Part shown: piece after piece, positions 1-64,000 of the stretch
Layout: every line of letters starts with the position of its first letter
How positions within the stretch are numbered: the stretch's first letter is position 1
Source: Parahaliea maris
GTDB lineage: Bacteria; Pseudomonadota; Gammaproteobacteria; Pseudomonadales; Halieaceae
DNA: 64,000 bases
Assembly: GCF_008064665.1 (NCBI RefSeq)
Contig: NZ_VRZA01000001.1
Coordinates: forward strand, 496,001-560,000
Direction of reading: 5' to 3'
Position numbers and translations under genes: made by a program
The notes under the pieces: model-generated
What the model saw: the letters and a program-made list of their open reading frames with translations, nothing else
What the model was told of the DNA's origin: nothing
The model's database searches: none

Positions 1-858
<858 letters not shown>

Positions 859-887
859 TTTTTTGCCATTGGGGAACGGGACATAGC

Positions 888-907
888 CACCCCGGAACAT
901 CGGGGTG
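888..907 (-). terminator. Short hairpin between M23 peptidase gene and secA
   Basis: A perfect 7-bp stem (CACCCCG/CGGGGTG) with a 6-nt loop lies just after the M23 peptidase stop codon and before secA. On the minus strand it is not followed by a clear T-run before the secA start, so it may be an attenuator or an RNA-end stabiliser, not a full terminator. Confidence 0.35.
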
Positions 908-931
908 TTGCGCTCAATCTGTGGGACTGTG

Positions 932-1864
932 TCAGCGCCGGCGGTTGCGGCGAACGTAGCTGGAAGGGTCGACCGAGCGGCCGTGTTTGTAGACTTCAAA
1001 ATGCACGTGGGCGCCGGTTGAGCGCCCACTGGATCCCATCAACGCGATGGGCTCGCCCTTGCGTACCACATCACCCGGCTCAACCAGGTTTTCCTCGTTG
1101 TGGCCGTAGCGGGAAACCAGGCCGTCGCCATGGGAGATTTCCACCATGTTGCCGTAGCCGCTGCGCTCGCCCACCCAGGTCACTACGCCACCGGCCACGG
1201 CCAGTACGTTGGAACCCGCCTTGCCGGCAAAATCGATACCGTGGTGGAAAGCCGGACGCCCGGTGAAGGGGTCATTGCGCTTGCCGTAGTAGGAAGAAAT
1301 CCAGCCCTTCTCGATGGGGCGGCCCGACAACCAGGCTTCATCTTCCAGCTTGCGGTTACTGAGCAGGGATTCAAGGATGGCCAGCTGCTGTTCGCGGTCG
1401 GACAGGCGACGGGAGAAGCCGTCGATATCGCCGCTCAGGCCGGTGCTGGTGTAATCGACGTTGAATTCGCCACCCAGCGGTCCACCAACGGCCGGCGGCT
1501 GGCTGAAATCAAACTCGCCCTCTTCCAGTTCCGCCATGGCGGTGAGGTGTTCGCCGAGGGCGTCGAGGCGGGTCATTCGGGCCTGCAACTCGGCCAGGCT
1601 GTGGGTCAGGGCCTGCAGCTTGAGTTCGGCTTCGTCTTTGAGAGCGTCCAGATCTTCGGACTGCTGGGCCAGTTCGTCGGCCATGGCATCGACCGACTGC
1701 CCGCGCAGGGAGCTGGCCTCGCGTTCCATCCCGGCCAGATAGCCAACCGCCACCATCCCCAGTGGCAGTCCTAGACAGCACAGGGAGAGGAGGGCACGGG
1801 ACCAACGACCTAACTCAAACGAGCGCGAGCCGCCATGCTTGCGGTTGATGACAATGACTTTCAT
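932..1864 (-). CDS. M23 (LytM-type) murein endopeptidase with single membrane anchor
   Basis: Probable periplasmic murein hydrolase or hydrolase regulator. The start is ATG 1864 ([12 protein letters not shown]), giving 310 residues. It has one N-terminal membrane segment at about residues 23-45, a coiled-coil-like stretch at about 48-110, and a C-terminal M23 domain at about 185-300. The zinc ligands of the active LytM fold are visible: H208 and D211 in HHGIDFAG, and H286/H288 in HVHFE, so the domain is probably catalytic, unlike EnvC/NlpD-type degenerate ones. It sits between lpxC and secA on the same strand. A 296-bp gap with tandem repeats separates it from lpxC, so it probably has its own promoter. 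Its precise cut site and partner cannot be told from sequence. Confidence 0.9.
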
Positions 1865-1891
1865 TGGCACTTTGGCAGAAATCGGCAGCGA

Positions 1892-1921
1892 ACTATGCCA
1901 CAAAATCGCGCATCATGTCAC
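1892..1921 (-). promoter_or_regulatory. Candidate sigma70 promoter for the M23 peptidase gene
   Basis: Read on the minus strand, GTGACA (1921-1916), an 18-bp spacer and CATAGT (1897-1892) lie about 30 bp ahead of the ATG at 1864. Both boxes are imperfect, so this is only a candidate. Confidence 0.35.
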
Positions 1922-1942
1922 GCCGTAATGGCGGGAAATGGG

Positions 1943-2115
1943 TGGGCGGTATTGGTGGAATGAAGTCCGCCGTACGGGGGGCTTCGTTCGGGGCGGTATT
2001 GGCGGAATGAATTCCGCCGCACGGGGGGCTTCGTTCGGGGTGGTATTGGCGGAATGAATTCCGCCGCACGGGGGGCTTCGTTCGGGGCGGTATTGGCGGA
2101 ATGAATTCCGCCCTA
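1943..2115. repeat. 47-bp tandem repeat array with palindromic core
   Basis: Three full 47-bp units begin at 1943, 1990 and 2037, and a partial fourth begins at 2084. Units 2-4 are almost identical and unit 1 carries a few substitutions. Each unit contains the near-palindrome GGCGGAATGAATTCCGCC, an 8-bp stem around a 2-bp centre. Immediately to the right (2121-2139) is a related palindrome with different outer bases (GGTCGAAT/ATTCGACC). The array fills the gap between lpxC and the M23 gene. It resembles REP-type intergenic elements, but it has no spacers, so it is not CRISPR. Confidence 0.85.
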
Positions 2116-2160
2116 CAGTAGGGTCGAATTCATTCGACCTTCAAGGGATTGCGGGGCGCT

Positions 2161-3075
2161 TCAGGCGACGGGGACGGCGTTCAGGTTGTAGGAGATCGGG
2201 GCGGTGGCCTCGTCCTCGTAGGTCACCATTTCCCAGGCATCGGGCTGGGCCATCAGTGAGCGCAGCGAGGCGTTGTTGAGAGCATGGCCGGACTTGTGGG
2301 CCTTGAACTCGCCAATCAGGCTGTAACCCAGCAGGTAGACATCGCCGATGGCGTCCAGGATCTTGTGCTTGACGAACTCGTCGTCGTAACGCAGGCCGTC
2401 CTGGTTGAGGATACGGTACTCGTCGACCACGATGGCGTTGTCGACGGAGCCGCCGCGAGCCAGCCCCTTGGAGCGGAGATACTCGATCTCGTGCATGAAG
2501 CCAAAGGTCCGGGCGCGGGATACTTCCTTCACGAAGGACGTGGAGGAAAAGTCGATTTCGGCATGGGCAGCGCGATCGTGAAACACCGGGTGATCGAAAT
2601 CGATGGAAAACGAGACTTTGAAGCCATCAAAGGGGAGGAAGCTGGCTGTCTTGTCCCCGTCTTCCACCGTCACCGGGCGCTTGATACGAATGAATTTCTT
2701 GGCCGCGTTCTGCTCTTCGATGCCAGCGGACTGGATCAGGAACACAAAGGGGCCCGCGCTGCCATCCATGATGGGCACTTCCGGCGCACTGACATCCACA
2801 AAGGCGTTGTCAATGCCCAGGCCCGCCATGGCCGAGAGCAGGTGTTCAACCGTGGAGACGCGTTCGCCGCCGGCCATCAGGCTGGTTGAGAGTGTGGTAT
2901 CGCCAACGTTCTCGGCCCGGGCGGGAATTTCCACCACAGGATCGAGATCCACCCGGCGAAATACAATACCGGTATTCACAGGTGCCGGGTTCAGGGTCAG
3001 GTAAACCTTTTCCCCGGTGTGCAGGCCAACACCTGTGGCCTTGATTGCATTTCGCAGAGTCCGCTGTCGAATCAT
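2161..3075 (-). CDS. lpxC: UDP-3-O-acyl-N-acetylglucosamine deacetylase LpxC
   Basis: LpxC is the cytoplasmic zinc deacetylase that commits UDP-GlcNAc to lipid A synthesis. The start at ATG 3075 ([20 protein letters not shown]) gives 304 residues, the family length; a longer frame upstream lacks family similarity. Zinc and catalytic residues can be seen: H78 in [10 protein letters not shown]237 and D241 in HKILDAIGD, and the general acid/base H264 in KSGHALNN. It is the last dcw gene after ftsZ, 77 bp downstream of it, as in E. coli and Pseudomonas. In E. coli LpxC is controlled by FtsH proteolysis through its C-terminus; here the end is short, ending in LNAVPVA. Confidence 0.97.
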
Positions 3076-3152
3076 AGTACTCCCAACCGTATCCTGTGCC
3101 TCACAAAGAGATCGCAAGGCGCCGCCGGAACGGGTCCGGGTTGTAAACCTTG

Positions 3153-4322
3153 CTAGTCTGCCTGGCGACGCAAGAACGCGGGAATATCGAAATACTCCTC
3201 GCCGCCGGCTTCAGCTGCGACAGCTGCTGCCTGCCCACCCGCGGCTGCGCGCGCACGGCGCATGTGGGGAGGGCGATCAAACTCCTTATAATTAGGGGCG
3301 GCGTCGGGCTCCGCGGTTTGCTGCGAGGCCGTACTTTCCACCACCTGCAAGGGCGCCTTGGCGACCTCGCCACCCAGGCCCGTGGCAACCACGGTAACCT
3401 TGAGCTCATCCGTCATCTCGGGATCGATAACGGTACCTACCACAACTGTCGCTTCGTCAGATGCAAATTCCTCGATTGTGTCGCCAACTTCGGAAAACTC
3501 TCCGAGTGACAGGTCGAGGCCGGCGGTGATATTCACCAGTATGCCGCGTGCACCCTTGATATCGATGTCGTCGAGCAGCGGGCTGTTGATGGCGCGTTCT
3601 GCGGCTTCCCGGGCGCGATTTTCGCCCTTGGCACTGCCGGTGCCCATCATTGCCATGCCCATCTCGGACATCACCGTTCGAACATCCGCAAAATCCACGT
3701 TTATCATGCCGGGGCGAATGATCAGGTCGGCTATACCCTGAACTGCGCCCAACAATACATCATTGGCCTCCTTAAAGGCATCCAATAAACTGGTATTTTT
3801 TCCCAACACCTCAAGCAACTTTTCGTTGGGAATAGTGATCAGGGAATCGACGTGTTGCTCGAGTTCACGGACCCCTTCGTGGGCAATTGCCAGGCGTTTT
3901 TTGCCTTCGAAAGGGAAGGGCCTGGTCACCACGGCAACGGTCAGAATACCCAGCTCACGGGCCACTTCCGCTACCACCGGCGCACCGCCGGTTCCGGTAC
4001 CACCACCCATGCCAGCGGTAATGAATACCATGTCGGCACCGCGCAGTGAGTCGGCAATGCGCTCGCGATCCTCGAGTGCGGCCGCGCGGCCGATTTCCGG
4101 GTTGGCGCCCGCTCCCAGGCCCTTGGTGATCTCGCCACCGAGCTGCAGGATGGTTTTGGAGTGAATGTCATTCAACGCCTGGGCGTCAGTGTTGGCGCAG
4201 ATGAAATCCACGCCTTCCACCTGGTTCTCGATCATGTGCTTGACGGCGTTGCCGCCACCACCACCGACACCAATGACTTTTATCACCGCGTTTTCTGGAA
4301 CGTTGTCTATCAGTTCAAACAT
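3153..4322 (-). CDS. ftsZ: Cell division GTPase FtsZ
   Basis: The tubulin homologue that forms the division Z-ring. It has 389 residues, starting [20 protein letters not shown]. The GTP-binding tubulin signature GGGTGTG lies at about residues 106-112, and the T7-loop region [11 protein letters not shown] is intact. A variable linker follows at about 320-370, rich in A, Q and E. The C-terminal peptide [11 protein letters not shown], which binds FtsA and ZipA in the family, is present. It lies 106 bp downstream of ftsA. That gap contains a GC-rich inverted repeat, but no clear promoter was seen. Confidence 0.98.
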
Positions 4323-4428
4323 GGTCTTACTCCCCTTTACTGGTTTGCCGCCCCTACCGGCGGCGGTTTACAACACCCGGGTGTCACTCACCCGAATTCA
4401 TTGATCCGACCGGCGGCCGGACCGTTGT

Positions 4429-5670
4429 TCAGAAATTACTCTGCACCCAGGACTTGATCCTGCCGATCAGGCCCGGCTCGTCACCACCGGCATCACCCCG
4501 GGCGGCACTGCCGCCGGAATCCGGCTGCTGCAGACCGTACTGCAACAATCCCACCCCGGTGGAATAAATCGGATTGCGCACAATGTCGTTCAAACCCTTC
4601 ACCGCCTGTGGATATCCCACGCGTACCGGCATGTGGAATATCTCCTCGGCCAGCTCCACCACGCCTTCCATCTTGGAGGTACCACCCGTCAATACGATGC
4701 CGGCGGGAACGAGGTCTTCGTAACCACTGCGGCGAACTTCCGCCTGCACCAGGGTAAACAGCTCGTCGTAACGCGGCTCCACTACCTCGGCCAGTGCCTG
4801 GCGCGACAGGTCCCGCGGGGGTCGCTCGCCAACGCTCGGCACTTTGATGGTTTCGTCCGGCCCCGCCAGCTGGGTCAGGGCGCAGGCGTACTTGATCTTG
4901 ATCTCTTCCGCGTGCTGGGTCGGGGTGCGCAGGGCCATGGCGATGTCATTGGTCACCTGGTCACCGGCGATGGGGATCACTCCCGTATGCCGGATGGAGC
5001 CCTCGGTAAAGATGGCGATGTCCGTCGTCCCGCCACCGATATCCACCAGGCACACACCGAGTTCGCGCTCGTCTTCGGTCAGCACTGCGTAGCTGGAGGC
5101 CAGCTGCTCGAGAATGATGTCCTCCACGTCCAGGCCACAGCGGCGGATGCACTTCTCGATGTTCTGGGCCGCATTCACCGCACAGGTCACCAGGTGCACC
5201 TTGGCCTCGAGCCGCACACCGGACATACCCAGCGGCTCCTTGATGCCCTCCTGGTTATCGATCACGTACTCCTGGGGCAGAATGTGGAGGATCTTCTGGT
5301 CCGCGGGAATCGCCACCGCCTGGGCGGCATCGATCACCCGCTCCAGGTCCAGCGAGTACACTTCGCGATCGCGAATGGCCACGATGCCGTGGGAATTCAG
5401 GCTGCGGATATGGCTGCCGGCAATGCCCACATACACCGAGTGGATCTGGCACCCGGCCATCAGCTCGGCCTCCTCCACCGCCCGCTGTATCGACTGCACG
5501 GTGGACTCGATATTCACCACCACGCCCTTCTTCATGCCCTTGGAGGGATGGGAGCCAATGCCGACGATCTCGATATCACCGTCCATGCCGATTTCACCGA
5601 CGATGGCCACCACCTTGGAGGTGCCGATATCCAGCCCGACGATCATTCTCTTTTCCTGTGCGCTGCCCAT
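4429..5670 (-). CDS. ftsA: Cell division protein FtsA
   Basis: An actin-like ATPase that tethers FtsZ filaments to the inner membrane. It has 413 residues and starts MGSAQEKRMIVGLDIGTSKV. The phosphate-1 motif GLDIGTSKVVA, the phosphate-2 region VDIGGGTTDIAIF and the adenosine motif GIVLTGGTSKMEG are visible. The SHS2 subdomain falls at about residues 85-165. The C-terminus ends in a short amphipathic segment (LIGRIKSWVQSNF), fitting the membrane-targeting helix. It lies between ftsQ (22 bp upstream) and ftsZ, the standard ftsQAZ order. Confidence 0.98.
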   Translation of the reverse strand: MGSAQEKRMIVGLDIGTSKVVAIVGEIGMDGDIEIVGIGSHPSKGMKKGVVVNIESTVQSIQRAVEEAELMAGCQIHSVYVGIAGSHIRSLNSHGIVAIRDREVYSLDLERVIDAAQAVAIPADQKILHILPQEYVIDNQEGIKEPLGMSGVRLEAKVHLVTCAVNAAQNIEKCIRRCGLDVEDIILEQLASSYAVLTEDERELGVCLVDIGGGTTDIAIFTEGSIRHTGVIPIAGDQVTNDIAMALRTPTQHAEEIKIKYACALTQLAGPDETIKVPSVGERPPRDLSRQALAEVVEPRYDELFTLVQAEVRRSGYEDLVPAGIVLTGGTSKMEGVVELAEEIFHMPVRVGYPQAVKGLNDIVRNPIYSTGVGLLQYGLQQPDSGGSAARGDAGGDEPGLIGRIKSWVQSNF

Positions 5671-5692
5671 GGCAGTGTGTCTCCCCCGTCCC

Positions 5693-6529
5693 TTATTCGC
5701 TTGTCAGGCCGGCCACCTGGGCCGGTTCATGAAAGGCAACCGCCAGGCCGCTCTGGTAGCGCAAATCCACCCGCGCCACCTCGGCGGCACGCGGTGCCAG
5801 CTCGCTGCGATAAATGGCGATGAATCGCTGTACCCGCTCGCGAAATGCCCCATTCCCCAATTGCAGTTCAATACCGTTGCTCAACACGGTTACCATCTGG
5901 CCGCGAGCGTCCATCGTCAGCACCTGCACTTCCAATGCGAGCGGCTGCAGCAGGTCACCCAGGCGCTGGTAGCTGGCCATCATCGCCTGCTGCTGGCCCT
6001 CGGGGCCTTCAAGACGCGGCAGGTGCTGCCAGGCGTCTGCATTGGCGGTCTGGAACACGGTACCCTCGTGATTCAGAAAGCCTCCCTCGCCCCAGCGCGC
6101 AATGGGTAATTGCTCAATGACGTGAATCTCCAGCGAGTTCGGCCAGCGCCGACGTACCGAGGCCTCGTAGATCCACGGCAGTGCCTCCAGCTGTTCGCGA
6201 ATCTGCACCAGGTCCGCGTTGAGAAAGCCGCCAATCAGTGCCGGCTGCACCATTTGCTGCACGGCTTCGGTCTGGGTGTTCTTCAGGTTGCCGGTCACAC
6301 TGATGCGCTCTACCGGAATGGCCTGCAGGATCAGGAAGCCCTGCAGGGCCGCCGCCAGCACAGCGCCGCCCCCCACCAGGATCAGCAGGCGATTGAGCCA
6401 GTTGAAGGACCACTGCCGACGCTCCTTCGGCGCCGCAGCCACCTTGCGGGTGGCGCCGCGACCGCCCTTGCGTACCTTCTGTGCCTTCTGTTCCTTCAGC
6501 ACTTTTCGTTCCTGGCGCACCGCAGTCAT
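5693..6529 (-). CDS. ftsQ: Cell division protein FtsQ
   Basis: A bitopic divisome protein that bridges FtsA/FtsK and FtsBL. The start chosen is ATG 6529 ([14 protein letters not shown]), which overlaps the ddlB stop as ATGA, giving 278 residues; a longer frame reads into ddlB and is not FtsQ-like. It has a basic cytoplasmic tail (1-55), one membrane segment at about 57-78 (LLILVGGGAVLAAALQGFLI), a POTRA domain starting IPVERISVTGNL, and a beta domain. Basic repeats in the tail (KAQKVRKGGRGATRKV) are typical of low-complexity FtsQ leaders. Confidence 0.95.
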   Translation of the reverse strand: MTAVRQERKVLKEQKAQKVRKGGRGATRKVAAAPKERRQWSFNWLNRLLILVGGGAVLAAALQGFLILQAIPVERISVTGNLKNTQTEAVQQMVQPALIGGFLNADLVQIREQLEALPWIYEASVRRRWPNSLEIHVIEQLPIARWGEGGFLNHEGTVFQTANADAWQHLPRLEGPEGQQQAMMASYQRLGDLLQPLALEVQVLTMDARGQMVTVLSNGIELQLGNGAFRERVQRFIAIYRSELAPRAAEVARVDLRYQSGLAVAFHEPAQVAGLTSE

Positions 6530-7467
6530 ACCCCGCGCCCCCCTGCGCCGCGTGCCTCCCAGCTGAGCTCCAGAATCCGCCGCACCAGCGCGGCAATGTC
6601 CAGCCCCGCCACCCTGGCCGCCATGGGCACCAGGGAGTGGGAGGTCATCCCCGGAATGGTGTTCACTTCCAGCACGTAGAAGCGGCCATCGCTGTCGCGC
6701 ATCAGGTCGACCCGGCCCCAGACCGCGCAACCTAGGGAGCGGAACGCCGCCAGGGCGAGACTGGCCGCCTCGGCCTCGTCGTCGGCATTGAGATCGCTGG
6801 GGCAGTGATAGCGGGTGTCGTCCGACAGGTACTTGGCCTCGTAGTCGTAAAAGGTGTTATCGGTTTCCATGCGAATGGAGGGCAGCGCCTCCTCGCCGAG
6901 AATGGCCACGGTGTATTCGGGGCCGTCGATGAACTGCTCCGCCAGCACCGCGTCACCATACTTCGCCGCAGCCTCCCAGGCCGCCCTGAGTTCGGTAGCA
7001 TCAGAAGCCGGCGCCATGCCGATACTGGAACCCTCACAGGCGGGTTTCACAAACACCTTGCCGAGGCGGTCGATGACCCCCTGCCAGTCGGTATCAGCTG
7101 CCAGCAATTCGAAACCACCGGTGGAGACACGGATGCCCTGCCACAATTGCTTGCTGCGCTGCTTGTCCATCGCCAGGGCGGAACCCAGCACCCCCGAACC
7201 GGTGTAGGGCAGGCCCAGCGCCGTCAACGCGCCCTGCATGACACCGTCTTCGCCGCCCGGCCCGTGCAGGGCATTGAACACGCTGCCCACGCCGTCCAGC
7301 CTGGCAATCCACCCGGATTCTGCCGGGTCCACAGGGCGCACATCGCAGCCCAGTGATTCCAGTGCGGCGATCACGGTGGCGCCGGAATTGAGTGATACTT
7401 CCCGTTCAGCGGATGTGCCGCCCTGCAGGACAGCAATCGGCTGGCGGCTGATGTGTTCCCAGCTCAT
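6526..7467 (-). CDS. ddlB: D-alanine--D-alanine ligase DdlB
   Basis: Makes the D-Ala-D-Ala dipeptide used by MurF. It has 313 residues, starts [20 protein letters not shown], and has the ATP-grasp fold. Visible motifs are [14 protein letters not shown] (N-terminal signature), [12 protein letters not shown], the glycine-rich CEGSSIGM loop, and the C-terminal [15 protein letters not shown] with metal-binding Glu/Asn. It overlaps murC by 4 bp (ATGA) and ftsQ by 4 bp, indicating translational coupling in one long transcript. Confidence 0.97.
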
Positions 7468-8900
7468 GGCTGACCTCCCTGCACCAGCGGCGCGGTCATG
7501 AGGTCCTGGGCCAGCTTGCCGATATTGCCCGCGCCCTGGGCAATGACCACGTCACCGTCCTGCAGCATGTCCGCCAGCACCGCGGCGACGGCGTCCACCG
7601 ACTCCACGAACACCGGCTCTACCTGGCCGCGCTGGCGGATACTGCGGGTCAGGCTGCGACTGTCTGCACCGGGGATGGGCTTTTCTCCCGCCGGGTAGAC
7701 ATCCAGCAACAACAGGGCATCACAGCGTGACAGCACGGCAACAAAATCCTCGTACAGGTCGCGGGTACGCGAAAAACGGTGGGGCTGGTAGATCATCACT
7801 ACCCGGCGGTCCGGCCAGGCCTGCCGGGCCGATTCCAGCGTTGCCTTCACCTCGGTGGGGTGGTGGCCGTAGTCATCCACCAGCAGCGCACTGCCGCCGG
7901 CAAACTGCAGCTCCCCGAGCTGGGTAAAGCGGCGGCCGACACCGGCGAAGTTTTCCAAGCCACGCGCAATGGCATCGTCGGAAAGCCCCTCATCGCTGGC
8001 CACGGCGATGGCCGCTGTGGCGTTCAGTACGTTGTGCGTACCGGGCATGTTCAGGCGCACCCGCAGCGGCGGCTGACCACCGGGCCGATGCACAGTGAAA
8101 TCTGTCGCCAGCCCCTGCTTGTCCATATCGGCGATACGGTAATCCGCAGCTTCGTCAAACCCGTAGGTCAGGGTCTGGCGCGCCACGTCGGGGAGCAGGT
8201 CCGCCACCACCGGGTCATCCACGCACAGCACCGCAAGGCCGTAGAACGGCAGGTTGTGCAGGAAATCGAGAAAGGTCTGGCGCAACACGCTGAAGTCACC
8301 GCCGTAGGTCTCCATGTGGTCCGCCTCGATATTGGTGACCACGGTGACCATCGGTTGCAGGTGCAGGAAGGAAGCGTCGCTTTCATCGGCTTCCGCCACC
8401 AGGAAGCGGCTGGCGCCAAGCTGTGCGTTGCTGCCGGTACTGTTGACCCGGCCGCCAATCACAAAGGTCGGGTCGAGGCCGGCCTCACCGAACAGGGCGG
8501 CAATCAGGCTGGTGGTGGTGGTTTTGCCGTGGGTACCCGCCACGGCTATCCCGTGGCGGTAGCGCATAAGCTCTGCCAGCATCTCAGCCCGGGGCACAAC
8601 CGGTATGCGGGCGTCACGCGCCGCAGCCACTTCCGGGTTGTCCTCGCTCACGGCGCTGGAGCTCACGACCACGTCGGCGCTACCGATATTGGCGGCGGCG
8701 TGCCCGACATGCAGTTCGACACCCAGCCCCTCGAGGCGGTCGGTCACCGGACTGCGGCGCAGGTCCGAGCCGCTGACCTTGTATCCCAGGTTCACCAGCA
8801 CTTCGGCGATACCGCTCATGCCGGAGCCGCCCACACCGATCATGTGAATCCGGCGTATGCGACGCATCTCCGGCACACTGTAGACATTGCGTTCGTTCAT
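7464..8900 (-). CDS. murC: UDP-N-acetylmuramate--L-alanine ligase MurC
   Basis: Adds L-Ala to UDP-MurNAc in the cytoplasm. The start at ATG 8900 ([20 protein letters not shown]) overlaps the murG stop by 4 bp and gives 478 residues; the open frame continues upstream within murG but is out of family. The Rossmann glycine loop [14 protein letters not shown] lies at about 22-35, the ATP P-loop GTHGKTTT at about 122-129, and the Mur ligase motif [13 protein letters not shown] is in the C-terminal half. Order and overlap match the dcw cluster. Confidence 0.97.
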
Positions 8901-9991
8901 CGCGCCACCTCCTCGCAGCAATCGGCGACCTGCCGGGTGGCCTCGGGCAGGGCCGCGGCGCGGGCCGCTTTCGCCATGGCAGCCAGGCGCTGGGGATGGT
9001 CCAGATAACTGCCGAGCGTAGTGCCCAGGGACTGGGCGCTCAGTTCCGACTGCCTGAGCAGCAGGCCGGCGCCGCGATCGGTCAGGGAGCGGGCATTGCC
9101 GGTCTGGTGATCGTCGATGGCGTGAGGCAGTGGAATCAACAATGCGGGGAGCCCCATCACCGCCAGTTCGGCGACGGTCAGGGCGCCGGCTCGACAAATG
9201 ACTAGGTCGGCCCAACTGTAGGCGGAGGCCATGTCCTCGATAAACGGCTGTACCCGCACCGCGGATTTCAGCAGGCGACCATAAGCCGTGCTCACCTGGT
9301 CCGCCTGGGCGCTGCCGGTCTGGTGCAGCACCTCCAGAATCTCGTCACCCCGGTCCTTGACCAGCTTGCGGATCACTCCGGGCAACAAGTCGTTGATTGG
9401 TTTCGCCCCGAGGCTGCCACCCACGATCAACAGTCGCATGGGGCGGCTGCCATCGTAGTCCCAGGATTTGGCCTCACCCGCGGCGAGCAAATCAGCGCGC
9501 ACCGGGTTACCCAGTACCAGCACATCGTCCCGGTCCTTGAAGGCGCCGGCGAAGCCCGCGACCACGCGCCTGGCCAGGGGCGCCAGCAAGCGGTTCGTCG
9601 TACCCGCCACCGCATTCTGTTCGTGGACCACCAGCGGACGCCGCAACAACCACGCCGCCAGGCCAGCGGGACCCGAAGCGTAGCCCCCCATACCGAGCAC
9701 GCAGTCCGGGCGCAGGCGCAACACCAGTGCCAGCGCCTGCAGTTGCGACCAGGCCAGGGCAGCGAGCCCCCACAGGGTGTGCAAAATATTCTTGCCCCGC
9801 ACGCCCCGAACCGCCAGCGTGTGCAGCGGCAGGCCGGCAGAAGGTACCACCCGCGCCTCGAGGCCGCGGTCGGTGCCCACCCAGTCGATGCTGTGCCCGC
9901 GGCCAATCAACTCCTGGGCCACCGCCAGTGCCGGGTACACGTGGCCACCGGTGCCCCCCGCCATCACCAGAACCCGCAACGGACGGCTCAT
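8897..9991 (-). CDS. murG: N-acetylglucosaminyltransferase MurG (lipid II synthase)
   Basis: Transfers GlcNAc to lipid I on the inner face of the membrane to form lipid II. It has 364 residues and starts [20 protein letters not shown]. The GT28 N-terminal glycine loop [12 protein letters not shown] is at about 12-23, the second G-loop [11 protein letters not shown] is mid-protein, and the UDP-binding [15 protein letters not shown] motif is in the C-domain. It overlaps ftsW by 4 bp and murC by 4 bp. Confidence 0.97.
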
Positions 9992-11139
9992 CGTTTGGCC
10001 CCCCGCGGTGCTTTTGGCTCAGGCACTTCTGCCTGTACCCGCAGTACCATGGCCAGCATGCAGCAACAGACGATAAGGCTGGTGCCACCATAGCTGACAA
10101 AGGGCAGGGTCAGGCCCTTGGTGGGCAGCAGCCCGGAACTCACCCCCATGTTCACAAAAGCCTGGCCGGAGAAGATCAGGGCCACGCCATAGCAGAGGTA
10201 GGCGCCAAAGTCCTCGCCGGCCCGCGCCGCGCGCCGGCCCACCCAGAGGATGCGCGCCACCAGGGCGGCGTACAGGCCGATCACCACGCTGGCGCCGAGA
10301 AAACCGGTTTCCTCGGCCCAGATGGAAAAGACAAAGTCGGTGTGCGCTTCCGGCAGGTAGAACAGTTTCTGCACGCTGTTGCCGAGGCCCACGCCCAGCC
10401 ACTCGCCGCGACCGTAGGCAATCAGGGACTGGATCAACTGGAAGCCACTGCCGTAGGGGTCCGCCCAGGGGTCCGTATAGGCGGTGAGCCGCTGTACCCG
10501 GTAGGGGGCACTGAACACCAGCGCCACCAGGCCCAGCAGCGCAACACCGAGCACTGCCAGGAAGTGCATCAGCCGCACGCCGGCGAGAAACAGCATGCCA
10601 AAGGAAGTGCCGACCACAATCACGGTGGCACCGAAATCAGGCTCCACCATCAGCAGCAGGGCTACGAATCCCAGCACCCCCATCGGCCGCAGAAAGCCCT
10701 GCCAGTCGGCGCGCACGGTGTCCGCCTGCCGCACCAGGTAGCCGGCCAGGTACACCACCACCGCCAGCTTGGCGAATTCGGAGGGCTGCAGGGTAAAGGG
10801 CCCGAGGGGCAACCAGCGCTGGCTGCCGTTGACGTCTTTGCCGATCCCGGGCAGTAACACCAGGATCAGCAGCGCCAGGGCAGCAAACAGCCACACCCAC
10901 CCGGTTTGCAACCACACGCTGGTCGGCACCCGGTAGACGATGGCGGCCGCCGCCAGGGCCAGCACGATATACACCAGGTGTCGCTTGGTGTGAAACCAGG
11001 GGCTGCCGTAGTTCCAGTCACCGAACTCGATCGACGCCGAGCCGATGGCGACCAGGCCAACCAGCAACAGGGCCAGGCCCAGCAGGGTCAGCGGCAGGTC
11101 CATCCGCGGCGCGCGCAACCAGTCGGGAGACAGGTTCAT
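9988..11139 (-). CDS. ftsW: Septal peptidoglycan polymerase FtsW
   Basis: A SEDS-family glycosyltransferase that works with FtsI at the septum. It has 383 residues and about ten hydrophobic segments. It starts MNLSPDWLRAPRMDLPLTLL and ends in a short basic tail. Family marks include WLPLGPFTLQPSEFAKLAVV (SEDS signature), ETGFLGASVV and the C-terminal PFVSYGGTSLIV motif. It lies between murD and murG, with ATGA-type overlaps on both sides. Confidence 0.97.
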   Translation of the reverse strand: MNLSPDWLRAPRMDLPLTLLGLALLLVGLVAIGSASIEFGDWNYGSPWFHTKRHLVYIVLALAAAAIVYRVPTSVWLQTGWVWLFAALALLILVLLPGIGKDVNGSQRWLPLGPFTLQPSEFAKLAVVVYLAGYLVRQADTVRADWQGFLRPMGVLGFVALLLMVEPDFGATVIVVGTSFGMLFLAGVRLMHFLAVLGVALLGLVALVFSAPYRVQRLTAYTDPWADPYGSGFQLIQSLIAYGRGEWLGVGLGNSVQKLFYLPEAHTDFVFSIWAEETGFLGASVVIGLYAALVARILWVGRRAARAGEDFGAYLCYGVALIFSGQAFVNMGVSSGLLPTKGLTLPFVSYGGTSLIVCCCMLAMVLRVQAEVPEPKAPRGAKR

Positions 11140-12503
11140 GCGCCCTCCCCCAATTGCTCCACCGCGGCGGTGAACGCGTGACCGCGGTCAGCATAACCGC
11201 GGAACATGTCAAAGCTGGCGCAGGCCGGCGACAGCAGCACCAGGTCGCCCGCCTCGCCCAGGCCGGCCGCGGCCTCCACTGCGGCCCGCATGTCAGTCAC
11301 CGGCTGGACCGGCACAATGTCGGCCAGCGCACTGTCGAGTTCTGCCGCCGCTTCGCCCATTACGATCACCCCGCGGCAGTAGCGTTTCACCGCCTTGCGA
11401 AGCTGGTTGAAATCCGCCCCCTTGCCCTGCCCGCCGGCGATCAGGATGACGTTACCTTCACCGCCCAGGCCAACCAGCGCCGCCTCACAGGCGCCAATAT
11501 TGGTGCCCTTGGAATCATTCACATACCGCACACCCCGATACTCCCGCACCAGCTGACAGCGATGGGGCAGACCGCGGAAAGCCCGCACGGCGTCGAGCAT
11601 CGCCGCCATGGGCAGGCCCGCGGCGTGACCAATGGCAAGGGCGGCCAGTACATTGGCGCAGTTGTGACGACCCACCAGGGGGAGGTCGGCCGTGGGCATC
11701 AGGGGCTCGAAGCCGTGACACAGGGTTTCCACCCCGTCGATGGTCCGCAGGCCAAAGCCATTCAGCTCCGGTTCTCGCAGGCGCCAGCTGATCACCGCCA
11801 CCTCGTCGCCCACCAGCGGGATGGTCAGGGTGTCATCCCGGTTGACCACCGCACTGTGGCAGCCGCGAAAGATCCGGTGCTTGGCCTGGTGGTAACGCGG
11901 CATACTGCCATGGCGGTCGAGGTGATCCGGGCTGACATTGAGCACCGTGGCGACCTGCAGGTCGAGCTGGCCTGCCCGCTCCAGCTGGAAGCTGGACAGC
12001 TCCAGCACGTACAGCTCGCTGGCATCGTCCAGCAAGTCCAGCGCCGGGGTGCCGAGATTGCCACCCACACCCACACGCAAGCCGGCGGCGCGGGCCATCT
12101 CCCCGACCAGTTCGGTGACCGTGGATTTGGCGTTGGAACCGGTGATGCCAACCACCGGGGCACGGGCCTCACGGACAAACAGGTCGATGTCGCCCAGCAC
12201 TGTCGCACCCGCTGCCACGGCGGCGGCCACCAGCGGCGCCTCCAGGGCAATCCCTGGGCTCACAATCAGCTCGCTGGCACTTTCCAGCACCTGCGGGGGT
12301 ATGTCCCCGGCGAGCACCGGAACCTCGGGCATTTCCCGCTGCAGGACATCCAGGCCCGGCGGTTCGGCACGGGTGTCGACCACGCTGAAGGCCAGCCCGT
12401 TGCGGTGCAGGAAGCGCGCACAGGACAAACCGGTCACCCCGAGGCCAAAAACGACCCGGTTCTCCGTGCTTGCTATCAGATCCTGTGCCACTGCTGTACT
12501 CAC
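11136..12503 (-). CDS. murD: UDP-N-acetylmuramoylalanine--D-glutamate ligase MurD
   Basis: Adds D-Glu to UDP-MurNAc-L-Ala. It has 455 residues with a GTG start at 12503 (MSTAVAQDLIASTENRVVFG) and an AAGG Shine-Dalgarno about 9 nt upstream. The P-loop reads GSNAKST at about 122-128, with Ala where E. coli has Gly; I recall the same variant in pseudomonads. The substrate motif NDSKGTN and the C-terminal SPACASFDMF are present. It overlaps ftsW by 4 bp and sits 28 bp after mraY. Confidence 0.97.
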   Translation of the reverse strand: MSTAVAQDLIASTENRVVFGLGVTGLSCARFLHRNGLAFSVVDTRAEPPGLDVLQREMPEVPVLAGDIPPQVLESASELIVSPGIALEAPLVAAAVAAGATVLGDIDLFVREARAPVVGITGSNAKSTVTELVGEMARAAGLRVGVGGNLGTPALDLLDDASELYVLELSSFQLERAGQLDLQVATVLNVSPDHLDRHGSMPRYHQAKHRIFRGCHSAVVNRDDTLTIPLVGDEVAVISWRLREPELNGFGLRTIDGVETLCHGFEPLMPTADLPLVGRHNCANVLAALAIGHAAGLPMAAMLDAVRAFRGLPHRCQLVREYRGVRYVNDSKGTNIGACEAALVGLGGEGNVILIAGGQGKGADFNQLRKAVKRYCRGVIVMGEAAAELDSALADIVPVQPVTDMRAAVEAAAGLGEAGDLVLLSPACASFDMFRGYADRGHAFTAAVEQLGEGA

Positions 12504-12531
12504 TCCCGATTTACCTTTACGACCTTCCGCC

Positions 12532-13614
12532 TCAACGCAGCTTCAGTGTTGCCAGGCCAAACAGCACCAGCATCACGGTGATAATCCAGAACCGCACAAT
12601 CACGCGCGGCTCGGGCCAGCCCTTGAGTTCAAAGTGGTGATGGATCGGCGCCATGCGAAAGATGCGTTTGCCGGTCAGTTTGAACGAGGCGACCTGCAGG
12701 ATGACGGACACCGTCTCCAGCACAAATATCCCGCCCATGATGAAAAAGACGATCTCGTGGCGGGTAATCACCGCCACCGTGCCCAGCGCGGCGCCCAGCG
12801 CCAGCGCTCCCACGTCGCCCATAAACACCTGGGCCGGATAGGTGTTGAACCAGAGGAAACCGAGGCCGGCCCCGGCGATGGCACCACAGAACACCGCCAG
12901 TTCACCACTGCCCGCCACGTAGGGAATGTGGAGGTAGCTGGCAAAGTCCACGTGCCCCGTCAGGTAGGCAATCACGCCGAGCGCGGTACCCACCATCACC
13001 GTCGGCAGAATGGCCAGGCCGTCCAGGCCATCGGTCAGGTTGACCGCATTGCTCGAGCCCACAATGACGAAGTAGGCCAGCACCAAGAACAGCGGCCCCA
13101 TGCTCCAGGCAAAGTCCTTGAAGAAGGGGATGTACAACTCGGTGGTAACCGGGGTGTCGAAGGCCAGGTAGAGGTACAGGGCGGCGGCGATACCCGCGGC
13201 GCTCTGCCAGAAGTACTTCCAGCGCGCCGGTAACCCGCGGGAGTCTTTTTCCACGACCTTGCGGTAGTCGTCGACCCAACCCACCGCGCCGAACACGCCG
13301 GTGACCATGAACGCGACCCAGATGTAGGAGTTGCGCAGGTCCGCCCACAACAGGGTACTGATGGCAATGGCCACCAGGATGAGCGCCCCGCCCATGGTCG
13401 GAGTACCGGATTTACTCAGGTGGGATTGCGGGCCATCGTCACGCACCGCTTGGCCTACCTGGTAGTAATTGAGACGGCGGATCATCACCGGCCCCACCAG
13501 CAGGGAGATGGCCAGTGCGGTACCCGCCGCCAGGATGCCGCGCAGGGTCAGGTAACTGAAGACCTGGAAGCCACCGGCATACTGGGTGAGGAATTCGGAG
13601 AGAAAGATCAACAT
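12532..13614 (-). CDS. mraY: Phospho-N-acetylmuramoyl-pentapeptide transferase MraY
   Basis: The membrane enzyme that links UDP-MurNAc-pentapeptide to undecaprenyl phosphate to give lipid I. It has 360 residues and ten membrane segments, starting [20 protein letters not shown]. The catalytic aspartates appear in GWVDDYRKV and [10 protein letters not shown], and the conserved [15 protein letters not shown] loop is near the C-terminus. It starts 2 bp downstream of the murF stop. Confidence 0.98.
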
Positions 13615-13616
13615 GG

Positions 13617-14984
13617 TTAGCGTCTCGCCTCCCCTTCCGGATCCTGCAATTGTGCCAGCAGCAATTCCATGGCTGCGCCGCGGGATCCCTTGATTAATAC
13701 GGTGTCGTCGGCGCCAAAGGCGCCTGGTAGCGCGGCACTGGCCGCGCGGCGATCCTCAAAGTGCTGCCCGCCTTTGCCGAAGGCCTCTACCGCGGGGGCC
13801 AGTTCGGGCCCTACCCCCCAGAAACGGTCGAGCCCGCGCTCCCGGGCGTACTCGCCTATCTGGCGGTGCAGGGACTCGGATTCCGCGCCCAGCTCACGCA
13901 TCACCCCCAGCATCAGGGTGCGCCGGCCTTCGCAATCGGCGAGCAGGTCGATGGCGGCCCGCACTGAACCGGGGTTGGCGTTGTAGCAGTCGTCGATCAG
14001 GGTGCAGCCACCCTGGCCATGGCTGACCGCCAGGCGACCGGGTACGGGGCTTACCGACGCCAGGCCGGCGGTGATCTCCGACAGGCTCAACTCGCAGGCC
14101 AGGCCCACCGCAATGGCTGCCAGGGCGTTCGAAACGTTGTGCAGGCCCGGCAGGCGCAGGGCCACCGGGGCGTCTCCCGCCGGGGTGCTGGCAATAAAAC
14201 TGATGCCGGCGGTGCCGCGGCTGCTGATATTGTTGGCACTGATCGCCGCGGGCTGGCGCAAGCCGTAGTCCAGGATCGTGGCGCCCGCGGCGCGCTTGCG
14301 CCAGCGCCCGGCGTACTCCTGGTCGGCGTTGATGACAGCCACACCCTTGCCACCGAGTCCGTCGTAAATCTCGCCCTTGGCGTCGGCCACGTCACTCACC
14401 GACCCAAATCCCTGCAGGTGGGCCGGCATGGCGTTGAGCAACACCGCCACATCCGGGCGCCCCAACTCACACAGCCAGGCAATATCGCCGGCTTTGGCCG
14501 CGCCCATTTCCACCACCGCAAACTCGTGCTCCGGCGCCAGCCGCAGCAGGGTCTGGGGCACACCGATTTCGTTGTTCAGGTTGCCCTCGGTAGCCAGCGT
14601 GTTGCCACGCTGCGCCAGCACCGCGCTCACCAGGTTCTTGACCGTGGTCTTGCCACTACTGCCGGTGATCGCCACCAGCGGGTGCTGATACAGGTCGCGG
14701 TTACAGGCACCCAACAGCCCCAGGGCGCGCTGGGTATCCTCCACCACCAGCAGGGGCAGGCCGGCGTCAATCTCGCGACTCACCAGGGCCGCAACAGCAC
14801 CGCCATCGCGCGCCACTGACAGGTAATCGTGACCGTCGAAGCGCTCGCCGCTGAGGGCGACAAAGAGCTGCCCCTGCAGATCACGGCGACTGTCGGTGGA
14901 CACCGCGGTGAACCGGGCATCATCGCCACACAGCCGGGCACCCAGCGGGGCGCAGAGTTCAGCCAGTGTAAAAGCGCGCATCAT
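13617..14984 (-). CDS. murF: UDP-MurNAc-tripeptide--D-Ala-D-Ala ligase MurF
   Basis: Adds D-Ala-D-Ala to the UDP-MurNAc tripeptide. It has 455 residues and starts [20 protein letters not shown]. The P-loop [11 protein letters not shown] lies about residue 107, followed by the Mur central-domain [13 protein letters not shown] motif and [17 protein letters not shown]. It overlaps murE by 4 bp. A second ATG one codon in (14981) is an equally possible start. Confidence 0.97.
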
Positions 14985-16471
14985 GATGTCGCCCTCCTGG
15001 CCAGGGCGCGCTCTGCCTCTTCTACATCGGAGAAGTGCAAGCGCTGCCCCTCGATAATCTGGTAGTCCTCATGGCCTTTGCCGGCGATCAGGACGCAGTC
15101 GCCCTGTTCCGCAAGGGCAATGGCCTGCTCAATCGCCAGGGCGCGATCCGCCTGGCGCTGGAAATGTCCGGTACAGCCGGCCACGATATCGTCGATGATC
15201 GCCTCGGGGTTTTCACTGCGGGGATTGTCGCTGGTAATCACCACCTCGTCCGACAGTTCACAGGCCAGGCGGCCCATAACCGGGCGCTTGCCGCGGTCGC
15301 GATCGCCGCCACAGCCCACCACGGTGATCAGCCGCCCCTGCACATTCGGACGCAGGGCGCGCAACACATGCTCCAGTGCATCGGGGGTATGGGCGTAATC
15401 CACCAGCACCTGCAAACCACAGTCATTGGCCACGCTTTGCAGACGCCCCGGCACCGAGTGCAGTGCGGGCAGTTGTTGCAGTACCCGCTCCAGCGGCGTA
15501 CCCGCCAGAACGGCGCAGGCTATGGCAGCCATCAGGTTCGCCACATTGAAGACCCCCGGCAGGGGGGAGCAGAACACGCCTTCCCCCCAGGGGCTTACAA
15601 GATGGCCTGTGGCACCGGCGGCACTGAAGGCGAGATTGTCGATGCGAATATCGGCGTCGGCGCTGCCGGCGGCAGAATAGGTCAATACCTGGCAACCGGG
15701 TCGGGAAGCAGCGGCCACCACGATGGGGGCGTAGGGGTCATCCAGGTTCACCAGGGCATGGCGCAAGCCATCCACCGCGAACAGGCGCAGCTTGGCCCGG
15801 GCGTAGGATTCCATGTTGCCGTGGTAATCCAGGTGATCCCGCGACAGGTTGGTATAGACAGCGGTGTCGAAGTGCACCGCGTTGACCCGGCCCTGTACCA
15901 GGGCGTGGGAAGAGACCTCCATCGCCACGTCATTCACACCCTGCCCCTGCCAGTCGGCGAAGCAGGCCTGCAACCCCACCGGATCCGGCGTGGTATTGAC
16001 GGCGCTGGCCACGCTGTCATCCAGGCTGGCGCCGAGGGTGCCTATGACGCCACAGGGATGCCCGACAGCACGCTGTAACTGTGCCACGAGTCGCGAGGTG
16101 GTGGTCTTGCCATTGGTGCCGGTGACACCCACCACGCGCATGGTGCGGGTGGGGTCACCGTGGAAGCGGGCAGCGATCGCCCCCGCCTCGTGAGCGAGAT
16201 CGGGTATCTCTACCAGGGGCACCGGCAGCGCGTCGACAAAGCCCGCCACCGGGGCTTCCGCCACCACCGCAGCTGCGCCGCTGGCCACCGCCTGTTCGAT
16301 AAAGGTACGCCCATCATGTACTTCCCCCGCCAGCGCCAGGAACAGGTCACCCGGGCGCACGGAGCGGCTGTCCAGGGTTATGCCGCTCACCCGGGCATCC
16401 TCGGGCAACTCGCGCTCCAGCAGCCAGGCCAGGGAGCAATCATTCTGTGGGGGCTTTAAAGCGGCCATCAT
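14981..16471 (-). CDS. murE: UDP-MurNAc-dipeptide--meso-diaminopimelate ligase MurE
   Basis: Adds the third stem residue. The specificity motif DNPRSENP in the C-terminal domain indicates meso-diaminopimelate, not lysine. The P-loop VTGTNGKTTTS lies at about residues 117-127, and DYAHTPDALEHVLRAL matches the family. The start is ambiguous among GTG 16474, ATG 16471 and ATG 16468; ATG 16471, which overlaps the ftsI stop as TGATG, was chosen. It has 496 residues, the normal length. Confidence 0.96.
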   Translation of the reverse strand: MMAALKPPQNDCSLAWLLERELPEDARVSGITLDSRSVRPGDLFLALAGEVHDGRTFIEQAVASGAAAVVAEAPVAGFVDALPVPLVEIPDLAHEAGAIAARFHGDPTRTMRVVGVTGTNGKTTTSRLVAQLQRAVGHPCGVIGTLGASLDDSVASAVNTTPDPVGLQACFADWQGQGVNDVAMEVSSHALVQGRVNAVHFDTAVYTNLSRDHLDYHGNMESYARAKLRLFAVDGLRHALVNLDDPYAPIVVAAASRPGCQVLTYSAAGSADADIRIDNLAFSAAGATGHLVSPWGEGVFCSPLPGVFNVANLMAAIACAVLAGTPLERVLQQLPALHSVPGRLQSVANDCGLQVLVDYAHTPDALEHVLRALRPNVQGRLITVVGCGGDRDRGKRPVMGRLACELSDEVVITSDNPRSENPEAIIDDIVAGCTGHFQRQADRALAIEQAIALAEQGDCVLIAGKGHEDYQIIEGQRLHFSDVEEAERALARRATS

Positions 16472-18201
16472 CACACAGCCCCTCCATGGCGCGCCGGCGG
16501 CGTCGCGGCAACCACGGCCTCCGGCTCGTCCGGTACCACATTCAACAGGCGCAGCGCGCCCTGGGCCACGCGAGAGAACAGCGGTGCGGCCACTGCCCCG
16601 CCACCGTACTCGTCACCCTTGGGTCCGTTGAGGACCACCACGGTGACGATGCGCGGATCATGCACCGGGGCTACCCCGGCAAACAGGGCGCGGTGTTTGT
16701 CTTCCATGTAGCCCTGGGCGCCGACCTGGCGCACGGTGCCGGTTTTGCCACCGACGGCGTAGCCATCGACCCGGGCGCGACGGGCGGTACCATTTTCACC
16801 GGTCACCCGCTCCAGCACGGTGAGCACATCGGCGGCAATTTTCGCGGAGATCACCCGCTGCCCCTCGGGCACTTCGTCCAGCGCCAGCAGTGATACCGGG
16901 CGCAGTACGCCGCCGCTGGCGAAGGCGCTGTAGGCCCGGGCCAGTTGCAGCGGCGTCACCGTCAGGCCGTAACCGAAGGCCAGGGTCACTTCCTCGATCG
17001 CGCGCCAGCGCGGGCGATTGGGCAGCAGGCCGTTCTGCTCACCGGGGAAGCCGGTGCCCAGTGGTTGGCCGATGCCCATGCGCTGGAATACGTTCCACAC
17101 CGGCTCGTGGCCGATATCGAGGGCGATTTTCGTCACACCGACCTGGCTGGACTTCTCGATCACCCGGGACACGGTGATCGCGCCGTAATTGCGCGGGTCG
17201 GGCAGGGTCTTACGGCCGACGCGAATGCGGCCGGGGGAGGTGTCGATCACGGTATCGGTGGTGTACTTGCCACTTTCCAGCGCCGCCACCATGGTCAGTG
17301 GCTTCATGGTCGAGCCGGGCTCATACTCGTCGGTCATGGCCCGGTTGCGAGTGCTGCCCGGGTCGATCTTCTTGCGACTGTTGGGGTTGTAGACCGGGTA
17401 GTTGACCATGGCCAATACCTCACCGGTATGGGCGTCCAGAGTGACCACCGTGCCGGAGTCGGCACCGGTTTTGGCCACGGCGCGCTGCAGTTCCCGGTGC
17501 TGCAGTACCTGCAGGCGCAGGTCGATGGACAGGCGCAGGTCACGGCCGGGGCGCGCCGGCTCCAGTACCCCGATATCGCGCACCGCATCACCGTGCAGGT
17601 CCTTGATGTACTGCTTTTTGCCGGGTATTCCGCGCAGCCAGTCCTCATAGGACAGCTCCAGGCCGGCGATACCCGCGCCATCGACATTGGTGAAGCCGAC
17701 CAGTTGCGAAGCCACTTCCCCCGCCGGGTAATAGCGCTGGTATTCGCGCTCACCGTACACCCCGGGGAAACGCCGGGCCAGGATTTCCCGCGCCTCACCG
17801 GGCACCCGGTGGCGCTGCAGGTACATGAAACGCTTGCCCGCGTATCGCTCCAGCCGCTCGTCCAGTTCCGACAGGGGCATATCCAGCGCGAGGGCCAGTT
17901 CCGGCAGGCGCTCGGAGCCCGCCAGCTGGGTGGGATCGGCCCAGATGGAAATCACCGGGGTACTCACCGCCAGCGGCTCCCCGCGACGATCGGTGATCAC
18001 CCCGCGGTAGGCGGGTATCTCCGCCGTGCGGACGGCGCGCATTTCCCCCTGGTCCTGCAGGAATTCGCGCCCGCGATCACTGCTGATGACCTGCAGCATC
18101 AGGATACGCCCCAGCAACAGGCCGAGCAGGGCCAGCAACAGGGCGGCGACCACGTAGAAGCGCCACGGAGCGACTGCCTCCCTTGGCACCTTGCGGCTCA
18201 T
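16471..18201 (-). CDS. ftsI: Septal transpeptidase FtsI (PBP3) with altered SXN motif
   Basis: The division-specific class B penicillin-binding protein that cross-links septal peptidoglycan. It has 576 residues and starts MSRKVPREAVAPWRFYVVAA. One membrane anchor at about 17-38 precedes a dimerisation domain at about 55-200 and the transpeptidase domain at about 230-560. The active serine tetrad is S297-T-M-K300 and the KTG motif is at 486-488. The second motif, normally SSN, reads S351-S-Q353 (codons TCC AGC CAG), a substitution at a position that contacts beta-lactams and substrate. It overlaps ftsL by 4 bp and murE by about 3 bp. Confidence 0.97.
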   Translation of the reverse strand: MSRKVPREAVAPWRFYVVAALLLALLGLLLGRILMLQVISSDRGREFLQDQGEMRAVRTAEIPAYRGVITDRRGEPLAVSTPVISIWADPTQLAGSERLPELALALDMPLSELDERLERYAGKRFMYLQRHRVPGEAREILARRFPGVYGEREYQRYYPAGEVASQLVGFTNVDGAGIAGLELSYEDWLRGIPGKKQYIKDLHGDAVRDIGVLEPARPGRDLRLSIDLRLQVLQHRELQRAVAKTGADSGTVVTLDAHTGEVLAMVNYPVYNPNSRKKIDPGSTRNRAMTDEYEPGSTMKPLTMVAALESGKYTTDTVIDTSPGRIRVGRKTLPDPRNYGAITVSRVIEKSSQVGVTKIALDIGHEPVWNVFQRMGIGQPLGTGFPGEQNGLLPNRPRWRAIEEVTLAFGYGLTVTPLQLARAYSAFASGGVLRPVSLLALDEVPEGQRVISAKIAADVLTVLERVTGENGTARRARVDGYAVGGKTGTVRQVGAQGYMEDKHRALFAGVAPVHDPRIVTVVVLNGPKGDEYGGGAVAAPLFSRVAQGALRLLNVVPDEPEAVVAATPPARHGGAV

Positions 18202-18509
18202 GGCGCCACCACTTTCAGTTCCTGCATCGCCGGAGAATGCATATCGAGCTCACCGGTGGCGACTTTCTCCACCCGGTGGTGGGAAGCCCAGGCGCTCTCC
18301 TCGAGCAGTAAGCGGCTGTAATCTTCCTGCAGGAACCACTGGTCTGCCTCCAGCCCCTGCAGTTCAGCATACAACTGGCGACAGGCGTGGGAGGAGTGGA
18401 TAACAAAAAACGCCGACAGCACTACCGCCACCATGGCCGCAGTGCACAACAGGTTGAGGGCCCGCCCGTCGGCAGGCGCCCCGGCAGGCCTGTTACCCCG
18501 AGCGGCCAT
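18198..18509 (-). CDS. ftsL: Cell division protein FtsL
   Basis: A small bitopic divisome protein that pairs with FtsB through a coiled coil. It has 103 residues: a polar N-terminus, one membrane helix at about 19-37 (NLLCTAAMVAVVLSAFFVIH), then a leucine-rich periplasmic helix. It is recognised mainly by size, topology and its place between rsmH and ftsI, since FtsL sequence is poorly conserved. Its ATG overlaps the rsmH stop codon. Confidence 0.9.
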   Translation of the reverse strand: MAARGNRPAGAPADGRALNLLCTAAMVAVVLSAFFVIHSSHACRQLYAELQGLEADQWFLQEDYSRLLLEESAWASHHRVEKVATGELDMHSPAMQELKVVAP

Positions 18510-19426
18510 CAGGCGATCTTCTCCGCTACACGCAGTATGGCGCTGCGCGCACGCACGTTGCCGGCAACTTCCTCCTTGCCGGCACGCACCGCCTTGCCCA
18601 CCAGTTTCATGCGCCGGTTCAGGGCGCTGTCGGGCACTGGCAGGCCGCGGGGCAACTGTTCGCCCCGGGACATATCCCGCATATAGCGTTTGACGATACG
18701 GTCTTCCAGCGAATGGAAACTGATCACCACCAGGCGCCCGCCTTCACCCAGCAGGTCCAGGGCGGAGCCGAGCAGGTCCTGGAGGTCTTCCAGTTCCCTG
18801 TTGATATAAATCCGGATGGCCTGAAAAGAGCGGGTAGCCGGGTGCTTGTGCTTTTCCCAGCGCGGGTTGGCCTCGGAGACGATCGACGCCAGGCGACCCG
18901 TCGTGGTGATGGGATCGATAGCGCGCTGGGCAACGATGGCCCGGGCGATACGCCGGGAAAAGCGCTCTTCGCCGTAGTCGTAGAGCACATCGGCAATGTC
19001 GGCCTCGTCGGCACGGGCCAGCCACTGGGCGGCGGTTTCGCCGCTACTGGTATCCATGCGCATGTCGAGGGGACCATCGTGCTGAAAACTGAAGCCGCGT
19101 TCGGCCTCGTCCAGCTGCGGGCTGGAAACGCCCAGGTCCAGGAGAATACCGTCAACTGCGTCGATCCCCATCCCACGCAGTTGACGGGGAAGCTGAGCGA
19201 ATGACCCGTGATAGAAGGTGAACCGGGGTTCGCTCATCGCCAACTTTTCGGCCTCTGCTACGGCGGTCGGATCCTTGTCCACCCCCAGCAGGCGGCCGTT
19301 TTCGTCAAGGGCCTCGAGCACGGCGCGACTGTGCCCACCGCGTCCGAAGGTGCCATCGACGTAAAAACCACTGCTTGTCGTCACCAGAGCGTCCACCGCC
19401 TCTCGTAACATCACCGTTTGATGCAT
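18509..19426 (-). CDS. rsmH: 16S rRNA (cytosine1402-N4)-methyltransferase RsmH
   Basis: Methylates N4 of C1402 in the 16S rRNA P-site. ATG 19426 ([15 protein letters not shown]) is favoured because AGGTGA sits 5 nt upstream, over the mraZ stop; a GTG at 19435 is the alternative. It has 305 residues. The SAM-binding [16 protein letters not shown] is near residue 24, and [18 protein letters not shown] and the C-terminal [15 protein letters not shown] are characteristic. It is the second gene of the dcw operon. RsmI, which methylates the ribose of the same nucleotide, is encoded just across rnpB. Confidence 0.97.
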
Positions 19427-19435
19427 ATCACTCAC

Positions 19436-19891
19436 CTACAGGGTCAGCGACAACAATTCGTCTGGCAGTTCCGCCTCGGGCCCGGATTCCTCCAGCGCCT
19501 GTTCGCATTCCGCCTGCCACAGGGCCTCGGACCAGAGCTCCAGCTTCTTGCCCTGCCCCACCAGCACCAGCTTTTTCTCCAGCCCGGCGTAGTCACGCAG
19601 GGACTGGGGCAACAGCATGCGGCCATTGCCATCCAGCTCGATGTCGGTGGCATAACCCAGCAGCAGGCGCTGGAAGCGCTTGGTGGCCTTGTTCAGTGAG
19701 GGCAGGGACTGGATCTTCTCTTCGATCACTTCCCATTCGGGCAGGGGGTAGATCACCAGGCAGCGCGTCTGGGTATCAATGGTAACGACAATTTGTCCTT
19801 CGCAGAGCGCCAACAATGGCTCGCGCTGGCGCGCTGGCATTGCCAGCCGCCCCTTCGCGTCCATGTTGATGTGCTGTACTCCGCGAAACAC
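19436..19891 (-). CDS. mraZ: Transcriptional regulator MraZ
   Basis: An AbrB/SpoVT-like DNA-binding protein that represses the dcw operon in E. coli. The start chosen is GTG 19891 (FRGVQHINMDAKGRLAMP after the initiator), giving 151 residues, the family length; a GTG five codons upstream is possible but weaker. Two SpoVT-type repeats are visible, each with the signature DxxGRxxxP-like core (MDAKGRLAMPARQRE and LDGNGRMLLPQSLRD). A matching four-repeat operator and promoter lie directly upstream, so autoregulation is likely. Confidence 0.96.
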   Translation of the reverse strand: MFRGVQHINMDAKGRLAMPARQREPLLALCEGQIVVTIDTQTRCLVIYPLPEWEVIEEKIQSLPSLNKATKRFQRLLLGYATDIELDGNGRMLLPQSLRDYAGLEKKLVLVGQGKKLELWSEALWQAECEQALEESGPEAELPDELLSLTL

Positions 19892-19921
19892 GCCAATTTC
19901 CCCCACTCATCCGACTTTGTT

Positions 19922-19956
19922 TTCCACAAAAAGCCAGATTTATCCACTTATTCCCA
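19922..19956 (-). promoter_or_regulatory. MraZ operator: four TGGNN repeats with 10-bp period
   Basis: On the minus strand TGGGA, TGGAT, TGGCT and TGGAA occur with an exact 10-bp period across 19956-19922, each separated by 5 bp. MraZ is known to bind direct TGGGN repeats spaced by 5 nt. The array begins about where transcription from the adjacent promoter would start and lies about 30 bp before the mraZ start, which suits autorepression. Confidence 0.85.
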
Positions 19957-19965
19957 CTTTGCGAC

Positions 19966-19995
19966 ACTATAGGTGTGCCTCAAAGGGGGTGTCAA
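19966..19995 (-). promoter_or_regulatory. Sigma70 promoter of the dcw operon
   Basis: On the minus strand a perfect TTGACA (19995-19990), an 18-bp spacer and TATAGT (19971-19966) lie directly upstream of the MraZ operator. This is the strongest promoter-like sequence in front of the division cluster. Confidence 0.8.
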
Positions 19996-20090
19996 GCGAG
20001 GCCCTCTCTAAAAAACGTTGTAATTTCAGTAAATTAGCGCCGTTTCGCAGTTCGGTACGCGGGCATCTGTAAAGGAAGCGAGTTCAAAAA

Positions 20091-20138
20091 ATGACAGAAA
20101 ACATGAGCGTAACCACACATGCTAAGAACTTACTTTAA
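20091..20138 (+). other. Possible 15-residue leader ORF followed by a T-run hairpin
   Basis: ATG 20091 opens a 15-codon frame (MTENMSVTTHAKNLL) ending in TAA at 20136-20138, with AAGGAAG about 13 nt upstream of it. Its last codons form the left part of a 7-bp perfect stem (GAACTTA/TAAGTTC), followed within a few bases by a run of seven T at about 20150-20156. The stretch 19996-20195 otherwise holds no gene. It could be a small peptide gene, a small RNA or chance. No good plus-strand promoter was found. Confidence 0.25.
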
Positions 20139-20195
20139 GTTCCAGTTTATTTTTTTCTGAAATGTGGTCGGTAAAAGGCCGAAAAAGCATATAGG

Positions 20196-20231
20196 AAGGC
20201 CGGTGCCCGCTTCTGGGCGAACACCGGCCTT
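20196..20231 (-). terminator. Terminator hairpin downstream of rnpB
   Basis: A perfect 10-bp stem AAGGCCGGTG/CACCGGCCTT surrounds a 16-nt loop just after the RNase P RNA 3' end. On the minus strand it is followed about 9 nt later by a CTTTTTC run, consistent with factor-independent termination of rnpB. Confidence 0.7.
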
Positions 20232-20238
20232 GATGAAA

Positions 20239-20600
20239 GTTGAGTCGGTCGATAAGCCGGGTTCTGTCGTGGACGATCATTCATCTGCGACAGGCGTCAC
20301 CGCCTGCCTGAAGCGACCTACCCGAATCCACTGCGGGCCGCAGCTACAGGATTCCTATTTGGTCTTGCTCCGGGTGGGGTTTACCATCGCCGCGCCTGTT
20401 ACCAGCCGCGCGGTGCGCTCTTACCGCACCATTTCACCCTTACCTGGCCGCGTGAACGGCCGGGCGGTTTCCTTTCTGTTGCACTTTCCGTAGGCTCGCG
20501 CCCCCCAGGTGTTACCTGGCACCCTGCCCTATGGAGCCCGGACTTTCCTCCCCGCCAACGACCGAAACCGATGGCAGAGCGATCGCCTGACCGACTCGGC
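20239..20600 (-). ncRNA. rnpB: RNase P RNA (bacterial class A)
   Basis: The catalytic RNA of RNase P, which matures tRNA 5' ends. On the minus strand the class A signatures are clear: GAGGAAAGTCCGGGCTCC and the CATAGGGCAGGGTGCCAGGT region near the 5' end, GGTAAGGGTGAAA and GGTAAGAGCGCACC in the middle, CGGTAAACCCCACCCGGAGC with CAAATAGG, and the 3' end ACAGAACCCGGCTTATCGAC. The ends pair as P1 (GAGTCGGTC/GACCGACTC), which sets the boundaries to within a few bases. It lies between rsmI and mraZ, the same place as in pseudomonads. Open frames overlapping it are not genes. Confidence 0.97.
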
Positions 20601-20668
20601 GGCAAGACTACGCGCGGCCCGCCAGGAAGGCAAGCGCTACAGTAGGCCCGTTATGACAGGCTCGGGCG

Positions 20669-21502
20669 CTAGCCCTGATCCTGCAGGAGGAAGTCATAGA
20701 GCTGTTTCTTCCGCAGCCCCGTGTGTTCCGCCACCACCGCCGCGGCCCGTTTCGGCGGCAGTTCCTCGGCGAGGCGGCGCAGCAGGCGGGCGGTATCGGC
20801 GTCGATCGTCGTCTCTTTCTCCCGCTGTCCGGCGACCACCAGCACGATCTCACCGCGCTGCTGGTTGGGATCGGCGGCGATGAACGCCTCGAGCTCCGCC
20901 AGGGGGGCCCGGCGGAGGGTTTCAAAGGCCTTGGTGACTTCCCGCGCCAGCAGGGCCTCGCGCGCGTCGCCAAACGCGGCGCGCATATCCCCCACACAGT
21001 CCAGCACCCGGTGGGGCGCCTCGTAGAACACCAGGGTCTCCTGGCGCTCGGCCAGCGCCTGCAGGCGAGCCTGGCGGCCCGCCGCCTTACCCGGCAGAAA
21101 ACCCTCGAACAGGAAACGGTCGGTGGGCAGGCCCGAAGCACACAGGGCCGCCACCGCCGCGCAGGCGCCCGGCACCGGGATCACCGGTAACCCGGCTTCC
21201 TGCAGTTCCCGCACCAGGCGGTAACCGGGATCGGATATCAGCGGCGTTCCCGCGTCCGACACCAGTGCCACCACGCCGCCACCCGCCACACAGTCGACGA
21301 TGCGCCGTGCGGCCCGCGGATCTGAGTGGTCGTGGTAGGCGAACACGGTATTGTCGATATTGAAGCGCGCCAGCAGGCCGCGGGTGGTGCGGGTATCTTC
21401 GGCAGCCACCAGGTCGGCCGCAGCCAGCACATCGAGCGCACGCTGGGTAATGTCTCCCAGGTTGCCGATGGGGGTAGCCACCACGTAAAGTCCGGATTCC
21501 AT
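20669..21502 (-). CDS. rsmI: 16S rRNA (cytidine1402-2'-O)-methyltransferase RsmI
   Basis: Adds the 2'-O-methyl group to C1402 of 16S rRNA, the nucleotide also modified by RsmH. The start chosen is ATG 21502 (MESGLYVVATPIGNLGDITQ), giving 277 residues; a GTG seven codons upstream is possible. It has the tetrapyrrole-methylase fold: VVATPIGNLGDIT, AEDTRTTRGLLARF, LVSDAGTPLISDPGYRLV and GEIVLVVAG are the family blocks. The C-terminal helical part (PPKRAAAVVAEHTGLRKKQL) is complete. It is divergent from lpoA across 107 bp. Confidence 0.96.
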   Translation of the reverse strand: MESGLYVVATPIGNLGDITQRALDVLAAADLVAAEDTRTTRGLLARFNIDNTVFAYHDHSDPRAARRIVDCVAGGGVVALVSDAGTPLISDPGYRLVRELQEAGLPVIPVPGACAAVAALCASGLPTDRFLFEGFLPGKAAGRQARLQALAERQETLVFYEAPHRVLDCVGDMRAAFGDAREALLAREVTKAFETLRRAPLAELEAFIAADPNQQRGEIVLVVAGQREKETTIDADTARLLRRLAEELPPKRAAAVVAEHTGLRKKQLYDFLLQDQG

Positions 21503-21533
21503 TTCCAAGCCAGCACCTTCCACACAATCACTC

Positions 21534-21568
21534 TATAATGGCCGCCACCGTTCACCGCGGTGGCGGCC
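21534..21568 (+). promoter_or_regulatory. Candidate lpoA promoter -10 and 5' leader hairpin
   Basis: A consensus TATAAT occupies 21534-21539; no convincing -35 box was found at the right distance. Directly after it, an 11-bp perfect stem (GGCCGCCACCG at 21540-21550, its complement at 21558-21568) encloses a 7-nt loop. Transcription from this box would start inside the stem or its loop, about 60 nt before the lpoA ATG at 21610. Confidence 0.45.
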
Positions 21569-21609
21569 CTGAGGGCCATAAGGGTCATCAGAAAGCCACG
21601 AAGGATAGC

Positions 21610-23439
21610 ATGACAGATTACCTGACAACCCCGCCGGCTCGCCGCGCGCTTCCCACCGCACTGCTCGCCGGCCTTCTGCTACTCGCCGGCTGTGCCGAAA
21701 CCCCGGTGCAGACCACCAGCGTGGAGCCGCCGCCAGAGACCATCGAGCCGCCCACGACCACCGTACCCGACCTGCCCACCGTCGACCGCGAGCTGCCGGG
21801 CAGCATCTACGCCGCCGAGTTCAGCCAGGCGGAGTCGCTGCTGGCGAACAACGACTGGCTGCACGCCGGGGACGTACTGAGCACACTCCCGGAGGAACTG
21901 GATCTCAACGACCGGGCCTACCTGAGTTACCTGCAGGCCCGTATCGCCTGGCAGCACGGCCAGCCGCAGCAGGCCGCGGCGATGCTGGTGGAGCTGCCCG
22001 CTCCGGGCACCGCCCTGGCATTGCAGGAAAAAATCATCAACTTCCAGCGCTACATGGGCGACCTGCAGGGCGACTACCTCGCCAGTGCGCGCCAGGGCAG
22101 CCAACTGCTGTCCAACGACCCCATGCAGCCCGGCGCGGCGGCCCTTAAACGCAGCATCTGGCGAGACCTGGAAAGGGTCCCGGCGGAGCAGCTGGCCATT
22201 GCCGAGGGGGATACCGACAACCCCGACTGGAATGCCTGGCTGACGCTGGCCCGGATCACCGCCGAAGCCGGCACCGCGGATGAACTGGAACAGGCGCTGG
22301 TGGACTGGCGCGCCGACCACCCCGCACACCCCGCCGCCAACCCCCTGCCCGGCGGTCTCGACGCACTACTGGAACAGCCACTGCAATTTGACACCGTGGC
22401 CCTGCTATTGCCCCTGAGCGGGCGTCTCGCACCTGCGGCCAAAGCCGTGCGCGACGGCTACCTGGCGGCGTTCTACCGGGCCAGCGCGGGCAAGCGACGG
22501 CAGGAATTGCTGGTGCTCGACACCAATGCCTACCCGGATGCCATCGCCGCCTACCAGGACGCCGTTCGCCAGGGCGCCAGCATGGTGGTGGGCCCCCTCA
22601 GCAAACAGGCAGTGGCGGAGCTCGGTCAGCTGCAGGAGCGCACGGTACCGGTGCTGGCACTGAACCGCAGTGACGAACCCGCCCCGCCCGGCCCCACGGC
22701 CCTGGTACAGCTGTCCCTGTCGCCGGAGGACGAGGTGGAAACCCTGGTCGAGCAGGCCTGGGGCCGTGGCGCCCGCCGGGCGCTGATCGTCCGCCCCGGC
22801 GGTGAGTGGGGCGACAAGCTCGACCAGATATTGAGGCAGCAGTGGCAGGCACTGGGCGGCGAGATCGCCACCACCGCCACCTACGCCAGCGCCGAGGCCT
22901 ACTCCGACACCATCAAACAGGCCTTCCAGCTCGACGCCAGTGAGGCGCGGGCGCGGGAAATCCGCAGCATGCTGGCCACCAACATCGAGGCAACCGCCCG
23001 CCGGCGCCAGGATTTTGACGCCATCTTCCTGCTCTCCGGCAGGCACGGAGAGGCCCGCGCCATCAAGCCACTGCTGGCCTTCCACTACGCCGGGGATGTA
23101 CCCGTACTGGCCCCCTCCGCGGTCTACAGCGGCCTGCCGGGGCGAGGAGACAGCGACCTCAACGGCATCCTGCTGGCGGAGTTGCCCTGGCTGCTGGGGG
23201 CCGACCCGGGGCTGCGCGTCGCCATTGCCGCCGGCGGTACCGGCAGTGACAGCTACACCCGACTCAACGCCCTCGGCGCCGACGCCTACCTGCTCCAGCG
23301 TCGCTTCGCCCAGCTGCAGTCGGGCCCCGAGGCCCTGTTTCGTGGCAGCACCGGGCTGCTGCACATGGACCCCTATCTGCGCATTATTCGCGAACCGGCA
23401 CCGGCCACTTTTGATGGCGGCAGGCTGAAACCGCTGTAA
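21610..23439 (+). CDS. lpoA: Outer-membrane lipoprotein LpoA, activator of PBP1a
   Basis: LpoA reaches from the outer membrane to stimulate the transpeptidase PBP1a. The start at ATG 21610 (MTDYLTTPPARRALPTALLA) gives 609 residues. A lipoprotein signal ends LLAGC with Cys28. It has a TPR-like N-domain at about 60-250 and a C-domain of the periplasmic-binding type (LALLLPLSGRLAPAAKAVRDGYLAAF onward, broken here into shorter recognisable blocks such as VGPLSKQAVAELGQL). It heads the order lpoA-yraN-diaA-dolP, the same as E. coli, with yraN 36 bp downstream. Confidence 0.93.
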   Translation: MTDYLTTPPARRALPTALLAGLLLLAGCAETPVQTTSVEPPPETIEPPTTTVPDLPTVDRELPGSIYAAEFSQAESLLANNDWLHAGDVLSTLPEELDLNDRAYLSYLQARIAWQHGQPQQAAAMLVELPAPGTALALQEKIINFQRYMGDLQGDYLASARQGSQLLSNDPMQPGAAALKRSIWRDLERVPAEQLAIAEGDTDNPDWNAWLTLARITAEAGTADELEQALVDWRADHPAHPAANPLPGGLDALLEQPLQFDTVALLLPLSGRLAPAAKAVRDGYLAAFYRASAGKRRQELLVLDTNAYPDAIAAYQDAVRQGASMVVGPLSKQAVAELGQLQERTVPVLALNRSDEPAPPGPTALVQLSLSPEDEVETLVEQAWGRGARRALIVRPGGEWGDKLDQILRQQWQALGGEIATTATYASAEAYSDTIKQAFQLDASEARAREIRSMLATNIEATARRRQDFDAIFLLSGRHGEARAIKPLLAFHYAGDVPVLAPSAVYSGLPGRGDSDLNGILLAELPWLLGADPGLRVAIAAGGTGSDSYTRLNALGADAYLLQRRFAQLQSGPEALFRGSTGLLHMDPYLRIIREPAPATFDGGRLKPL

Positions 23440-23475
23440 CTATAATGGCGCCTCTTCCAGCAGGAGGCTGCCGCC

Positions 23476-23859
23476 CTGAGCAAGCCCGGTAACACCCGCC
23501 AGCGCCCCGCCGGCGATCACCACGAGCAACTCGCCGCCCGGTGGCTGCGCGACCAGGGGCTGCGCATCCTTGCGCGCAACGTTCACTTCAAGGCCGGGGA
23601 GCTGGACATCGTCGCCCTGCACGGGGACACCCTAGTCTTTGTCGAAGTGCGGGCCCGCAGCAATCCGCGCTATAGCGGCGCCGCCGCCTCGGTGGATCGA
23701 CGCAAACAGGCAAAGCTGTTGCGGGCCGCCGCCCTGTTCCTGCGCCAACACGCCCGCTGGGCCAATTACCCCTGCCGATTTGACGTTATCGCCTTCGAGC
23801 CGCGACAATCAGCGGCCAATCCGGAGCCCACGTGGATCCGGTCGGCCTTCACTGCATGA
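23476..23859 (+). CDS. yraN: UPF0102 family protein YraN, CTG start codon
   Basis: A YraN-type putative endonuclease-like protein of unknown role. The frame encodes 127 residues with the family blocks HHEQLAARWLRDQGLRILAR, GELDIVALHGDTLVFVEVR, GAAASVDRRKQAKLLRAA and FDVIAF. No ATG, GTG or TTG precedes the conserved region; the in-frame stop TAA lies at 23443. A CTG at 23476 has a perfect AGGAGG ending 8 nt upstream (23462-23467) and gives the normal N-terminus, so CTG initiation is proposed. The gene sits between lpoA and diaA as in E. coli. Gene finders limited to ATG/GTG/TTG would miss the first half. Confidence 0.9.
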   Translation: MSKPGNTRQRPAGDHHEQLAARWLRDQGLRILARNVHFKAGELDIVALHGDTLVFVEVRARSNPRYSGAAASVDRRKQAKLLRAAALFLRQHARWANYPCRFDVIAFEPRQSAANPEPTWIRSAFTA

Positions 23860-23884
23860 ATCCAACCATTCCGGAACCCGCAGC

Positions 23885-24490
23885 ATGGATCACTACGAAC
23901 TTCTTGCCGGCAATTGCCAGGGCACGATCGAGGCGCTGGCCATGGCAGTGGACCCCGCCGCCCCGGCCCTCAGCGCCGCTGCCGAACTGATGACCGGCGC
24001 CATGCTGAGTGAGCACAAGGTCATGGCCTGCGGCAGCGGCCCCGACGCCGCGTTGGCGCAGCTCTTTGCCATCAACCTGCTGGGCCACTTCCAGCAGGAG
24101 CGGCCCGCCCTGCCGGCGCTGGCCCTGGCCGCAGACGGCGGTGTCGTCGGCGCGATCGCGACCAGCGAAGGTACCGACGAGATCTACGCCCGCCAGTTGC
24201 TGGCCCTGGGCCAGGCGGAAGATGTACTGCTGTGCATTGCCAGCGCCGGACTCTCGCCCCAATTGCGCCGTGCGCTGGAAGCCGCCCGCGAGCGGAACAT
24301 GGCGGTCGTCATGCTGTCGAACGGCGTGGACGACACCTTCCCCCTGCTGCTGCGTGAGGGAGACCCCGTCATCGCCCTGGACCGGATAGCCCCGGCCCGG
24401 GCCCTGGAGCGCCATACCGTGCTGCTCCAGAACCTTTGTGAATTGATTGACCACGCCCTGTTCGGCGGTTTTACAGGACAGCACCTATGA
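23885..24490 (+). CDS. diaA: SIS-domain protein, DiaA/GmhA family
   Basis: DiaA promotes replication initiation by binding DnaA in E. coli; the same family includes the phosphoheptose isomerase GmhA. The start at ATG 23885 (MDHYELLAGNCQGTIEALAM) gives 201 residues. The usual sugar-binding loop CGNGxSAAxAQHFA is altered here to CGSGPDAALAQLFAINLLG, which argues against isomerase activity and for a DiaA-like role. The block ERPALPALALAAD and the C-terminal NLCELIDHALFG match DiaA. Position between yraN and dolP supports this name. It overlaps dolP by 4 bp. Confidence 0.85.
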   Translation: MDHYELLAGNCQGTIEALAMAVDPAAPALSAAAELMTGAMLSEHKVMACGSGPDAALAQLFAINLLGHFQQERPALPALALAADGGVVGAIATSEGTDEIYARQLLALGQAEDVLLCIASAGLSPQLRRALEAARERNMAVVMLSNGVDDTFPLLLREGDPVIALDRIAPARALERHTVLLQNLCELIDHALFGGFTGQHL

Positions 24491-25062
24491 CGCGTTACCT
24501 TCTCTACCCCCTCCTGCTCACGACCCTCGCCGTCTCCGGCTGCGGCAGCATGCTGGCAAGCATGAATGCCAACCCCATCGAGGATGAACCGGTGGAGCGC
24601 ACCATGGGCCGGCAGCTTGAAGACGAGAGCGTAGAGACCAAGGCCATCGTCAATATCCGCGCGGCGGACGAACGGTTCGCCCAGTCCCACCTGGTGGTGG
24701 TCAGCTACAACGGTTTCGTGCTGCTGGCCGGACAGGTGCAAAGCGAAGAGCTGAAAAACAAGGCCTCCAACGTGGTGCGCGAAATTCGCGGCGTGCGCCG
24801 TATTTACAACGAAATGGAGATCGCCGCCCCCAGCTCCACCATGACCCGCTCCTCCGACGCCTGGATTACCGCCAAGGTCAAATCCTGGCTCATCGGCCAC
24901 TCCAGTACGCCCGGCATGCGGGTGAAGGTCGTTACAGAGAACGGGGTAGTCTACCTGATGGGGCTGGCCACCCAGGCGGAAGCCGACCGGATCGCCGCAG
25001 AAGCCGCCAGCCTGTCCGGTGTACAGCGGGTGGTGCGCCTGTTCGAGGTTGTTCCCGCCTGA
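24487..25062 (+). CDS. dolP: BON-domain outer-membrane lipoprotein DolP (YraP)
   Basis: A dual-BON lipoprotein that helps maintain outer-membrane integrity. It has 191 residues, with a signal peptide ending LAVSGC (lipobox Cys19). Two BON domains follow, at about 45-112 (DESVETKAIVNIRAADERF onward) and about 120-188 (SSDAWITAKVKSWL onward). The glycines of VLLAGQV and VYLMGLA mark the BON repeats. It is the last gene of the lpoA operon, followed by a strong terminator. Confidence 0.93.
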   Translation: MTRYLLYPLLLTTLAVSGCGSMLASMNANPIEDEPVERTMGRQLEDESVETKAIVNIRAADERFAQSHLVVVSYNGFVLLAGQVQSEELKNKASNVVREIRGVRRIYNEMEIAAPSSTMTRSSDAWITAKVKSWLIGHSSTPGMRVKVVTENGVVYLMGLATQAEADRIAAEAASLSGVQRVVRLFEVVPA

Positions 25063-25092
25063 CCTCAGGCCGGGGCAAACACCTGAAACGCA

Positions 25093-25116
25093 AAGGGCCG
25101 CCCGGAGGCGGCCCTT
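25093..25116. terminator. Bidirectional terminator between dolP and sspB
   Basis: A perfect 10-bp stem AAGGGCCGCC/GGCGGCCCTT around a CGGA loop lies between the convergent dolP and sspB genes. The A and T ends let it work in both directions. Confidence 0.75.
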
Positions 25117-25134
25117 GTGCTAACTGGCGCTTGT

Positions 25135-25536
25135 CTACTTGACGATTTTCAGCGAGGGCCGCCCTTCCGGCTTGCCGGGGCCGCCGTCGCTGGGTGGCTC
25201 CGGGTCGTCGTCCGGCCCGCCGGGCGAATCCTCCGCCTCGAATACCATGCCCTGCCCGTTCTCACGGGCGTAAATACCGACTACAGCGTTGACCGGCACG
25301 GTGATGTCGGTGGGCACACCGCCAAACCGGCCGTTGAAATACACCAGTTCGTTGGAGATGTTGAGGTCGATCACCGCGCTGGGCGAGATGTTTAGAACGA
25401 TCTGGCCATCCTTCACGTACTGACGGGGTACGTCCACCCCGCGGATGGAGGCATCCACCAGCAGGTAGGGCGTGCAGCCGTTATCCACGATCCACTCATA
25501 GAGCGCGCGCATGATGTAGGGACGACTCGGCGTCAT
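25135..25536 (-). CDS. sspB: ClpXP protease adaptor SspB
   Basis: SspB delivers ssrA-tagged proteins (and RseA in E. coli) to ClpXP. The start at ATG 25536 (MTPSRPYIMRALYEWIVDNG) gives 133 residues. The substrate-binding domain covers about 1-108 (TPYLLVDAS, VLNISPSAV, FNGRFGG). A flexible Pro/Gly/Asp-rich linker follows, and the last eight residues RPSLKIVK form the ClpX-binding motif. It lies 27 bp downstream of sspA, as in E. coli. The AlgW/DegS protease encoded at 33067 belongs to the pathway SspB can feed. Confidence 0.95.
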   Translation of the reverse strand: MTPSRPYIMRALYEWIVDNGCTPYLLVDASIRGVDVPRQYVKDGQIVLNISPSAVIDLNISNELVYFNGRFGGVPTDITVPVNAVVGIYARENGQGMVFEAEDSPGGPDDDPEPPSDGGPGKPEGRPSLKIVK

Positions 25537-25563
25537 ACAGACCTCAGCCACAAGCGCAGCAGA

Positions 25564-26196
25564 TCAGGAGCGCAGCTCCCGCTCCTGCTCAGACAGGCTT
25601 TCCTGGAAGGACTCGCGATTGAACAGCGCATCCATGTAGGTCAGCAGGGGCTTGGACTGCTTGCTGGAGCGGATATCCACGCCCAGGGAAGGCAGGCGCC
25701 AGAGAATGGGGGCGATGCAACAATCCACCAGGGTGAACTCGTCGCTCATGAAGAAGGGCTTCTCGGCAAAGATCGGCGCGATACCCATGATGCTCTCACG
25801 CAGTTCTTTCTGGGCCTTGGTAACCACGTTGTCACTGCGGGAGTTCTGGATGGAGTCGACCAGCGTGCACCAGCCGGTTTCGATGCGGTGCATGAACAGG
25901 CGGCTCTCTGCGCGCGCCACCGGGTACACCGGCAGCAGGGGCGGATGGGGGAAGCGCTCGTCCAGGTACTCCATGATGACCCGCGACTCCCACAGCACCA
26001 GGTCCCGGTCCACCAGGGTGGGCAGGGAGTTGTCGGGGTTGACGTCGGCCAACTCGGCGGGAGGGTGATTGCCTTCAGCCTCGATCAGGTCCACAGTCAC
26101 GCCTTTTTCAGCCAGCACGATGCGGACCCGGTGACTGTAGTGACTGCTGCTATCAGAGAAGAAGGTCATGGAAGACCGCTTTGCGACTACGCCCAT
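25564..26196 (-). CDS. sspA: Stringent starvation protein A
   Basis: SspA is a GST-fold protein that associates with RNA polymerase and affects stress and virulence transcription. It has 210 residues, starting [20 protein letters not shown]. The GST N-domain shows [11 protein letters not shown] and [20 protein letters not shown], with the typical cis-Pro in SLPTL; the C-domain begins [16 protein letters not shown]. It lies upstream of sspB in one operon. A hairpin-rich 76-bp gap separates it from the cytochrome bc1 genes upstream. Confidence 0.95.
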
Positions 26197-26226
26197 CAGG
26201 GTATCCTCAGTATTACGAAACGCTTC

Positions 26227-26272
26227 GCTGTCGGCGCGGCTTCAGCCGCGCGACAGCAGCCCTTGCGGGCTG
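26227..26272 (-). terminator. Two stacked hairpins between petBC and sspA
   Basis: Just after the petBC stop (minus strand) is a 6-bp hairpin CAGCCC/GGGCTG with a 4-nt loop (26257-26272). Next comes a near-perfect 14-15 bp stem with one bulged base (26227-26257). Neither is followed by a clean T-run, so they may limit rather than stop read-through into sspA, or protect the 3' end. Confidence 0.45.
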
Positions 26273-28312
26273 TCAGTGAACGTCTTTCCAGTACTCGCGG
26301 TTGAGCAGCCAGGCAAAGACAAAGAACAGGGTGATAAACAGGAGGACAAACGTGCCAATACGCTTGCGGTCACCGGCTATCGGTTCGGCCGTGTAGGCCA
26401 GAAAATTGGTCAGGTCATACATGGCGCCGTCAAACTCTTCCGGCGTCATCAGGCCCTCTTCGGTCACCACGAGGCGGCCACAGGGCTCCTCCATGATGTC
26501 GGTGCCGGTGAGGGGGTCACGCTTTACCCCGCCATTGGCCGCCTTGACCGGGCCCATGGCGCATTCCTGCATGCCCTGCAATTCCAGCAGTACGTGGGGC
26601 ATGCCCACGTCCTTGAATACCTTGTTATTCACACCCCAGGGGCGGCTCTCATCCTTGTAGAAGGTCCGCAGGTAGGTGTACAGCCACTCCGGCTGGCGCG
26701 CACGGGACACCAGGGTCAGGTCGGGGGGCGTGGCACCAAACCAGGTCTTGGCGTCGTCCTTGCCCATGGCGTTGTCCATCAGCGAGCCAATCTTCACGGA
26801 CGGATCGAAAATCAGGTTGGCCTCCATCAGGTCCTCGGGAATGCCGAGGTCCGCGGCCACCCGGTTGTACCGGGAGTACTGCAGTGAGTGACAGCCCATG
26901 CAGTAGTTCATGTACAGCTTGGCGCCATTTTGCAGGGAGGCCTTGTCGGCCGGGTTCGCGGTGAACTCGTCGCAGGCGATGGTGCCGCAATCATGGGCGG
27001 ACTCAGCACCGACGGCCTTCAGCGGCAGGACCGTGAGGGCCATGATGATCGCCAGCACGCCCATGCTGCGCCAGAAGCCCATGCCGCCGTCCATGGTCAC
27101 CCGCTCGGGCACCGGCTTGGTCTTGTCCATTGCGCTCCACACCGGCATGAACAGGAAGAAGGCAAAATAGAAGATGGAGCAGATCTGCGCCAGCAGGGTC
27201 CGGGATTCGGTCGGCGCCTTCACACCCAGCACACCGAGGATCAGGAAGCTGGCCACGAACAGCACCAGCATCACCTTGTTGAGGTTGCCGCGGTAGCGCC
27301 AGGACTTGACCGGGCTGCGGTCCAGCCACGGCAGGATAAAGGGAATGGCGACCGACGCGGCAAACGCGATGAAGCCCCAGAACTTGTCCGGCACCGCGCG
27401 CAGTACCGAATAGAACGGGGTGAAGTACCACACCGGGGCAATGTGCTCGGGGGTTTTCAGGCCGTTGGCTTCTTCAAAGTTGGCGTATTCGAGGAAGAAA
27501 CCGCCCATCTCGGGCATGAAGAAAATCACCCCGCAAAAGATGAACAGGAACACACCGATGGCCTGCAGGTCGTGCACCGAGTAGTAGGGGTGGAAGGCAA
27601 TACCGTCCAGCGGGATGCCGTCCGGGCCCTTGTTCTTCTTGATCTCGACACCGTCGGGGTTGTTGGAACCCACTTCGTGGAGAGCCAGCAGGTGCAGCAC
27701 CACCAGCGCCAGCAGCACGATGGGCAGCGCCACCACGTGCAGGGCGAAGAAGCGGTTCAGGGTGGCGCCGGAAATCAGGAAGTCACCGCGAATCCAGGTG
27801 ACCAGGTCCTCGCCCACCACCGGGATCGCACCGAACAGGGAGATGATCACCTGGGCACCCCAGTAGGACATCTGGCCCCAGGGCAGTACGTAGCCCACGA
27901 AGGCCTCGGCCATCAGCACCACGAAGATGAGCATGCCGAAGATCCAGATCAGCTCCCGCGGTTTCTTGTACGAGCCGTAAAGCAGCGCCCGGAACATGTG
28001 CAGGTAGACCACCACGAAGAAGGCCGAGGCCCCGGTGGAGTGCATGTAGCGCAGGATCCAGCCGTAGTCGACATCGCGCATGATGTACTCGACGGAGGCG
28101 AAGGCGCCCTCTGCGCTCGGGTTGAAGCTCATGGTGAGCCAGATGCCGGTCAGCAGCTGGTTGACCAGCACCACCAGCGACAGCACACCAAAGAAATACC
28201 AGAAGTTGAAGTTCTTGGGCGCGTAGTACTTGCCCATGTGGGTGTTCCAGGCGCGCATGATGGGCAGACGCTCGTCGACCCAGTCCCGAACCCCGATCAG
28301 CATATTAATCAT
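26273..28312 (-). CDS. petBC: Fused cytochrome b / cytochrome c1 of the bc1 complex
   Basis: Encodes two subunits of ubiquinol:cytochrome c oxidoreductase in a single 679-residue frame. Residues about 1-405 are cytochrome b with eight membrane helices, heme b ligands H91/H105 and H192/H207, and the Qo motif PEH at 288-290 (with WYFTPFYSVLRA). Residues about 411-435 form a helix ending AVGA, like the cytochrome c1 signal peptide. Residues 436-679 are cytochrome c1 with heme site CMGCH at 471-475 and a C-terminal anchor. In Pseudomonas these are separate genes; Bradyrhizobium FbcH is a known fused precursor that is cleaved. Cleavage after AVGA is inferred here. Confidence 0.93.
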   Translation of the reverse strand: MINMLIGVRDWVDERLPIMRAWNTHMGKYYAPKNFNFWYFFGVLSLVVLVNQLLTGIWLTMSFNPSAEGAFASVEYIMRDVDYGWILRYMHSTGASAFFVVVYLHMFRALLYGSYKKPRELIWIFGMLIFVVLMAEAFVGYVLPWGQMSYWGAQVIISLFGAIPVVGEDLVTWIRGDFLISGATLNRFFALHVVALPIVLLALVVLHLLALHEVGSNNPDGVEIKKNKGPDGIPLDGIAFHPYYSVHDLQAIGVFLFIFCGVIFFMPEMGGFFLEYANFEEANGLKTPEHIAPVWYFTPFYSVLRAVPDKFWGFIAFAASVAIPFILPWLDRSPVKSWRYRGNLNKVMLVLFVASFLILGVLGVKAPTESRTLLAQICSIFYFAFFLFMPVWSAMDKTKPVPERVTMDGGMGFWRSMGVLAIIMALTVLPLKAVGAESAHDCGTIACDEFTANPADKASLQNGAKLYMNYCMGCHSLQYSRYNRVAADLGIPEDLMEANLIFDPSVKIGSLMDNAMGKDDAKTWFGATPPDLTLVSRARQPEWLYTYLRTFYKDESRPWGVNNKVFKDVGMPHVLLELQGMQECAMGPVKAANGGVKRDPLTGTDIMEEPCGRLVVTEEGLMTPEEFDGAMYDLTNFLAYTAEPIAGDRKRIGTFVLLFITLFFVFAWLLNREYWKDVH

Positions 28313-28908
28313 CAGGCAGCCTCCGAATCCACGCCAATAACCAGAACACTCTCGCCCTCGTAGGAGTACGGGGGGATTTCCAGGTTGGCCGAGGCCGGCA
28401 CACCGGAGAACACGCGTCCGGCGAGGTCAAATTTGGAACCGTGGCAGGGGCAGAAGAAGCCGCCCATCCAGGATTCGCCGCCCAGGTCCGCCGCGCCCAC
28501 TTCGGGGCGATACTTCGGCGCGCAGCCCAGGTGGGTGCACAGGCCGACGGCGACAAAAATTTCGGGGCGAATGGAGCGGTCTTCACCGGTAATGTAGGTG
28601 GGCTGCTTGGAAATTTCCGAACCGGGGTCTTTCAGGTTGCCATCCAGACCGGGGAGTGCCTCGAGCATGGCCGCCGTGCGATGCACCACGTACACCGGCT
28701 TGCCACGCCATTCCACGACCACCATCTGGCCCGGCTCCAGCTTGCCGATATCGGCCTTGACCGGTGCGCCAGCGGCTTTCGCCTTGGCCGAGGGATTCCA
28801 GGAACCGAGGAAGGGAACTGCGATCCCCACCGCACCGGCTACCCCAACCGCGCTGGTGGCCGCCGTCAGGAAGCGCCTCCTGCCGGTGTTCACGCCATCG
28901 CCACTCAT
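28312..28908 (-). CDS. petA: Ubiquinol-cytochrome c reductase Rieske iron-sulfur subunit
   Basis: The Rieske 2Fe-2S subunit of the bc1 complex, moved to the membrane by the Tat pathway. It has 198 residues. The N-terminus GRRRFLTAATSAVG carries the twin-arginine motif ahead of a membrane helix at about 13-33. The cluster ligands are in CTHLGCAP (C124, H126; disulfide C129) and CPCHGSKFD (C153, H156; disulfide C155). It is first in the bc1 operon, and its stop overlaps the petBC start by 1 bp. Confidence 0.97.
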   Translation of the reverse strand: MSGDGVNTGRRRFLTAATSAVGVAGAVGIAVPFLGSWNPSAKAKAAGAPVKADIGKLEPGQMVVVEWRGKPVYVVHRTAAMLEALPGLDGNLKDPGSEISKQPTYITGEDRSIRPEIFVAVGLCTHLGCAPKYRPEVGAADLGGESWMGGFFCPCHGSKFDLAGRVFSGVPASANLEIPPYSYEGESVLVIGVDSEAA

Positions 28909-28983
28909 TTTTTTCTCCCCTTATTTTCAGTCCGCTGACAGAGGTTGCCAGACTACCGGGACCGCTTTGCGAAAATGCTGCAA

Positions 28984-29012
28984 ATAGTAAAGATTTTCGG
29001 CCAATGTGACAA
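28984..29012 (-). promoter_or_regulatory. Sigma70 promoter of the bc1 operon
   Basis: On the minus strand TTGTCA (29012-29007), a 17-bp spacer and TACTAT (28989-28984) lie about 75 bp before the petA ATG. The leader to petA is therefore about 70 nt. The rest of the 28909-29120 gap shows only short inverted repeats. Confidence 0.6.
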
Positions 29013-29120
29013 GGAGAACGCTTTGATTTTGCAGCGTTTTCCGTCTTGTCAAGCCGCCTTGGACAAGCAGACGCAAGGTATCCGGGGAACTATTTCGGAA
29101 ACCATTTCAGAAACAACAGA

Positions 29121-29151
29121 AAACGCCCACCTGACAACAGGATGGGCGTTT
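29121..29151 (-). terminator. Terminator of the rplM-rpsI operon
   Basis: A 9-bp stem AAACGCCCA/TGGGCGTTT with a 13-nt loop lies 42 bp after the rpsI stop. On the minus strand the right arm runs into TTTTC, fitting intrinsic termination. Confidence 0.7.
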
Positions 29152-29192
29152 CCGATGGGAGTCCGGCCGGCCAGAGGCCTGCCAGAAAGCAA

Positions 29193-29585
29193 TCAGCGCT
29201 TGGAGAACTGCGGACGCTTACGCGCTTTGCGCAGGCCAACCTTCTTACGCTCGACCTCACGAGCATCGCGAGTCACGTAACCGGCGCCACGCAGGGTGCC
29301 ACGCAGGGACTCGTCGTACTCCATCAGGGCACGGGTGATGCCGTGACGAATGGCACCGGCCTGGCCGAAGCTGCCGCCACCGGCAACGGTGACGTTGATG
29401 TCGAACTTCTCGACCAGTTCAACCAGTTCCAGCGGCTGACGCACGATCATGCGAGCCACTTCACGGCCGAAGTACTGGTCCAGGGGACGCTTGTTGACAG
29501 TGATGTTACCGGCGCCGCTCTGCAGGAACACACGAGCGGTGGAAGTCTTGCGACGGCCGGTTCCGTAGTATTGGGTAGCTGACAT
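29193..29585 (-). CDS. rpsI: 30S ribosomal protein S9
   Basis: A small-subunit protein whose C-terminal tail reaches the P-site tRNA. It has 130 residues, starting [20 protein letters not shown], with the family block [19 protein letters not shown] and the characteristic basic end [12 protein letters not shown], whose last residues SKR contact tRNA. It is the second gene after rplM, 12 bp downstream, and ends in a terminator hairpin. Confidence 0.99.
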
Positions 29586-29597
29586 AGGTGGCTTCCG

Positions 29598-30026
29598 TTA
29601 GATGTTCAGTTCTTGCGGCTGCTGCGCGGCGTGGGGATGCTCGGCACCCGCGTACACCTTCAGCTTCTTGAACATGGCGCGACCCAGCGGGTTCCGCGGC
29701 AGCATGCCCTTGACCGCACCCTGGAGTACCCGCTCAGGGGCCTTGTCGATCAGCTTTTCGAAAGAGATCGATTTCAGGCCACCCGGGTAACCGGTGTGGT
29801 GGTGGTACATTTTGTCTTTGGACTTGGCGCCGGTTACACGTACTTTCTCGGCGTTGATCACGACGATGTAATCGCCAGTGTCCACGTGAGGGGTGTATTC
29901 GGGCTTGTGCTTGCCGCGCAGACGGTGCGCGATTTCGCTTGCCAGGCGTCCCAGAGTCTTGTCAGACGCGTCGACCACGAACCAATCGCGGGTCACGTCT
30001 TCAGCTTTGGCGCTAAAAGTTTTCAT
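29598..30026 (-). CDS. rplM: 50S ribosomal protein L13
   Basis: An early-assembly large-subunit protein. ATG 30026 ([20 protein letters not shown]) gives 142 residues, exactly the E. coli length; a longer in-frame start is not supported. The family block [20 protein letters not shown] and the region [19 protein letters not shown] are present. In E. coli the L13 leader mediates autoregulation. Here a strong promoter lies about 45 bp upstream, and no obvious leader structure was resolved. Confidence 0.99.
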
Positions 30027-30067
30027 CAATGACTGCCTCTTGGAGGGCTCCAATTTCGAGAGCGCGA

Positions 30068-30096
30068 ATACTACTGAATGCGCAGGGGCATTTCAA
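30068..30096 (-). promoter_or_regulatory. Sigma70 promoter of rplM-rpsI
   Basis: On the minus strand TTGAAA (30096-30091), a 17-bp spacer and TAGTAT (30073-30068) lie about 42 bp before the rplM ATG. Confidence 0.65.
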
Positions 30097-30140
30097 GCGC
30101 CAAATCAAAAGAAAATTCGGGCCATTTCCGGGACTTACGA

Positions 30141-30228
30141 TAACCCCGCCGCGGCGCTCACCATAACCCCGCTGCGGCGCTCACCATCAGCCCGCTGCGG
30201 CGCTTACCACCAGCCCGCTGTGGCGCCG
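30141..30228. repeat. 23-bp tandem repeat, four copies
   Basis: Four units of 23 bp start at 30141, 30164, 30187 and 30210, built on CCCGCTGCGGCGCTCACCA. Copies 1 and 2 differ at one base, copy 3 has three or four changes, and copy 4 is degenerate at its end. The array lies in the 291-bp gap between zapE and rplM, upstream of the rplM promoter. Confidence 0.8.
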
Positions 30229-30317
30229 CAATAAAGCCCCACCACTGTCACGCTCGGCGCGGAATAGTACACCCAAAACCCCCTGCTGTCGCAGATCGCG
30301 ACAGGTATTTTGCACCC

Positions 30318-31427
30318 TCAGGGCCGATGCTCCCGCCCCAGGTACTCGGTTGACTGCATTTCCTGCAACCGCGACACCGTGCGCTGGAATTCGAACTCCA
30401 GCCGCCCGCCCTCGTACAGGCCCAGCAGTGGCCGGTCCGCCGCCAGCACCAGCTTGACGTTACGGTCGTAGAACTCATCGACCAGGTTGACGAAGCGCCG
30501 GGCGGCGTCGTCGTTGGCCGCCCCCAGCGCCGGCACCCCGGAGATCAGGACCGCCTGGAAATCCCGGGCCAGCTCGATGTAGTCGTTCTGGGACCGGGGA
30601 CCGTCGCAAAGCTCGGCAAAATCGAACCAGGCGACATCGTCCGCCAGGCAGCGGCAGGTGATAAACCGGCCGTTGACCCGGATGCGCTCCCAGTGCTTGC
30701 CCGGCTCCGGGGCGAGCTGATCGAAGCTCTGGCGCAGGCTCACATCGGCGGCCTCGTCCAGCGGGTGGTGATACAACTCGGCCTGCTGCAGGGTGCGCAG
30801 CCGGTAATCCACCCCCGAGTCGACATTGACCACTTCCGTGTAACGCTCGATCAGGGCAATGGCCGGGAGGAAGCGCTGCCGCTGGAGGCCGTTCTCGTAC
30901 AGCCGCGAAGGGACGATATTGGAGGTGGCCACCAGGGATACACCACGGGCGAACAGGGCCTGCATGAGCCCCCCGAGAATCATCGCATCGGCGATATCGG
31001 TGACAAAAAATTCGTCGAAACAGATGACACTCGCTTCACCGGCCAGGCGGTCCGCCACCAGCTCTAGGGGATTCTTCTCTCCGTCGAGATCCTTCAGGTC
31101 GGCATGCACCCGCTGCATGAAGCGGTGAAAGTGCACCCGCATCTTGTCGTCGAAGGGCAGGCAGTCGTGAAAAGTATCCACCAGGTAAGTCTTGCCGCGC
31201 CCTACCCCGCCCCAGAAGTACAGTCCGACCACCGGCTCCGGCCGCTCGCGCTTCAGCCGCTTCCACAGGGCGCCCACACCGGCGTTCTCGCGACGCCGCG
31301 AAAGCAGCCGCATGTAGAGGTCCTGCAATTTGAGGACCGCGCTTTCCTGAGCGGGGTCGTGGGAGAATCCCTCGCGCTTCAGGTCGGCCTGGTAGCGCTG
31401 CAGGGGGCTGGCGGAGGGCTGGCTCAA
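30318..31427 (-). CDS. zapE: Cell division ATPase ZapE (AFG1 family)
   Basis: An AFG1-like ATPase that in E. coli joins the Z-ring late in constriction and under stress. It has 369 residues, starting MSQPSASPLQRYQADLKREG. The Walker A GGVGRGKT is at about 73-80 within YFWGGVGRGKTYLVD, and the Walker B ICFDEFFVTDIADAMIL is mid-protein, with the sensor-like ATSNIVPSRLYENGLQRQRF after it. It is divergent from zapG with a 187-bp gap. Confidence 0.95.
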   Translation of the reverse strand: MSQPSASPLQRYQADLKREGFSHDPAQESAVLKLQDLYMRLLSRRRENAGVGALWKRLKRERPEPVVGLYFWGGVGRGKTYLVDTFHDCLPFDDKMRVHFHRFMQRVHADLKDLDGEKNPLELVADRLAGEASVICFDEFFVTDIADAMILGGLMQALFARGVSLVATSNIVPSRLYENGLQRQRFLPAIALIERYTEVVNVDSGVDYRLRTLQQAELYHHPLDEAADVSLRQSFDQLAPEPGKHWERIRVNGRFITCRCLADDVAWFDFAELCDGPRSQNDYIELARDFQAVLISGVPALGAANDDAARRFVNLVDEFYDRNVKLVLAADRPLLGLYEGGRLEFEFQRTVSRLQEMQSTEYLGREHRP

Positions 31428-31614
31428 ATTAGTGACTCGATACGGAAAGACTCATGCGCGCGTATGTACGAATGCAGTCTGTGGTATGGCAAAGCGGCCA
31501 ACTTTAACCAGCCACCGCCAACAAGGCAATCCACCCTGCTCATCGCACTTTAGTCGGGCCTTGATTCGGGTATACTGGCCAGCCTGTTGTGCCTGCCCTG
31601 TGAGGATTTGCCGC

Positions 31615-32151
31615 GTGTATAGCTTAACCATCGTCATCGCTTCAGCCGTAGTTTGCCTGCTGATCGGGCTCGGGCTCGGGCTGCTGGCAGGCCGCCGCAG
31701 CTCCGCCGAGGGCAAGAAGTACCGTGAGGTGGAGCGCAAGCTGGACCAGGTTATCCAGGACAAACGCGCCTACGAGGACGAGGTGGTGGAGCATTTTGCC
31801 AAAACGGCCAAACTGCTCAACGGCCTGACCGACAGCTATCGCGACGTGCACAACCACCTGGCCACTGGCGCCGCCACCCTGTGCCAGGGCCAGGGTCCGA
31901 TTTCGCTGGAGCGCCTGCAGAGCGCCGGTGACGATGCGGAGATCCCCTCCCACCTGGCCAACATCCAGCCCCCCCTCGACTACGCCCCCAAATCCTCGCC
32001 CGAGGAAAAAGGCATGCTGAACGAGGAGTTCGGCCTGGAGCGGGTGAAGCGCGAGAAGGCCGAGAGTGCTGTAGAGGGTGCTGTAGGGGGTACCGTGGAG
32101 AGCAAGGCGAAAGATGCCGGAGAGAGCAAGGCGAAGGCGGAGAAAGCCTGA
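31615..32151 (+). CDS. zapG: Division/envelope protein ZapG (YhcB, DUF1043)
   Basis: YhcB-type inner-membrane protein linked to cell division and envelope balance in E. coli. The start at GTG 31615 (VYSLTIVIASAVVCLLIGLG) with GAGGA 8 nt upstream gives 178 residues. One N-terminal membrane helix is followed by a coiled coil (KYREVERKLDQVIQDKRAYE) and the family block VVEHFAKTAKLLNGLTDSYR. The last 35 residues are low-complexity Lys/Ala/Glu, encoded by imperfect DNA repeats. A TATACT box at about 31571 is a possible promoter. Confidence 0.88.
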   Translation: MYSLTIVIASAVVCLLIGLGLGLLAGRRSSAEGKKYREVERKLDQVIQDKRAYEDEVVEHFAKTAKLLNGLTDSYRDVHNHLATGAATLCQGQGPISLERLQSAGDDAEIPSHLANIQPPLDYAPKSSPEEKGMLNEEFGLERVKREKAESAVEGAVGGTVESKAKDAGESKAKAEKA

Positions 32152-32176
32152 GCGCTCTCCCCGTCGCCAACGGGCT

Positions 32177-32938
32177 CTACACCGGGTTATCGATATCGAT
32201 AAAGCGGTGCTCGAGGTCAAAGCGCTCGGCCATACTCTCCCCCACCGCCTGCACGCCGTAGCGTTCTGTGGCGTGATGCCCGGCGGCGATAAAGTCGATC
32301 CCCTCCTCCCGGGCCGTGTGGACCGTCTGCTCTGACACCTCACCCGTAATGTAAAGGTCCGCCCGCGCCGCCAGCGCCGCGTCGATATAGCCCTGGGCCG
32401 CCCCGGTGCACCAGGCGACACGCAGCACCTCTCGCTCCGGATCTCCGATGTGCAGTGGCTCGCGACCGGTAACCTCCCGCAGCCGGGCCAGGAAGTCACC
32501 CACGGTGGCCGGGTCATCCAGAGTGGCCAGATTGCCCACGCTGTCGCTGTTACCCGGCTGCAGCGGTTCGCTCTCTTCAATCCCTAGCAGGCGCCCGAGG
32601 CAGGCGTTGTTACCCAGCTCCGGGTGGGCGTCCAGGGGCAGGTGGTAGGCCAGCAGGCTGGTATCGCTGCCCAGCAGGGCCGCCAGCCGGCGACGCTTCA
32701 TGCCCACCAGCACCGGCTCCTCACCCTTCCAGAAATAGCCGTGATGCACCAGGATCGCGTCCGCCTCCCATTCGATGGCAGCATCCACCAGGGCCTGACT
32801 GGCGGTTACGCCGGTCGCCAGCCGCTGCACCTGCCCCCGCCCCTCCACCTGCAGGCCATTGGGGCAGTAATCACGGAATTGCCCGGGCTGCAGCAGCCGG
32901 TCGAGTTCCTGTTGCAGTTCTCGCAGGGATACGGCCAT
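32177..32938 (-). CDS. Nif3-like dinuclear metal center protein (YbgI family)
   Basis: Conserved protein of the Nif3/YbgI family, some members of which are annotated GTP cyclohydrolase I type 2; the cellular role is not settled. The start at ATG 32938 (MAVSLRELQQELDRLLQPGQ) gives 252 residues. Metal-ligand motifs are visible: LVHHGYFWKG early, YHLPLDAHPELGNNACL in the middle, and ITGEVSEQTVHTAREEG with AAGHHATERYGV near the end. It is convergent with zapG (25-bp gap) and divergent from the AlgW-type protease gene. Confidence 0.93.
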   Translation of the reverse strand: MAVSLRELQQELDRLLQPGQFRDYCPNGLQVEGRGQVQRLATGVTASQALVDAAIEWEADAILVHHGYFWKGEEPVLVGMKRRRLAALLGSDTSLLAYHLPLDAHPELGNNACLGRLLGIEESEPLQPGNSDSVGNLATLDDPATVGDFLARLREVTGREPLHIGDPEREVLRVAWCTGAAQGYIDAALAARADLYITGEVSEQTVHTAREEGIDFIAAGHHATERYGVQAVGESMAERFDLEHRFIDIDNPV

Positions 32939-33066
32939 GACATCACCTCTGATTGCGCATCTGTTCACGCTTCTTTACCAAATGATACGCAGGCCCCCGG
33001 CAACCGCGGGGGACACTGCAAGGGCGCATCATATACAATGCGACGGCTGACTACCTGCGCGGAACC

Positions 33067-34182
33067 ATGAAAGACACCATCAAATTCATCACCTGGCCCG
33101 CCCTCGCCGGCCTGCTTGCGGCCCTGCTGATCCTCGACCGCTTTGTCCTGCCCGAGCGACAGGCGCGTCCGGTGTCGTCGGCCTCGGTGAGCTATGCCGC
33201 CGCCGTGCGCAATGCCAGCCCCGCCGTGGTCAACATCTACACCGCCCGGCTGGTGCCGGAGCAGCGCCGCCCGCGTATCGAGGACCTGTTCTCCAATCGT
33301 TTCAACCCGCCCCAGGAGCAGCGCCAGCGCATCGAGCAGTCACTGGGTTCCGGTGTCATCATGACCGCGGAAGGCCATATCCTCACCAATAACCACGTGA
33401 TCAGCCAGGTCGATGCCATCCAGGTGCTGCTGCACGACGGCCGCCTCGCCAAGGCCAGGGTGATCGGCACCGACCCTGCCACCGATCTCGCGGTCCTGAA
33501 AATCGACCTGCCCAACCTGCAACCGGTGGAGCTCGGCAACTCCGAGGACACCCGGGTGGGCGATGTGGTACTCGCCATCGGCAATCCCCTGGGGTTTGGT
33601 AACTCGGTCACCCAGGGCATCGTCTCCGCGCTGGGTCGCTACGGCTTGCAGCGCAACACCTACGAGGACTACATCCAGACCGACGCCATCATTCACCTGG
33701 GCAACTCCGGTGGCGCCCTGGTGGACACCGAGGGCCGCCTGCTGGGCATCAACACGCTGATCTACACCGCCGGCGACCAGGGCCGCGCCGCCTCCCCCAC
33801 GGGTATCGGCATCAGCCTGGCGATTCCGGTGAACCTGGCAGTATTCGTGATGCAGGACCTGATCGACTACGGCGAGGTGATCCGCGGCTGGCTGGGGGTG
33901 AGCGTGGAACCGGTGCGCCGCCTCGACAACGGCACCCCCTCAGGCCAGGCCCTGCTGGTTTCGGCCATTACCGAGGACAGCCCGGCCCAGCGAGCTGGGG
34001 TGAAACTGGGTGACCTGATCACCCACCTGGACGGGGAACCGATCCAGGACGGGCGCCAGACCATGCACCAGATCGCGATGCTGCGGCCGGGGGACGATAT
34101 CGATGTGACGGTACAGCGGGAGACCCAGTCGCTGGACCTGCACGCGGTGGTAGGGACCTTGCGGCAGTCGCCGACGATTTGA
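33067..34182 (+). CDS. algW: Periplasmic serine protease AlgW/DegS, sigmaE stress sensor
   Basis: A membrane-anchored PDZ protease that starts anti-sigma factor cleavage in the envelope stress response. It has 371 residues with one N-terminal membrane helix at about 8-24. The catalytic triad is H110 (TNNHVIS), D140 (TDLAVLKI) and S214 (GNSGGALVD). A single PDZ domain at about 272-355 separates it from DegP/MucD, which have two. The residues before the nucleophile read HLGNSGG, like E. coli DegS HGNSGG. The place near hisD and murA matches algW in pseudomonads, except that hisC is absent between them here. Confidence 0.94.
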   Translation: MKDTIKFITWPALAGLLAALLILDRFVLPERQARPVSSASVSYAAAVRNASPAVVNIYTARLVPEQRRPRIEDLFSNRFNPPQEQRQRIEQSLGSGVIMTAEGHILTNNHVISQVDAIQVLLHDGRLAKARVIGTDPATDLAVLKIDLPNLQPVELGNSEDTRVGDVVLAIGNPLGFGNSVTQGIVSALGRYGLQRNTYEDYIQTDAIIHLGNSGGALVDTEGRLLGINTLIYTAGDQGRAASPTGIGISLAIPVNLAVFVMQDLIDYGEVIRGWLGVSVEPVRRLDNGTPSGQALLVSAITEDSPAQRAGVKLGDLITHLDGEPIQDGRQTMHQIAMLRPGDDIDVTVQRETQSLDLHAVVGTLRQSPTI

Positions 34183-34240
34183 GGTACAGCGCGGCTGGTT
34201 GGCAGCGGCGCTGATCTAGTTCTGCGAATCTATCCACTGA

Positions 34241-34256
34241 GCGGCCTCACGGCCGC
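34241..34256. terminator. Hairpin between convergent algW and hisD
   Basis: A 6-bp perfect stem GCGGCC/GGCCGC with a TCAC loop lies in the 113-bp gap where algW and hisD converge. There is no T-run, so the assignment is weak. Confidence 0.35.
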
Positions 34257-34295
34257 CGACAGCTACCAAGCGTACTCAGCCGCCACTGGCCACGA

Positions 34296-35603
34296 TCAGG
34301 AAGAAGAACCAGACTCGTCCAATCGCATCTCCGCACTCCGCGCATGCGCAGTGAGCTGCTCACCCCGCGCAAGCACCGAAGCCACCTTGCCCAGCTCCTG
34401 CACCCCTTCCGGCGAACAGTGAATCACCGAACTGCGCTTCTGGAAATCATAGACCCCCAACGGCGAGGAAAAACGGGCGGTACGAGACGTGGGCAGTACG
34501 TGGTTGGGACCCGCGCAGTAATCACCGAGTGACTCCGTGGTGTACGCCCCCATGAAAATGGCCCCCGCATTGCGCACGGTTGGCAGCAGTGCATCCGGAT
34601 CCGCTACCGACAGCTCCAGGTGCTCCGGCGCCAGGCGGTTGTTGATGGCGACAGCCTCTGCCAGGTCGCGGGTGAGGATCATCGCGCCGCGGCCGGTCAG
34701 CGAGGCGCGGATAATCTCCGCCCGCTCCATCGTCGGCAGCAGGCGGTCGATGCTCTCCTGCACCCGGTCCAGGTAGGCGGCATCGGGGCACAGCAGGATC
34801 GACTGGGCGTTCTCGTCGTGCTCCGCCTGGGAGAACAGGTCCATCGCGACCCAGTCGGGATCGGTGGAGCCGTCGCAGATCACCAGGATCTCCGAGGGAC
34901 CGGCGATCATGTCGATACCCACGCGGCCAAACACCTGCCGCTTGGCAGTGGCAACGTAGATATTGCCGGGGCCGACGATCTTGTCGACAGGCGGGACTCT
35001 TTCGGTGCCATAGGCCAGGGCGGCCACTGCCTGGGCCCCGCCGATGGTGAACACCCGGTCGACACCGGCGATCGCTGCCGCCGCCAACACCAGGTCGTTG
35101 AGCTCGCCATCGGGCGCGGGGACCACCATGATGATCTCACCGACTCCGGCCACCTTGGCCGGAATCGCGTTCATCAGCACTGACGAGGGATAGCTGGCCT
35201 TGCCGCCGGGCACATAGATGCCGGCGCGCTCTAGCGGGGTGATCTGCTGCCCCAGGCGGTTACCCTGGCTGTCGCGGTAATCCCAGCTGTCCTGGCGCTG
35301 GTGTTCGTGGTAACTCCGCACCCGCAGGGCGGCAGTCTCCAGGGCCTCGCGCTGGGCCACCCCGATGCTGTCCAGGGCCTGCTGCAGGCGCCCGGCGGGC
35401 ACCTCCAGTTCAGCGGCGCCGGCCAGTGTGCGGCGATCAAAACGTTCGGTGTACTCGACCAGCGCGGCGTCGCCGCGGGCCCGGATATCGGCGATGACGC
35501 CGGTTACGGTGGCGTTGACGTCGGCGTCGAGAGACTCCTCCCAGGCGGTCAGGGCCTCGACGGCGCTGTCGAAGTCAGGCTGGCGGCTGTCGAGGCGGCG
35601 CAT
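34296..35603 (-). CDS. hisD: Histidinol dehydrogenase HisD
   Basis: Catalyses the last two oxidations of histidine synthesis with NAD and zinc. The start chosen is ATG 35603 ([20 protein letters not shown]), giving 435 residues; an ATG five codons earlier (35618) would overlap hisG. Family blocks are [43 protein letters not shown] and [13 protein letters not shown], followed by [10 protein letters not shown] with its conserved Glu/His. It lies 1 bp after hisG. No other his gene is in the window. Confidence 0.96.
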
Positions 35604-35604
35604 C

Positions 35605-36246
35605 TCAGGCGGCCTCATCAGCGACGGCGGCAGCGATAGCGTTTACCACCTTCTGGATCGGGCCGTGCTGGGCGCGCATGGCGGCCTTGTTCACTACCAG
35701 CCGGGAGCTGATGGCGGCAATCTCCTCCATGGGCTCCATGCCGTTGGCGCGCAGGGTATTACCGGTGTCGACGATATCCACGATGAGGTCCGCCAGGTCC
35801 ATCATCGGCGCCAGTTCCATCGCACCGTAGAGCTTGATCACTTCCGCGTGCACCCCCTGGCGGGCAAAGTGCCGGCGGGCGATATTGACGAACTTGGTGG
35901 CCACCCGCACCCGGGCTCCGCCGCTCTGCCAGCCCACCGGGCCGGCGGTCATCAGGCGGCAGCGGGCAATGTTCAGGTCGAGGGGTTCATACAGGCCCTC
36001 GGCGCCCTGCTCGAGCAGGATGTCCTTGCCCACCACGCCGAGGTCGGCGGCGCCGTGACGCACATAGGTAGGCACGTCAGTACCGCGGATGATCACCAGT
36101 TGCAGGCCGGGCCAGCTGGTCTCGAACACCAGCTTGCGGCTGGCGGACACATCCTCCAGCGGCTCGATGCCCGCCCGCGCCAGCAGTGGCAGGGTTTCCT
36201 TGAGGATGCGGCCCTTGGTCAACGCCAGGGTGAGAGGTCTGCTCAT
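35605..36246 (-). CDS. hisG: ATP phosphoribosyltransferase HisG, short form
   Basis: The first enzyme of histidine synthesis, joining ATP and PRPP. The start at ATG 36246 ([20 protein letters not shown]) gives 213 residues, the short HisG(S) type that lacks the C-terminal allosteric domain. Short HisG proteins need the regulatory partner HisZ, which is not encoded in this window. The PRPP-binding block [18 protein letters not shown] and the [15 protein letters not shown] region are clear. It lies between murA and hisD, as in pseudomonads. Confidence 0.96.
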
Positions 36247-36265
36247 GATGGGAATAGCCTGTGAT

Positions 36266-37799
<1,534 letters not shown>

Positions 37800-37861
37800 A
37801 TTTGCCTCCAAACAGCAATGCGCGCCGGGCACGGGGGCCGGGGCGCGCGGAAAAGGCGGGC

Positions 37862-37890
37862 ATTTTATCAGGCTGAGGCAAAACAGCCAG
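37862..37890 (-). promoter_or_regulatory. Candidate promoter of ibaG-murA
   Basis: On the minus strand CTGGCT (37890-37885), a 17-bp spacer and TAAAAT (37867-37862) lie in the 131-bp gap between mlaC and ibaG. The -35 box is poor. Confidence 0.35.
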
Positions 37891-37930
37891 CGCCCCGGGG
37901 CCTGTTCTCACGAATTGCACATGGCCCTGG

Positions 37931-38596
37931 TCAGCTCTCGATATCAACCACCGACCAATTGTCGATCACCTGGTCCAGGTCGCCGTCGTACTTGCGGGCG
38001 GCGCTCTGGAACTGGCTGCGGTAAATTTCCCCGAGATTGACGTTCTCGATAATCATGTTGCGCAGCTTCCAGCTGCCGTCACGCTCGCGCCCCATCTGGT
38101 AGAGCACGACATAGGGGGGGGAACCCTCCTTGTAGATGAGCTGCTGCACGGTTGAGCGACGCGCCTTCGGGTCCTGGCTCGCGGGCTGGGTCACCTCGAT
38201 ACGGGAACCACCAAAGGCCAGCAGGCCCTTGCCGTAGGCGCGCACCATGGTGTCGCGAATCCGGTCGCTGAAGCCGTCCAGTTGGCCTGCCAGCTTCTCG
38301 CGGCCGACCTCGTCGAGGGAGCGGTAGCGCTCGCTGGTGGCGTAGGGCCCCATGACACCCCGGGCGAAGCCGCGAAAGTCCACCACCGGATCCAGCAGCA
38401 TCTCAATCTGCTGGTAGTATTCATCACTGGTATCACCACCGGCCTCGCGCGCCTCGGCGACCACCTTCATGACGGCCTCGGTGGTATCGCTCACCACCTG
38501 GTGGGCACTGGGCTGGCTCTGGGCGCCTGCGGCAGCGCTCAACACCAGGCCCAACAGGGCGATCCAGTGTACCAATTTTTGCTCAAGTCGCTTCAC
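37931..38596 (-). CDS. mlaC: MlaC, periplasmic phospholipid shuttle (orphan)
   Basis: MlaC carries phospholipids between the outer-membrane MlaA complex and inner-membrane MlaFEDB. The start at GTG 38596 with AGGAG 8 nt upstream gives 221 residues. A signal peptide at about 1-25 (WIALLGLVLSAAAGAQS) precedes the Tgt2/MlaC domain: YYQQIEMLLDPVVDFRGFAR, SLDEVGREKLAGQ, and C-terminal NVNLGEIYRSQF. Neither upstream (yrbG is divergent there) nor downstream (ibaG) are the usual mlaF, mlaE, mlaD and mlaB genes present. Confidence 0.92.
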   Translation of the reverse strand: MKRLEQKLVHWIALLGLVLSAAAGAQSQPSAHQVVSDTTEAVMKVVAEAREAGGDTSDEYYQQIEMLLDPVVDFRGFARGVMGPYATSERYRSLDEVGREKLAGQLDGFSDRIRDTMVRAYGKGLLAFGGSRIEVTQPASQDPKARRSTVQQLIYKEGSPPYVVLYQMGRERDGSWKLRNMIIENVNLGEIYRSQFQSAARKYDGDLDQVIDNWSVVDIES

Positions 38597-38782
38597 GTCC
38601 TTTGCTCCTGCGATTATTCTCTGTAGGGTAGTGGCCTTCAGGCATTCGTGCCCGCGCGCCGTGAATCCATCCGGCAAGCCCGATAGCTACCGATTCCATC
38701 GTGACTATGACAGTGGGTATGACAGCCGGAATGGCGTCCGGGTTCAGCGCGCGGCGCATACTTTAACAGGAAGCCCAACCCG

Positions 38783-39757
38783 ATGCTGCTGGCCGTCATT
38801 GCGATCTTGCTCGGCTTTATCATACTGATCTGGAGCGCTGACCTCTTTGTGGCCGGCGCCGCCTCCATCGCCGAAAACCTCGGCATGTCGCCGCTGATCA
38901 TCGGCCTGACCATCGTGTCCATTGGCACCTCGGCGCCGGAGATACTGGTGTCCTTTACCGCCGCGCTGTCCGACGCCGGCGAACTGGCCATCGGCAATGC
39001 GATCGGCTCCAATATCGCCAATATCGGCCTGGTGCTGGGCACGACCCTGCTGATTATCCCGATGCAGGTCTACGCCGATTGTATTCGCCGGGAAGTGCCC
39101 GCCCTGCTGGTGGTCACCGCCGGCGTCGGCCTGCTGATCCTCGACGGCGAGCTGTCGCGCCTCGATGGCAGCCTGATGCTGGCCTCACTGGCCTTTATTC
39201 TCTACCTGATGGTGCAGCGGGAGGACCCCGAAGCCAGCCTGATCGAAGCGGCTGAGGAGGAAGCCTTTCCCCACTTCGCCATGGGCAAGGCCTGGCTGAC
39301 CTTTGCCCTGGGCCTGGCCCTGTTGATTGCCAGTTCCCGTATGCTGGTGTGGGGCGCCACCGAGGTGGCGCTGTTCGTTGGCGTGTCCAAACTGGTCATC
39401 GGCCTGACCATCGTCGCCATCGGCACCAGCCTGCCCGAGCTGGCCGCCACCATCGCCAGCTCCCTGCGCGGCCACACCGAGATTGCCGTGGGCAATGTCA
39501 TCGGCTCCAACCTGTTCAACCTGCTGGCGGTCATGGCCATTCCCGGGATCATTATTCCCGAGGAGCTGGACACCTTTGTGCTCCCCCGGGACTACAGCAG
39601 CATGACCCTGCTCACCCTGGTGATGGCAGTTGCGCTGTACCGGGGCCGGCGTCACCCCGAAGCCCACGACGGCCGGGCCTTCCTCGGACGCTGGGTCGGC
39701 GCGTTGTTCGTGGCCCTCTACGCAGGGTATTATTACTGGCTTTACCAGACCCGCTGA
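38783..39757 (+). CDS. yrbG: Calcium/sodium antiporter YrbG
   Basis: CaCA-superfamily cation exchanger in the inner membrane. It has 324 residues, starting MLLAVIAILLGFIILIWSAD, with two homologous five-helix halves. The alpha-repeat motifs are GTSAPEILVSF with GNAIGSNIANIGLVLG in the first half, and GTSLPELAATIAS with GNVIGSNLFNLLAVM in the second. It starts the plus-strand LPS block, 9 bp before kdsD, as in E. coli. An AGGAAG Shine-Dalgarno precedes the ATG. Confidence 0.95.
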   Translation: MLLAVIAILLGFIILIWSADLFVAGAASIAENLGMSPLIIGLTIVSIGTSAPEILVSFTAALSDAGELAIGNAIGSNIANIGLVLGTTLLIIPMQVYADCIRREVPALLVVTAGVGLLILDGELSRLDGSLMLASLAFILYLMVQREDPEASLIEAAEEEAFPHFAMGKAWLTFALGLALLIASSRMLVWGATEVALFVGVSKLVIGLTIVAIGTSLPELAATIASSLRGHTEIAVGNVIGSNLFNLLAVMAIPGIIIPEELDTFVLPRDYSSMTLLTLVMAVALYRGRRHPEAHDGRAFLGRWVGALFVALYAGYYYWLYQTR

Positions 39758-39766
39758 GACCCCATA

Positions 39767-40744
39767 ATGAGCGACCACGATTCCGGTGCCCACCGCCGTT
39801 CGGCGTTGCGCACGGTGCAGATGGAAGCCGATGCTGTCGCCGCCCTTGCCCAACGTATCGACGCCAGCTTCGACCACGCCTGTGAAATCCTGCTGGCCAC
39901 CCGGGGGCGCGTCATCGTCACCGGTATGGGCAAGTCCGGCCACATCGCCCGCAAAATTGCCGCCACCCTGGCCAGCACCGGCACCCCGGCCCACTTCGTC
40001 CACCCCGGCGAAGCCAGCCACGGGGACATGGGCATGATCACCTCCGAGGACTCCGTCATCGCCCTGTCGAACAGCGGCAAGGTGCCGGAAGTCGTCACCC
40101 TGCTGCCACTGCTCAAGCGCCTCGGCACGCCGGTGATCAGCATGACCGGTGATCCCACCTCGCCCCTGGCCCAGGCCTCCGACGCCCACCTCAACACCGG
40201 GGTGGAAACCGAGGCCTGCCCCCTCGACCTGGCGCCCACTTCCAGCACCACCACGGCCCTGGTCATGGGCGACGCCCTGGCTATCGCCCTGCTGGAGGCG
40301 CGGGGCTTCACCGCCGAGGATTTCGCCTTTTCCCACCCCGGCGGCACCCTGGGCAAGAAGCTCCTGCTGAAAGTGGAAGACGTCATGCGCGGGGACAACC
40401 AGGTGCCCCGGGTAGCGCCCCAGACACCCCTGGCCGAGGCCCTGCTGGAAATCAGCGCCAAGGGACTGGGCATGACCACGGTCGTTGACGAGGCAGGCCA
40501 CCTGGACGGTATCTTTACCGACGGCGACCTGCGCCGGGCCATCGACGCCAGGATTGACATCAACGCCACCGCGATCAGCGAACTGATGAGCCGCGGCCCG
40601 AAAACTGTCACCCCCGGCATGCTCGCCGCGGAAGCCCTGCGCATCATGGAAGAAAACCGTATTACCTCGCTGGTGGTACTCGATGGCTCCGCCGTGGTCG
40701 GGGTAGTGCACCTCATGTCCCTGCTGCAAGCGGGGATTGCCTGA
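39767..40744 (+). CDS. kdsD: D-arabinose 5-phosphate isomerase KdsD
   Basis: Converts ribulose 5-phosphate to arabinose 5-phosphate, the first step to Kdo. It has 325 residues. The SIS domain at about 20-180 contains [20 protein letters not shown] and the catalytic-region [12 protein letters not shown], with [20 protein letters not shown] after it. Two CBS domains lie at about 205-325, ending [20 protein letters not shown]. Its stop overlaps the start of the kdsC remnant. Confidence 0.96.
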
Positions 40745-40938
40745 TGAGCACCGACCAGACCGCCTCCCGGGTTCGCCTGCTGGCCCTGGATGTCGACGGC
40801 GTGCTTACCGACGGCTGCATTTACTACGGCAACGATGGCGAGGAGCTCAAGCCCTTCAACATCAAGGATGGCCTTGGCATCAAGCTGCTGCTGCAAGCGC
40901 GCGGACTGAAAGAACAACTGGAGTCCGACTTCCGCTGA
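40744..40938 (+). pseudogene. kdsC: KdsC (Kdo-8-phosphate phosphatase), internally deleted remnant
   Basis: KdsC normally has about 170-190 residues and removes phosphate from Kdo-8-phosphate. Here an intact start (ATG 40744) leads into the HAD motif [19 protein letters not shown] and [10 protein letters not shown], then jumps to [17 protein letters not shown], which looks like the C-terminal helix of the family, and stops after 64 codons. About 110 residues with HAD motifs II-IV are missing, in frame. The overlaps with kdsD and lptC are kept. The frame is open, but it cannot make a functional phosphatase. A true deletion or an assembly collapse are both possible. Confidence 0.88.
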
Positions 40939-41498
40939 TGCAACGCGCAGCCCTGTCCATTTTCCTGACCATCGGTCTGGTCCTGCTCGCCAGTTTTTAC
41001 TGGCAACCGGGCGGCAACCCCGACGCCGACCCGGAAACCGTGAAGCGCCGGATGGCGCTGCCGCAGACCTATCTGGAGCAGGTGCGCGCCTGGCAGTACG
41101 ACGCCGACGGTGTTCTCAAGGAAGTCCTGGAAGCAGACCGAGCCGACTATTATGCCCGCCGGGATACCTCGGAACTGCAGCAGCCGCGCTTCTATTCCCA
41201 CGACGGCAACGACCGCTCCTGGACGGCGACGGCGGAGCTCGGCACCCTGCGCCACAGCCCGGGAATACTGCAATTGCGGCGCAAGGTGCTGCTGACCAAC
41301 GACCAGACTGGCGGCACGCTATCGACCCAGGCCATGACGCTGAACACCCGTAAAAACACAGCGAGATCACAGGTGCCTGTCACAATTACCCAGAATGGGA
41401 GTATCCTGCGCGCCGATGGCATGACAGCAAACCTCAACAGCGAACGCATTGTCATGAGCCCCAATGTGGAGAGTACCTATGTTCAACCGCAGCCCTGA
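40938..41498 (+). CDS. lptC: LPS export protein LptC
   Basis: A bitopic protein that passes LPS from LptB2FG to LptA. The start at ATG 40938, inside the kdsC stop (TGATG), gives 186 residues. An N-terminal membrane helix at about 4-22 (AALSIFLTIGLVLLASFYW) precedes the periplasmic beta-jellyroll, with YLEQVRAWQYDADGVLKEVL and a C-terminal ADGMTANLNSERIVMSPNVE. It overlaps lptA by 20 bp. Confidence 0.92.
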   Translation: MQRAALSIFLTIGLVLLASFYWQPGGNPDADPETVKRRMALPQTYLEQVRAWQYDADGVLKEVLEADRADYYARRDTSELQQPRFYSHDGNDRSWTATAELGTLRHSPGILQLRRKVLLTNDQTGGTLSTQAMTLNTRKNTARSQVPVTITQNGSILRADGMTANLNSERIVMSPNVESTYVQPQP

Positions 41499-42105
41499 CA
41501 GGGCTTCCGGAGCGCAGCGCGCAACGCCTCTGGCCACCCTGCTGCTGGGCGCTCTGCTGCTCGTCACGGAAAGCGCCCGGGCACTGCCCGAGGACCGCAA
41601 CGAGCCGATTCGCATTTCGGCCGACAAGGCCCTGCGGGACGAAAAGCAGGGCTTTACCGTTTACCAGGGCAACGTGACCATGCAGCAGGGCACCCTGCGG
41701 ATCGACGCGGCCAAGGTCACCGTATTCCACCAGCAGAAAGAAGCCGACCACATCAAGGCCGAGGGCCAACCCGCCCACATGCAGGAACAGCCCGAGGCGG
41801 AAAAAGGGTTGATGCACGCCCGCGCCGAAGTGATCGAGTACTTCAAGGCCGAAGAACGCGTCCTGCTCCAGCGCAACGCCAGCGTCGAACAGGAGGGCTC
41901 CCGGGTGACCGGTGACTCCATCGAATACTTTATCGGCCAGCAGTTGCTGCGGGCGGATTCCGCCGCCAGCAGCAGCGGCCGGGTGGAAGTCGTCATCCCG
42001 GCCAACGCCCTGCCCAATAACCAGGCGGCCAGCGACCCCAATACCCCAACGGGAGAATCGCCGGAACCGGAGGAAGCGGCCAGTGGCACAACTGAAGGCC
42101 AGTAA
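41479..42105 (+). CDS. lptA: Periplasmic LPS bridge protein LptA
   Basis: Forms the periplasmic filament that carries LPS to LptDE. ATG 41479 ([20 protein letters not shown]) with GGAGAG upstream gives 208 residues. A signal peptide at about 1-36 ends SARA, before [16 protein letters not shown]. OstA-fold blocks are [20 protein letters not shown] and [20 protein letters not shown]. The tail is Pro/Glu/Thr-rich. It overlaps lptC and lptB. Confidence 0.94.
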
Positions 42106-42808
42106 CCTGGCCAAGGCCTATCGCGGGCGGCAGGTGGTTCACGACGTCTCCCTGCAGCTCGAGAGTGGGCAGATAGTCGGCCTGCTCGGCCCCAACGGGG
42201 CCGGCAAGACCACCTGTTTCTACATGATTGTCGGCATTATCCGGGCCGACAACGGCAGTATCGTACTGAACGGAGAGGACATCACGGCCCTGCCGATGCA
42301 CGAACGCGCCCGCCGCGGTATCGGCTACCTGCCCCAGGAGGCCTCGATCTTCCGCAAGCTCACGGTGGGCAACAATATCCTGTCGATCCTGGAGACCCGC
42401 CCCGATCTCAACCGCAGCCAGCGGCTGGAGCGCTGCGACGCCCTGCTCGAGGAATTTCACGTCACCCACTTGCGCGACAGCCTCGGCCAGTCCCTGTCGG
42501 GCGGAGAGCGCCGGCGGGTGGAGATCGCCCGGGCCCTGGCCACCGAGCCCGACTTCATCCTCCTCGACGAACCCTTTGCCGGGGTGGACCCGATTTCAGT
42601 CGCAGACATCAAGCAGATCATTCGCCAGTTGCGCGACCGGGGCATCGGCGTCCTGATCACCGACCACAATGTCCGGGACACTCTCGACATCTGCGAGAAC
42701 GCTTTCATTGTCGGGGAGGGGCATATCATTGCCGAGGGGGGCACCGAGGCCATCCTTGCCAACGAGGCCGTCCGCCGGGTCTACCTGGGCGATCAGTTCC
42801 GTCTCTAG
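42083..42808 (+). CDS. lptB: LPS export ABC transporter ATPase LptB
   Basis: The ATPase of LptB2FG. The start at GTG 42083 with GGAGGAA upstream gives 241 residues, identical in length to E. coli. The Walker [10 protein letters not shown] is at about 37-45, followed by [13 protein letters not shown] (Q-loop), signature [16 protein letters not shown], Walker [14 protein letters not shown] and switch DHNVRDTL. It overlaps lptA by 23 bp. LptFG are not in the window, as is usual. Confidence 0.97.
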
Positions 42809-42861
42809 CGAGCCACCCGCCGCAGGCAAACTGGTGGCATAAGCAATATTCGCGCCAGCAG

Positions 42862-42891
42862 TTGCCTTGATTCCGCCAGCGGCGCTACACT
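42862..42891 (+). promoter_or_regulatory. Candidate promoter of rpoN
   Basis: TTGCCT (42862-42867), an 18-bp spacer and TACACT (42886-42891) lie about 60 bp before the rpoN ATG in the 145-bp lptB-rpoN gap. Confidence 0.45.
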
Positions 42892-42953
42892 GCAATTTCC
42901 GCAGTCGCTAGCAGTACGCCTACCGTGGTATCGCCGAAGTCCAGAACAGTCAG

Positions 42954-44453
42954 ATGAAACAGTCGCTCCAGTTAAAACTTGGCCAGCAACTGACCATGAC
43001 GCCCCAACTGCAGCAGGCTATCCGCCTGCTGCAGCTCAGCACCCTGGATTTGCAACAGGAGATCCAGCAGGCCCTGGATTCCAATCCGCTACTGGAAATG
43101 ACGGAGGAGGACGACAGCCCCGCCGAGCCCCCCGACAACAGCGAACGCCACACGGACCCCGCTCCCGAAACCGGGGATGGCCCGCTGGAGAGCCTGGAGC
43201 GCACCGCATCAGACAAAGGCAGCGATGACACCGAATGGCCGACGTCCATGCCGGAAGACCTGCCTGTCGACACCCAGTGGGAAGACCTGCTGCCCTCTGC
43301 CTCCGCCCCCGCGGGCAACTCAGACGACAGCGGTGACTACGACTTCGAGTCCCGCAACGGCAGCGGTGAATCCCTGCAGGACCGCCTGCGCTGGCAGCTC
43401 AACCTGACCCGCCTCTCGGACGTGGACCGGGTGATTGCCATGGCCATCATCGATGCCACGGACCACAACGGTCGCCTGACCAGCACCCCGGAGGACATCC
43501 TCGACTCACTGGTTCCGGAACTGGATATCGAACTCGACGAGGTCATCGCCGTACTGCACTGCCTGCAGCAGTTTGAACCCGCCGGCGTGTGCGCTCGCGA
43601 CCTGCAGGAATGCCTGCAGATCCAGCTCGCCCAATTGCCCCCGGACACCCCCTACCTGGAGCAGGCGCGCACCATTCTGGCCCGCCACATGAACCAGCTC
43701 GGTGCCGGAGACCACCAGCAGATCCTGCGCCGCACGCGGATGAGCGAGGAGGACCTGCGCAACACCCTCAGCCTGGTCCGCAGCCTCGATCCCAACCCCG
43801 GCCTGTCAGTGGAGAGCGATGATACCGAATACGTTGTACCCGACGTGTTCGTGCGCAAGCACCACAACCGCTGGGGAGTCGAACTCAATCCCGATATCGC
43901 CCCCCGCCTGCGTATCAACAGCGACTACGCCAGCCTCATCAAGCGCGCCGACAACAGTGCCGACAACACCTTCCTCAAGGACAATCTGCAGGAGGCCCGC
44001 TGGTTCCTGAAAAGCCTGCAGAGTCGCAACGAAACCCTGATGAAGGTCGCCAGCAAAATTGTCGAACACCAGCGCAATTTCCTCGAGTACGGTGAGGAAG
44101 CGATGAAGCCCCTGGTGCTGCACGACATTGCCGAGGCGGTGGACATGCACGAGTCGACCATCTCCCGGGTGACCACCCGCAAGTACATGCACACTCCCCG
44201 GGGCATCTTCGAGCTCAAGTATTTCTTCTCCAGCCATGTGGGCACGGCCGGAGGTGGCGAGTGCTCATCCACCGCCATTCGCGCCCTGATCAAGAAGCTG
44301 GTGGCGGCGGAGAACCCGCGCAAGCCGCTGAGCGACAACAAGATCACCCAGTTGCTCGAGGAACAGGGCATCCAGGTCGCCCGGCGAACCGTCGCCAAAT
44401 ACCGCGACACCCTGCTTATTCCGCCCTCCAATGAGCGCAAGAGATTGGTCTAG
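42954..44453 (+). CDS. rpoN: RNA polymerase sigma-54 factor RpoN
   Basis: Directs RNA polymerase to -24/-12 promoters that need enhancer-binding ATPases. It has 499 residues. Region I ([20 protein letters not shown]) is Gln/Leu-rich, region II (about 50-125) is acidic, and region III holds the core-binding part and the [23 protein letters not shown]. The RpoN box ARRTVAKYR is at about 476-484. It leads rpoN-hpf-ptsN-rapZ-ptsO, the standard nitrogen-PTS cluster. Confidence 0.98.
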
Positions 44454-44532
44454 AATGAAATCAGGCGGCTGTCACATGGCCGCCACCGCGTCGGTCCCCC
44501 GGGGCCGATTCACACTGTAGAAGGAGTCAGTT

Positions 44533-44820
44533 ATGCAACTGAATGTCAGCGGTCACCATGTAGAAGTCACCGACCCACTGCGGGAATACGTGGAAAACAA
44601 GTTTGAGCGCCTGCAGCGACATTTCGATCAGATAACCAACACCGAAGTCACCCTCATCGTCGAAAAGATGATCCAGAAAGCGGAAGCCAATGTGCACATC
44701 TCCGGTGCTGATATCTTCGCCGCCGCCGAATCCGAAGACATGTATGCCGCGATCGACGCCCTGGCCGACAAGCTCGACCGCCAGCTCATCAAACACAAGG
44801 AAAAGGCGCGAGGCCACTAA
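44533..44820 (+). CDS. hpf: Ribosome hibernation promoting factor HPF, short form
   Basis: Binds the 30S decoding region and helps form inactive ribosome dimers in stationary phase. It has 95 residues and starts MQLNVSGHHVEVTDPLREYV, with AAGGAG upstream. The short length places it with gammaproteobacterial HPF, without the C-terminal dimerisation domain of long HPF. The block ISGADIFAAAESEDMYAAID is typical. It follows rpoN by 79 bp. Confidence 0.97.
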   Translation: MQLNVSGHHVEVTDPLREYVENKFERLQRHFDQITNTEVTLIVEKMIQKAEANVHISGADIFAAAESEDMYAAIDALADKLDRQLIKHKEKARGH

Positions 44821-44829
44821 CCGCACATC

Positions 44830-45288
44830 ATGCAAAGCCTGACACATATACTGACCCCCGGGCGCACGATCTGCCGCGCTCCCGGGGGCAGCAAAAAAAG
44901 ACTCTTTGAAACCATCGCCAAAATTATCAGTGAGGACCAGGATTCCCTGCCCTACGCGGAGGTCTTCACCCAGCTGATCGCCCGGGAAAAACTCGGCAGT
45001 ACCGGCCTGGGCCGGGGCATTGCAATTCCCCACTGCCGCATCGCCAACTGCACCCAGCCCCTGGGCAGCCTGCTCAGCCTCGAGGAGGCGGTAGACTTCG
45101 ATGCCCCCGACAACCAGCCGGTAGATTTGCTGTTTGTCCTGCTGGTGCCCGATGAGGCCCACCAGGAACACCTCGACATCCTCGCCCACGTGGCGGGCCT
45201 GTTCAGCCAGGAAGCGTTCTGCGAGGCCCTGCGCGAAGCGGGCGACAACCAGGCGCTGTACGACGTCGCAACCGGCTGGAAACTCTAG
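44830..45288 (+). CDS. ptsN: Nitrogen-PTS EIIA protein PtsN
   Basis: Phosphate acceptor of the regulatory PTS-Ntr, which affects potassium transport and stress. It has 152 residues. The phosphorylated histidine is H68 in GRGIAIPHCRI. Other family blocks are KRLFETIAKIISED and HLDILAHVAGLFSQEAF (split around the conserved LLFVLLVPDEAH-type strand). It lies 9 bp after hpf and 12 bp before rapZ. The matching carrier NPr is encoded by ptsO in the same cluster. Confidence 0.97.
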   Translation: MQSLTHILTPGRTICRAPGGSKKRLFETIAKIISEDQDSLPYAEVFTQLIAREKLGSTGLGRGIAIPHCRIANCTQPLGSLLSLEEAVDFDAPDNQPVDLLFVLLVPDEAHQEHLDILAHVAGLFSQEAFCEALREAGDNQALYDVATGWKL

Positions 45289-45300
45289 GACCAGCTCAGG

Positions 45301-46170
45301 ATGGAACTGGTCATCATCAGCGGACGCTCCGGCTCGGGCAAAAGTACCGCCCTGCACCAGCTGGAAGACGAGGGCTACTACTGCATCGACAACCTGCCCC
45401 TGGGCCTGCTGCCCGGATTGGTGCAGCAGGCTTTCCGCGACGAGTTCGCCCACTTTCGCGGCGCTGCTGTGTGTATCGATGCCCGCAATGCCTGGAAGGA
45501 CCTGCAGGATTTCAACGCGATTCTGGAGTCCCTGCCCGCGGGAGTGAACACCCAGATCCTGTTTCTGGACGCCCAGGACGCGGCCCTGATCAAGCGTTTC
45601 AGTGAAACCCGGCGCCGCCACCCCCTGAGTGATCACAACCTGCCCCTGGCGGAAGCGATCTCCCGCGAACGCGAGTTGCTCGAACCCATCGCCACCGACG
45701 CGTCGCTGGTACTGGATACCAGCCAGCTCACCATTTACCAGCTGCGAGACGCCATTCGCGACAGGCTGCTGGGCGACAGCAACGCCAGTATGTCGATTTT
45801 GTTTCAGTCGTTTGGCTTCAAGCGGGGCGTACCGACCGACGCTGACCTGATGTTCGATGTGCGCGTGCTGCCCAACCCCCACTGGGTCAAGGATCTGCGC
45901 CTGCTGAGCGGGCTGGACGCACCGGTGCGAGCGTTCCTGGAGGAACAGGAAGCCACCCATGCGCTCTACCAGAGCATTGCCGATTATCTGGACCGCTGGC
46001 TCCCGGCCTACGCCCAGAGCAACCGCAGCTACATGACCATCGCGGTGGGTTGTACGGGAGGACAACATCGGTCAGTATATCTCGCGGATCGACTGTACCA
46101 GCACTATCGGCAGCAGTTTCCGCAGGTCCACTTACGTCACAGGGAACTGCAAGGACAGCCCACACCGTGA
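45301..46170 (+). CDS. rapZ: RNase adapter protein RapZ
   Basis: An RNA-binding P-loop protein that in E. coli hands the small RNA GlmZ to RNase E, linking cell-wall sugar supply to glmS. It has 289 residues. The Walker A GRSGSGKS is at 8-15. The region YYCIDNLPLGLLPGL and C-terminal TIAVGCTGGQHRSVYLADRL are diagnostic. The ptsO start overlaps its stop by 4 bp (GTGA). Confidence 0.97.
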   Translation: MELVIISGRSGSGKSTALHQLEDEGYYCIDNLPLGLLPGLVQQAFRDEFAHFRGAAVCIDARNAWKDLQDFNAILESLPAGVNTQILFLDAQDAALIKRFSETRRRHPLSDHNLPLAEAISRERELLEPIATDASLVLDTSQLTIYQLRDAIRDRLLGDSNASMSILFQSFGFKRGVPTDADLMFDVRVLPNPHWVKDLRLLSGLDAPVRAFLEEQEATHALYQSIADYLDRWLPAYAQSNRSYMTIAVGCTGGQHRSVYLADRLYQHYRQQFPQVHLRHRELQGQPTP

Positions 46171-46436
46171 TCCGCACCCAACTCACCATCGTCAATAAGC
46201 TTGGCCTGCACGCTCGCGCAGCAGCCAAATTCGTCGCCTGCGCCAGCGCTTTTTCCAGCACTATTCAGGCCGGCCGGGATGGCAAACTGGTGGACGGCAA
46301 GAGCATCATGTCGGTCATGATGCTGGCTGCCGGCAAGGGCACTGTGCTCGACGTCGAGATCAATGGCGACGACGAAGAGCGGGCCCTGGAAGCCCTCAGT
46401 ACGCTGATTGCCAATCGGTTCGACGAGGCGGAATAG
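46167..46436 (+). CDS. ptsO: Nitrogen-PTS phosphocarrier NPr
   Basis: HPr-like carrier of the regulatory PTS. The GTG start at 46167 overlaps the rapZ stop and gives 89 residues. The phosphorylation site is H15 in NKLGLHARAAAKF. The HPr helix region GKSIMSVMMLAAGKG contains the conserved serine. The EI-Ntr enzyme (ptsP) is not in the window. Confidence 0.96.
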   Translation: MIRTQLTIVNKLGLHARAAAKFVACASAFSSTIQAGRDGKLVDGKSIMSVMMLAAGKGTVLDVEINGDDEERALEALSTLIANRFDEAE

Positions 46437-46475
46437 TTCTCCAGCTCACCGGTTTGGATTGCGCGCATTGAACCC

Positions 46476-46740
46476 GCGTTTATGGCGCCCGGAGGCCTTC
46501 CGGGAAACGCGGTGAATATCGCCCACAGTTACTGCTATTCGCTGTAAAGGACATAGAGCTCTGAACCCGCGCGCAGGACGTGCAGCCCCCTCCCCGGACA
46601 CGCCGTGAACCCATCCATGGGGGCTCGGCAGCGGCCGTCCTGGCCGCTGACGGTCCGGGGAGGGGACTGCACGCCCCGCACGCTCTTTCGAGGAGCGCCC
46701 GAATCTCGTAACTTTGAAACTGGCAGGCCTGTTTCAGGCC
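46476..46740. repeat. Hairpin-dense intergenic element between ptsO and mgtE
   Basis: The 388-bp gap holds several nested inverted repeats. An imperfect palindrome on CCCGGAGG/CCTTCCGGG lies near 46486-46502. A large repeat has two 21-bp arms (46579-46599 and 46653-46673) that match in 20 positions. Inside it is a perfect 8-bp hairpin CAGCGGCC/GGCCGCTG (46629-46649). Smaller hairpins lie at 46681-46697 and 46726-46740 (GGCCTG/CAGGCC). No supported gene lies here; a 93-codon open frame on the minus strand runs through the repeats. Confidence 0.75.
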
Positions 46741-46824
46741 CTTCCAAGTTGTTGTGCCCAAGCCTTTTCCGGATAATTAGCAGGCCCGGCAATTCCGCCG
46801 CGGCCCCGGTAGCGGAAGGACGGC

Positions 46825-48180
46825 ATGGCAGCGACGAGCACGCCCAAAACCCAGCAACAACTTGACCGCCTGTCGGCGGCGCTGGAATCGGGCACCTTCG
46901 TCGACGTCAAACGCATGCTCAATGGCCTGCCCCCCGGGGACGTGGCCCACCTGCTGGAATCTTCCACGCCGCGCTTCCGCCACATTCTGTGGAAGATGGT
47001 CGACCTCGACAATGAGGGCGACATCATCAATGAGCTGTCGGACGAGCTGCGCACGCACTTCCTCAGCGACATGGATGCCGCCGAGGTCGCCCAGATCACG
47101 GAACACCTCGACGACGACGACGTCGCCGACATTCTCCAGCAGCTGCCAGAACAGGTCACCCGGGAAGTCCTGGACGCCATGGACCACCAGGACCGGGCGC
47201 GACTGGAACGGGTACTGCACTACCCGGACGATACCGCCGGCGGCCTGATGAACACGGACACCATCACTATCCGGGCGCGATTGACGCTGGATGTGGTGCT
47301 GCGCTATCTCAGGCGCCACGAGGAGCTGCCGGCCATGACCGACAGCCTGATCGTGGTCAACCGCAACGACCGCTTTGTCGGCCTGCTGCCGCTGCGCACT
47401 CTGCTGGTGTCGGACCCTTCGCGCACGGTGCGCGAGATGATGGATACGGATGTCGAGCCCATCCCCGCCTACATGCCCGACGACGAGGTCGCGCGCCTGT
47501 TCGAGCGTCACGACTGGGTGTCGGCGCCGGTGGTCGACGATGACGGCCAGCTGCTCGGCCGAATTACCATCGATGACGTGGTCGACGTGATCCGCGAAGA
47601 CGCGGACCACTCCCTGACCTCCATGGCCGGCCTGGAGGAGGACCTGGACACCTTCGCCCCGGTGTTCCGCACGGCCCAGCGCCGCGCCATCTGGCTCGGC
47701 CTCAATCTGATCACTGCCTTTGTTGCCGCCTCGGTGATCAACCTGTTCCAGGGCACCATCGAGAAAGTCGTGGCACTGGCGGTCCTGATGCCCATCGTGG
47801 CATCCATGGGCGGCATTGCCGGCACCCAGACCCTGACTGTGCTGGTGCGCGGGATGGCCATGGGGCAGGTGAGCCGCAGTAACGGTGCCTGGCTGATCAA
47901 CCGTGAGCTCGGGGTTGGTATACTTAACGGCATGTTGTGGGCGACGGTGGTCGCCGTGGCCTCCTCGGTGTGGTTCGAGGACTGGAACATCGGCATGATC
48001 ATCGCCGCGGCCATGATGATCAACCTGGTGACCGCCGCCTTTACCGGCGCGGCCCTGCCACTGCTGCTCAAGCGCGTCAACATCGACCCCGCGCTGGCCG
48101 GCGGTGTGGTGCTCACTACCGTTACCGATGTGGTGGGTTTTGTTTCCTTTCTCGGGCTTGCGACCCTGTTTTATGGCTGA
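46825..48180 (+). CDS. mgtE: Magnesium transporter MgtE
   Basis: An inner-membrane Mg2+ channel gated by cytosolic magnesium. It has 451 residues. The MgtE N-domain (about 30-130) contains EVAQITEHLDDDDVADILQQ, with two CBS domains at about 135-260 (MNTDTITIRARLTLDVVLRY and WVSAPVVDDDGQLLGRITID). Five membrane helices follow at about 285-451, with the pore-region motifs GGIAGTQTLTVLVRGMA and NLVTAAFTGAALPLLLKR. A GGAAGG Shine-Dalgarno precedes the ATG. It overlaps darP by 8 bp. Confidence 0.96.
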   Translation: MAATSTPKTQQQLDRLSAALESGTFVDVKRMLNGLPPGDVAHLLESSTPRFRHILWKMVDLDNEGDIINELSDELRTHFLSDMDAAEVAQITEHLDDDDVADILQQLPEQVTREVLDAMDHQDRARLERVLHYPDDTAGGLMNTDTITIRARLTLDVVLRYLRRHEELPAMTDSLIVVNRNDRFVGLLPLRTLLVSDPSRTVREMMDTDVEPIPAYMPDDEVARLFERHDWVSAPVVDDDGQLLGRITIDDVVDVIREDADHSLTSMAGLEEDLDTFAPVFRTAQRRAIWLGLNLITAFVAASVINLFQGTIEKVVALAVLMPIVASMGGIAGTQTLTVLVRGMAMGQVSRSNGAWLINRELGVGILNGMLWATVVAVASSVWFEDWNIGMIIAAAMMINLVTAAFTGAALPLLLKRVNIDPALAGGVVLTTVTDVVGFVSFLGLATLFYG

Positions 48181-48694
48181 AGACGACTACGAAGATTACG
48201 GCGAAGAGGCTCCCAGCAAGAGCGAGATGAAACGCCGCATGACGGCCCTGCAGGAGCTGGGAGAAACCCTGACCCGCCTGAGCGACAAACAGCTGGCCAG
48301 GATTCCGCTGGAGGATCCGCAGTTGGCCCAGGCGGTTGCCGAGGTGAAGTCTATCACCTCGAACAGCGCCCGGCGCCGGCACATGCAGTTTATCGGCAAG
48401 CTGATGCGCAACCTCGACCCGGCGCCCATCGAGGCCGCCCTCGATACCCTGTACCGCGAGCAACGCGAAAGCGCCGACCGCTTCCACCAGCTGGAGGAAC
48501 TGCGCGACGACATACTGGCCCAGGGACTCAAGGGCATCGAACAGGTGGTGACACGCTGGCCCCGGGCCGACCGTCAGCACCTGCGACAGCTGGTGTTACA
48601 GCACCAGCGCGAAGTGGCACGCAGTAAACCCCCGGCTGCCAGCCGCAAGCTGTTCCGCTACCTGCGGGAATTGCAGGAGCAGAGTAGCGACTAG
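48173..48694 (+). CDS. darP: Ribosome-associated protein DarP (YjgA)
   Basis: Late 50S assembly factor of the YjgA/DUF615 family. The start at ATG 48173 (MAEDDYEDYGEEAPSKSEMK) lies within the mgtE end and gives 173 residues. The family core KRRMTALQELGETLTRLSDK and QFIGKLMRNLDPAPIEAALD is clear, and the C-terminal SRKLFRYLREL completes it. The acidic N-terminus is normal. Its stop codon and the yhdP stop share the palindrome CTAG. Confidence 0.95.
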   Translation: MAEDDYEDYGEEAPSKSEMKRRMTALQELGETLTRLSDKQLARIPLEDPQLAQAVAEVKSITSNSARRRHMQFIGKLMRNLDPAPIEAALDTLYREQRESADRFHQLEELRDDILAQGLKGIEQVVTRWPRADRQHLRQLVLQHQREVARSKPPAASRKLFRYLRELQEQSSD

Positions 48695-51600
48695 TTCGGC
48701 TGCTCGGGTACTGTTGCTGCCGCCGGGACCGGTTCAGGCCCGGATTCTGGCGGGGTGTTGGGTTCGGGTACTGACCGCGACTTGCTGCTGGTATCGAAGA
48801 TCCGGCTGAATTTGACCTCGGGGTCGTCCCAGCTGCCCGCCACTTTATAGACCGCGCTGGACATGCGGTTCATCTGCTGTTCGAACACCTTGCTTACCAC
48901 GTAGACCCCCGCCGCGACCGGCAGGCCCGCCGTCAGCGCTGCAACCCAGGGCAGGTTGCTCGCCACCGGCAACGTAGCCACCAGTTCTCCGTCGAGCGTT
49001 TGCTCCCGCAGTGGACTGACCACCGTGAAATTGAAACTGCTGGAGGCACCCTTGACCTCCAGTTTGGGTACTTCCACGCTGCCGGAATGGAAGAACATCT
49101 CTCCTTCGACCGAGTCAAAGGGGATGCCGGACTCGAACATGTGACTGAGGCTGAGCCGTCGCACGATTTCTGCGAGATTGAAGATGCTGAGCACTCGCAG
49201 CGTGCCCGAGGTCCCTGCCGACGCTTCCAGGAAGCGCCCCTCCAACACACTGATATCGACGCGGCCGCGGGTCGTGGCGAGGGCAAAATCCTGCGGCCCG
49301 CCTGGCCAGTCCAGCGCGATATGGAAGCTGCCGCGCTCGGTGTCGACAATACGCTCGTAATCCAGGCGCTCCAGCACACCGCCAAGGTCGGCAAAATGCA
49401 GTGTCGCGTCGAGCTGCGACTCAGACATTTCGGCGCCCTGGCGCCACAGCAGCTGTCCGGGTTGCTCCTCTGTCAGCGCCAGCCCGGCCAGTTCACCGGT
49501 CACCGACGTCGCTCGCAGTCCCTCGTCGCCATGCTGCAGGTCGAAGGCCAGGTAACCCAGCTCCAGGCTATCCGTACGCAGTTGGTCGATGGACACCGCC
49601 AGTGTCGGCAACTCGGTGAAATCGGGCTCCCCCTGTGCACTTCCCAGACGTCCAAGGGCAGACAGGTTGAGGTGCCCGATGACCAGCGAGCCTCGCTGCC
49701 CATCCGCCTCGAGGTCAAGCTCCCCCTGCAGCCAGTCAGTTTCCGCCGCCATCTTGAGCTCGCCGCCCGGCACCACCCGGCCGTTCAGTACCACGTCACG
49801 CAGCTCGACGCCGCCGAGGGACAGGCTGTCCAGCAATAGCGCATCCACTTCCACCGGCGGCAGCACTGCGACTTCCGTTACTTCCGCTGCCTCGCCTGCT
49901 GCAGGGTCGAGCCAGACCTGCCACTGGGCGGGCTCGAAGGAAGGCAAATGCCCCCGCAAGCGCACTACCCCCGGCTCGGCCCGGTGCGCGGTTTCCTGCA
50001 AGGCGATGTCACCTCCGATCAGCCCGGCGTCCGGCCCCAGCAGCAGCGACGCATTCAGGCGCCGCTCCAAATCGATGTCCAGCGTCTGCCGCTCCTCTTC
50101 CATGGTCAGCGCAACCTGCAGGGGCAGTTTCGCTGGCGCGACCTTGTTCAGCGGCGGCGGCAGTGCCAATGCCACCCCCTCCAGGTCAGAGGCAAACGCC
50201 AGGGTCGGCGATGCCCCGGGAACCAGTTGTAGCTCTCCCGTGACCTCTGCAGTGCCTTCGGCGGGCAGGGATGTGGCCAGCCCCAACCACTGCTGCAGCG
50301 GAGTGGCCGGCACCTGGCCCGCCAGGGCAATGGACAAGCCGCGCTCGGGAGTTGTCGGGGCCGCCAACGGCTGCAGGCGGGCATCGATTCTCTGGCCCCA
50401 GAGCTTGCCGACCAGCCCCCGGGAGGTAAAACCGTGATCGCTGTGGTAGTCGACCTTGCCGCTCACCGCACTAAGGGACAGACCCAGCGGCTTCATCTCG
50501 ACGCGGGCGTCGCGCAGCGAGCTGGACACAGCCACCCGGGGCGCGGGCGCCGGGTCGGTCAGCTGCAGCTGCAAGGCCAGGTCGAGGGCCAGATCCCCAC
50601 TCACGCTCCACTCGTCGAAGACGTGACCGGTCAGGTCCGCCAGCGGCGACTCGCGCACCAGTTGCAGGCCATCCTCGGCGGGGCCCGCCAGCGTTCCGTG
50701 CACCGCCAGCTGCATACCAGCACCGTCCACGTGCCAGGCCTCGGCTGACAGGTTGGACAGCTGTGAGCGGTAGAGCTGGGCACTGTCACCCCAGACACTG
50801 ATGTTGGTATCGTCAATCAGCACCAGCCCGGACAGCCCGGACAGTGGAGGCCAGTCGGGCTGGAACCGCAGCGCGGTCTGCGCCACATCGAAAAACAATT
50901 GCACGGTGCGCAGCTGGTTGGCTTCCGCATCCAGGCTGCCCCGCCACAGGAAGGCCCCCTGGCGGACATCGCCTTCGCCCAGCCCTTCCCGCAGCCAGCG
51001 GAGCAGCCCTCCGTTGAGGACGACGGGCAGGTATTTGTCGCGATGGGCGGCTTTGGAGTCGCGCAGTCCCACCAGGAGGTCCATCTCGATACCCGCCGGT
51101 GTCTGGGCAAAGGGTATGCTCAGGCCAAACAGGGTGTTGGTCTCGCCCTCGGCGGCCTGCGCCACCACCTGCCCGCTGTGCAACGTCAGGGCCTGGTCAT
51201 TCCAGGTGAGGTCGACCGTCCCGTGTATATCTTCGAAATCGAGCGGGTGGTCATAAATGGTGGGAAAATTCAGACTGAAATCGGTGGCATCCAGAATCAC
51301 CTGGCCGCTCCCGGGCATCAGGTGCACATAGCCCGTTGCCGCTTCCACCCCGGGTGTCCCGCGCCAGGAATCGGCCCTGATTTCATTGAATCGGGCGGCC
51401 AGTTGCCAGCCGCGCAAGGGGCTGTGTCGGTCATCCAGGCTGACCTCAAAGGTGCGCAACAGGCCCAGCGGGTTCAGCGCGCGCAACGCTTCCGCCATGG
51501 CATCGGGCGTGGAGTCCAGCGACGCGTACAAGCGGGACACGGGCTCCAGCGGTAAGCCCTCCCCCCGCAGGCGCAGTGAGTCGCCCCACATGTCCATCTG

Positions 51601-52569
51601 CAACCTGGGGACGATCAGACGGGACTCCCCGCTGCTCAGCAGCAGGTTATGCACAAACACCTGCCAGTTGTTGTCCTGCTTACCCAGTGCGGCATCGAAA
51701 GCCAGCTGCTGCAGTGGCAACTGCCAACTACCCTGCTGGTCACCCAATTCCAGCGCGCTGCCGCGGACCCTCGAGCGCAGCTGCGGCCGCCCCTCCCGCC
51801 AGTCCAGCCAGAGCTGCAAATCCACGACTCCCGCCAGGGTGAGCGGTCCGGAGGCCGTCGGCAACCACGGGTGCAGCGCCGACAGGTCCACGTCGCTGGC
51901 CCCCATATAGGCGCGGCCTTCGAAGGTATCCAGGTCGAAAGGATCTCCGAGGCCGGTAGCGGCCAGCTGCACCTGGGTGCCGGTGTCGACGACGCTGAGA
52001 TTCCCGCTCATCTCGCGCTGGCTGCCATCCCGGAGCAAACTGAAATCCAGTACCAGGTCGCGCCGGGTGCCGTCGGGCAGAAGGACACTGAGCGTGTTAC
52101 GGTGAAGTTCCAGTTGCTCGATACTGAGGGCGAGGTCACGCAGCCAGTCGCCAACGGTGCTGTCGCCGCGCTCAAACCCCACTAGGGTAATTCGCCCCTG
52201 CTCATCCACCTGTAAAGGTAAGTCGAGGCCTGCCAGCTGGATCCGGCTGACCTGCAGCCCCCCCTCCAGCAGGCTGCGCAGGGGGTCGATCCGTACCCGG
52301 CCCTCCGCCAGGCGAAGTTCCTCGCCGGACCAACCCGGGAACTGCAGGCGCAGGCCGCTGAGTACCAGTTCCGGGCTGAAGGAGCGCCACACGCCGCTGA
52401 CGCCATCGGCCGCGACAGCGAAGGGCACCTGACGGTTGATTTCGGTCAGTATCCAGCCCTGCTGGGAACTGACCCGGTCCACCAACAGGCGCCCGAAACT
52501 GACATAGACCGCCAGCAGGGTGATGGCGATCACCATCCCCCGCCACAGGGCCCGGGCCAGTTTGTGCAT
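48691..52569 (-). CDS. yhdP: YhdP, AsmA-like lipid-transport family protein
   Basis: A very large inner-membrane protein that spans the periplasm and helps move phospholipids to the outer membrane in E. coli, in redundancy with TamB and YdbH. The start chosen is ATG 52569 (MHKLARALWRGMVIAITLLA), giving 1292 residues; a GTG five codons upstream is possible. One N-terminal membrane helix at about 11-28 precedes a long repetitive beta-rich body. The AsmA-like C-terminal part has GRVDISVLEGRFLEASAGTS and SIFNLAEIVRRLSLSHMFES. The tail is Pro/Ser/Glu-rich. With the mla system reduced in this window, this protein may matter more. Confidence 0.92.
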   Translation of the reverse strand: MHKLARALWRGMVIAITLLAVYVSFGRLLVDRVSSQQGWILTEINRQVPFAVAADGVSGVWRSFSPELVLSGLRLQFPGWSGEELRLAEGRVRIDPLRSLLEGGLQVSRIQLAGLDLPLQVDEQGRITLVGFERGDSTVGDWLRDLALSIEQLELHRNTLSVLLPDGTRRDLVLDFSLLRDGSQREMSGNLSVVDTGTQVQLAATGLGDPFDLDTFEGRAYMGASDVDLSALHPWLPTASGPLTLAGVVDLQLWLDWREGRPQLRSRVRGSALELGDQQGSWQLPLQQLAFDAALGKQDNNWQVFVHNLLLSSGESRLIVPRLQMDMWGDSLRLRGEGLPLEPVSRLYASLDSTPDAMAEALRALNPLGLLRTFEVSLDDRHSPLRGWQLAARFNEIRADSWRGTPGVEAATGYVHLMPGSGQVILDATDFSLNFPTIYDHPLDFEDIHGTVDLTWNDQALTLHSGQVVAQAAEGETNTLFGLSIPFAQTPAGIEMDLLVGLRDSKAAHRDKYLPVVLNGGLLRWLREGLGEGDVRQGAFLWRGSLDAEANQLRTVQLFFDVAQTALRFQPDWPPLSGLSGLVLIDDTNISVWGDSAQLYRSQLSNLSAEAWHVDGAGMQLAVHGTLAGPAEDGLQLVRESPLADLTGHVFDEWSVSGDLALDLALQLQLTDPAPAPRVAVSSSLRDARVEMKPLGLSLSAVSGKVDYHSDHGFTSRGLVGKLWGQRIDARLQPLAAPTTPERGLSIALAGQVPATPLQQWLGLATSLPAEGTAEVTGELQLVPGASPTLAFASDLEGVALALPPPLNKVAPAKLPLQVALTMEEERQTLDIDLERRLNASLLLGPDAGLIGGDIALQETAHRAEPGVVRLRGHLPSFEPAQWQVWLDPAAGEAAEVTEVAVLPPVEVDALLLDSLSLGGVELRDVVLNGRVVPGGELKMAAETDWLQGELDLEADGQRGSLVIGHLNLSALGRLGSAQGEPDFTELPTLAVSIDQLRTDSLELGYLAFDLQHGDEGLRATSVTGELAGLALTEEQPGQLLWRQGAEMSESQLDATLHFADLGGVLERLDYERIVDTERGSFHIALDWPGGPQDFALATTRGRVDISVLEGRFLEASAGTSGTLRVLSIFNLAEIVRRLSLSHMFESGIPFDSVEGEMFFHSGSVEVPKLEVKGASSSFNFTVVSPLREQTLDGELVATLPVASNLPWVAALTAGLPVAAGVYVVSKVFEQQMNRMSSAVYKVAGSWDDPEVKFSRIFDTSSKSRSVPEPNTPPESGPEPVPAAATVPEQPN

Positions 52570-52649
52570 CAGGGCGTGTTCCACACTTTCCTCAGCGAGT
52601 CGGAAGCATAGGGGCTCTACCTGCCCCTCTGGGGCAGGACCATATTCTG

Positions 52650-54128
52650 TTAGAGCAGGACGATGTCAAACTGTTCCTGGTTATAGTTGGGTTCCACCCG
52701 GAAGCTGATCGTCTTGCCCGTGAATTCCTCGAGGTCCGCGACATTGGCAGACTCCTCATCGAGCAGGCGGTCCACGACCGATTGCCCCGCCAGCACCGCC
52801 AGGCTGTCGTTCTCGTAGGCCCGGGCGTCCCGCAGGATTTCCCGGAAAATCTCGTAGCAGACGGTTTCCGCCGTTTTCAGGGTACCGCGCCCGGCACAGA
52901 CCGGGCAGTCCTCACAGAGCAGATGCTCAAGGCTCTCCCGGCTGCGCTTGCGGGTCATTTCCACCAGGCCGAGTTCCGAAACCCCGGTAATCTTGTTGCG
53001 CGCCGGATCCCTCTGCATTGTCTTTTCCAGCGTGCGGTGTACCTGGCGGCGATGCTCAGGGTCCTGCATGTCGATGAAATCAACGATGATAATACCCCCC
53101 AGGTTGCGCAGCCTGAGTTGTCGGGCAAGGGTGGTCGCCGCCTCCAGGTTGGTCTTGAAGATGGTTTCCTCGAGGTTGCGACGGCCGACGAAAGAGCCGG
53201 TGTTCACATCGATGGTGGTCATGGCCTCTGTCTGGTCGATAACCAGATAACCGCCCGATTTAAGGTCCACCTTACGGGCCAGTGCCCGCTGGATTTCCTG
53301 TTCCACGCCGTGCAGGTCAAATAGCGGGCGCTCGCCGCGGTAACATTCCAGCAGGCCGGAAACCTCCGGCACGTAATCGTTGCAGAAGTCACTCAGGGCG
53401 GCAAAGCTTTCCTGGCTATCGATACGGATGCGCTCGACACCCGGACGCGCCAGGTCGCGCACAGTACGTAGGTGTAAAGGCAGGTCTTCGTACAGCAGTT
53501 GGGGGTTGGTAGCCGCCTTGGCGCGACGTTCAACCGCCGCCCACAACCGGCGCAGGAAGCGCAGGTCGGCACGCAGCTCCTCCAGCCCCACCCCCTCGGC
53601 GGCGGTGCGCAGGATATAGCCGCCGCTGTCGACCATCTCTTCCAGCGCCAGGCCCTCGTCCAGCAGGGCCTGCAGACGGGTGCGCTCTTCGCCGTCTTCA
53701 ATACGCTGGGATACACCCACATGGGTATTCTGGGGCATGAACACGAGGTACCGGGACGACACCGACAGCTGGGTCGTCAGCCGCGCGCCCTTGCTGCCCA
53801 GGGGCTCCTTGGTGACCTGCACCACCACCTTCTTGCCCTCGTGCAGGTGGTCGCGAATGGCACTGCTCTGGCGGCTGCGGTCCTCCCGGCCCCGGCTGTC
53901 CAGCGGCACGATATCCGAGACGTGGATAAAACTGGCTTTTTCGGTGCCAATATCGACAAAGGCGGCCTGCATGCCCGGCAGGACGCGGGCAACCTTGCCG
54001 GCATAGATGTTGCCGGCAATGCCGCGACTGGAACGGCGCTCGATATGAATGTCCTGGGTGGCGCCGTTTTCAACGACCGCTACCCGGGTTTCCATCGGGG
54101 TCACATTGACCAGGATTTCTTCGCTCAC
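52650..54128 (-). CDS. rng: Ribonuclease G
   Basis: RNase E/G family endonuclease that matures 16S rRNA 5' ends and turns over some mRNAs. The GTG start at 54128 overlaps the maf stop (GTGA). It has 492 residues: an S1 domain at about 37-125 (GNIYAGKVARVLPGMQAAFV), then the catalytic domain with IDQTEAMTTIDVNTGSFVG and IVDFIDMQDPEHR carrying the Mg-binding aspartates, and the zinc-link motif CEDCPVCAGRG. The lack of a long C-terminal scaffold distinguishes it from RNase E. Confidence 0.97.
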   Translation of the reverse strand: MSEEILVNVTPMETRVAVVENGATQDIHIERRSSRGIAGNIYAGKVARVLPGMQAAFVDIGTEKASFIHVSDIVPLDSRGREDRSRQSSAIRDHLHEGKKVVVQVTKEPLGSKGARLTTQLSVSSRYLVFMPQNTHVGVSQRIEDGEERTRLQALLDEGLALEEMVDSGGYILRTAAEGVGLEELRADLRFLRRLWAAVERRAKAATNPQLLYEDLPLHLRTVRDLARPGVERIRIDSQESFAALSDFCNDYVPEVSGLLECYRGERPLFDLHGVEQEIQRALARKVDLKSGGYLVIDQTEAMTTIDVNTGSFVGRRNLEETIFKTNLEAATTLARQLRLRNLGGIIIVDFIDMQDPEHRRQVHRTLEKTMQRDPARNKITGVSELGLVEMTRKRSRESLEHLLCEDCPVCAGRGTLKTAETVCYEIFREILRDARAYENDSLAVLAGQSVVDRLLDEESANVADLEEFTGKTISFRVEPNYNQEQFDIVLL

Positions 54129-54718
54129 GGCGCGCCCTCACTGCCAAGGCCAGTGGCTACACCGAATTCGCGCAGCAGACGCCAGGTTTCCACCAGCGGC
54201 AGCCCGACCACATTGCTGTAACTGCCCTCGATCGATTCCACCAGAACCGCTCCCAACCCCTGAATCCCGTAGGCGCCTGCCTTGTCCCAGGGTTCATCGG
54301 TCGCGAGATAGGCATCACAGAGGGCGAGATCCAGCGACACAAAGGTCACCCGGGTGGTCACCAGCACTTCCCGCTCGCTGTCGCCGCCAACCACGCAGAC
54401 CGCGGTCATGACTTCGTGGGTGCGCCCCCCGAGGCGAGCCAGCATGCCGAGTGCGTCGAAGCGGTCGACGGGTTTGCCCAGCACATCGTCGTCGATCACC
54501 ACCGTGGTATCGGCAGCCAGTACAACGGTATCGTCCACCTGCCCGACGGCCACCGCTACCGCCTTTTCCCGGGCCATGCGGGATACGTAGTCCGGTGGCG
54601 ACTCACCGGGCCTGGGGGTTTCGTCGATGTCCGCGGGCTGGACCCGGCAGGACACACCGATCTGGTCCAGCAGTTCCCGACGCCGGGGCGAGGCGGAGGC
54701 CAGTACCAAGGAGGTCAT
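54125..54718 (-). CDS. maf: Maf nucleotide pyrophosphatase (YhdE type)
   Basis: Hydrolyses dTTP/UTP and modified pyrimidine nucleotides and is linked to septum control. It has 197 residues. The motifs are LASASPRRRELLDQIGV (Maf signature), EKAVAVA, LAADTTVVIDDDVLGKP and the C-terminal GAYGIQGLGAVLVESIEGSY with NVVGLPL. It lies between mreD (1 bp) and rng, the conserved order mreBCD-maf-rng. Confidence 0.97.
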   Translation of the reverse strand: MTSLVLASASPRRRELLDQIGVSCRVQPADIDETPRPGESPPDYVSRMAREKAVAVAVGQVDDTVVLAADTTVVIDDDVLGKPVDRFDALGMLARLGGRTHEVMTAVCVVGGDSEREVLVTTRVTFVSLDLALCDAYLATDEPWDKAGAYGIQGLGAVLVESIEGSYSNVVGLPLVETWRLLREFGVATGLGSEGAP

Positions 54719-54719
54719 A

Positions 54720-55202
54720 TCAGGCTACCCGGTAATGCCGACGCAGGCCGCGCAGCAAGCTGAGTACCAGTGGCCAGAACAGGGCGCTGCTCAGGGCCGG
54801 CAGGAGAAACAGGGGCTGCTGGGTGCCGACCCCTTCGAGGTTCTGGACCCACTGGCAGATGAGCTGGTGAATTCCGATCAGTACAAACACAATTCCGGCC
54901 TGCTGCCACAGGCTGAACAGGCGTACCCGCTGGTACAGACCCACCGAGAGCAAAGCGATCACCGACAGGGCAAAGGTATTCTGCCCGAGGACTGCGCCTT
55001 CCAGGATGTCCATGCCAATGCCCGTTAACAGGGCCACCACCACACCCACCCGATGCGGCAGGGCGATACACCAGTAGACCAGCACCAGGGCCACCCATTC
55101 CGGGCGCCACCAGACCAGGGCATGGGGTACAGGCAGCACCGCCAGTACCGCAGCCGACAGCAGCGTGGCGATAACAACCCAGTAGCCCTGCCCGCTCTCC
55201 AC
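54720..55202 (-). CDS. mreD: Rod shape-determining protein MreD
   Basis: Inner-membrane component of the elongation machinery. It has 160 residues with a GTG start at 55202. It has five or six hydrophobic helices, with the family block GIGMDILEGAVLGQNTFALS. Recognition rests on this block, topology and the place after mreC (3-bp gap). Confidence 0.94.
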   Translation of the reverse strand: MESGQGYWVVIATLLSAAVLAVLPVPHALVWWRPEWVALVLVYWCIALPHRVGVVVALLTGIGMDILEGAVLGQNTFALSVIALLSVGLYQRVRLFSLWQQAGIVFVLIGIHQLICQWVQNLEGVGTQQPLFLLPALSSALFWPLVLSLLRGLRRHYRVA

Positions 55203-55205
55203 GAC

Positions 55206-56042
55206 TCAACCCTCCTCACCCTGGCCCACAGTGAAGACCAGCAACACGTGGCGACTGCGATCGAGGGCAGCAGTGGGCTGGGCCAGGATGCGGGCGAAGG
55301 TCTGCCCGGGGTCGCGGACGACCGAACTCACCACCGCCACCGGGTAACCCACGGGAAAACGACCGCCGAGCCCTGAGGTCACCAGCAGGTCGCCTTCGCG
55401 GATATCGGTGGTCGCCGCCACGTGATGCACTTCGAGCGCGCTGAGGGAGCCGTTGCCCTCGGCAATGGCCCGCACCCCGTTGCGATTGACCTGCACGGGT
55501 ACCGAGTGGGTGAGGTCGGTAATCAGCAGGACCCGGGAGGTGAATTCACCTACCTCGACCACCTGGCCCATCAGGCCATTGGCGTCGATCAGGGGCTGCC
55601 CCACGTACACGCTGTCCCGGCTGCCCTTGTTGATCACCACGTGCTGGCGCACCGGGTCAGGGGATACGCCGATCAATTCGGCCACCACGACATCGTCCCG
55701 CAACAGGGCGGCGGAATTGAGCAGGGCCCGAAGGCGGATATTCTCGGCCTGCAGGGAGGCCATTTGCTGGGTGCGCCCTTCCAGGATCAGGTTTTCCCGC
55801 CGCAGGCGTTCGTTCTCCCCCTGCAGGGTACTGCGGGAGACCAGGTGGGTTTCCTGCCAGTCTTTCAGGCGGGAAGGGATGTCGGCCACCCAGTAGACGG
55901 GCGCGACCAGGGTATCGAGGATGGCGCGAGTGCGATCCAGGCTGTTGAAGCGCAGGTCCGCGAGGATCAGCCCTGCCACCACCAACAGGGTCAGCATGAC
56001 GCGCAACCCCAGGTGGGACTCCTTGACGAATAGCGGCTTGAT
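55206..56042 (-). CDS. mreC: Rod shape-determining protein MreC, probable ATC start
   Basis: Periplasmic-facing elongasome scaffold that links MreB/MreD to PBP2. The conserved N-terminus (E. coli begins MKPIFSRGPSLQIRL) appears here as KPLFVKESHLGLRVM after an ATC codon at 56042, with AAGGAG 7 nt upstream. An in-frame TGA lies five codons before, and no ATG, GTG or TTG lies between. The next usable starts, TTG 56006 and ATG 55997, would cut off conserved residues. With ATC the protein has 278 residues: a membrane helix at about 14-30, a coiled coil (about 65-100) and the beta domain with GLGGRFPVGYPVAVVSS. Confidence 0.9.
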   Translation of the reverse strand: MKPLFVKESHLGLRVMLTLLVVAGLILADLRFNSLDRTRAILDTLVAPVYWVADIPSRLKDWQETHLVSRSTLQGENERLRRENLILEGRTQQMASLQAENIRLRALLNSAALLRDDVVVAELIGVSPDPVRQHVVINKGSRDSVYVGQPLIDANGLMGQVVEVGEFTSRVLLITDLTHSVPVQVNRNGVRAIAEGNGSLSALEVHHVAATTDIREGDLLVTSGLGGRFPVGYPVAVVSSVVRDPGQTFARILAQPTAALDRSRHVLLVFTVGQGEEG

Positions 56043-56122
56043 ACTAGTGCTCCTTCACGGTGACAAGGAGCACTGGGCCCCTACGGCAGGCCCGGTGGGC
56101 ACGCCCGGGGCCGCACGCCGGA

Positions 56123-57166
<1,044 letters not shown>

Positions 57167-57236
57167 TTACTACCTTGTGAGTACGACGGGACGCTCCCTG
57201 ATTCTCGGAGCTCTGCTAGCACCCTACCTGCCACCT

Positions 57237-57284
57237 CCCGGCTAAGACCAACCCAGAGCTGAAAAGGTTCAGCCCTGAGCCGGG
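57237..57284. repeat. Nested inverted repeat between mreB and gatC
   Basis: A 7-bp outer stem CCCGGCT/AGCCGGG (57237-57243 and 57278-57284) encloses an inner stem GCTGAA/TTCAGC with an AAGG loop. It lies in the mreB-gatC divergent gap. No T-run follows on either strand in the right place for termination. It may shape the mreB leader. Confidence 0.5.
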
Positions 57285-57360
57285 AAAAAGTCCCGATAAA
57301 TGGGGTGGCTATTTCTTTATTGTGCGGCGTCCGGATAATCGCGCAACTCTACCAACCGCG

Positions 57361-57388
57361 GGGATTTTGGGCAAGGCGCAAATATGAT
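57361..57388 (+). promoter_or_regulatory. Candidate promoter of gatCAB
   Basis: A good -10 box TATGAT (57383-57388) lies 65 bp before the gatC ATG. The -35 position at 16-bp spacing reads GGGATT and is poor. Confidence 0.35.
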
Positions 57389-57452
57389 AAGTTTACGCCC
57401 CCGCGGCTGTTCGCCGCCCCTTCCCACGCTTTTTTGGAGACCGGGACAGAAC

Positions 57453-57764
57453 ATGTCCGACACACCGTCCAGTACCCCGACCGTAGACCGGGAAGAGATC
57501 GAGAAGATCGCCGAGCTGGCGCGCATCCGCATTGCCGCCGACCAGGCCGGCGAGGTGGCCGAGCGCATCACCCGTATTCTCGGCATGGTCGACACCCTGC
57601 AGGCCGCCGATACCGATGGCGTTGAGCCCATGGCCAACCCCCTCGACGCCACCCAGGCCCTGCGCCCAGACGAGATTACCGAGGAAAACCGTCGCGAAGC
57701 CTTCCAGGCCATCGCCCCGGCGGTCGAGAACGGCCTCTATCTGGTCCCCAAAGTCATCGATTAA
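57453..57764 (+). CDS. gatC: Asp/Glu-tRNA amidotransferase subunit GatC
   Basis: Small stabilising subunit of GatCAB, which amidates mischarged Asp-tRNA(Asn) or Glu-tRNA(Gln). The start at ATG 57453 ([20 protein letters not shown]) gives 103 residues. The family block [20 protein letters not shown] and the C-terminal [18 protein letters not shown] are clear. It heads gatC-gatA-gatB, with gatA 13 bp downstream. Confidence 0.96.
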
Positions 57765-57777
57765 CCAGGCAGCTACC

Positions 57778-59241
57778 ATGCATGACCAGACCGTCGCCCA
57801 GCTTGCCCGCGGGCTGCGCGAAAAACGCTTTTCCAGCGTTGAATTGACGCAACACCTGCTGGACCGGATCCAGCAGCTGGACGCCAACTACAACAGTTTC
57901 ATCTCGGTCACGGGGGAGCAGGCCCTGAGTGATGCCCGCCGCGCCGACAGCCAGCTCGGCAATGGCGAGGGCGGCCCGCTCACCGGCATTCCCATCGCCC
58001 ACAAGGATATCTTCTGCACCGAGGGCGTGCGCACCAGCTGTGGCTCGCGCATGCTGGATAACTTCGTCCCGCCCTATAACGCCACCGTGGTCAGCCAGCT
58101 GGCGGCCGCTGGTACCGTGTCCCTGGGCAAAACCAATATGGACGAGTTCGCCATGGGCTCCTCCAACGAAAACAGCTACTACGGCGCGGCGAAAAACCCC
58201 TGGAATACCAGCCTGGTACCGGGCGGCTCCTCCGGTGGTTCCGCAGCAGCGGTGGCCGCCGGCCTGGTGCCCGCCGCCACCGGCACCGATACCGGCGGCT
58301 CCATTCGCCAGCCGGCGGCGTTTTGCGGTATCACTGGCCTCAAGCCCACTTACGGCCGGGTTTCCCGGCTGGGCATCGTGGCCTACGCCTCCAGCCTCGA
58401 CCAGGCCGGCCCCATGGCCCGTACCGCCGAAGATTGCGCCCTGTTGCTGAACGCGATGGCAGGGCACGACGCAGGGGACTCCACCTCGACCGTGCGCGAA
58501 GTACCCGATTACAGCGCCGATCTCGAGCGGCCGCTGGAAGGGCTGCGCATCGGCCTGCCGAAGGAGTATTTCGGTGACGGCCTGGATGCCGCCACCGGCC
58601 AGTGCATTCAGGCGGCACTCAGGGAACTGGAGAGCCTCGGCGCCAGCCTGGTGGAAGTGGCCCTGCCCAACAGCGCGCTGACCATTCCCACCTACTACAT
58701 CATCGCCCCGGCAGAGGCCTCGACCAACCTGTCGCGCTATGACGGTGTGCGCTACGGACACCGCTGCGCCGACCCGGTCGACCTGCACGACCTCTACACC
58801 CGCACCCGGGAAGAGGGCTTTGGCGACGAGGTCAAAAGGCGCATCCTGGTGGGCACCTACGCCCTGTCCGCCGGCTATTACGACGCCTACTACAAAAAGG
58901 CCCAGCAGGCCCGGCGCCTGATCCGTGACGATTTCCTGGCCTGCTTTGAGGATGTGGATATCATTGCCGGCCCCACCACCCCCGGCCCGGCCTTCGGCAT
59001 CGGCGAGAAGAGCAACGACCCGGTCGCCATGTACCTGGAAGATGTCTACACCCTGGCGGTGAACCTGGCGGGCCTGCCCGGCATGTCGCTGCCCGCGGGC
59101 TTTGTCAACGATCGCCCGGTGGGTCTGCAGCTGATCGGGCGCCACTTCGATGAAGCGCGCCTGCTGAATGTGGGCCACCGTTTCCAGCAGGCCACCGACT
59201 GGCACACCCGTAAACCCGAGATTGCCGGAGGTGCCGCCTGA
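57778..59241 (+). CDS. gatA: Asp/Glu-tRNA amidotransferase subunit GatA
   Basis: Amidase-signature subunit that releases ammonia from glutamine. The start at ATG 57778 ([20 protein letters not shown]) gives 487 residues. The catalytic triad is K76 (IPIAHKDIF), S151 ([15 protein letters not shown]) and nucleophile S175 ([15 protein letters not shown]). Its stop overlaps the gatB start by 1 bp. Confidence 0.98.
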
Positions 59242-60683
59242 TGCAGTACGAAACCGTCATCGGCCTGGAAGTCCACCTCCAGCTCGCCACCCGGTCCAAG
59301 ATTTTTTCCGGCTCGCCGACCGCATTCGGCGCCGAGCCCAATACCCAGGCCAGCGCTGTGGACCTGGCCATGCCGGGCATGCTGCCGGTGCTCAATGAAC
59401 AGGCGGTGCGCTTTGCTGTGATGTTCGGCCTCGGCATCGGCGCCGAGATCGGCCGCCGCTCGGTGTTCGACCGCAAGAACTACTTCTACCCGGACCTGCC
59501 GAAGGGCTACCAGATCAGCCAGTTTGCCGATCCTATCGTAGGCCGCGGCACCTTCGAGATCCAGCTGGAAGATGGCAGCACCCGGGAAATCGGCATCACC
59601 CGCGCCCACCTCGAAGAGGATGCGGGCAAGTCCCTGCACGAGGACTTTCACGGCCAGAGCGGGATCGATCTCAACCGGGCCGGCACTCCCCTGCTGGAGA
59701 TCGTCACCGAACCCGACCTGCGCAGCGCCGAGGAAGCGGTGGCTTACCTCAAGGCCCTGCACTCACTGGTGACCTACCTGGAGATTTCCGACGGCAACAT
59801 GGCCGAGGGCTCCATGCGCTGCGATATCAACATCTCCCTGCGACCGAAGGGCAGCGAGACCCTCGGCACCCGTGCCGAGATCAAGAACGTCAACTCGTTC
59901 CGGTTTGTCGAAAAGGCCATCCAGCACGAGATCGAACGCCAGTCGGACATTCTCGAGGACGGCGGCAAGGTGGTGCAGGAAACCCGCCTGTACGACGCCG
60001 ACCGCAACGAGACCCGGCCGATGCGTTCCAAGGAAGTAGCCAACGACTATCGCTACTTCCCCGAGCCGGACCTGCTGCCGGTAGTACTGGACGAGGCCTT
60101 TATCGAAGACCTGCGCGCCACCCTGCCGGAACTGCCCCGGGAAAAACGCGAGCGCTTTGTCAGCCAGTACGGCCTCGGCGAATACGACGCCGGCGTGCTC
60201 GCCGCCAGCCGCGCCCTGGCGAATTACTTCGAAGCGGTAGCAAGTGACGCCGGCGACGCCAAGATCGCCGCCAACTGGGTACAGGTTGAACTGCTCGGCC
60301 GCCTCAATCGCGACGAAAAGGACATCGAAGACTGCCCGGTCCCGGCGGCACACCTGGCCCAACTGATCCAGCGCATTCTCGACGACAGCATCTCCGGCAA
60401 GATCGCCAAGCAGGTTTTCGAGTCCATGTGGAACGGCGAGGGCGACGCCGACACCATCATCGCAGCCAAGGGCCTGAAGCAGGTATCGGACAGCGGTGAG
60501 CTGGAGGCCATGGTGGACGGTGTCATCGCCGACAACCCGGGGCAGGTCGAACAGTATCGCGCCGCCGACGAAGGCAAGCGCAAGAAGCTGGTGGGCTTCT
60601 TCGTCGGCCAGGTCATGAAAGTATCCCGGGGGCAGGCCAACCCGCAGATGGTCAACAAACTACTGGCGGAAAAGCTCGGGTAA
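59241..60683 (+). CDS. gatB: Asp/Glu-tRNA amidotransferase subunit GatB
   Basis: Kinase and amidotransferase subunit of GatCAB. It has 480 residues, starting [20 protein letters not shown]. Family blocks are [51 protein letters not shown] and [17 protein letters not shown]. The C-terminal YqeY-like tail domain (about 380-480) ends in [20 protein letters not shown]. GatCAB presence implies that at least one of AsnRS/GlnRS is indirect or the system is partly redundant. Confidence 0.98.
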
Positions 60684-60734
60684 CCACGCCCGGGCGCCCT
60701 TTCCATTCAACGCGACGAACGAACAGGCAACACC

Positions 60735-61025
60735 ATGAAAAAAGACAAGGAAAAGGTCATCGACGAGGTCTGGACCGAGGACCACGTCCGCAGCTTCCTC
60801 AATGTGCGCGCACACGATGGCACCAACGACGACTTCCACATGCTGCTCAAGGCCTACCAGAGCATGCGCGCCTCGGATTTCGAGCTGTTTGTCGGCATGT
60901 TCAAGGAGCAGGGCCGCGACATCAACGCCAGCAACCGCGAAGGGCGCAGCGTGTTGAGCATCGTGACCGAGCACCGTCACGGCGGCGACTATGCCGAGGT
61001 ACTGCGCGCCGCCGGCGCACAGTAA
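60735..61025 (+). CDS. Small conserved protein, PA4642 family-like
   Basis: A 96-residue acidic/basic soluble protein with no signal or membrane segment (MKKDKEKVIDEVWTEDHVRS). It resembles a small pseudomonad family I know as PA4642-like, in the blocks KKDKEKVIDEVW, HDGTNDDFHMLLKAYQSMR and GRDINASNREGRSVLSIV; the last part reads like an ankyrin-type helix pair. Function is unknown. It lies 51 bp after gatB on the same strand and may share its transcript. Confidence 0.75.
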   Translation: MKKDKEKVIDEVWTEDHVRSFLNVRAHDGTNDDFHMLLKAYQSMRASDFELFVGMFKEQGRDINASNREGRSVLSIVTEHRHGGDYAEVLRAAGAQ

Positions 61026-61052
61026 CAAGCTCCACTCTCCCCGGTGGCGGGC

Positions 61053-61661
61053 CTAGCGCCCGCCGTCGTAGGGCACCCGCCCTTTCATAAAGCGCTCGCG
61101 ATTCTCGCGCTTTTTGTCTTCACTCTTTTTCAGCAGCACATACACGGCACCGGTGCCGCCGTGCCGTGGCTGTGCGCTGTGAAAGGCCTGCACTGCCTCC
61201 AGGTCCCGCAGCCAGACATTGACGTAACCCTTGAGCACCGCGCTGCGCTCCTGCTCCGGCTTGCGTTCGCCCTTGCCGTGAATCAGCATCACGCTGCGCA
61301 GTCCGTATTCGTGGCACTGCTCGATAAACTCGAACAATTCACGTCGCGCCACGGCCACCGTCATACGGTGCATATCGAGCCGCGCCTCATGCTCATAGCG
61401 CCCCTGCCTCAGCTTGCGGTACACCCCGTTCTGCACCCCTGGTCGCTTGAATTCCAGCACATACCAGGAGTCGAGTGGCGTTATTTCACGGTCACTGAGG
61501 GTATTGGGATCGGCGGCCGTTTCGGTCACGGCGGCCTGACGACGGTGAGCCAGCGCCTGCTCGGACTCCGAGGGCCCGCCGCGACGGACCCGCTCATCGT
61601 GTTTGAGCCGGACGACACCGGCCATTTCCTGCTCGAAGAGGGATTGTTCGTCGTCTGCCAT
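61053..61661 (-). CDS. smrA: Smr-domain protein (SmrA-like)
   Basis: A small MutS-related domain protein; SmrA/SmrB-type proteins are nucleases acting on RNA or DNA, with SmrB in ribosome rescue. It has 202 residues. The N-terminal helical part (about 1-85) is followed by the Smr domain at about 90-178, with LDMHRMTVAVARRELFEFIE and SVMLIHGKGERKPEQERSAV; the motif HGKG and the leading LDMH are the active-region marks. The basic tail KKSEDKKRENRERF ends it. It is convergent with the PA4642-like gene. Confidence 0.88.
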   Translation of the reverse strand: MADDEQSLFEQEMAGVVRLKHDERVRRGGPSESEQALAHRRQAAVTETAADPNTLSDREITPLDSWYVLEFKRPGVQNGVYRKLRQGRYEHEARLDMHRMTVAVARRELFEFIEQCHEYGLRSVMLIHGKGERKPEQERSAVLKGYVNVWLRDLEAVQAFHSAQPRHGGTGAVYVLLKKSEDKKRENRERFMKGRVPYDGGR

Positions 61662-61701
61662 TTACATCACCTGCCTTGGGCCCGCAGAAATCGCCGAACT
61701 C

Positions 61702-61755
61702 ATGACGCGCGATACCGGGGTTCGCTATTATAGCCCTTCCATTGCAACGGGTAAG
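61702..61755. promoter_or_regulatory. Candidate divergent promoters for smrA and the CWC gene
   Basis: Rightward: ATGACG (61702-61707), 18 bp, TATTAT (61726-61731). Leftward: CTTACC (61755-61750), 17 bp, TATAAT (61732-61727). The two -10 boxes overlap on opposite strands in the 115-bp divergent gap. Confidence 0.4.
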
Positions 61756-61776
61756 CCAGGGCCAGTACCACACCAT

Positions 61777-62001
61777 ATGAAGACTTCCGAAAGCGTTTTT
61801 TATTGCCCGGTTTGCGGCCGGGACAATCAGTGCGCCGTCGCACGCGGGGGCGCGATTGAGTCATGCTGGTGTGCCGCTACCCCTATCGACCACAATGCCC
61901 TGGCGGCAGTTCCCGAAACCGAGCGCGGCAAGCGCTGTCTCTGCCCCGCCTGCGGGCGCCCCGCCAATAACGCCATTCCAGCTACGGGGAGACCAGAATG
62001 A
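61777..62001 (+). CDS. Cysteine-rich CWC family protein
   Basis: A 74-residue protein with nine-residue-spaced cysteine pairs typical of a small metal-binding domain. It starts MKTSESVFYCPVCGRDNQCA, contains the family's name motif CWC in ESCWCAATPI, and ends with CLCPACGRPANN. Two CPxCGR pairs could bind zinc. Function is unknown. Its stop overlaps the cysZ start by 4 bp (ATGA), so the two are probably cotranscribed. Confidence 0.82.
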   Translation: MKTSESVFYCPVCGRDNQCAVARGGAIESCWCAATPIDHNALAAVPETERGKRCLCPACGRPANNAIPATGRPE

Positions 62002-62747
62002 AGGGTAATGCCATCCAGGGAGCGGGCTATCTGATGGAAGGGGCGCGGATGCTCACCCACCCCCGGCTAAGGCCCTTTGTGGTCATCCCGCTGCTGGTCA
62101 ATATCGTGATCTTTGCCTCGCTCCTGGGCGCGGCCTACGCCTACCTGGCCGCGCACATGGAAGCCTGGATGAGCTACGTTCCCGAATGGCTCAGCTTTAT
62201 CGAGTGGATCATCTGGCCCCTGGTCGGCCTGGTGTTCAGTCTTTTGACCGGCTACACCTTCACCGCCCTCGCCCTGTTGATTGCCTCCCCGTTCAACGCA
62301 CTACTGGCGGAAAAAGCAGAGGAACTGATCACCGGCCGGGAAGTACAGGGCCTGGAAGGCTTCGGTGCCGCAGTGATGGAAATCCCCAGGGCCATCGTCA
62401 AGGAACTGGCCAAGTTGCTGTACTACGTACCCATGGCACTGTTCGTGCTGATTCTGACCTTCATCCCGGCAATCAACGCGCTGTCACCGGCCCTGTGGTT
62501 CCTGCTGGGCGCGTGGATGATGAGCCTGCAGTTCGTGGATTACCCGATGGACAACCACCGCATGAGTTTTGGCGACGTCAAGGAAGCAGTGCGCAGCCGG
62601 CGCCTGTCCAGCATGGGCTTCGGCGGCCTGGTGGCGGTGGGCGCCGCCATCCCGGTAGTGAACTTCTTCGTGGTACCCGCCGCCGTAGTGGGGGCTACCC
62701 TGCTGTGGTGCCGGGAACTGGCGCCCCGGCACAGCACAGCGGGCTGA
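61998..62747 (+). CDS. cysZ: CysZ sulfate transporter
   Basis: EI24/CysZ-family inner-membrane protein that moves sulfate for cysteine synthesis in E. coli. It has 249 residues, starting MKGNAIQGAGYLMEGARMLT. Family blocks are HPRLRPFVVIPLLVNIVIF, ALALLIASPFNALLAEKAEE and DYPMDNHRMSFGDVKEA, with the last helix region AAIPVVNFFVVPAAVVGATL. No other sulfur-assimilation gene is nearby, so the sulfate role is inferred from the family. Confidence 0.92.
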   Translation: MKGNAIQGAGYLMEGARMLTHPRLRPFVVIPLLVNIVIFASLLGAAYAYLAAHMEAWMSYVPEWLSFIEWIIWPLVGLVFSLLTGYTFTALALLIASPFNALLAEKAEELITGREVQGLEGFGAAVMEIPRAIVKELAKLLYYVPMALFVLILTFIPAINALSPALWFLLGAWMMSLQFVDYPMDNHRMSFGDVKEAVRSRRLSSMGFGGLVAVGAAIPVVNFFVVPAAVVGATLLWCRELAPRHSTAG

Positions 62748-62754
62748 GGGTGAG

Positions 62755-64000
62755 CTAGGAGAGCAGCTCTTCCGGCGGGTGGGTGCACTCCAGCGGCGCC
62801 CCCAGCAGGGCTTCGAGGTCGGGCAGGAGGAAGGCATCGTCCTCGCTGGCAAAGCTGATCGAGGTGCCGCTGGCGCCGGCGCGACCGGTACGGCCGATAC
62901 GGTGTACGTAGTCCTCCGGGTCTTCCGGGAGGTTGTAGTTCACCACGTGGGTAACGCCGTCCACGTGAATCCCCCGCCCGGCAACGTCTGTCGCTACCAG
63001 CACCGTGATCTCTCCCTGCTTGAACTGCTCGAGGGTGCGAGTCCGCTTGGCCTGGGGAATCTCCCCCGAGAGGATGCCGGCCTTGACCCCGGATTTGCGC
63101 AGGCGCTCGTGCAGGCGGCGCACCTGGTCGCGACGGTTGGCAAACACGATGACGCTGTTGGCATCCGGGCTGCGCAGCAAGTTGGTGAGCACGCGGTAAC
63201 GCTGCTCGCTGCTCACCAGGTAGACCTTCTGGTCCACGGTATCGGTGGCCACGTGGTCGGGCTCGATCTCCACCGTCACCGGGTGGTAGGTCCACTGGTT
63301 CGACAGGTTGATGATGTCCTGGGTAAAGGTGGCGGAAAACAGCAGGGTCTGGCGGTCTTCCTTGCGCGGCGTCGCCCGCACGATGCGCTTCACCTGGGGA
63401 ATGAAACCCATGTCCAGCATGCGGTCGGCCTCGTCCAGCACCAGGATTTCGACCCGGTCCAGGAACAGGTCCCGGCGGCTGGTGAAATCCAGCAGGCGGC
63501 CGGGGGTGGCGACGACCAGGTCAACCACCCGGCGCTGCAGCTGATTCAGCTGCTTCTGGTAGTCCATGCCGCCAATCAGGGTCACGGTATTGAGCCCGGT
63601 GTGTTTGCCGAGGTCCTTGGCGTCTTCCGCAATCTGCATGACCAGTTCCCGGGTGGGAGCAATCACCAGTGCCCGGGGCTCACCCAGGTAGCGCTCTCCT
63701 TCCACCGGGTGGTTGAGCAGATCGTTGAAAACGGTAATGAGGAATGCCGCGGTTTTGCCGGTGCCGGTCTGGGCCTTGCCGATAGCGTCGTTGCCCTGGA
63801 GGGTCTGCGGGAGAATAGAGGCCTGGATGGGCGAACAGTATTTGAAACCGAGATCGGAAATGCCGTGCATCAATTCGTCGCGCAGGCCCAGATCGTGGAA
63901 GCGGGTTTCTCCTTCCTTGGCTTCCACCACAAAGTCTTCCGGGCTCCAGGGTTGCGCAGCCGGCTGGTCGCGGCGCTTGCGACGACCGCCCTTGCCACTG
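62755..64000 (-). CDS. rhlB: DEAD-box RNA helicase RhlB (N-terminus beyond window)
   Basis: ATP-dependent RNA helicase, a degradosome partner in E. coli. The frame is open to the window edge for 415 codons; the visible part begins with a basic stretch ([20 protein letters not shown]), so the start lies outside. A GTG at 63930 is internal. Motifs in order are the Q motif ([13 protein letters not shown]), Walker [34 protein letters not shown], and in domain 2 [15 protein letters not shown] and [13 protein letters not shown]. The unusual GRGIHVDGV form fits RhlB. It is convergent with cysZ (7-bp gap). Confidence 0.94.

Follow-up and report, generated by a model that had tools for sequence, protein, structure and literature searches.

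An in-frame remnant of kdsC in the LPS operon of Parahaliea maris and a NANP-like phosphatase as its candidate replacement

In the Parahaliea maris DNA analysed here (64,000 nucleotides of contig NZ_VRZA01000001.1, positions 496,001 to 560,000, hereafter the window) the interval between kdsD and lptC is occupied by an open reading frame of only 64 codons. This raises the questions what has become of kdsC and which enzyme dephosphorylates Kdo-8-phosphate, a step in the synthesis of the outer-membrane sugar Kdo, in this organism. A first, sequence-only reading had interpreted the frame as an in-frame kdsC remnant inside an intact LPS operon with perfect start, stop and overlaps. This description holds, as the frame, its flanking genes and its overlaps of 1 nt each with kdsD and lptC (TGATG at both ends) are all seen:

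39767..40744, + strand: kdsD, arabinose-5-phosphate isomerase, intact, 325 aa, with a SIS and two CBS domains
40744..40938, + strand: kdsC remnant, 64 codons, 108 codons fewer than in the congeners
40744..40887, + strand: retained KdsC N-terminal part, codons 1–48, with HAD motif I (TIGR01670 profile positions 1–42, 60.4 bits)
40885..40899, + strand: deletion junction CTGCTGCTGCAAGCG, where the blastn pieces to loci L028 and L034 stop and start
40897..40938, + strand: retained KdsC C-terminal tail and stop codon, matching ARGQKATLESGFL of P. aestuarii KdsC (L034)
40938..41498, + strand: lptC, intact (PF06835, 107.1 bits)
41479..42105, + strand: lptA, intact (PF03968, 87.7 bits)
42083..42808, + strand: lptB, intact (PF00005, 128.4 bits)

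By homology and by its place between kdsD and lptC the 64-codon frame belongs to KdsC. The NCBIfam KdsC models match residues 5–52 only, with 63.8 bits (cut-off 208) and 60.4 bits (cut-off 106.95); the latter score is that of TIGR01670 (KdsC/YrbI), of whose 154 profile positions only 1–42 are covered. The KdsC chains of the PDB align to about residues 5–55. HAD motif I is present, but the frame lacks the segment containing ITGR and MGDD. Read from the congeners, the absent segment comprises IITGR, a lysine region and MGDD, which we take to be HAD motifs II, III and IV, respectively; the earlier estimate of about 110 missing residues carrying these motifs comes close to the 108 codons found by comparison with two congeners. 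As motif I alone remains, the frame cannot be a phosphatase. It is a dead kdsC remnant, which shares the operon place, motif I and the C-terminal tail with the TIGR01670 family and derives from it, but has lost the catalyst together with the 108 codons.

Comparison with close relatives, which had been proposed as a check, clarifies how the remnant arose. Both genus-mates searched carry a full-length kdsC, with 172 codons in P. aestuarii (genome G002, the closest named relative by kdsD, with a KdsD 86% identical) and 170 codons, counted from the internal start used, in G001. The difference between 172 and 64 codons is exactly 108, in frame, and blastn of the operon against the two congeners gives a single gap of 324 nt (108 codons) with aligned flanks. 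The tail of the remnant matches the C-terminus of the congeners' KdsC and is therefore itself KdsC, as the sequence-only reading had supposed. Judged from these alignments both ends of the deletion appear to lie inside kdsC, at a short CTGCTGCA-like microhomology. The same reading had pointed to a 12-mer shared with kdsD, and CTGCTGCAAGCG does recur, at 40721–40732 in kdsD and at 40888–40899. This repeat was rejected as the cause of the deletion, because neither end of the deletion falls on its kdsD copy and because 12-mer direct repeats are by no means exceptional: of 636 windows of 401 bp across the 64-kb window, 32 contain one.

The genome (4.85 Mb, 98.8% complete) is that of a KdsC-less but Kdo-making bacterium: kdsA, kdsB and waaA occur over the cut-off once each, kdsD is present, and a whole-genome search found no second KdsC over the cut-off. 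A diverged KdsC elsewhere was considered and rejected, as besides the remnant only frames of 866 and 415 aa matched, weakly (20.1 and 15.6 bits). Thus, with no other KdsC found in the genome, another phosphatase is needed for Kdo-8-phosphate, as had been anticipated. As for the HAD phosphatase with all four motifs that had also been suggested as a target, the NANP-like gene described below is a candidate.

Genomes without KdsC are common in this order. Among 57 relatives 45 have a KdsC over the cut-off; of the other twelve, one match is cut by a contig end (G033), four genomes yielded no kdsD (G006, G011, G020 and G031, 66–88% complete) and seven are kdsC-free. In these seven, the gene after kdsD is lptC or lptA rather than kdsC (lptA of L122 assigned by eye), and kdsA is kept in all. 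When named loci were fetched by kdsD, 23 of 80 lacked kdsC beside it; 11 of these genomes have kdsC elsewhere and 12 have none over the cut-off. The 11 loci whose genomes carry kdsC away from kdsD are L057, L062, L063, L065, L067, L068, L070, L073, L075, L077 and L088, from Thalassolituus, Oleispira, Saccharospirillum and others. Mapped onto a kdsD tree built for 78 genomes, the kdsC state switches 12 times.

Several side observations were made on these loci. Between kdsD or kdsC and lptA, lptC went undetected in some loci among L118, L122, L123 and L049, and likewise among KdsC-bearing loci such as L012, L019, L024, L042 and L044; it is either absent or too diverged for the profile. L087 is titled Salinisphaera sp. 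G21_0; on the kdsD tree its KdsD clusters with that of Endozoicomonas at high support, and the genus name may be wrong. The kdsD of L100, titled Klebsiella pneumoniae MAG MH-08apr19-278, lies near Saccharospirillum, as does that of G044, a member of the window's order; L100 is possibly a mislabelled bin.

A HAD_2 scan of ten genomes revealed one family that P. maris shares with six of the seven relatives without KdsC and that is absent from the two congeners. The member in this genome is:

151428..152165 of contig C21, + strand: NANP-like HAD phosphatase, candidate replacement, 250 aa (profile A1)

Profile A1 was built from this family and used to search 80 genomes whose kdsC state is known. 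Members scored 374–458 bits, the next match only 79.7, and were found in 11 genomes (P. maris, which is G000, and G007, G026, G027, G030, G046, G049, G060, G063, G064 and G065). The family thus occurs in 11 of 17 KdsC-less and in none of 63 KdsC-bearing genomes (Fisher p 1.2e-9), a p-value that is biased because KdsC-less genomes served both for the discovery of the family and for building its profile. The fair value is the held-out one: outside the discovery set the counts are 4 of 9 against 0 of 61 (p 1.4e-4), or 3 of 8 with p 1.1e-3 when the two Oceanicoccus genomes, whose proteins are identical, are counted once. Three genera containing both states split cleanly (G000 versus G001 and G002, G030 versus G003, G007 versus G032). 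On the kdsD tree the family changes state eight times, and when eight gains were placed at random, none of 20,000 draws under each of three settings put all of them on KdsC-less lineages. A sign test on strongly supported branches comprised only three pairs, of which two to three point the same way and none the other (p 0.25), so few that significance is unreachable.

In six KdsC-less genomes (G054, G075, G076, G079, G080 and G081) no intact member was found; the family is therefore not needed for life without KdsC, and other phosphatases must serve there. One of the six, Endozoicomonas ascidiicola (G080, NZ_LUTV01000003), which has no KdsC over the cut-off, carries a broken copy, a 49-residue C-terminal piece at about 1501–1656 of L256, directly beside an integrase-core (PF13683) frame. 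As another candidate replacement we considered Cof-type HADs (PF08282) and rejected them, as a full-length single-domain match occurred in only two (G007 and G030) of six genomes searched.

The closest solved relatives of the NANP-like protein and its predicted fold are those of N-acylneuraminate-9-phosphatases. As single-sequence structure prediction was poor (pLDDT 42.4), a prediction from a 10-row alignment was used instead. NANP (HDHD4; PDB 2w4m, 4knw and 2gfh) is the best match in both sequence and fold, although the identity in the structure alignments is only 22–24%; the best NCBIfam match, the HAD hydrolase family TIGR02253, stays below its cut-off (118.6 versus 169.75 bits). The residues D8, D10, T136, K169, D194 and D199 are invariant in ten NANP-like sequences, and presumably represent the four HAD motifs, so that the catalytic residues are complete. 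NANP removes the terminal phosphate from a nine-carbon 2-keto-3-deoxy sugar acid, a chemistry close to that required for Kdo-8-phosphate. Unlike NANP itself, the candidate family is found in KdsC-less marine gammaproteobacteria, and we infer that its substrate is Kdo-8-phosphate.

We consider it probable that kdsC has undergone non-orthologous displacement in P. maris, the NANP-like phosphatase having taken over the hydrolysis of Kdo-8-phosphate and kdsC having then decayed by the in-frame deletion. The genome would have gained the NANP-like gene before the loss, Kdo-8-phosphate would since be hydrolysed by another enzyme, most likely this one, and kdsC would have become redundant. Losses of kdsC that keep lptC-lptA-lptB expressed could then persist, and the remnant would have been left by one in-frame deletion inside the gene, 324 nt long and bounded by short CTG-rich microhomologies. 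In E. coli, according to the insertion data in PMC6705877 and PMC5821084, only those insertions within kdsC are tolerated that keep lptC expressed, and by analogy this may be the reason why the loss in the window is in frame. On a larger scale it also seems fairly likely that NANP-like HADs constitute a second Kdo-8-phosphate phosphatase family, unrelated to KdsC, which spread among marine gammaproteobacteria and repeatedly displaced KdsC, with Parahaliea seen soon after the swap, its old gene half deleted.

The surroundings of the NANP-like gene bear on how the genome may have obtained it. The 19-kb stretch around it has 55.6% GC, compared with 64% in the window and 59–66% at 13 other loci of the genome, and holds Phd/ParE and HigB/HTH_3 pairs and a tRNA-Pro; no integrase was noticed in it. 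By eye, among the frames listed, the neighbours of the gene vary between genomes, and no recognised Kdo gene lies beside it in the contexts listed. Identities within the family correlate only weakly with those of kdsD (Spearman 0.35, p 0.036, 36 pairs). We favour horizontal acquisition on account of the AT-richer, island-like stretch, the varying neighbours and this weak correlation. Vertical descent is, however, compatible with the tree tests (AU p 0.395 and 0.473). The family tree has no supported branches. No mobile carrier was confirmed in viral contigs, and one match of 30% is located on a Paenibacillus plasmid.

A different explanation is plain loss under redundancy: broad phosphatases, either other HADs or the low-molecular-weight phosphatase behind kdsB, would hydrolyse Kdo-8-phosphate, kdsC would decay under weak selection, and the NANP-like enzyme would act on another substrate, its association with KdsC loss being indirect. 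Candidates are at hand, as the genome has six PF13419 matches, the NANP-like gene among them, and ten PF12710 matches, and the low-molecular-weight phosphatase gene (PF01451, 147 bits; L125, 2268–2750, contig C18) directly follows kdsB and is itself followed by a frame that looks MurB-like by eye. The same order kdsB-phosphatase-murB presumably also exists in KdsC-bearing Pseudomonas, and for this reason we keep this phosphatase only as part of the redundancy explanation. The six KdsC-less genomes mentioned above fit such a scheme as well. Moreover, kdsC mutants of E. coli are described as viable, and the gene thus as dispensable (PMC6705877, PMC4086706), and KdsC-less pathways are reported for divergent bacteria (PMC5615194). 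In Rickettsia and the other bacteria of that report the CMP-Kdo pathway is, as here, complete except for KdsC, and another phosphatase is proposed; however, its sections on this point name no single replacement beyond HAD-like hydrolases, whereas here one family and KdsC are mutually exclusive. It is this exclusion, with the family in none of the 63 KdsC-bearing genomes and three genera cleanly divided, that redundancy does not predict, and we regard this explanation as possible but rather unlikely.

The sequence-only reading had left the choice between a short-repeat deletion and an assembly collapse; an internal in-frame deletion stands, and a collapse, in which the cell would have a full-length kdsC and the contig would have dropped 324 nt between short repeats, we consider very improbable. 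The junction is indeed CTG-rich, but a microhomology of about 8–12 nt should be too short to make an ordinary assembly of short reads collapse, the deletion is exactly in frame and the other genes of the operon are intact. The remnant also has unusual residues, a proline at position 37 (in 0 of 51 KdsC rows, chosen by motif and with L029 and L034 representing one genome) and a cysteine at position 25 (in 1 of 51). Finally, the genome holds the family that marks KdsC-less genomes in the sample, and kdsC is wholly absent beside kdsD in many relatives.

The substitutions bear on the age of the remnant. For the 38 retained N-terminal codons, comparing the window with each congener gives a dN/dS of 0.109 and 0.100, values resting on 3–5 nonsynonymous and 8–11 synonymous changes, and comparing the congeners with each other gives 0.044; once the 13-codon tail is added it is 0.20–0.26 for the window and 0.098 for the congener pair. 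The window's codons therefore seem to be under equal or reduced constraint, most of it dating from the time before the deletion. Within these small numbers, the values fit a deletion that is recent relative to the species split and was followed by somewhat relaxed selection. The preserved start and stop overlaps and the low N-terminal dN/dS might suggest that the remnant still serves as a small functional protein or couples the translation of lptC; this is hardly credible in view of the contrast with the congeners and of Sediminihaliea (L035, L117), which keeps no kdsC between kdsD and lptC. Most likely the remnant is a real and fairly recent pseudogene.

At the level of titles and abstracts we found no KdsC replacement in the literature, and the relevant parts of PMC5615194 and PMC4086706 leave open which enzyme dephosphorylates Kdo-8-phosphate in KdsC-less bacteria and in viable kdsC mutants of E. 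coli. What is new here is one named family which excludes KdsC among the genomes sampled and is related to an enzyme of fitting chemistry, so that the question can be tested by a single enzyme assay. The result also calls for caution in annotations and metabolic models that would call a hole in the Kdo pathway. If the displacement is as we suggest, Parahaliea maris would be a natural case in which an enzyme of an essential pathway has been displaced while its old gene can still be recognised.
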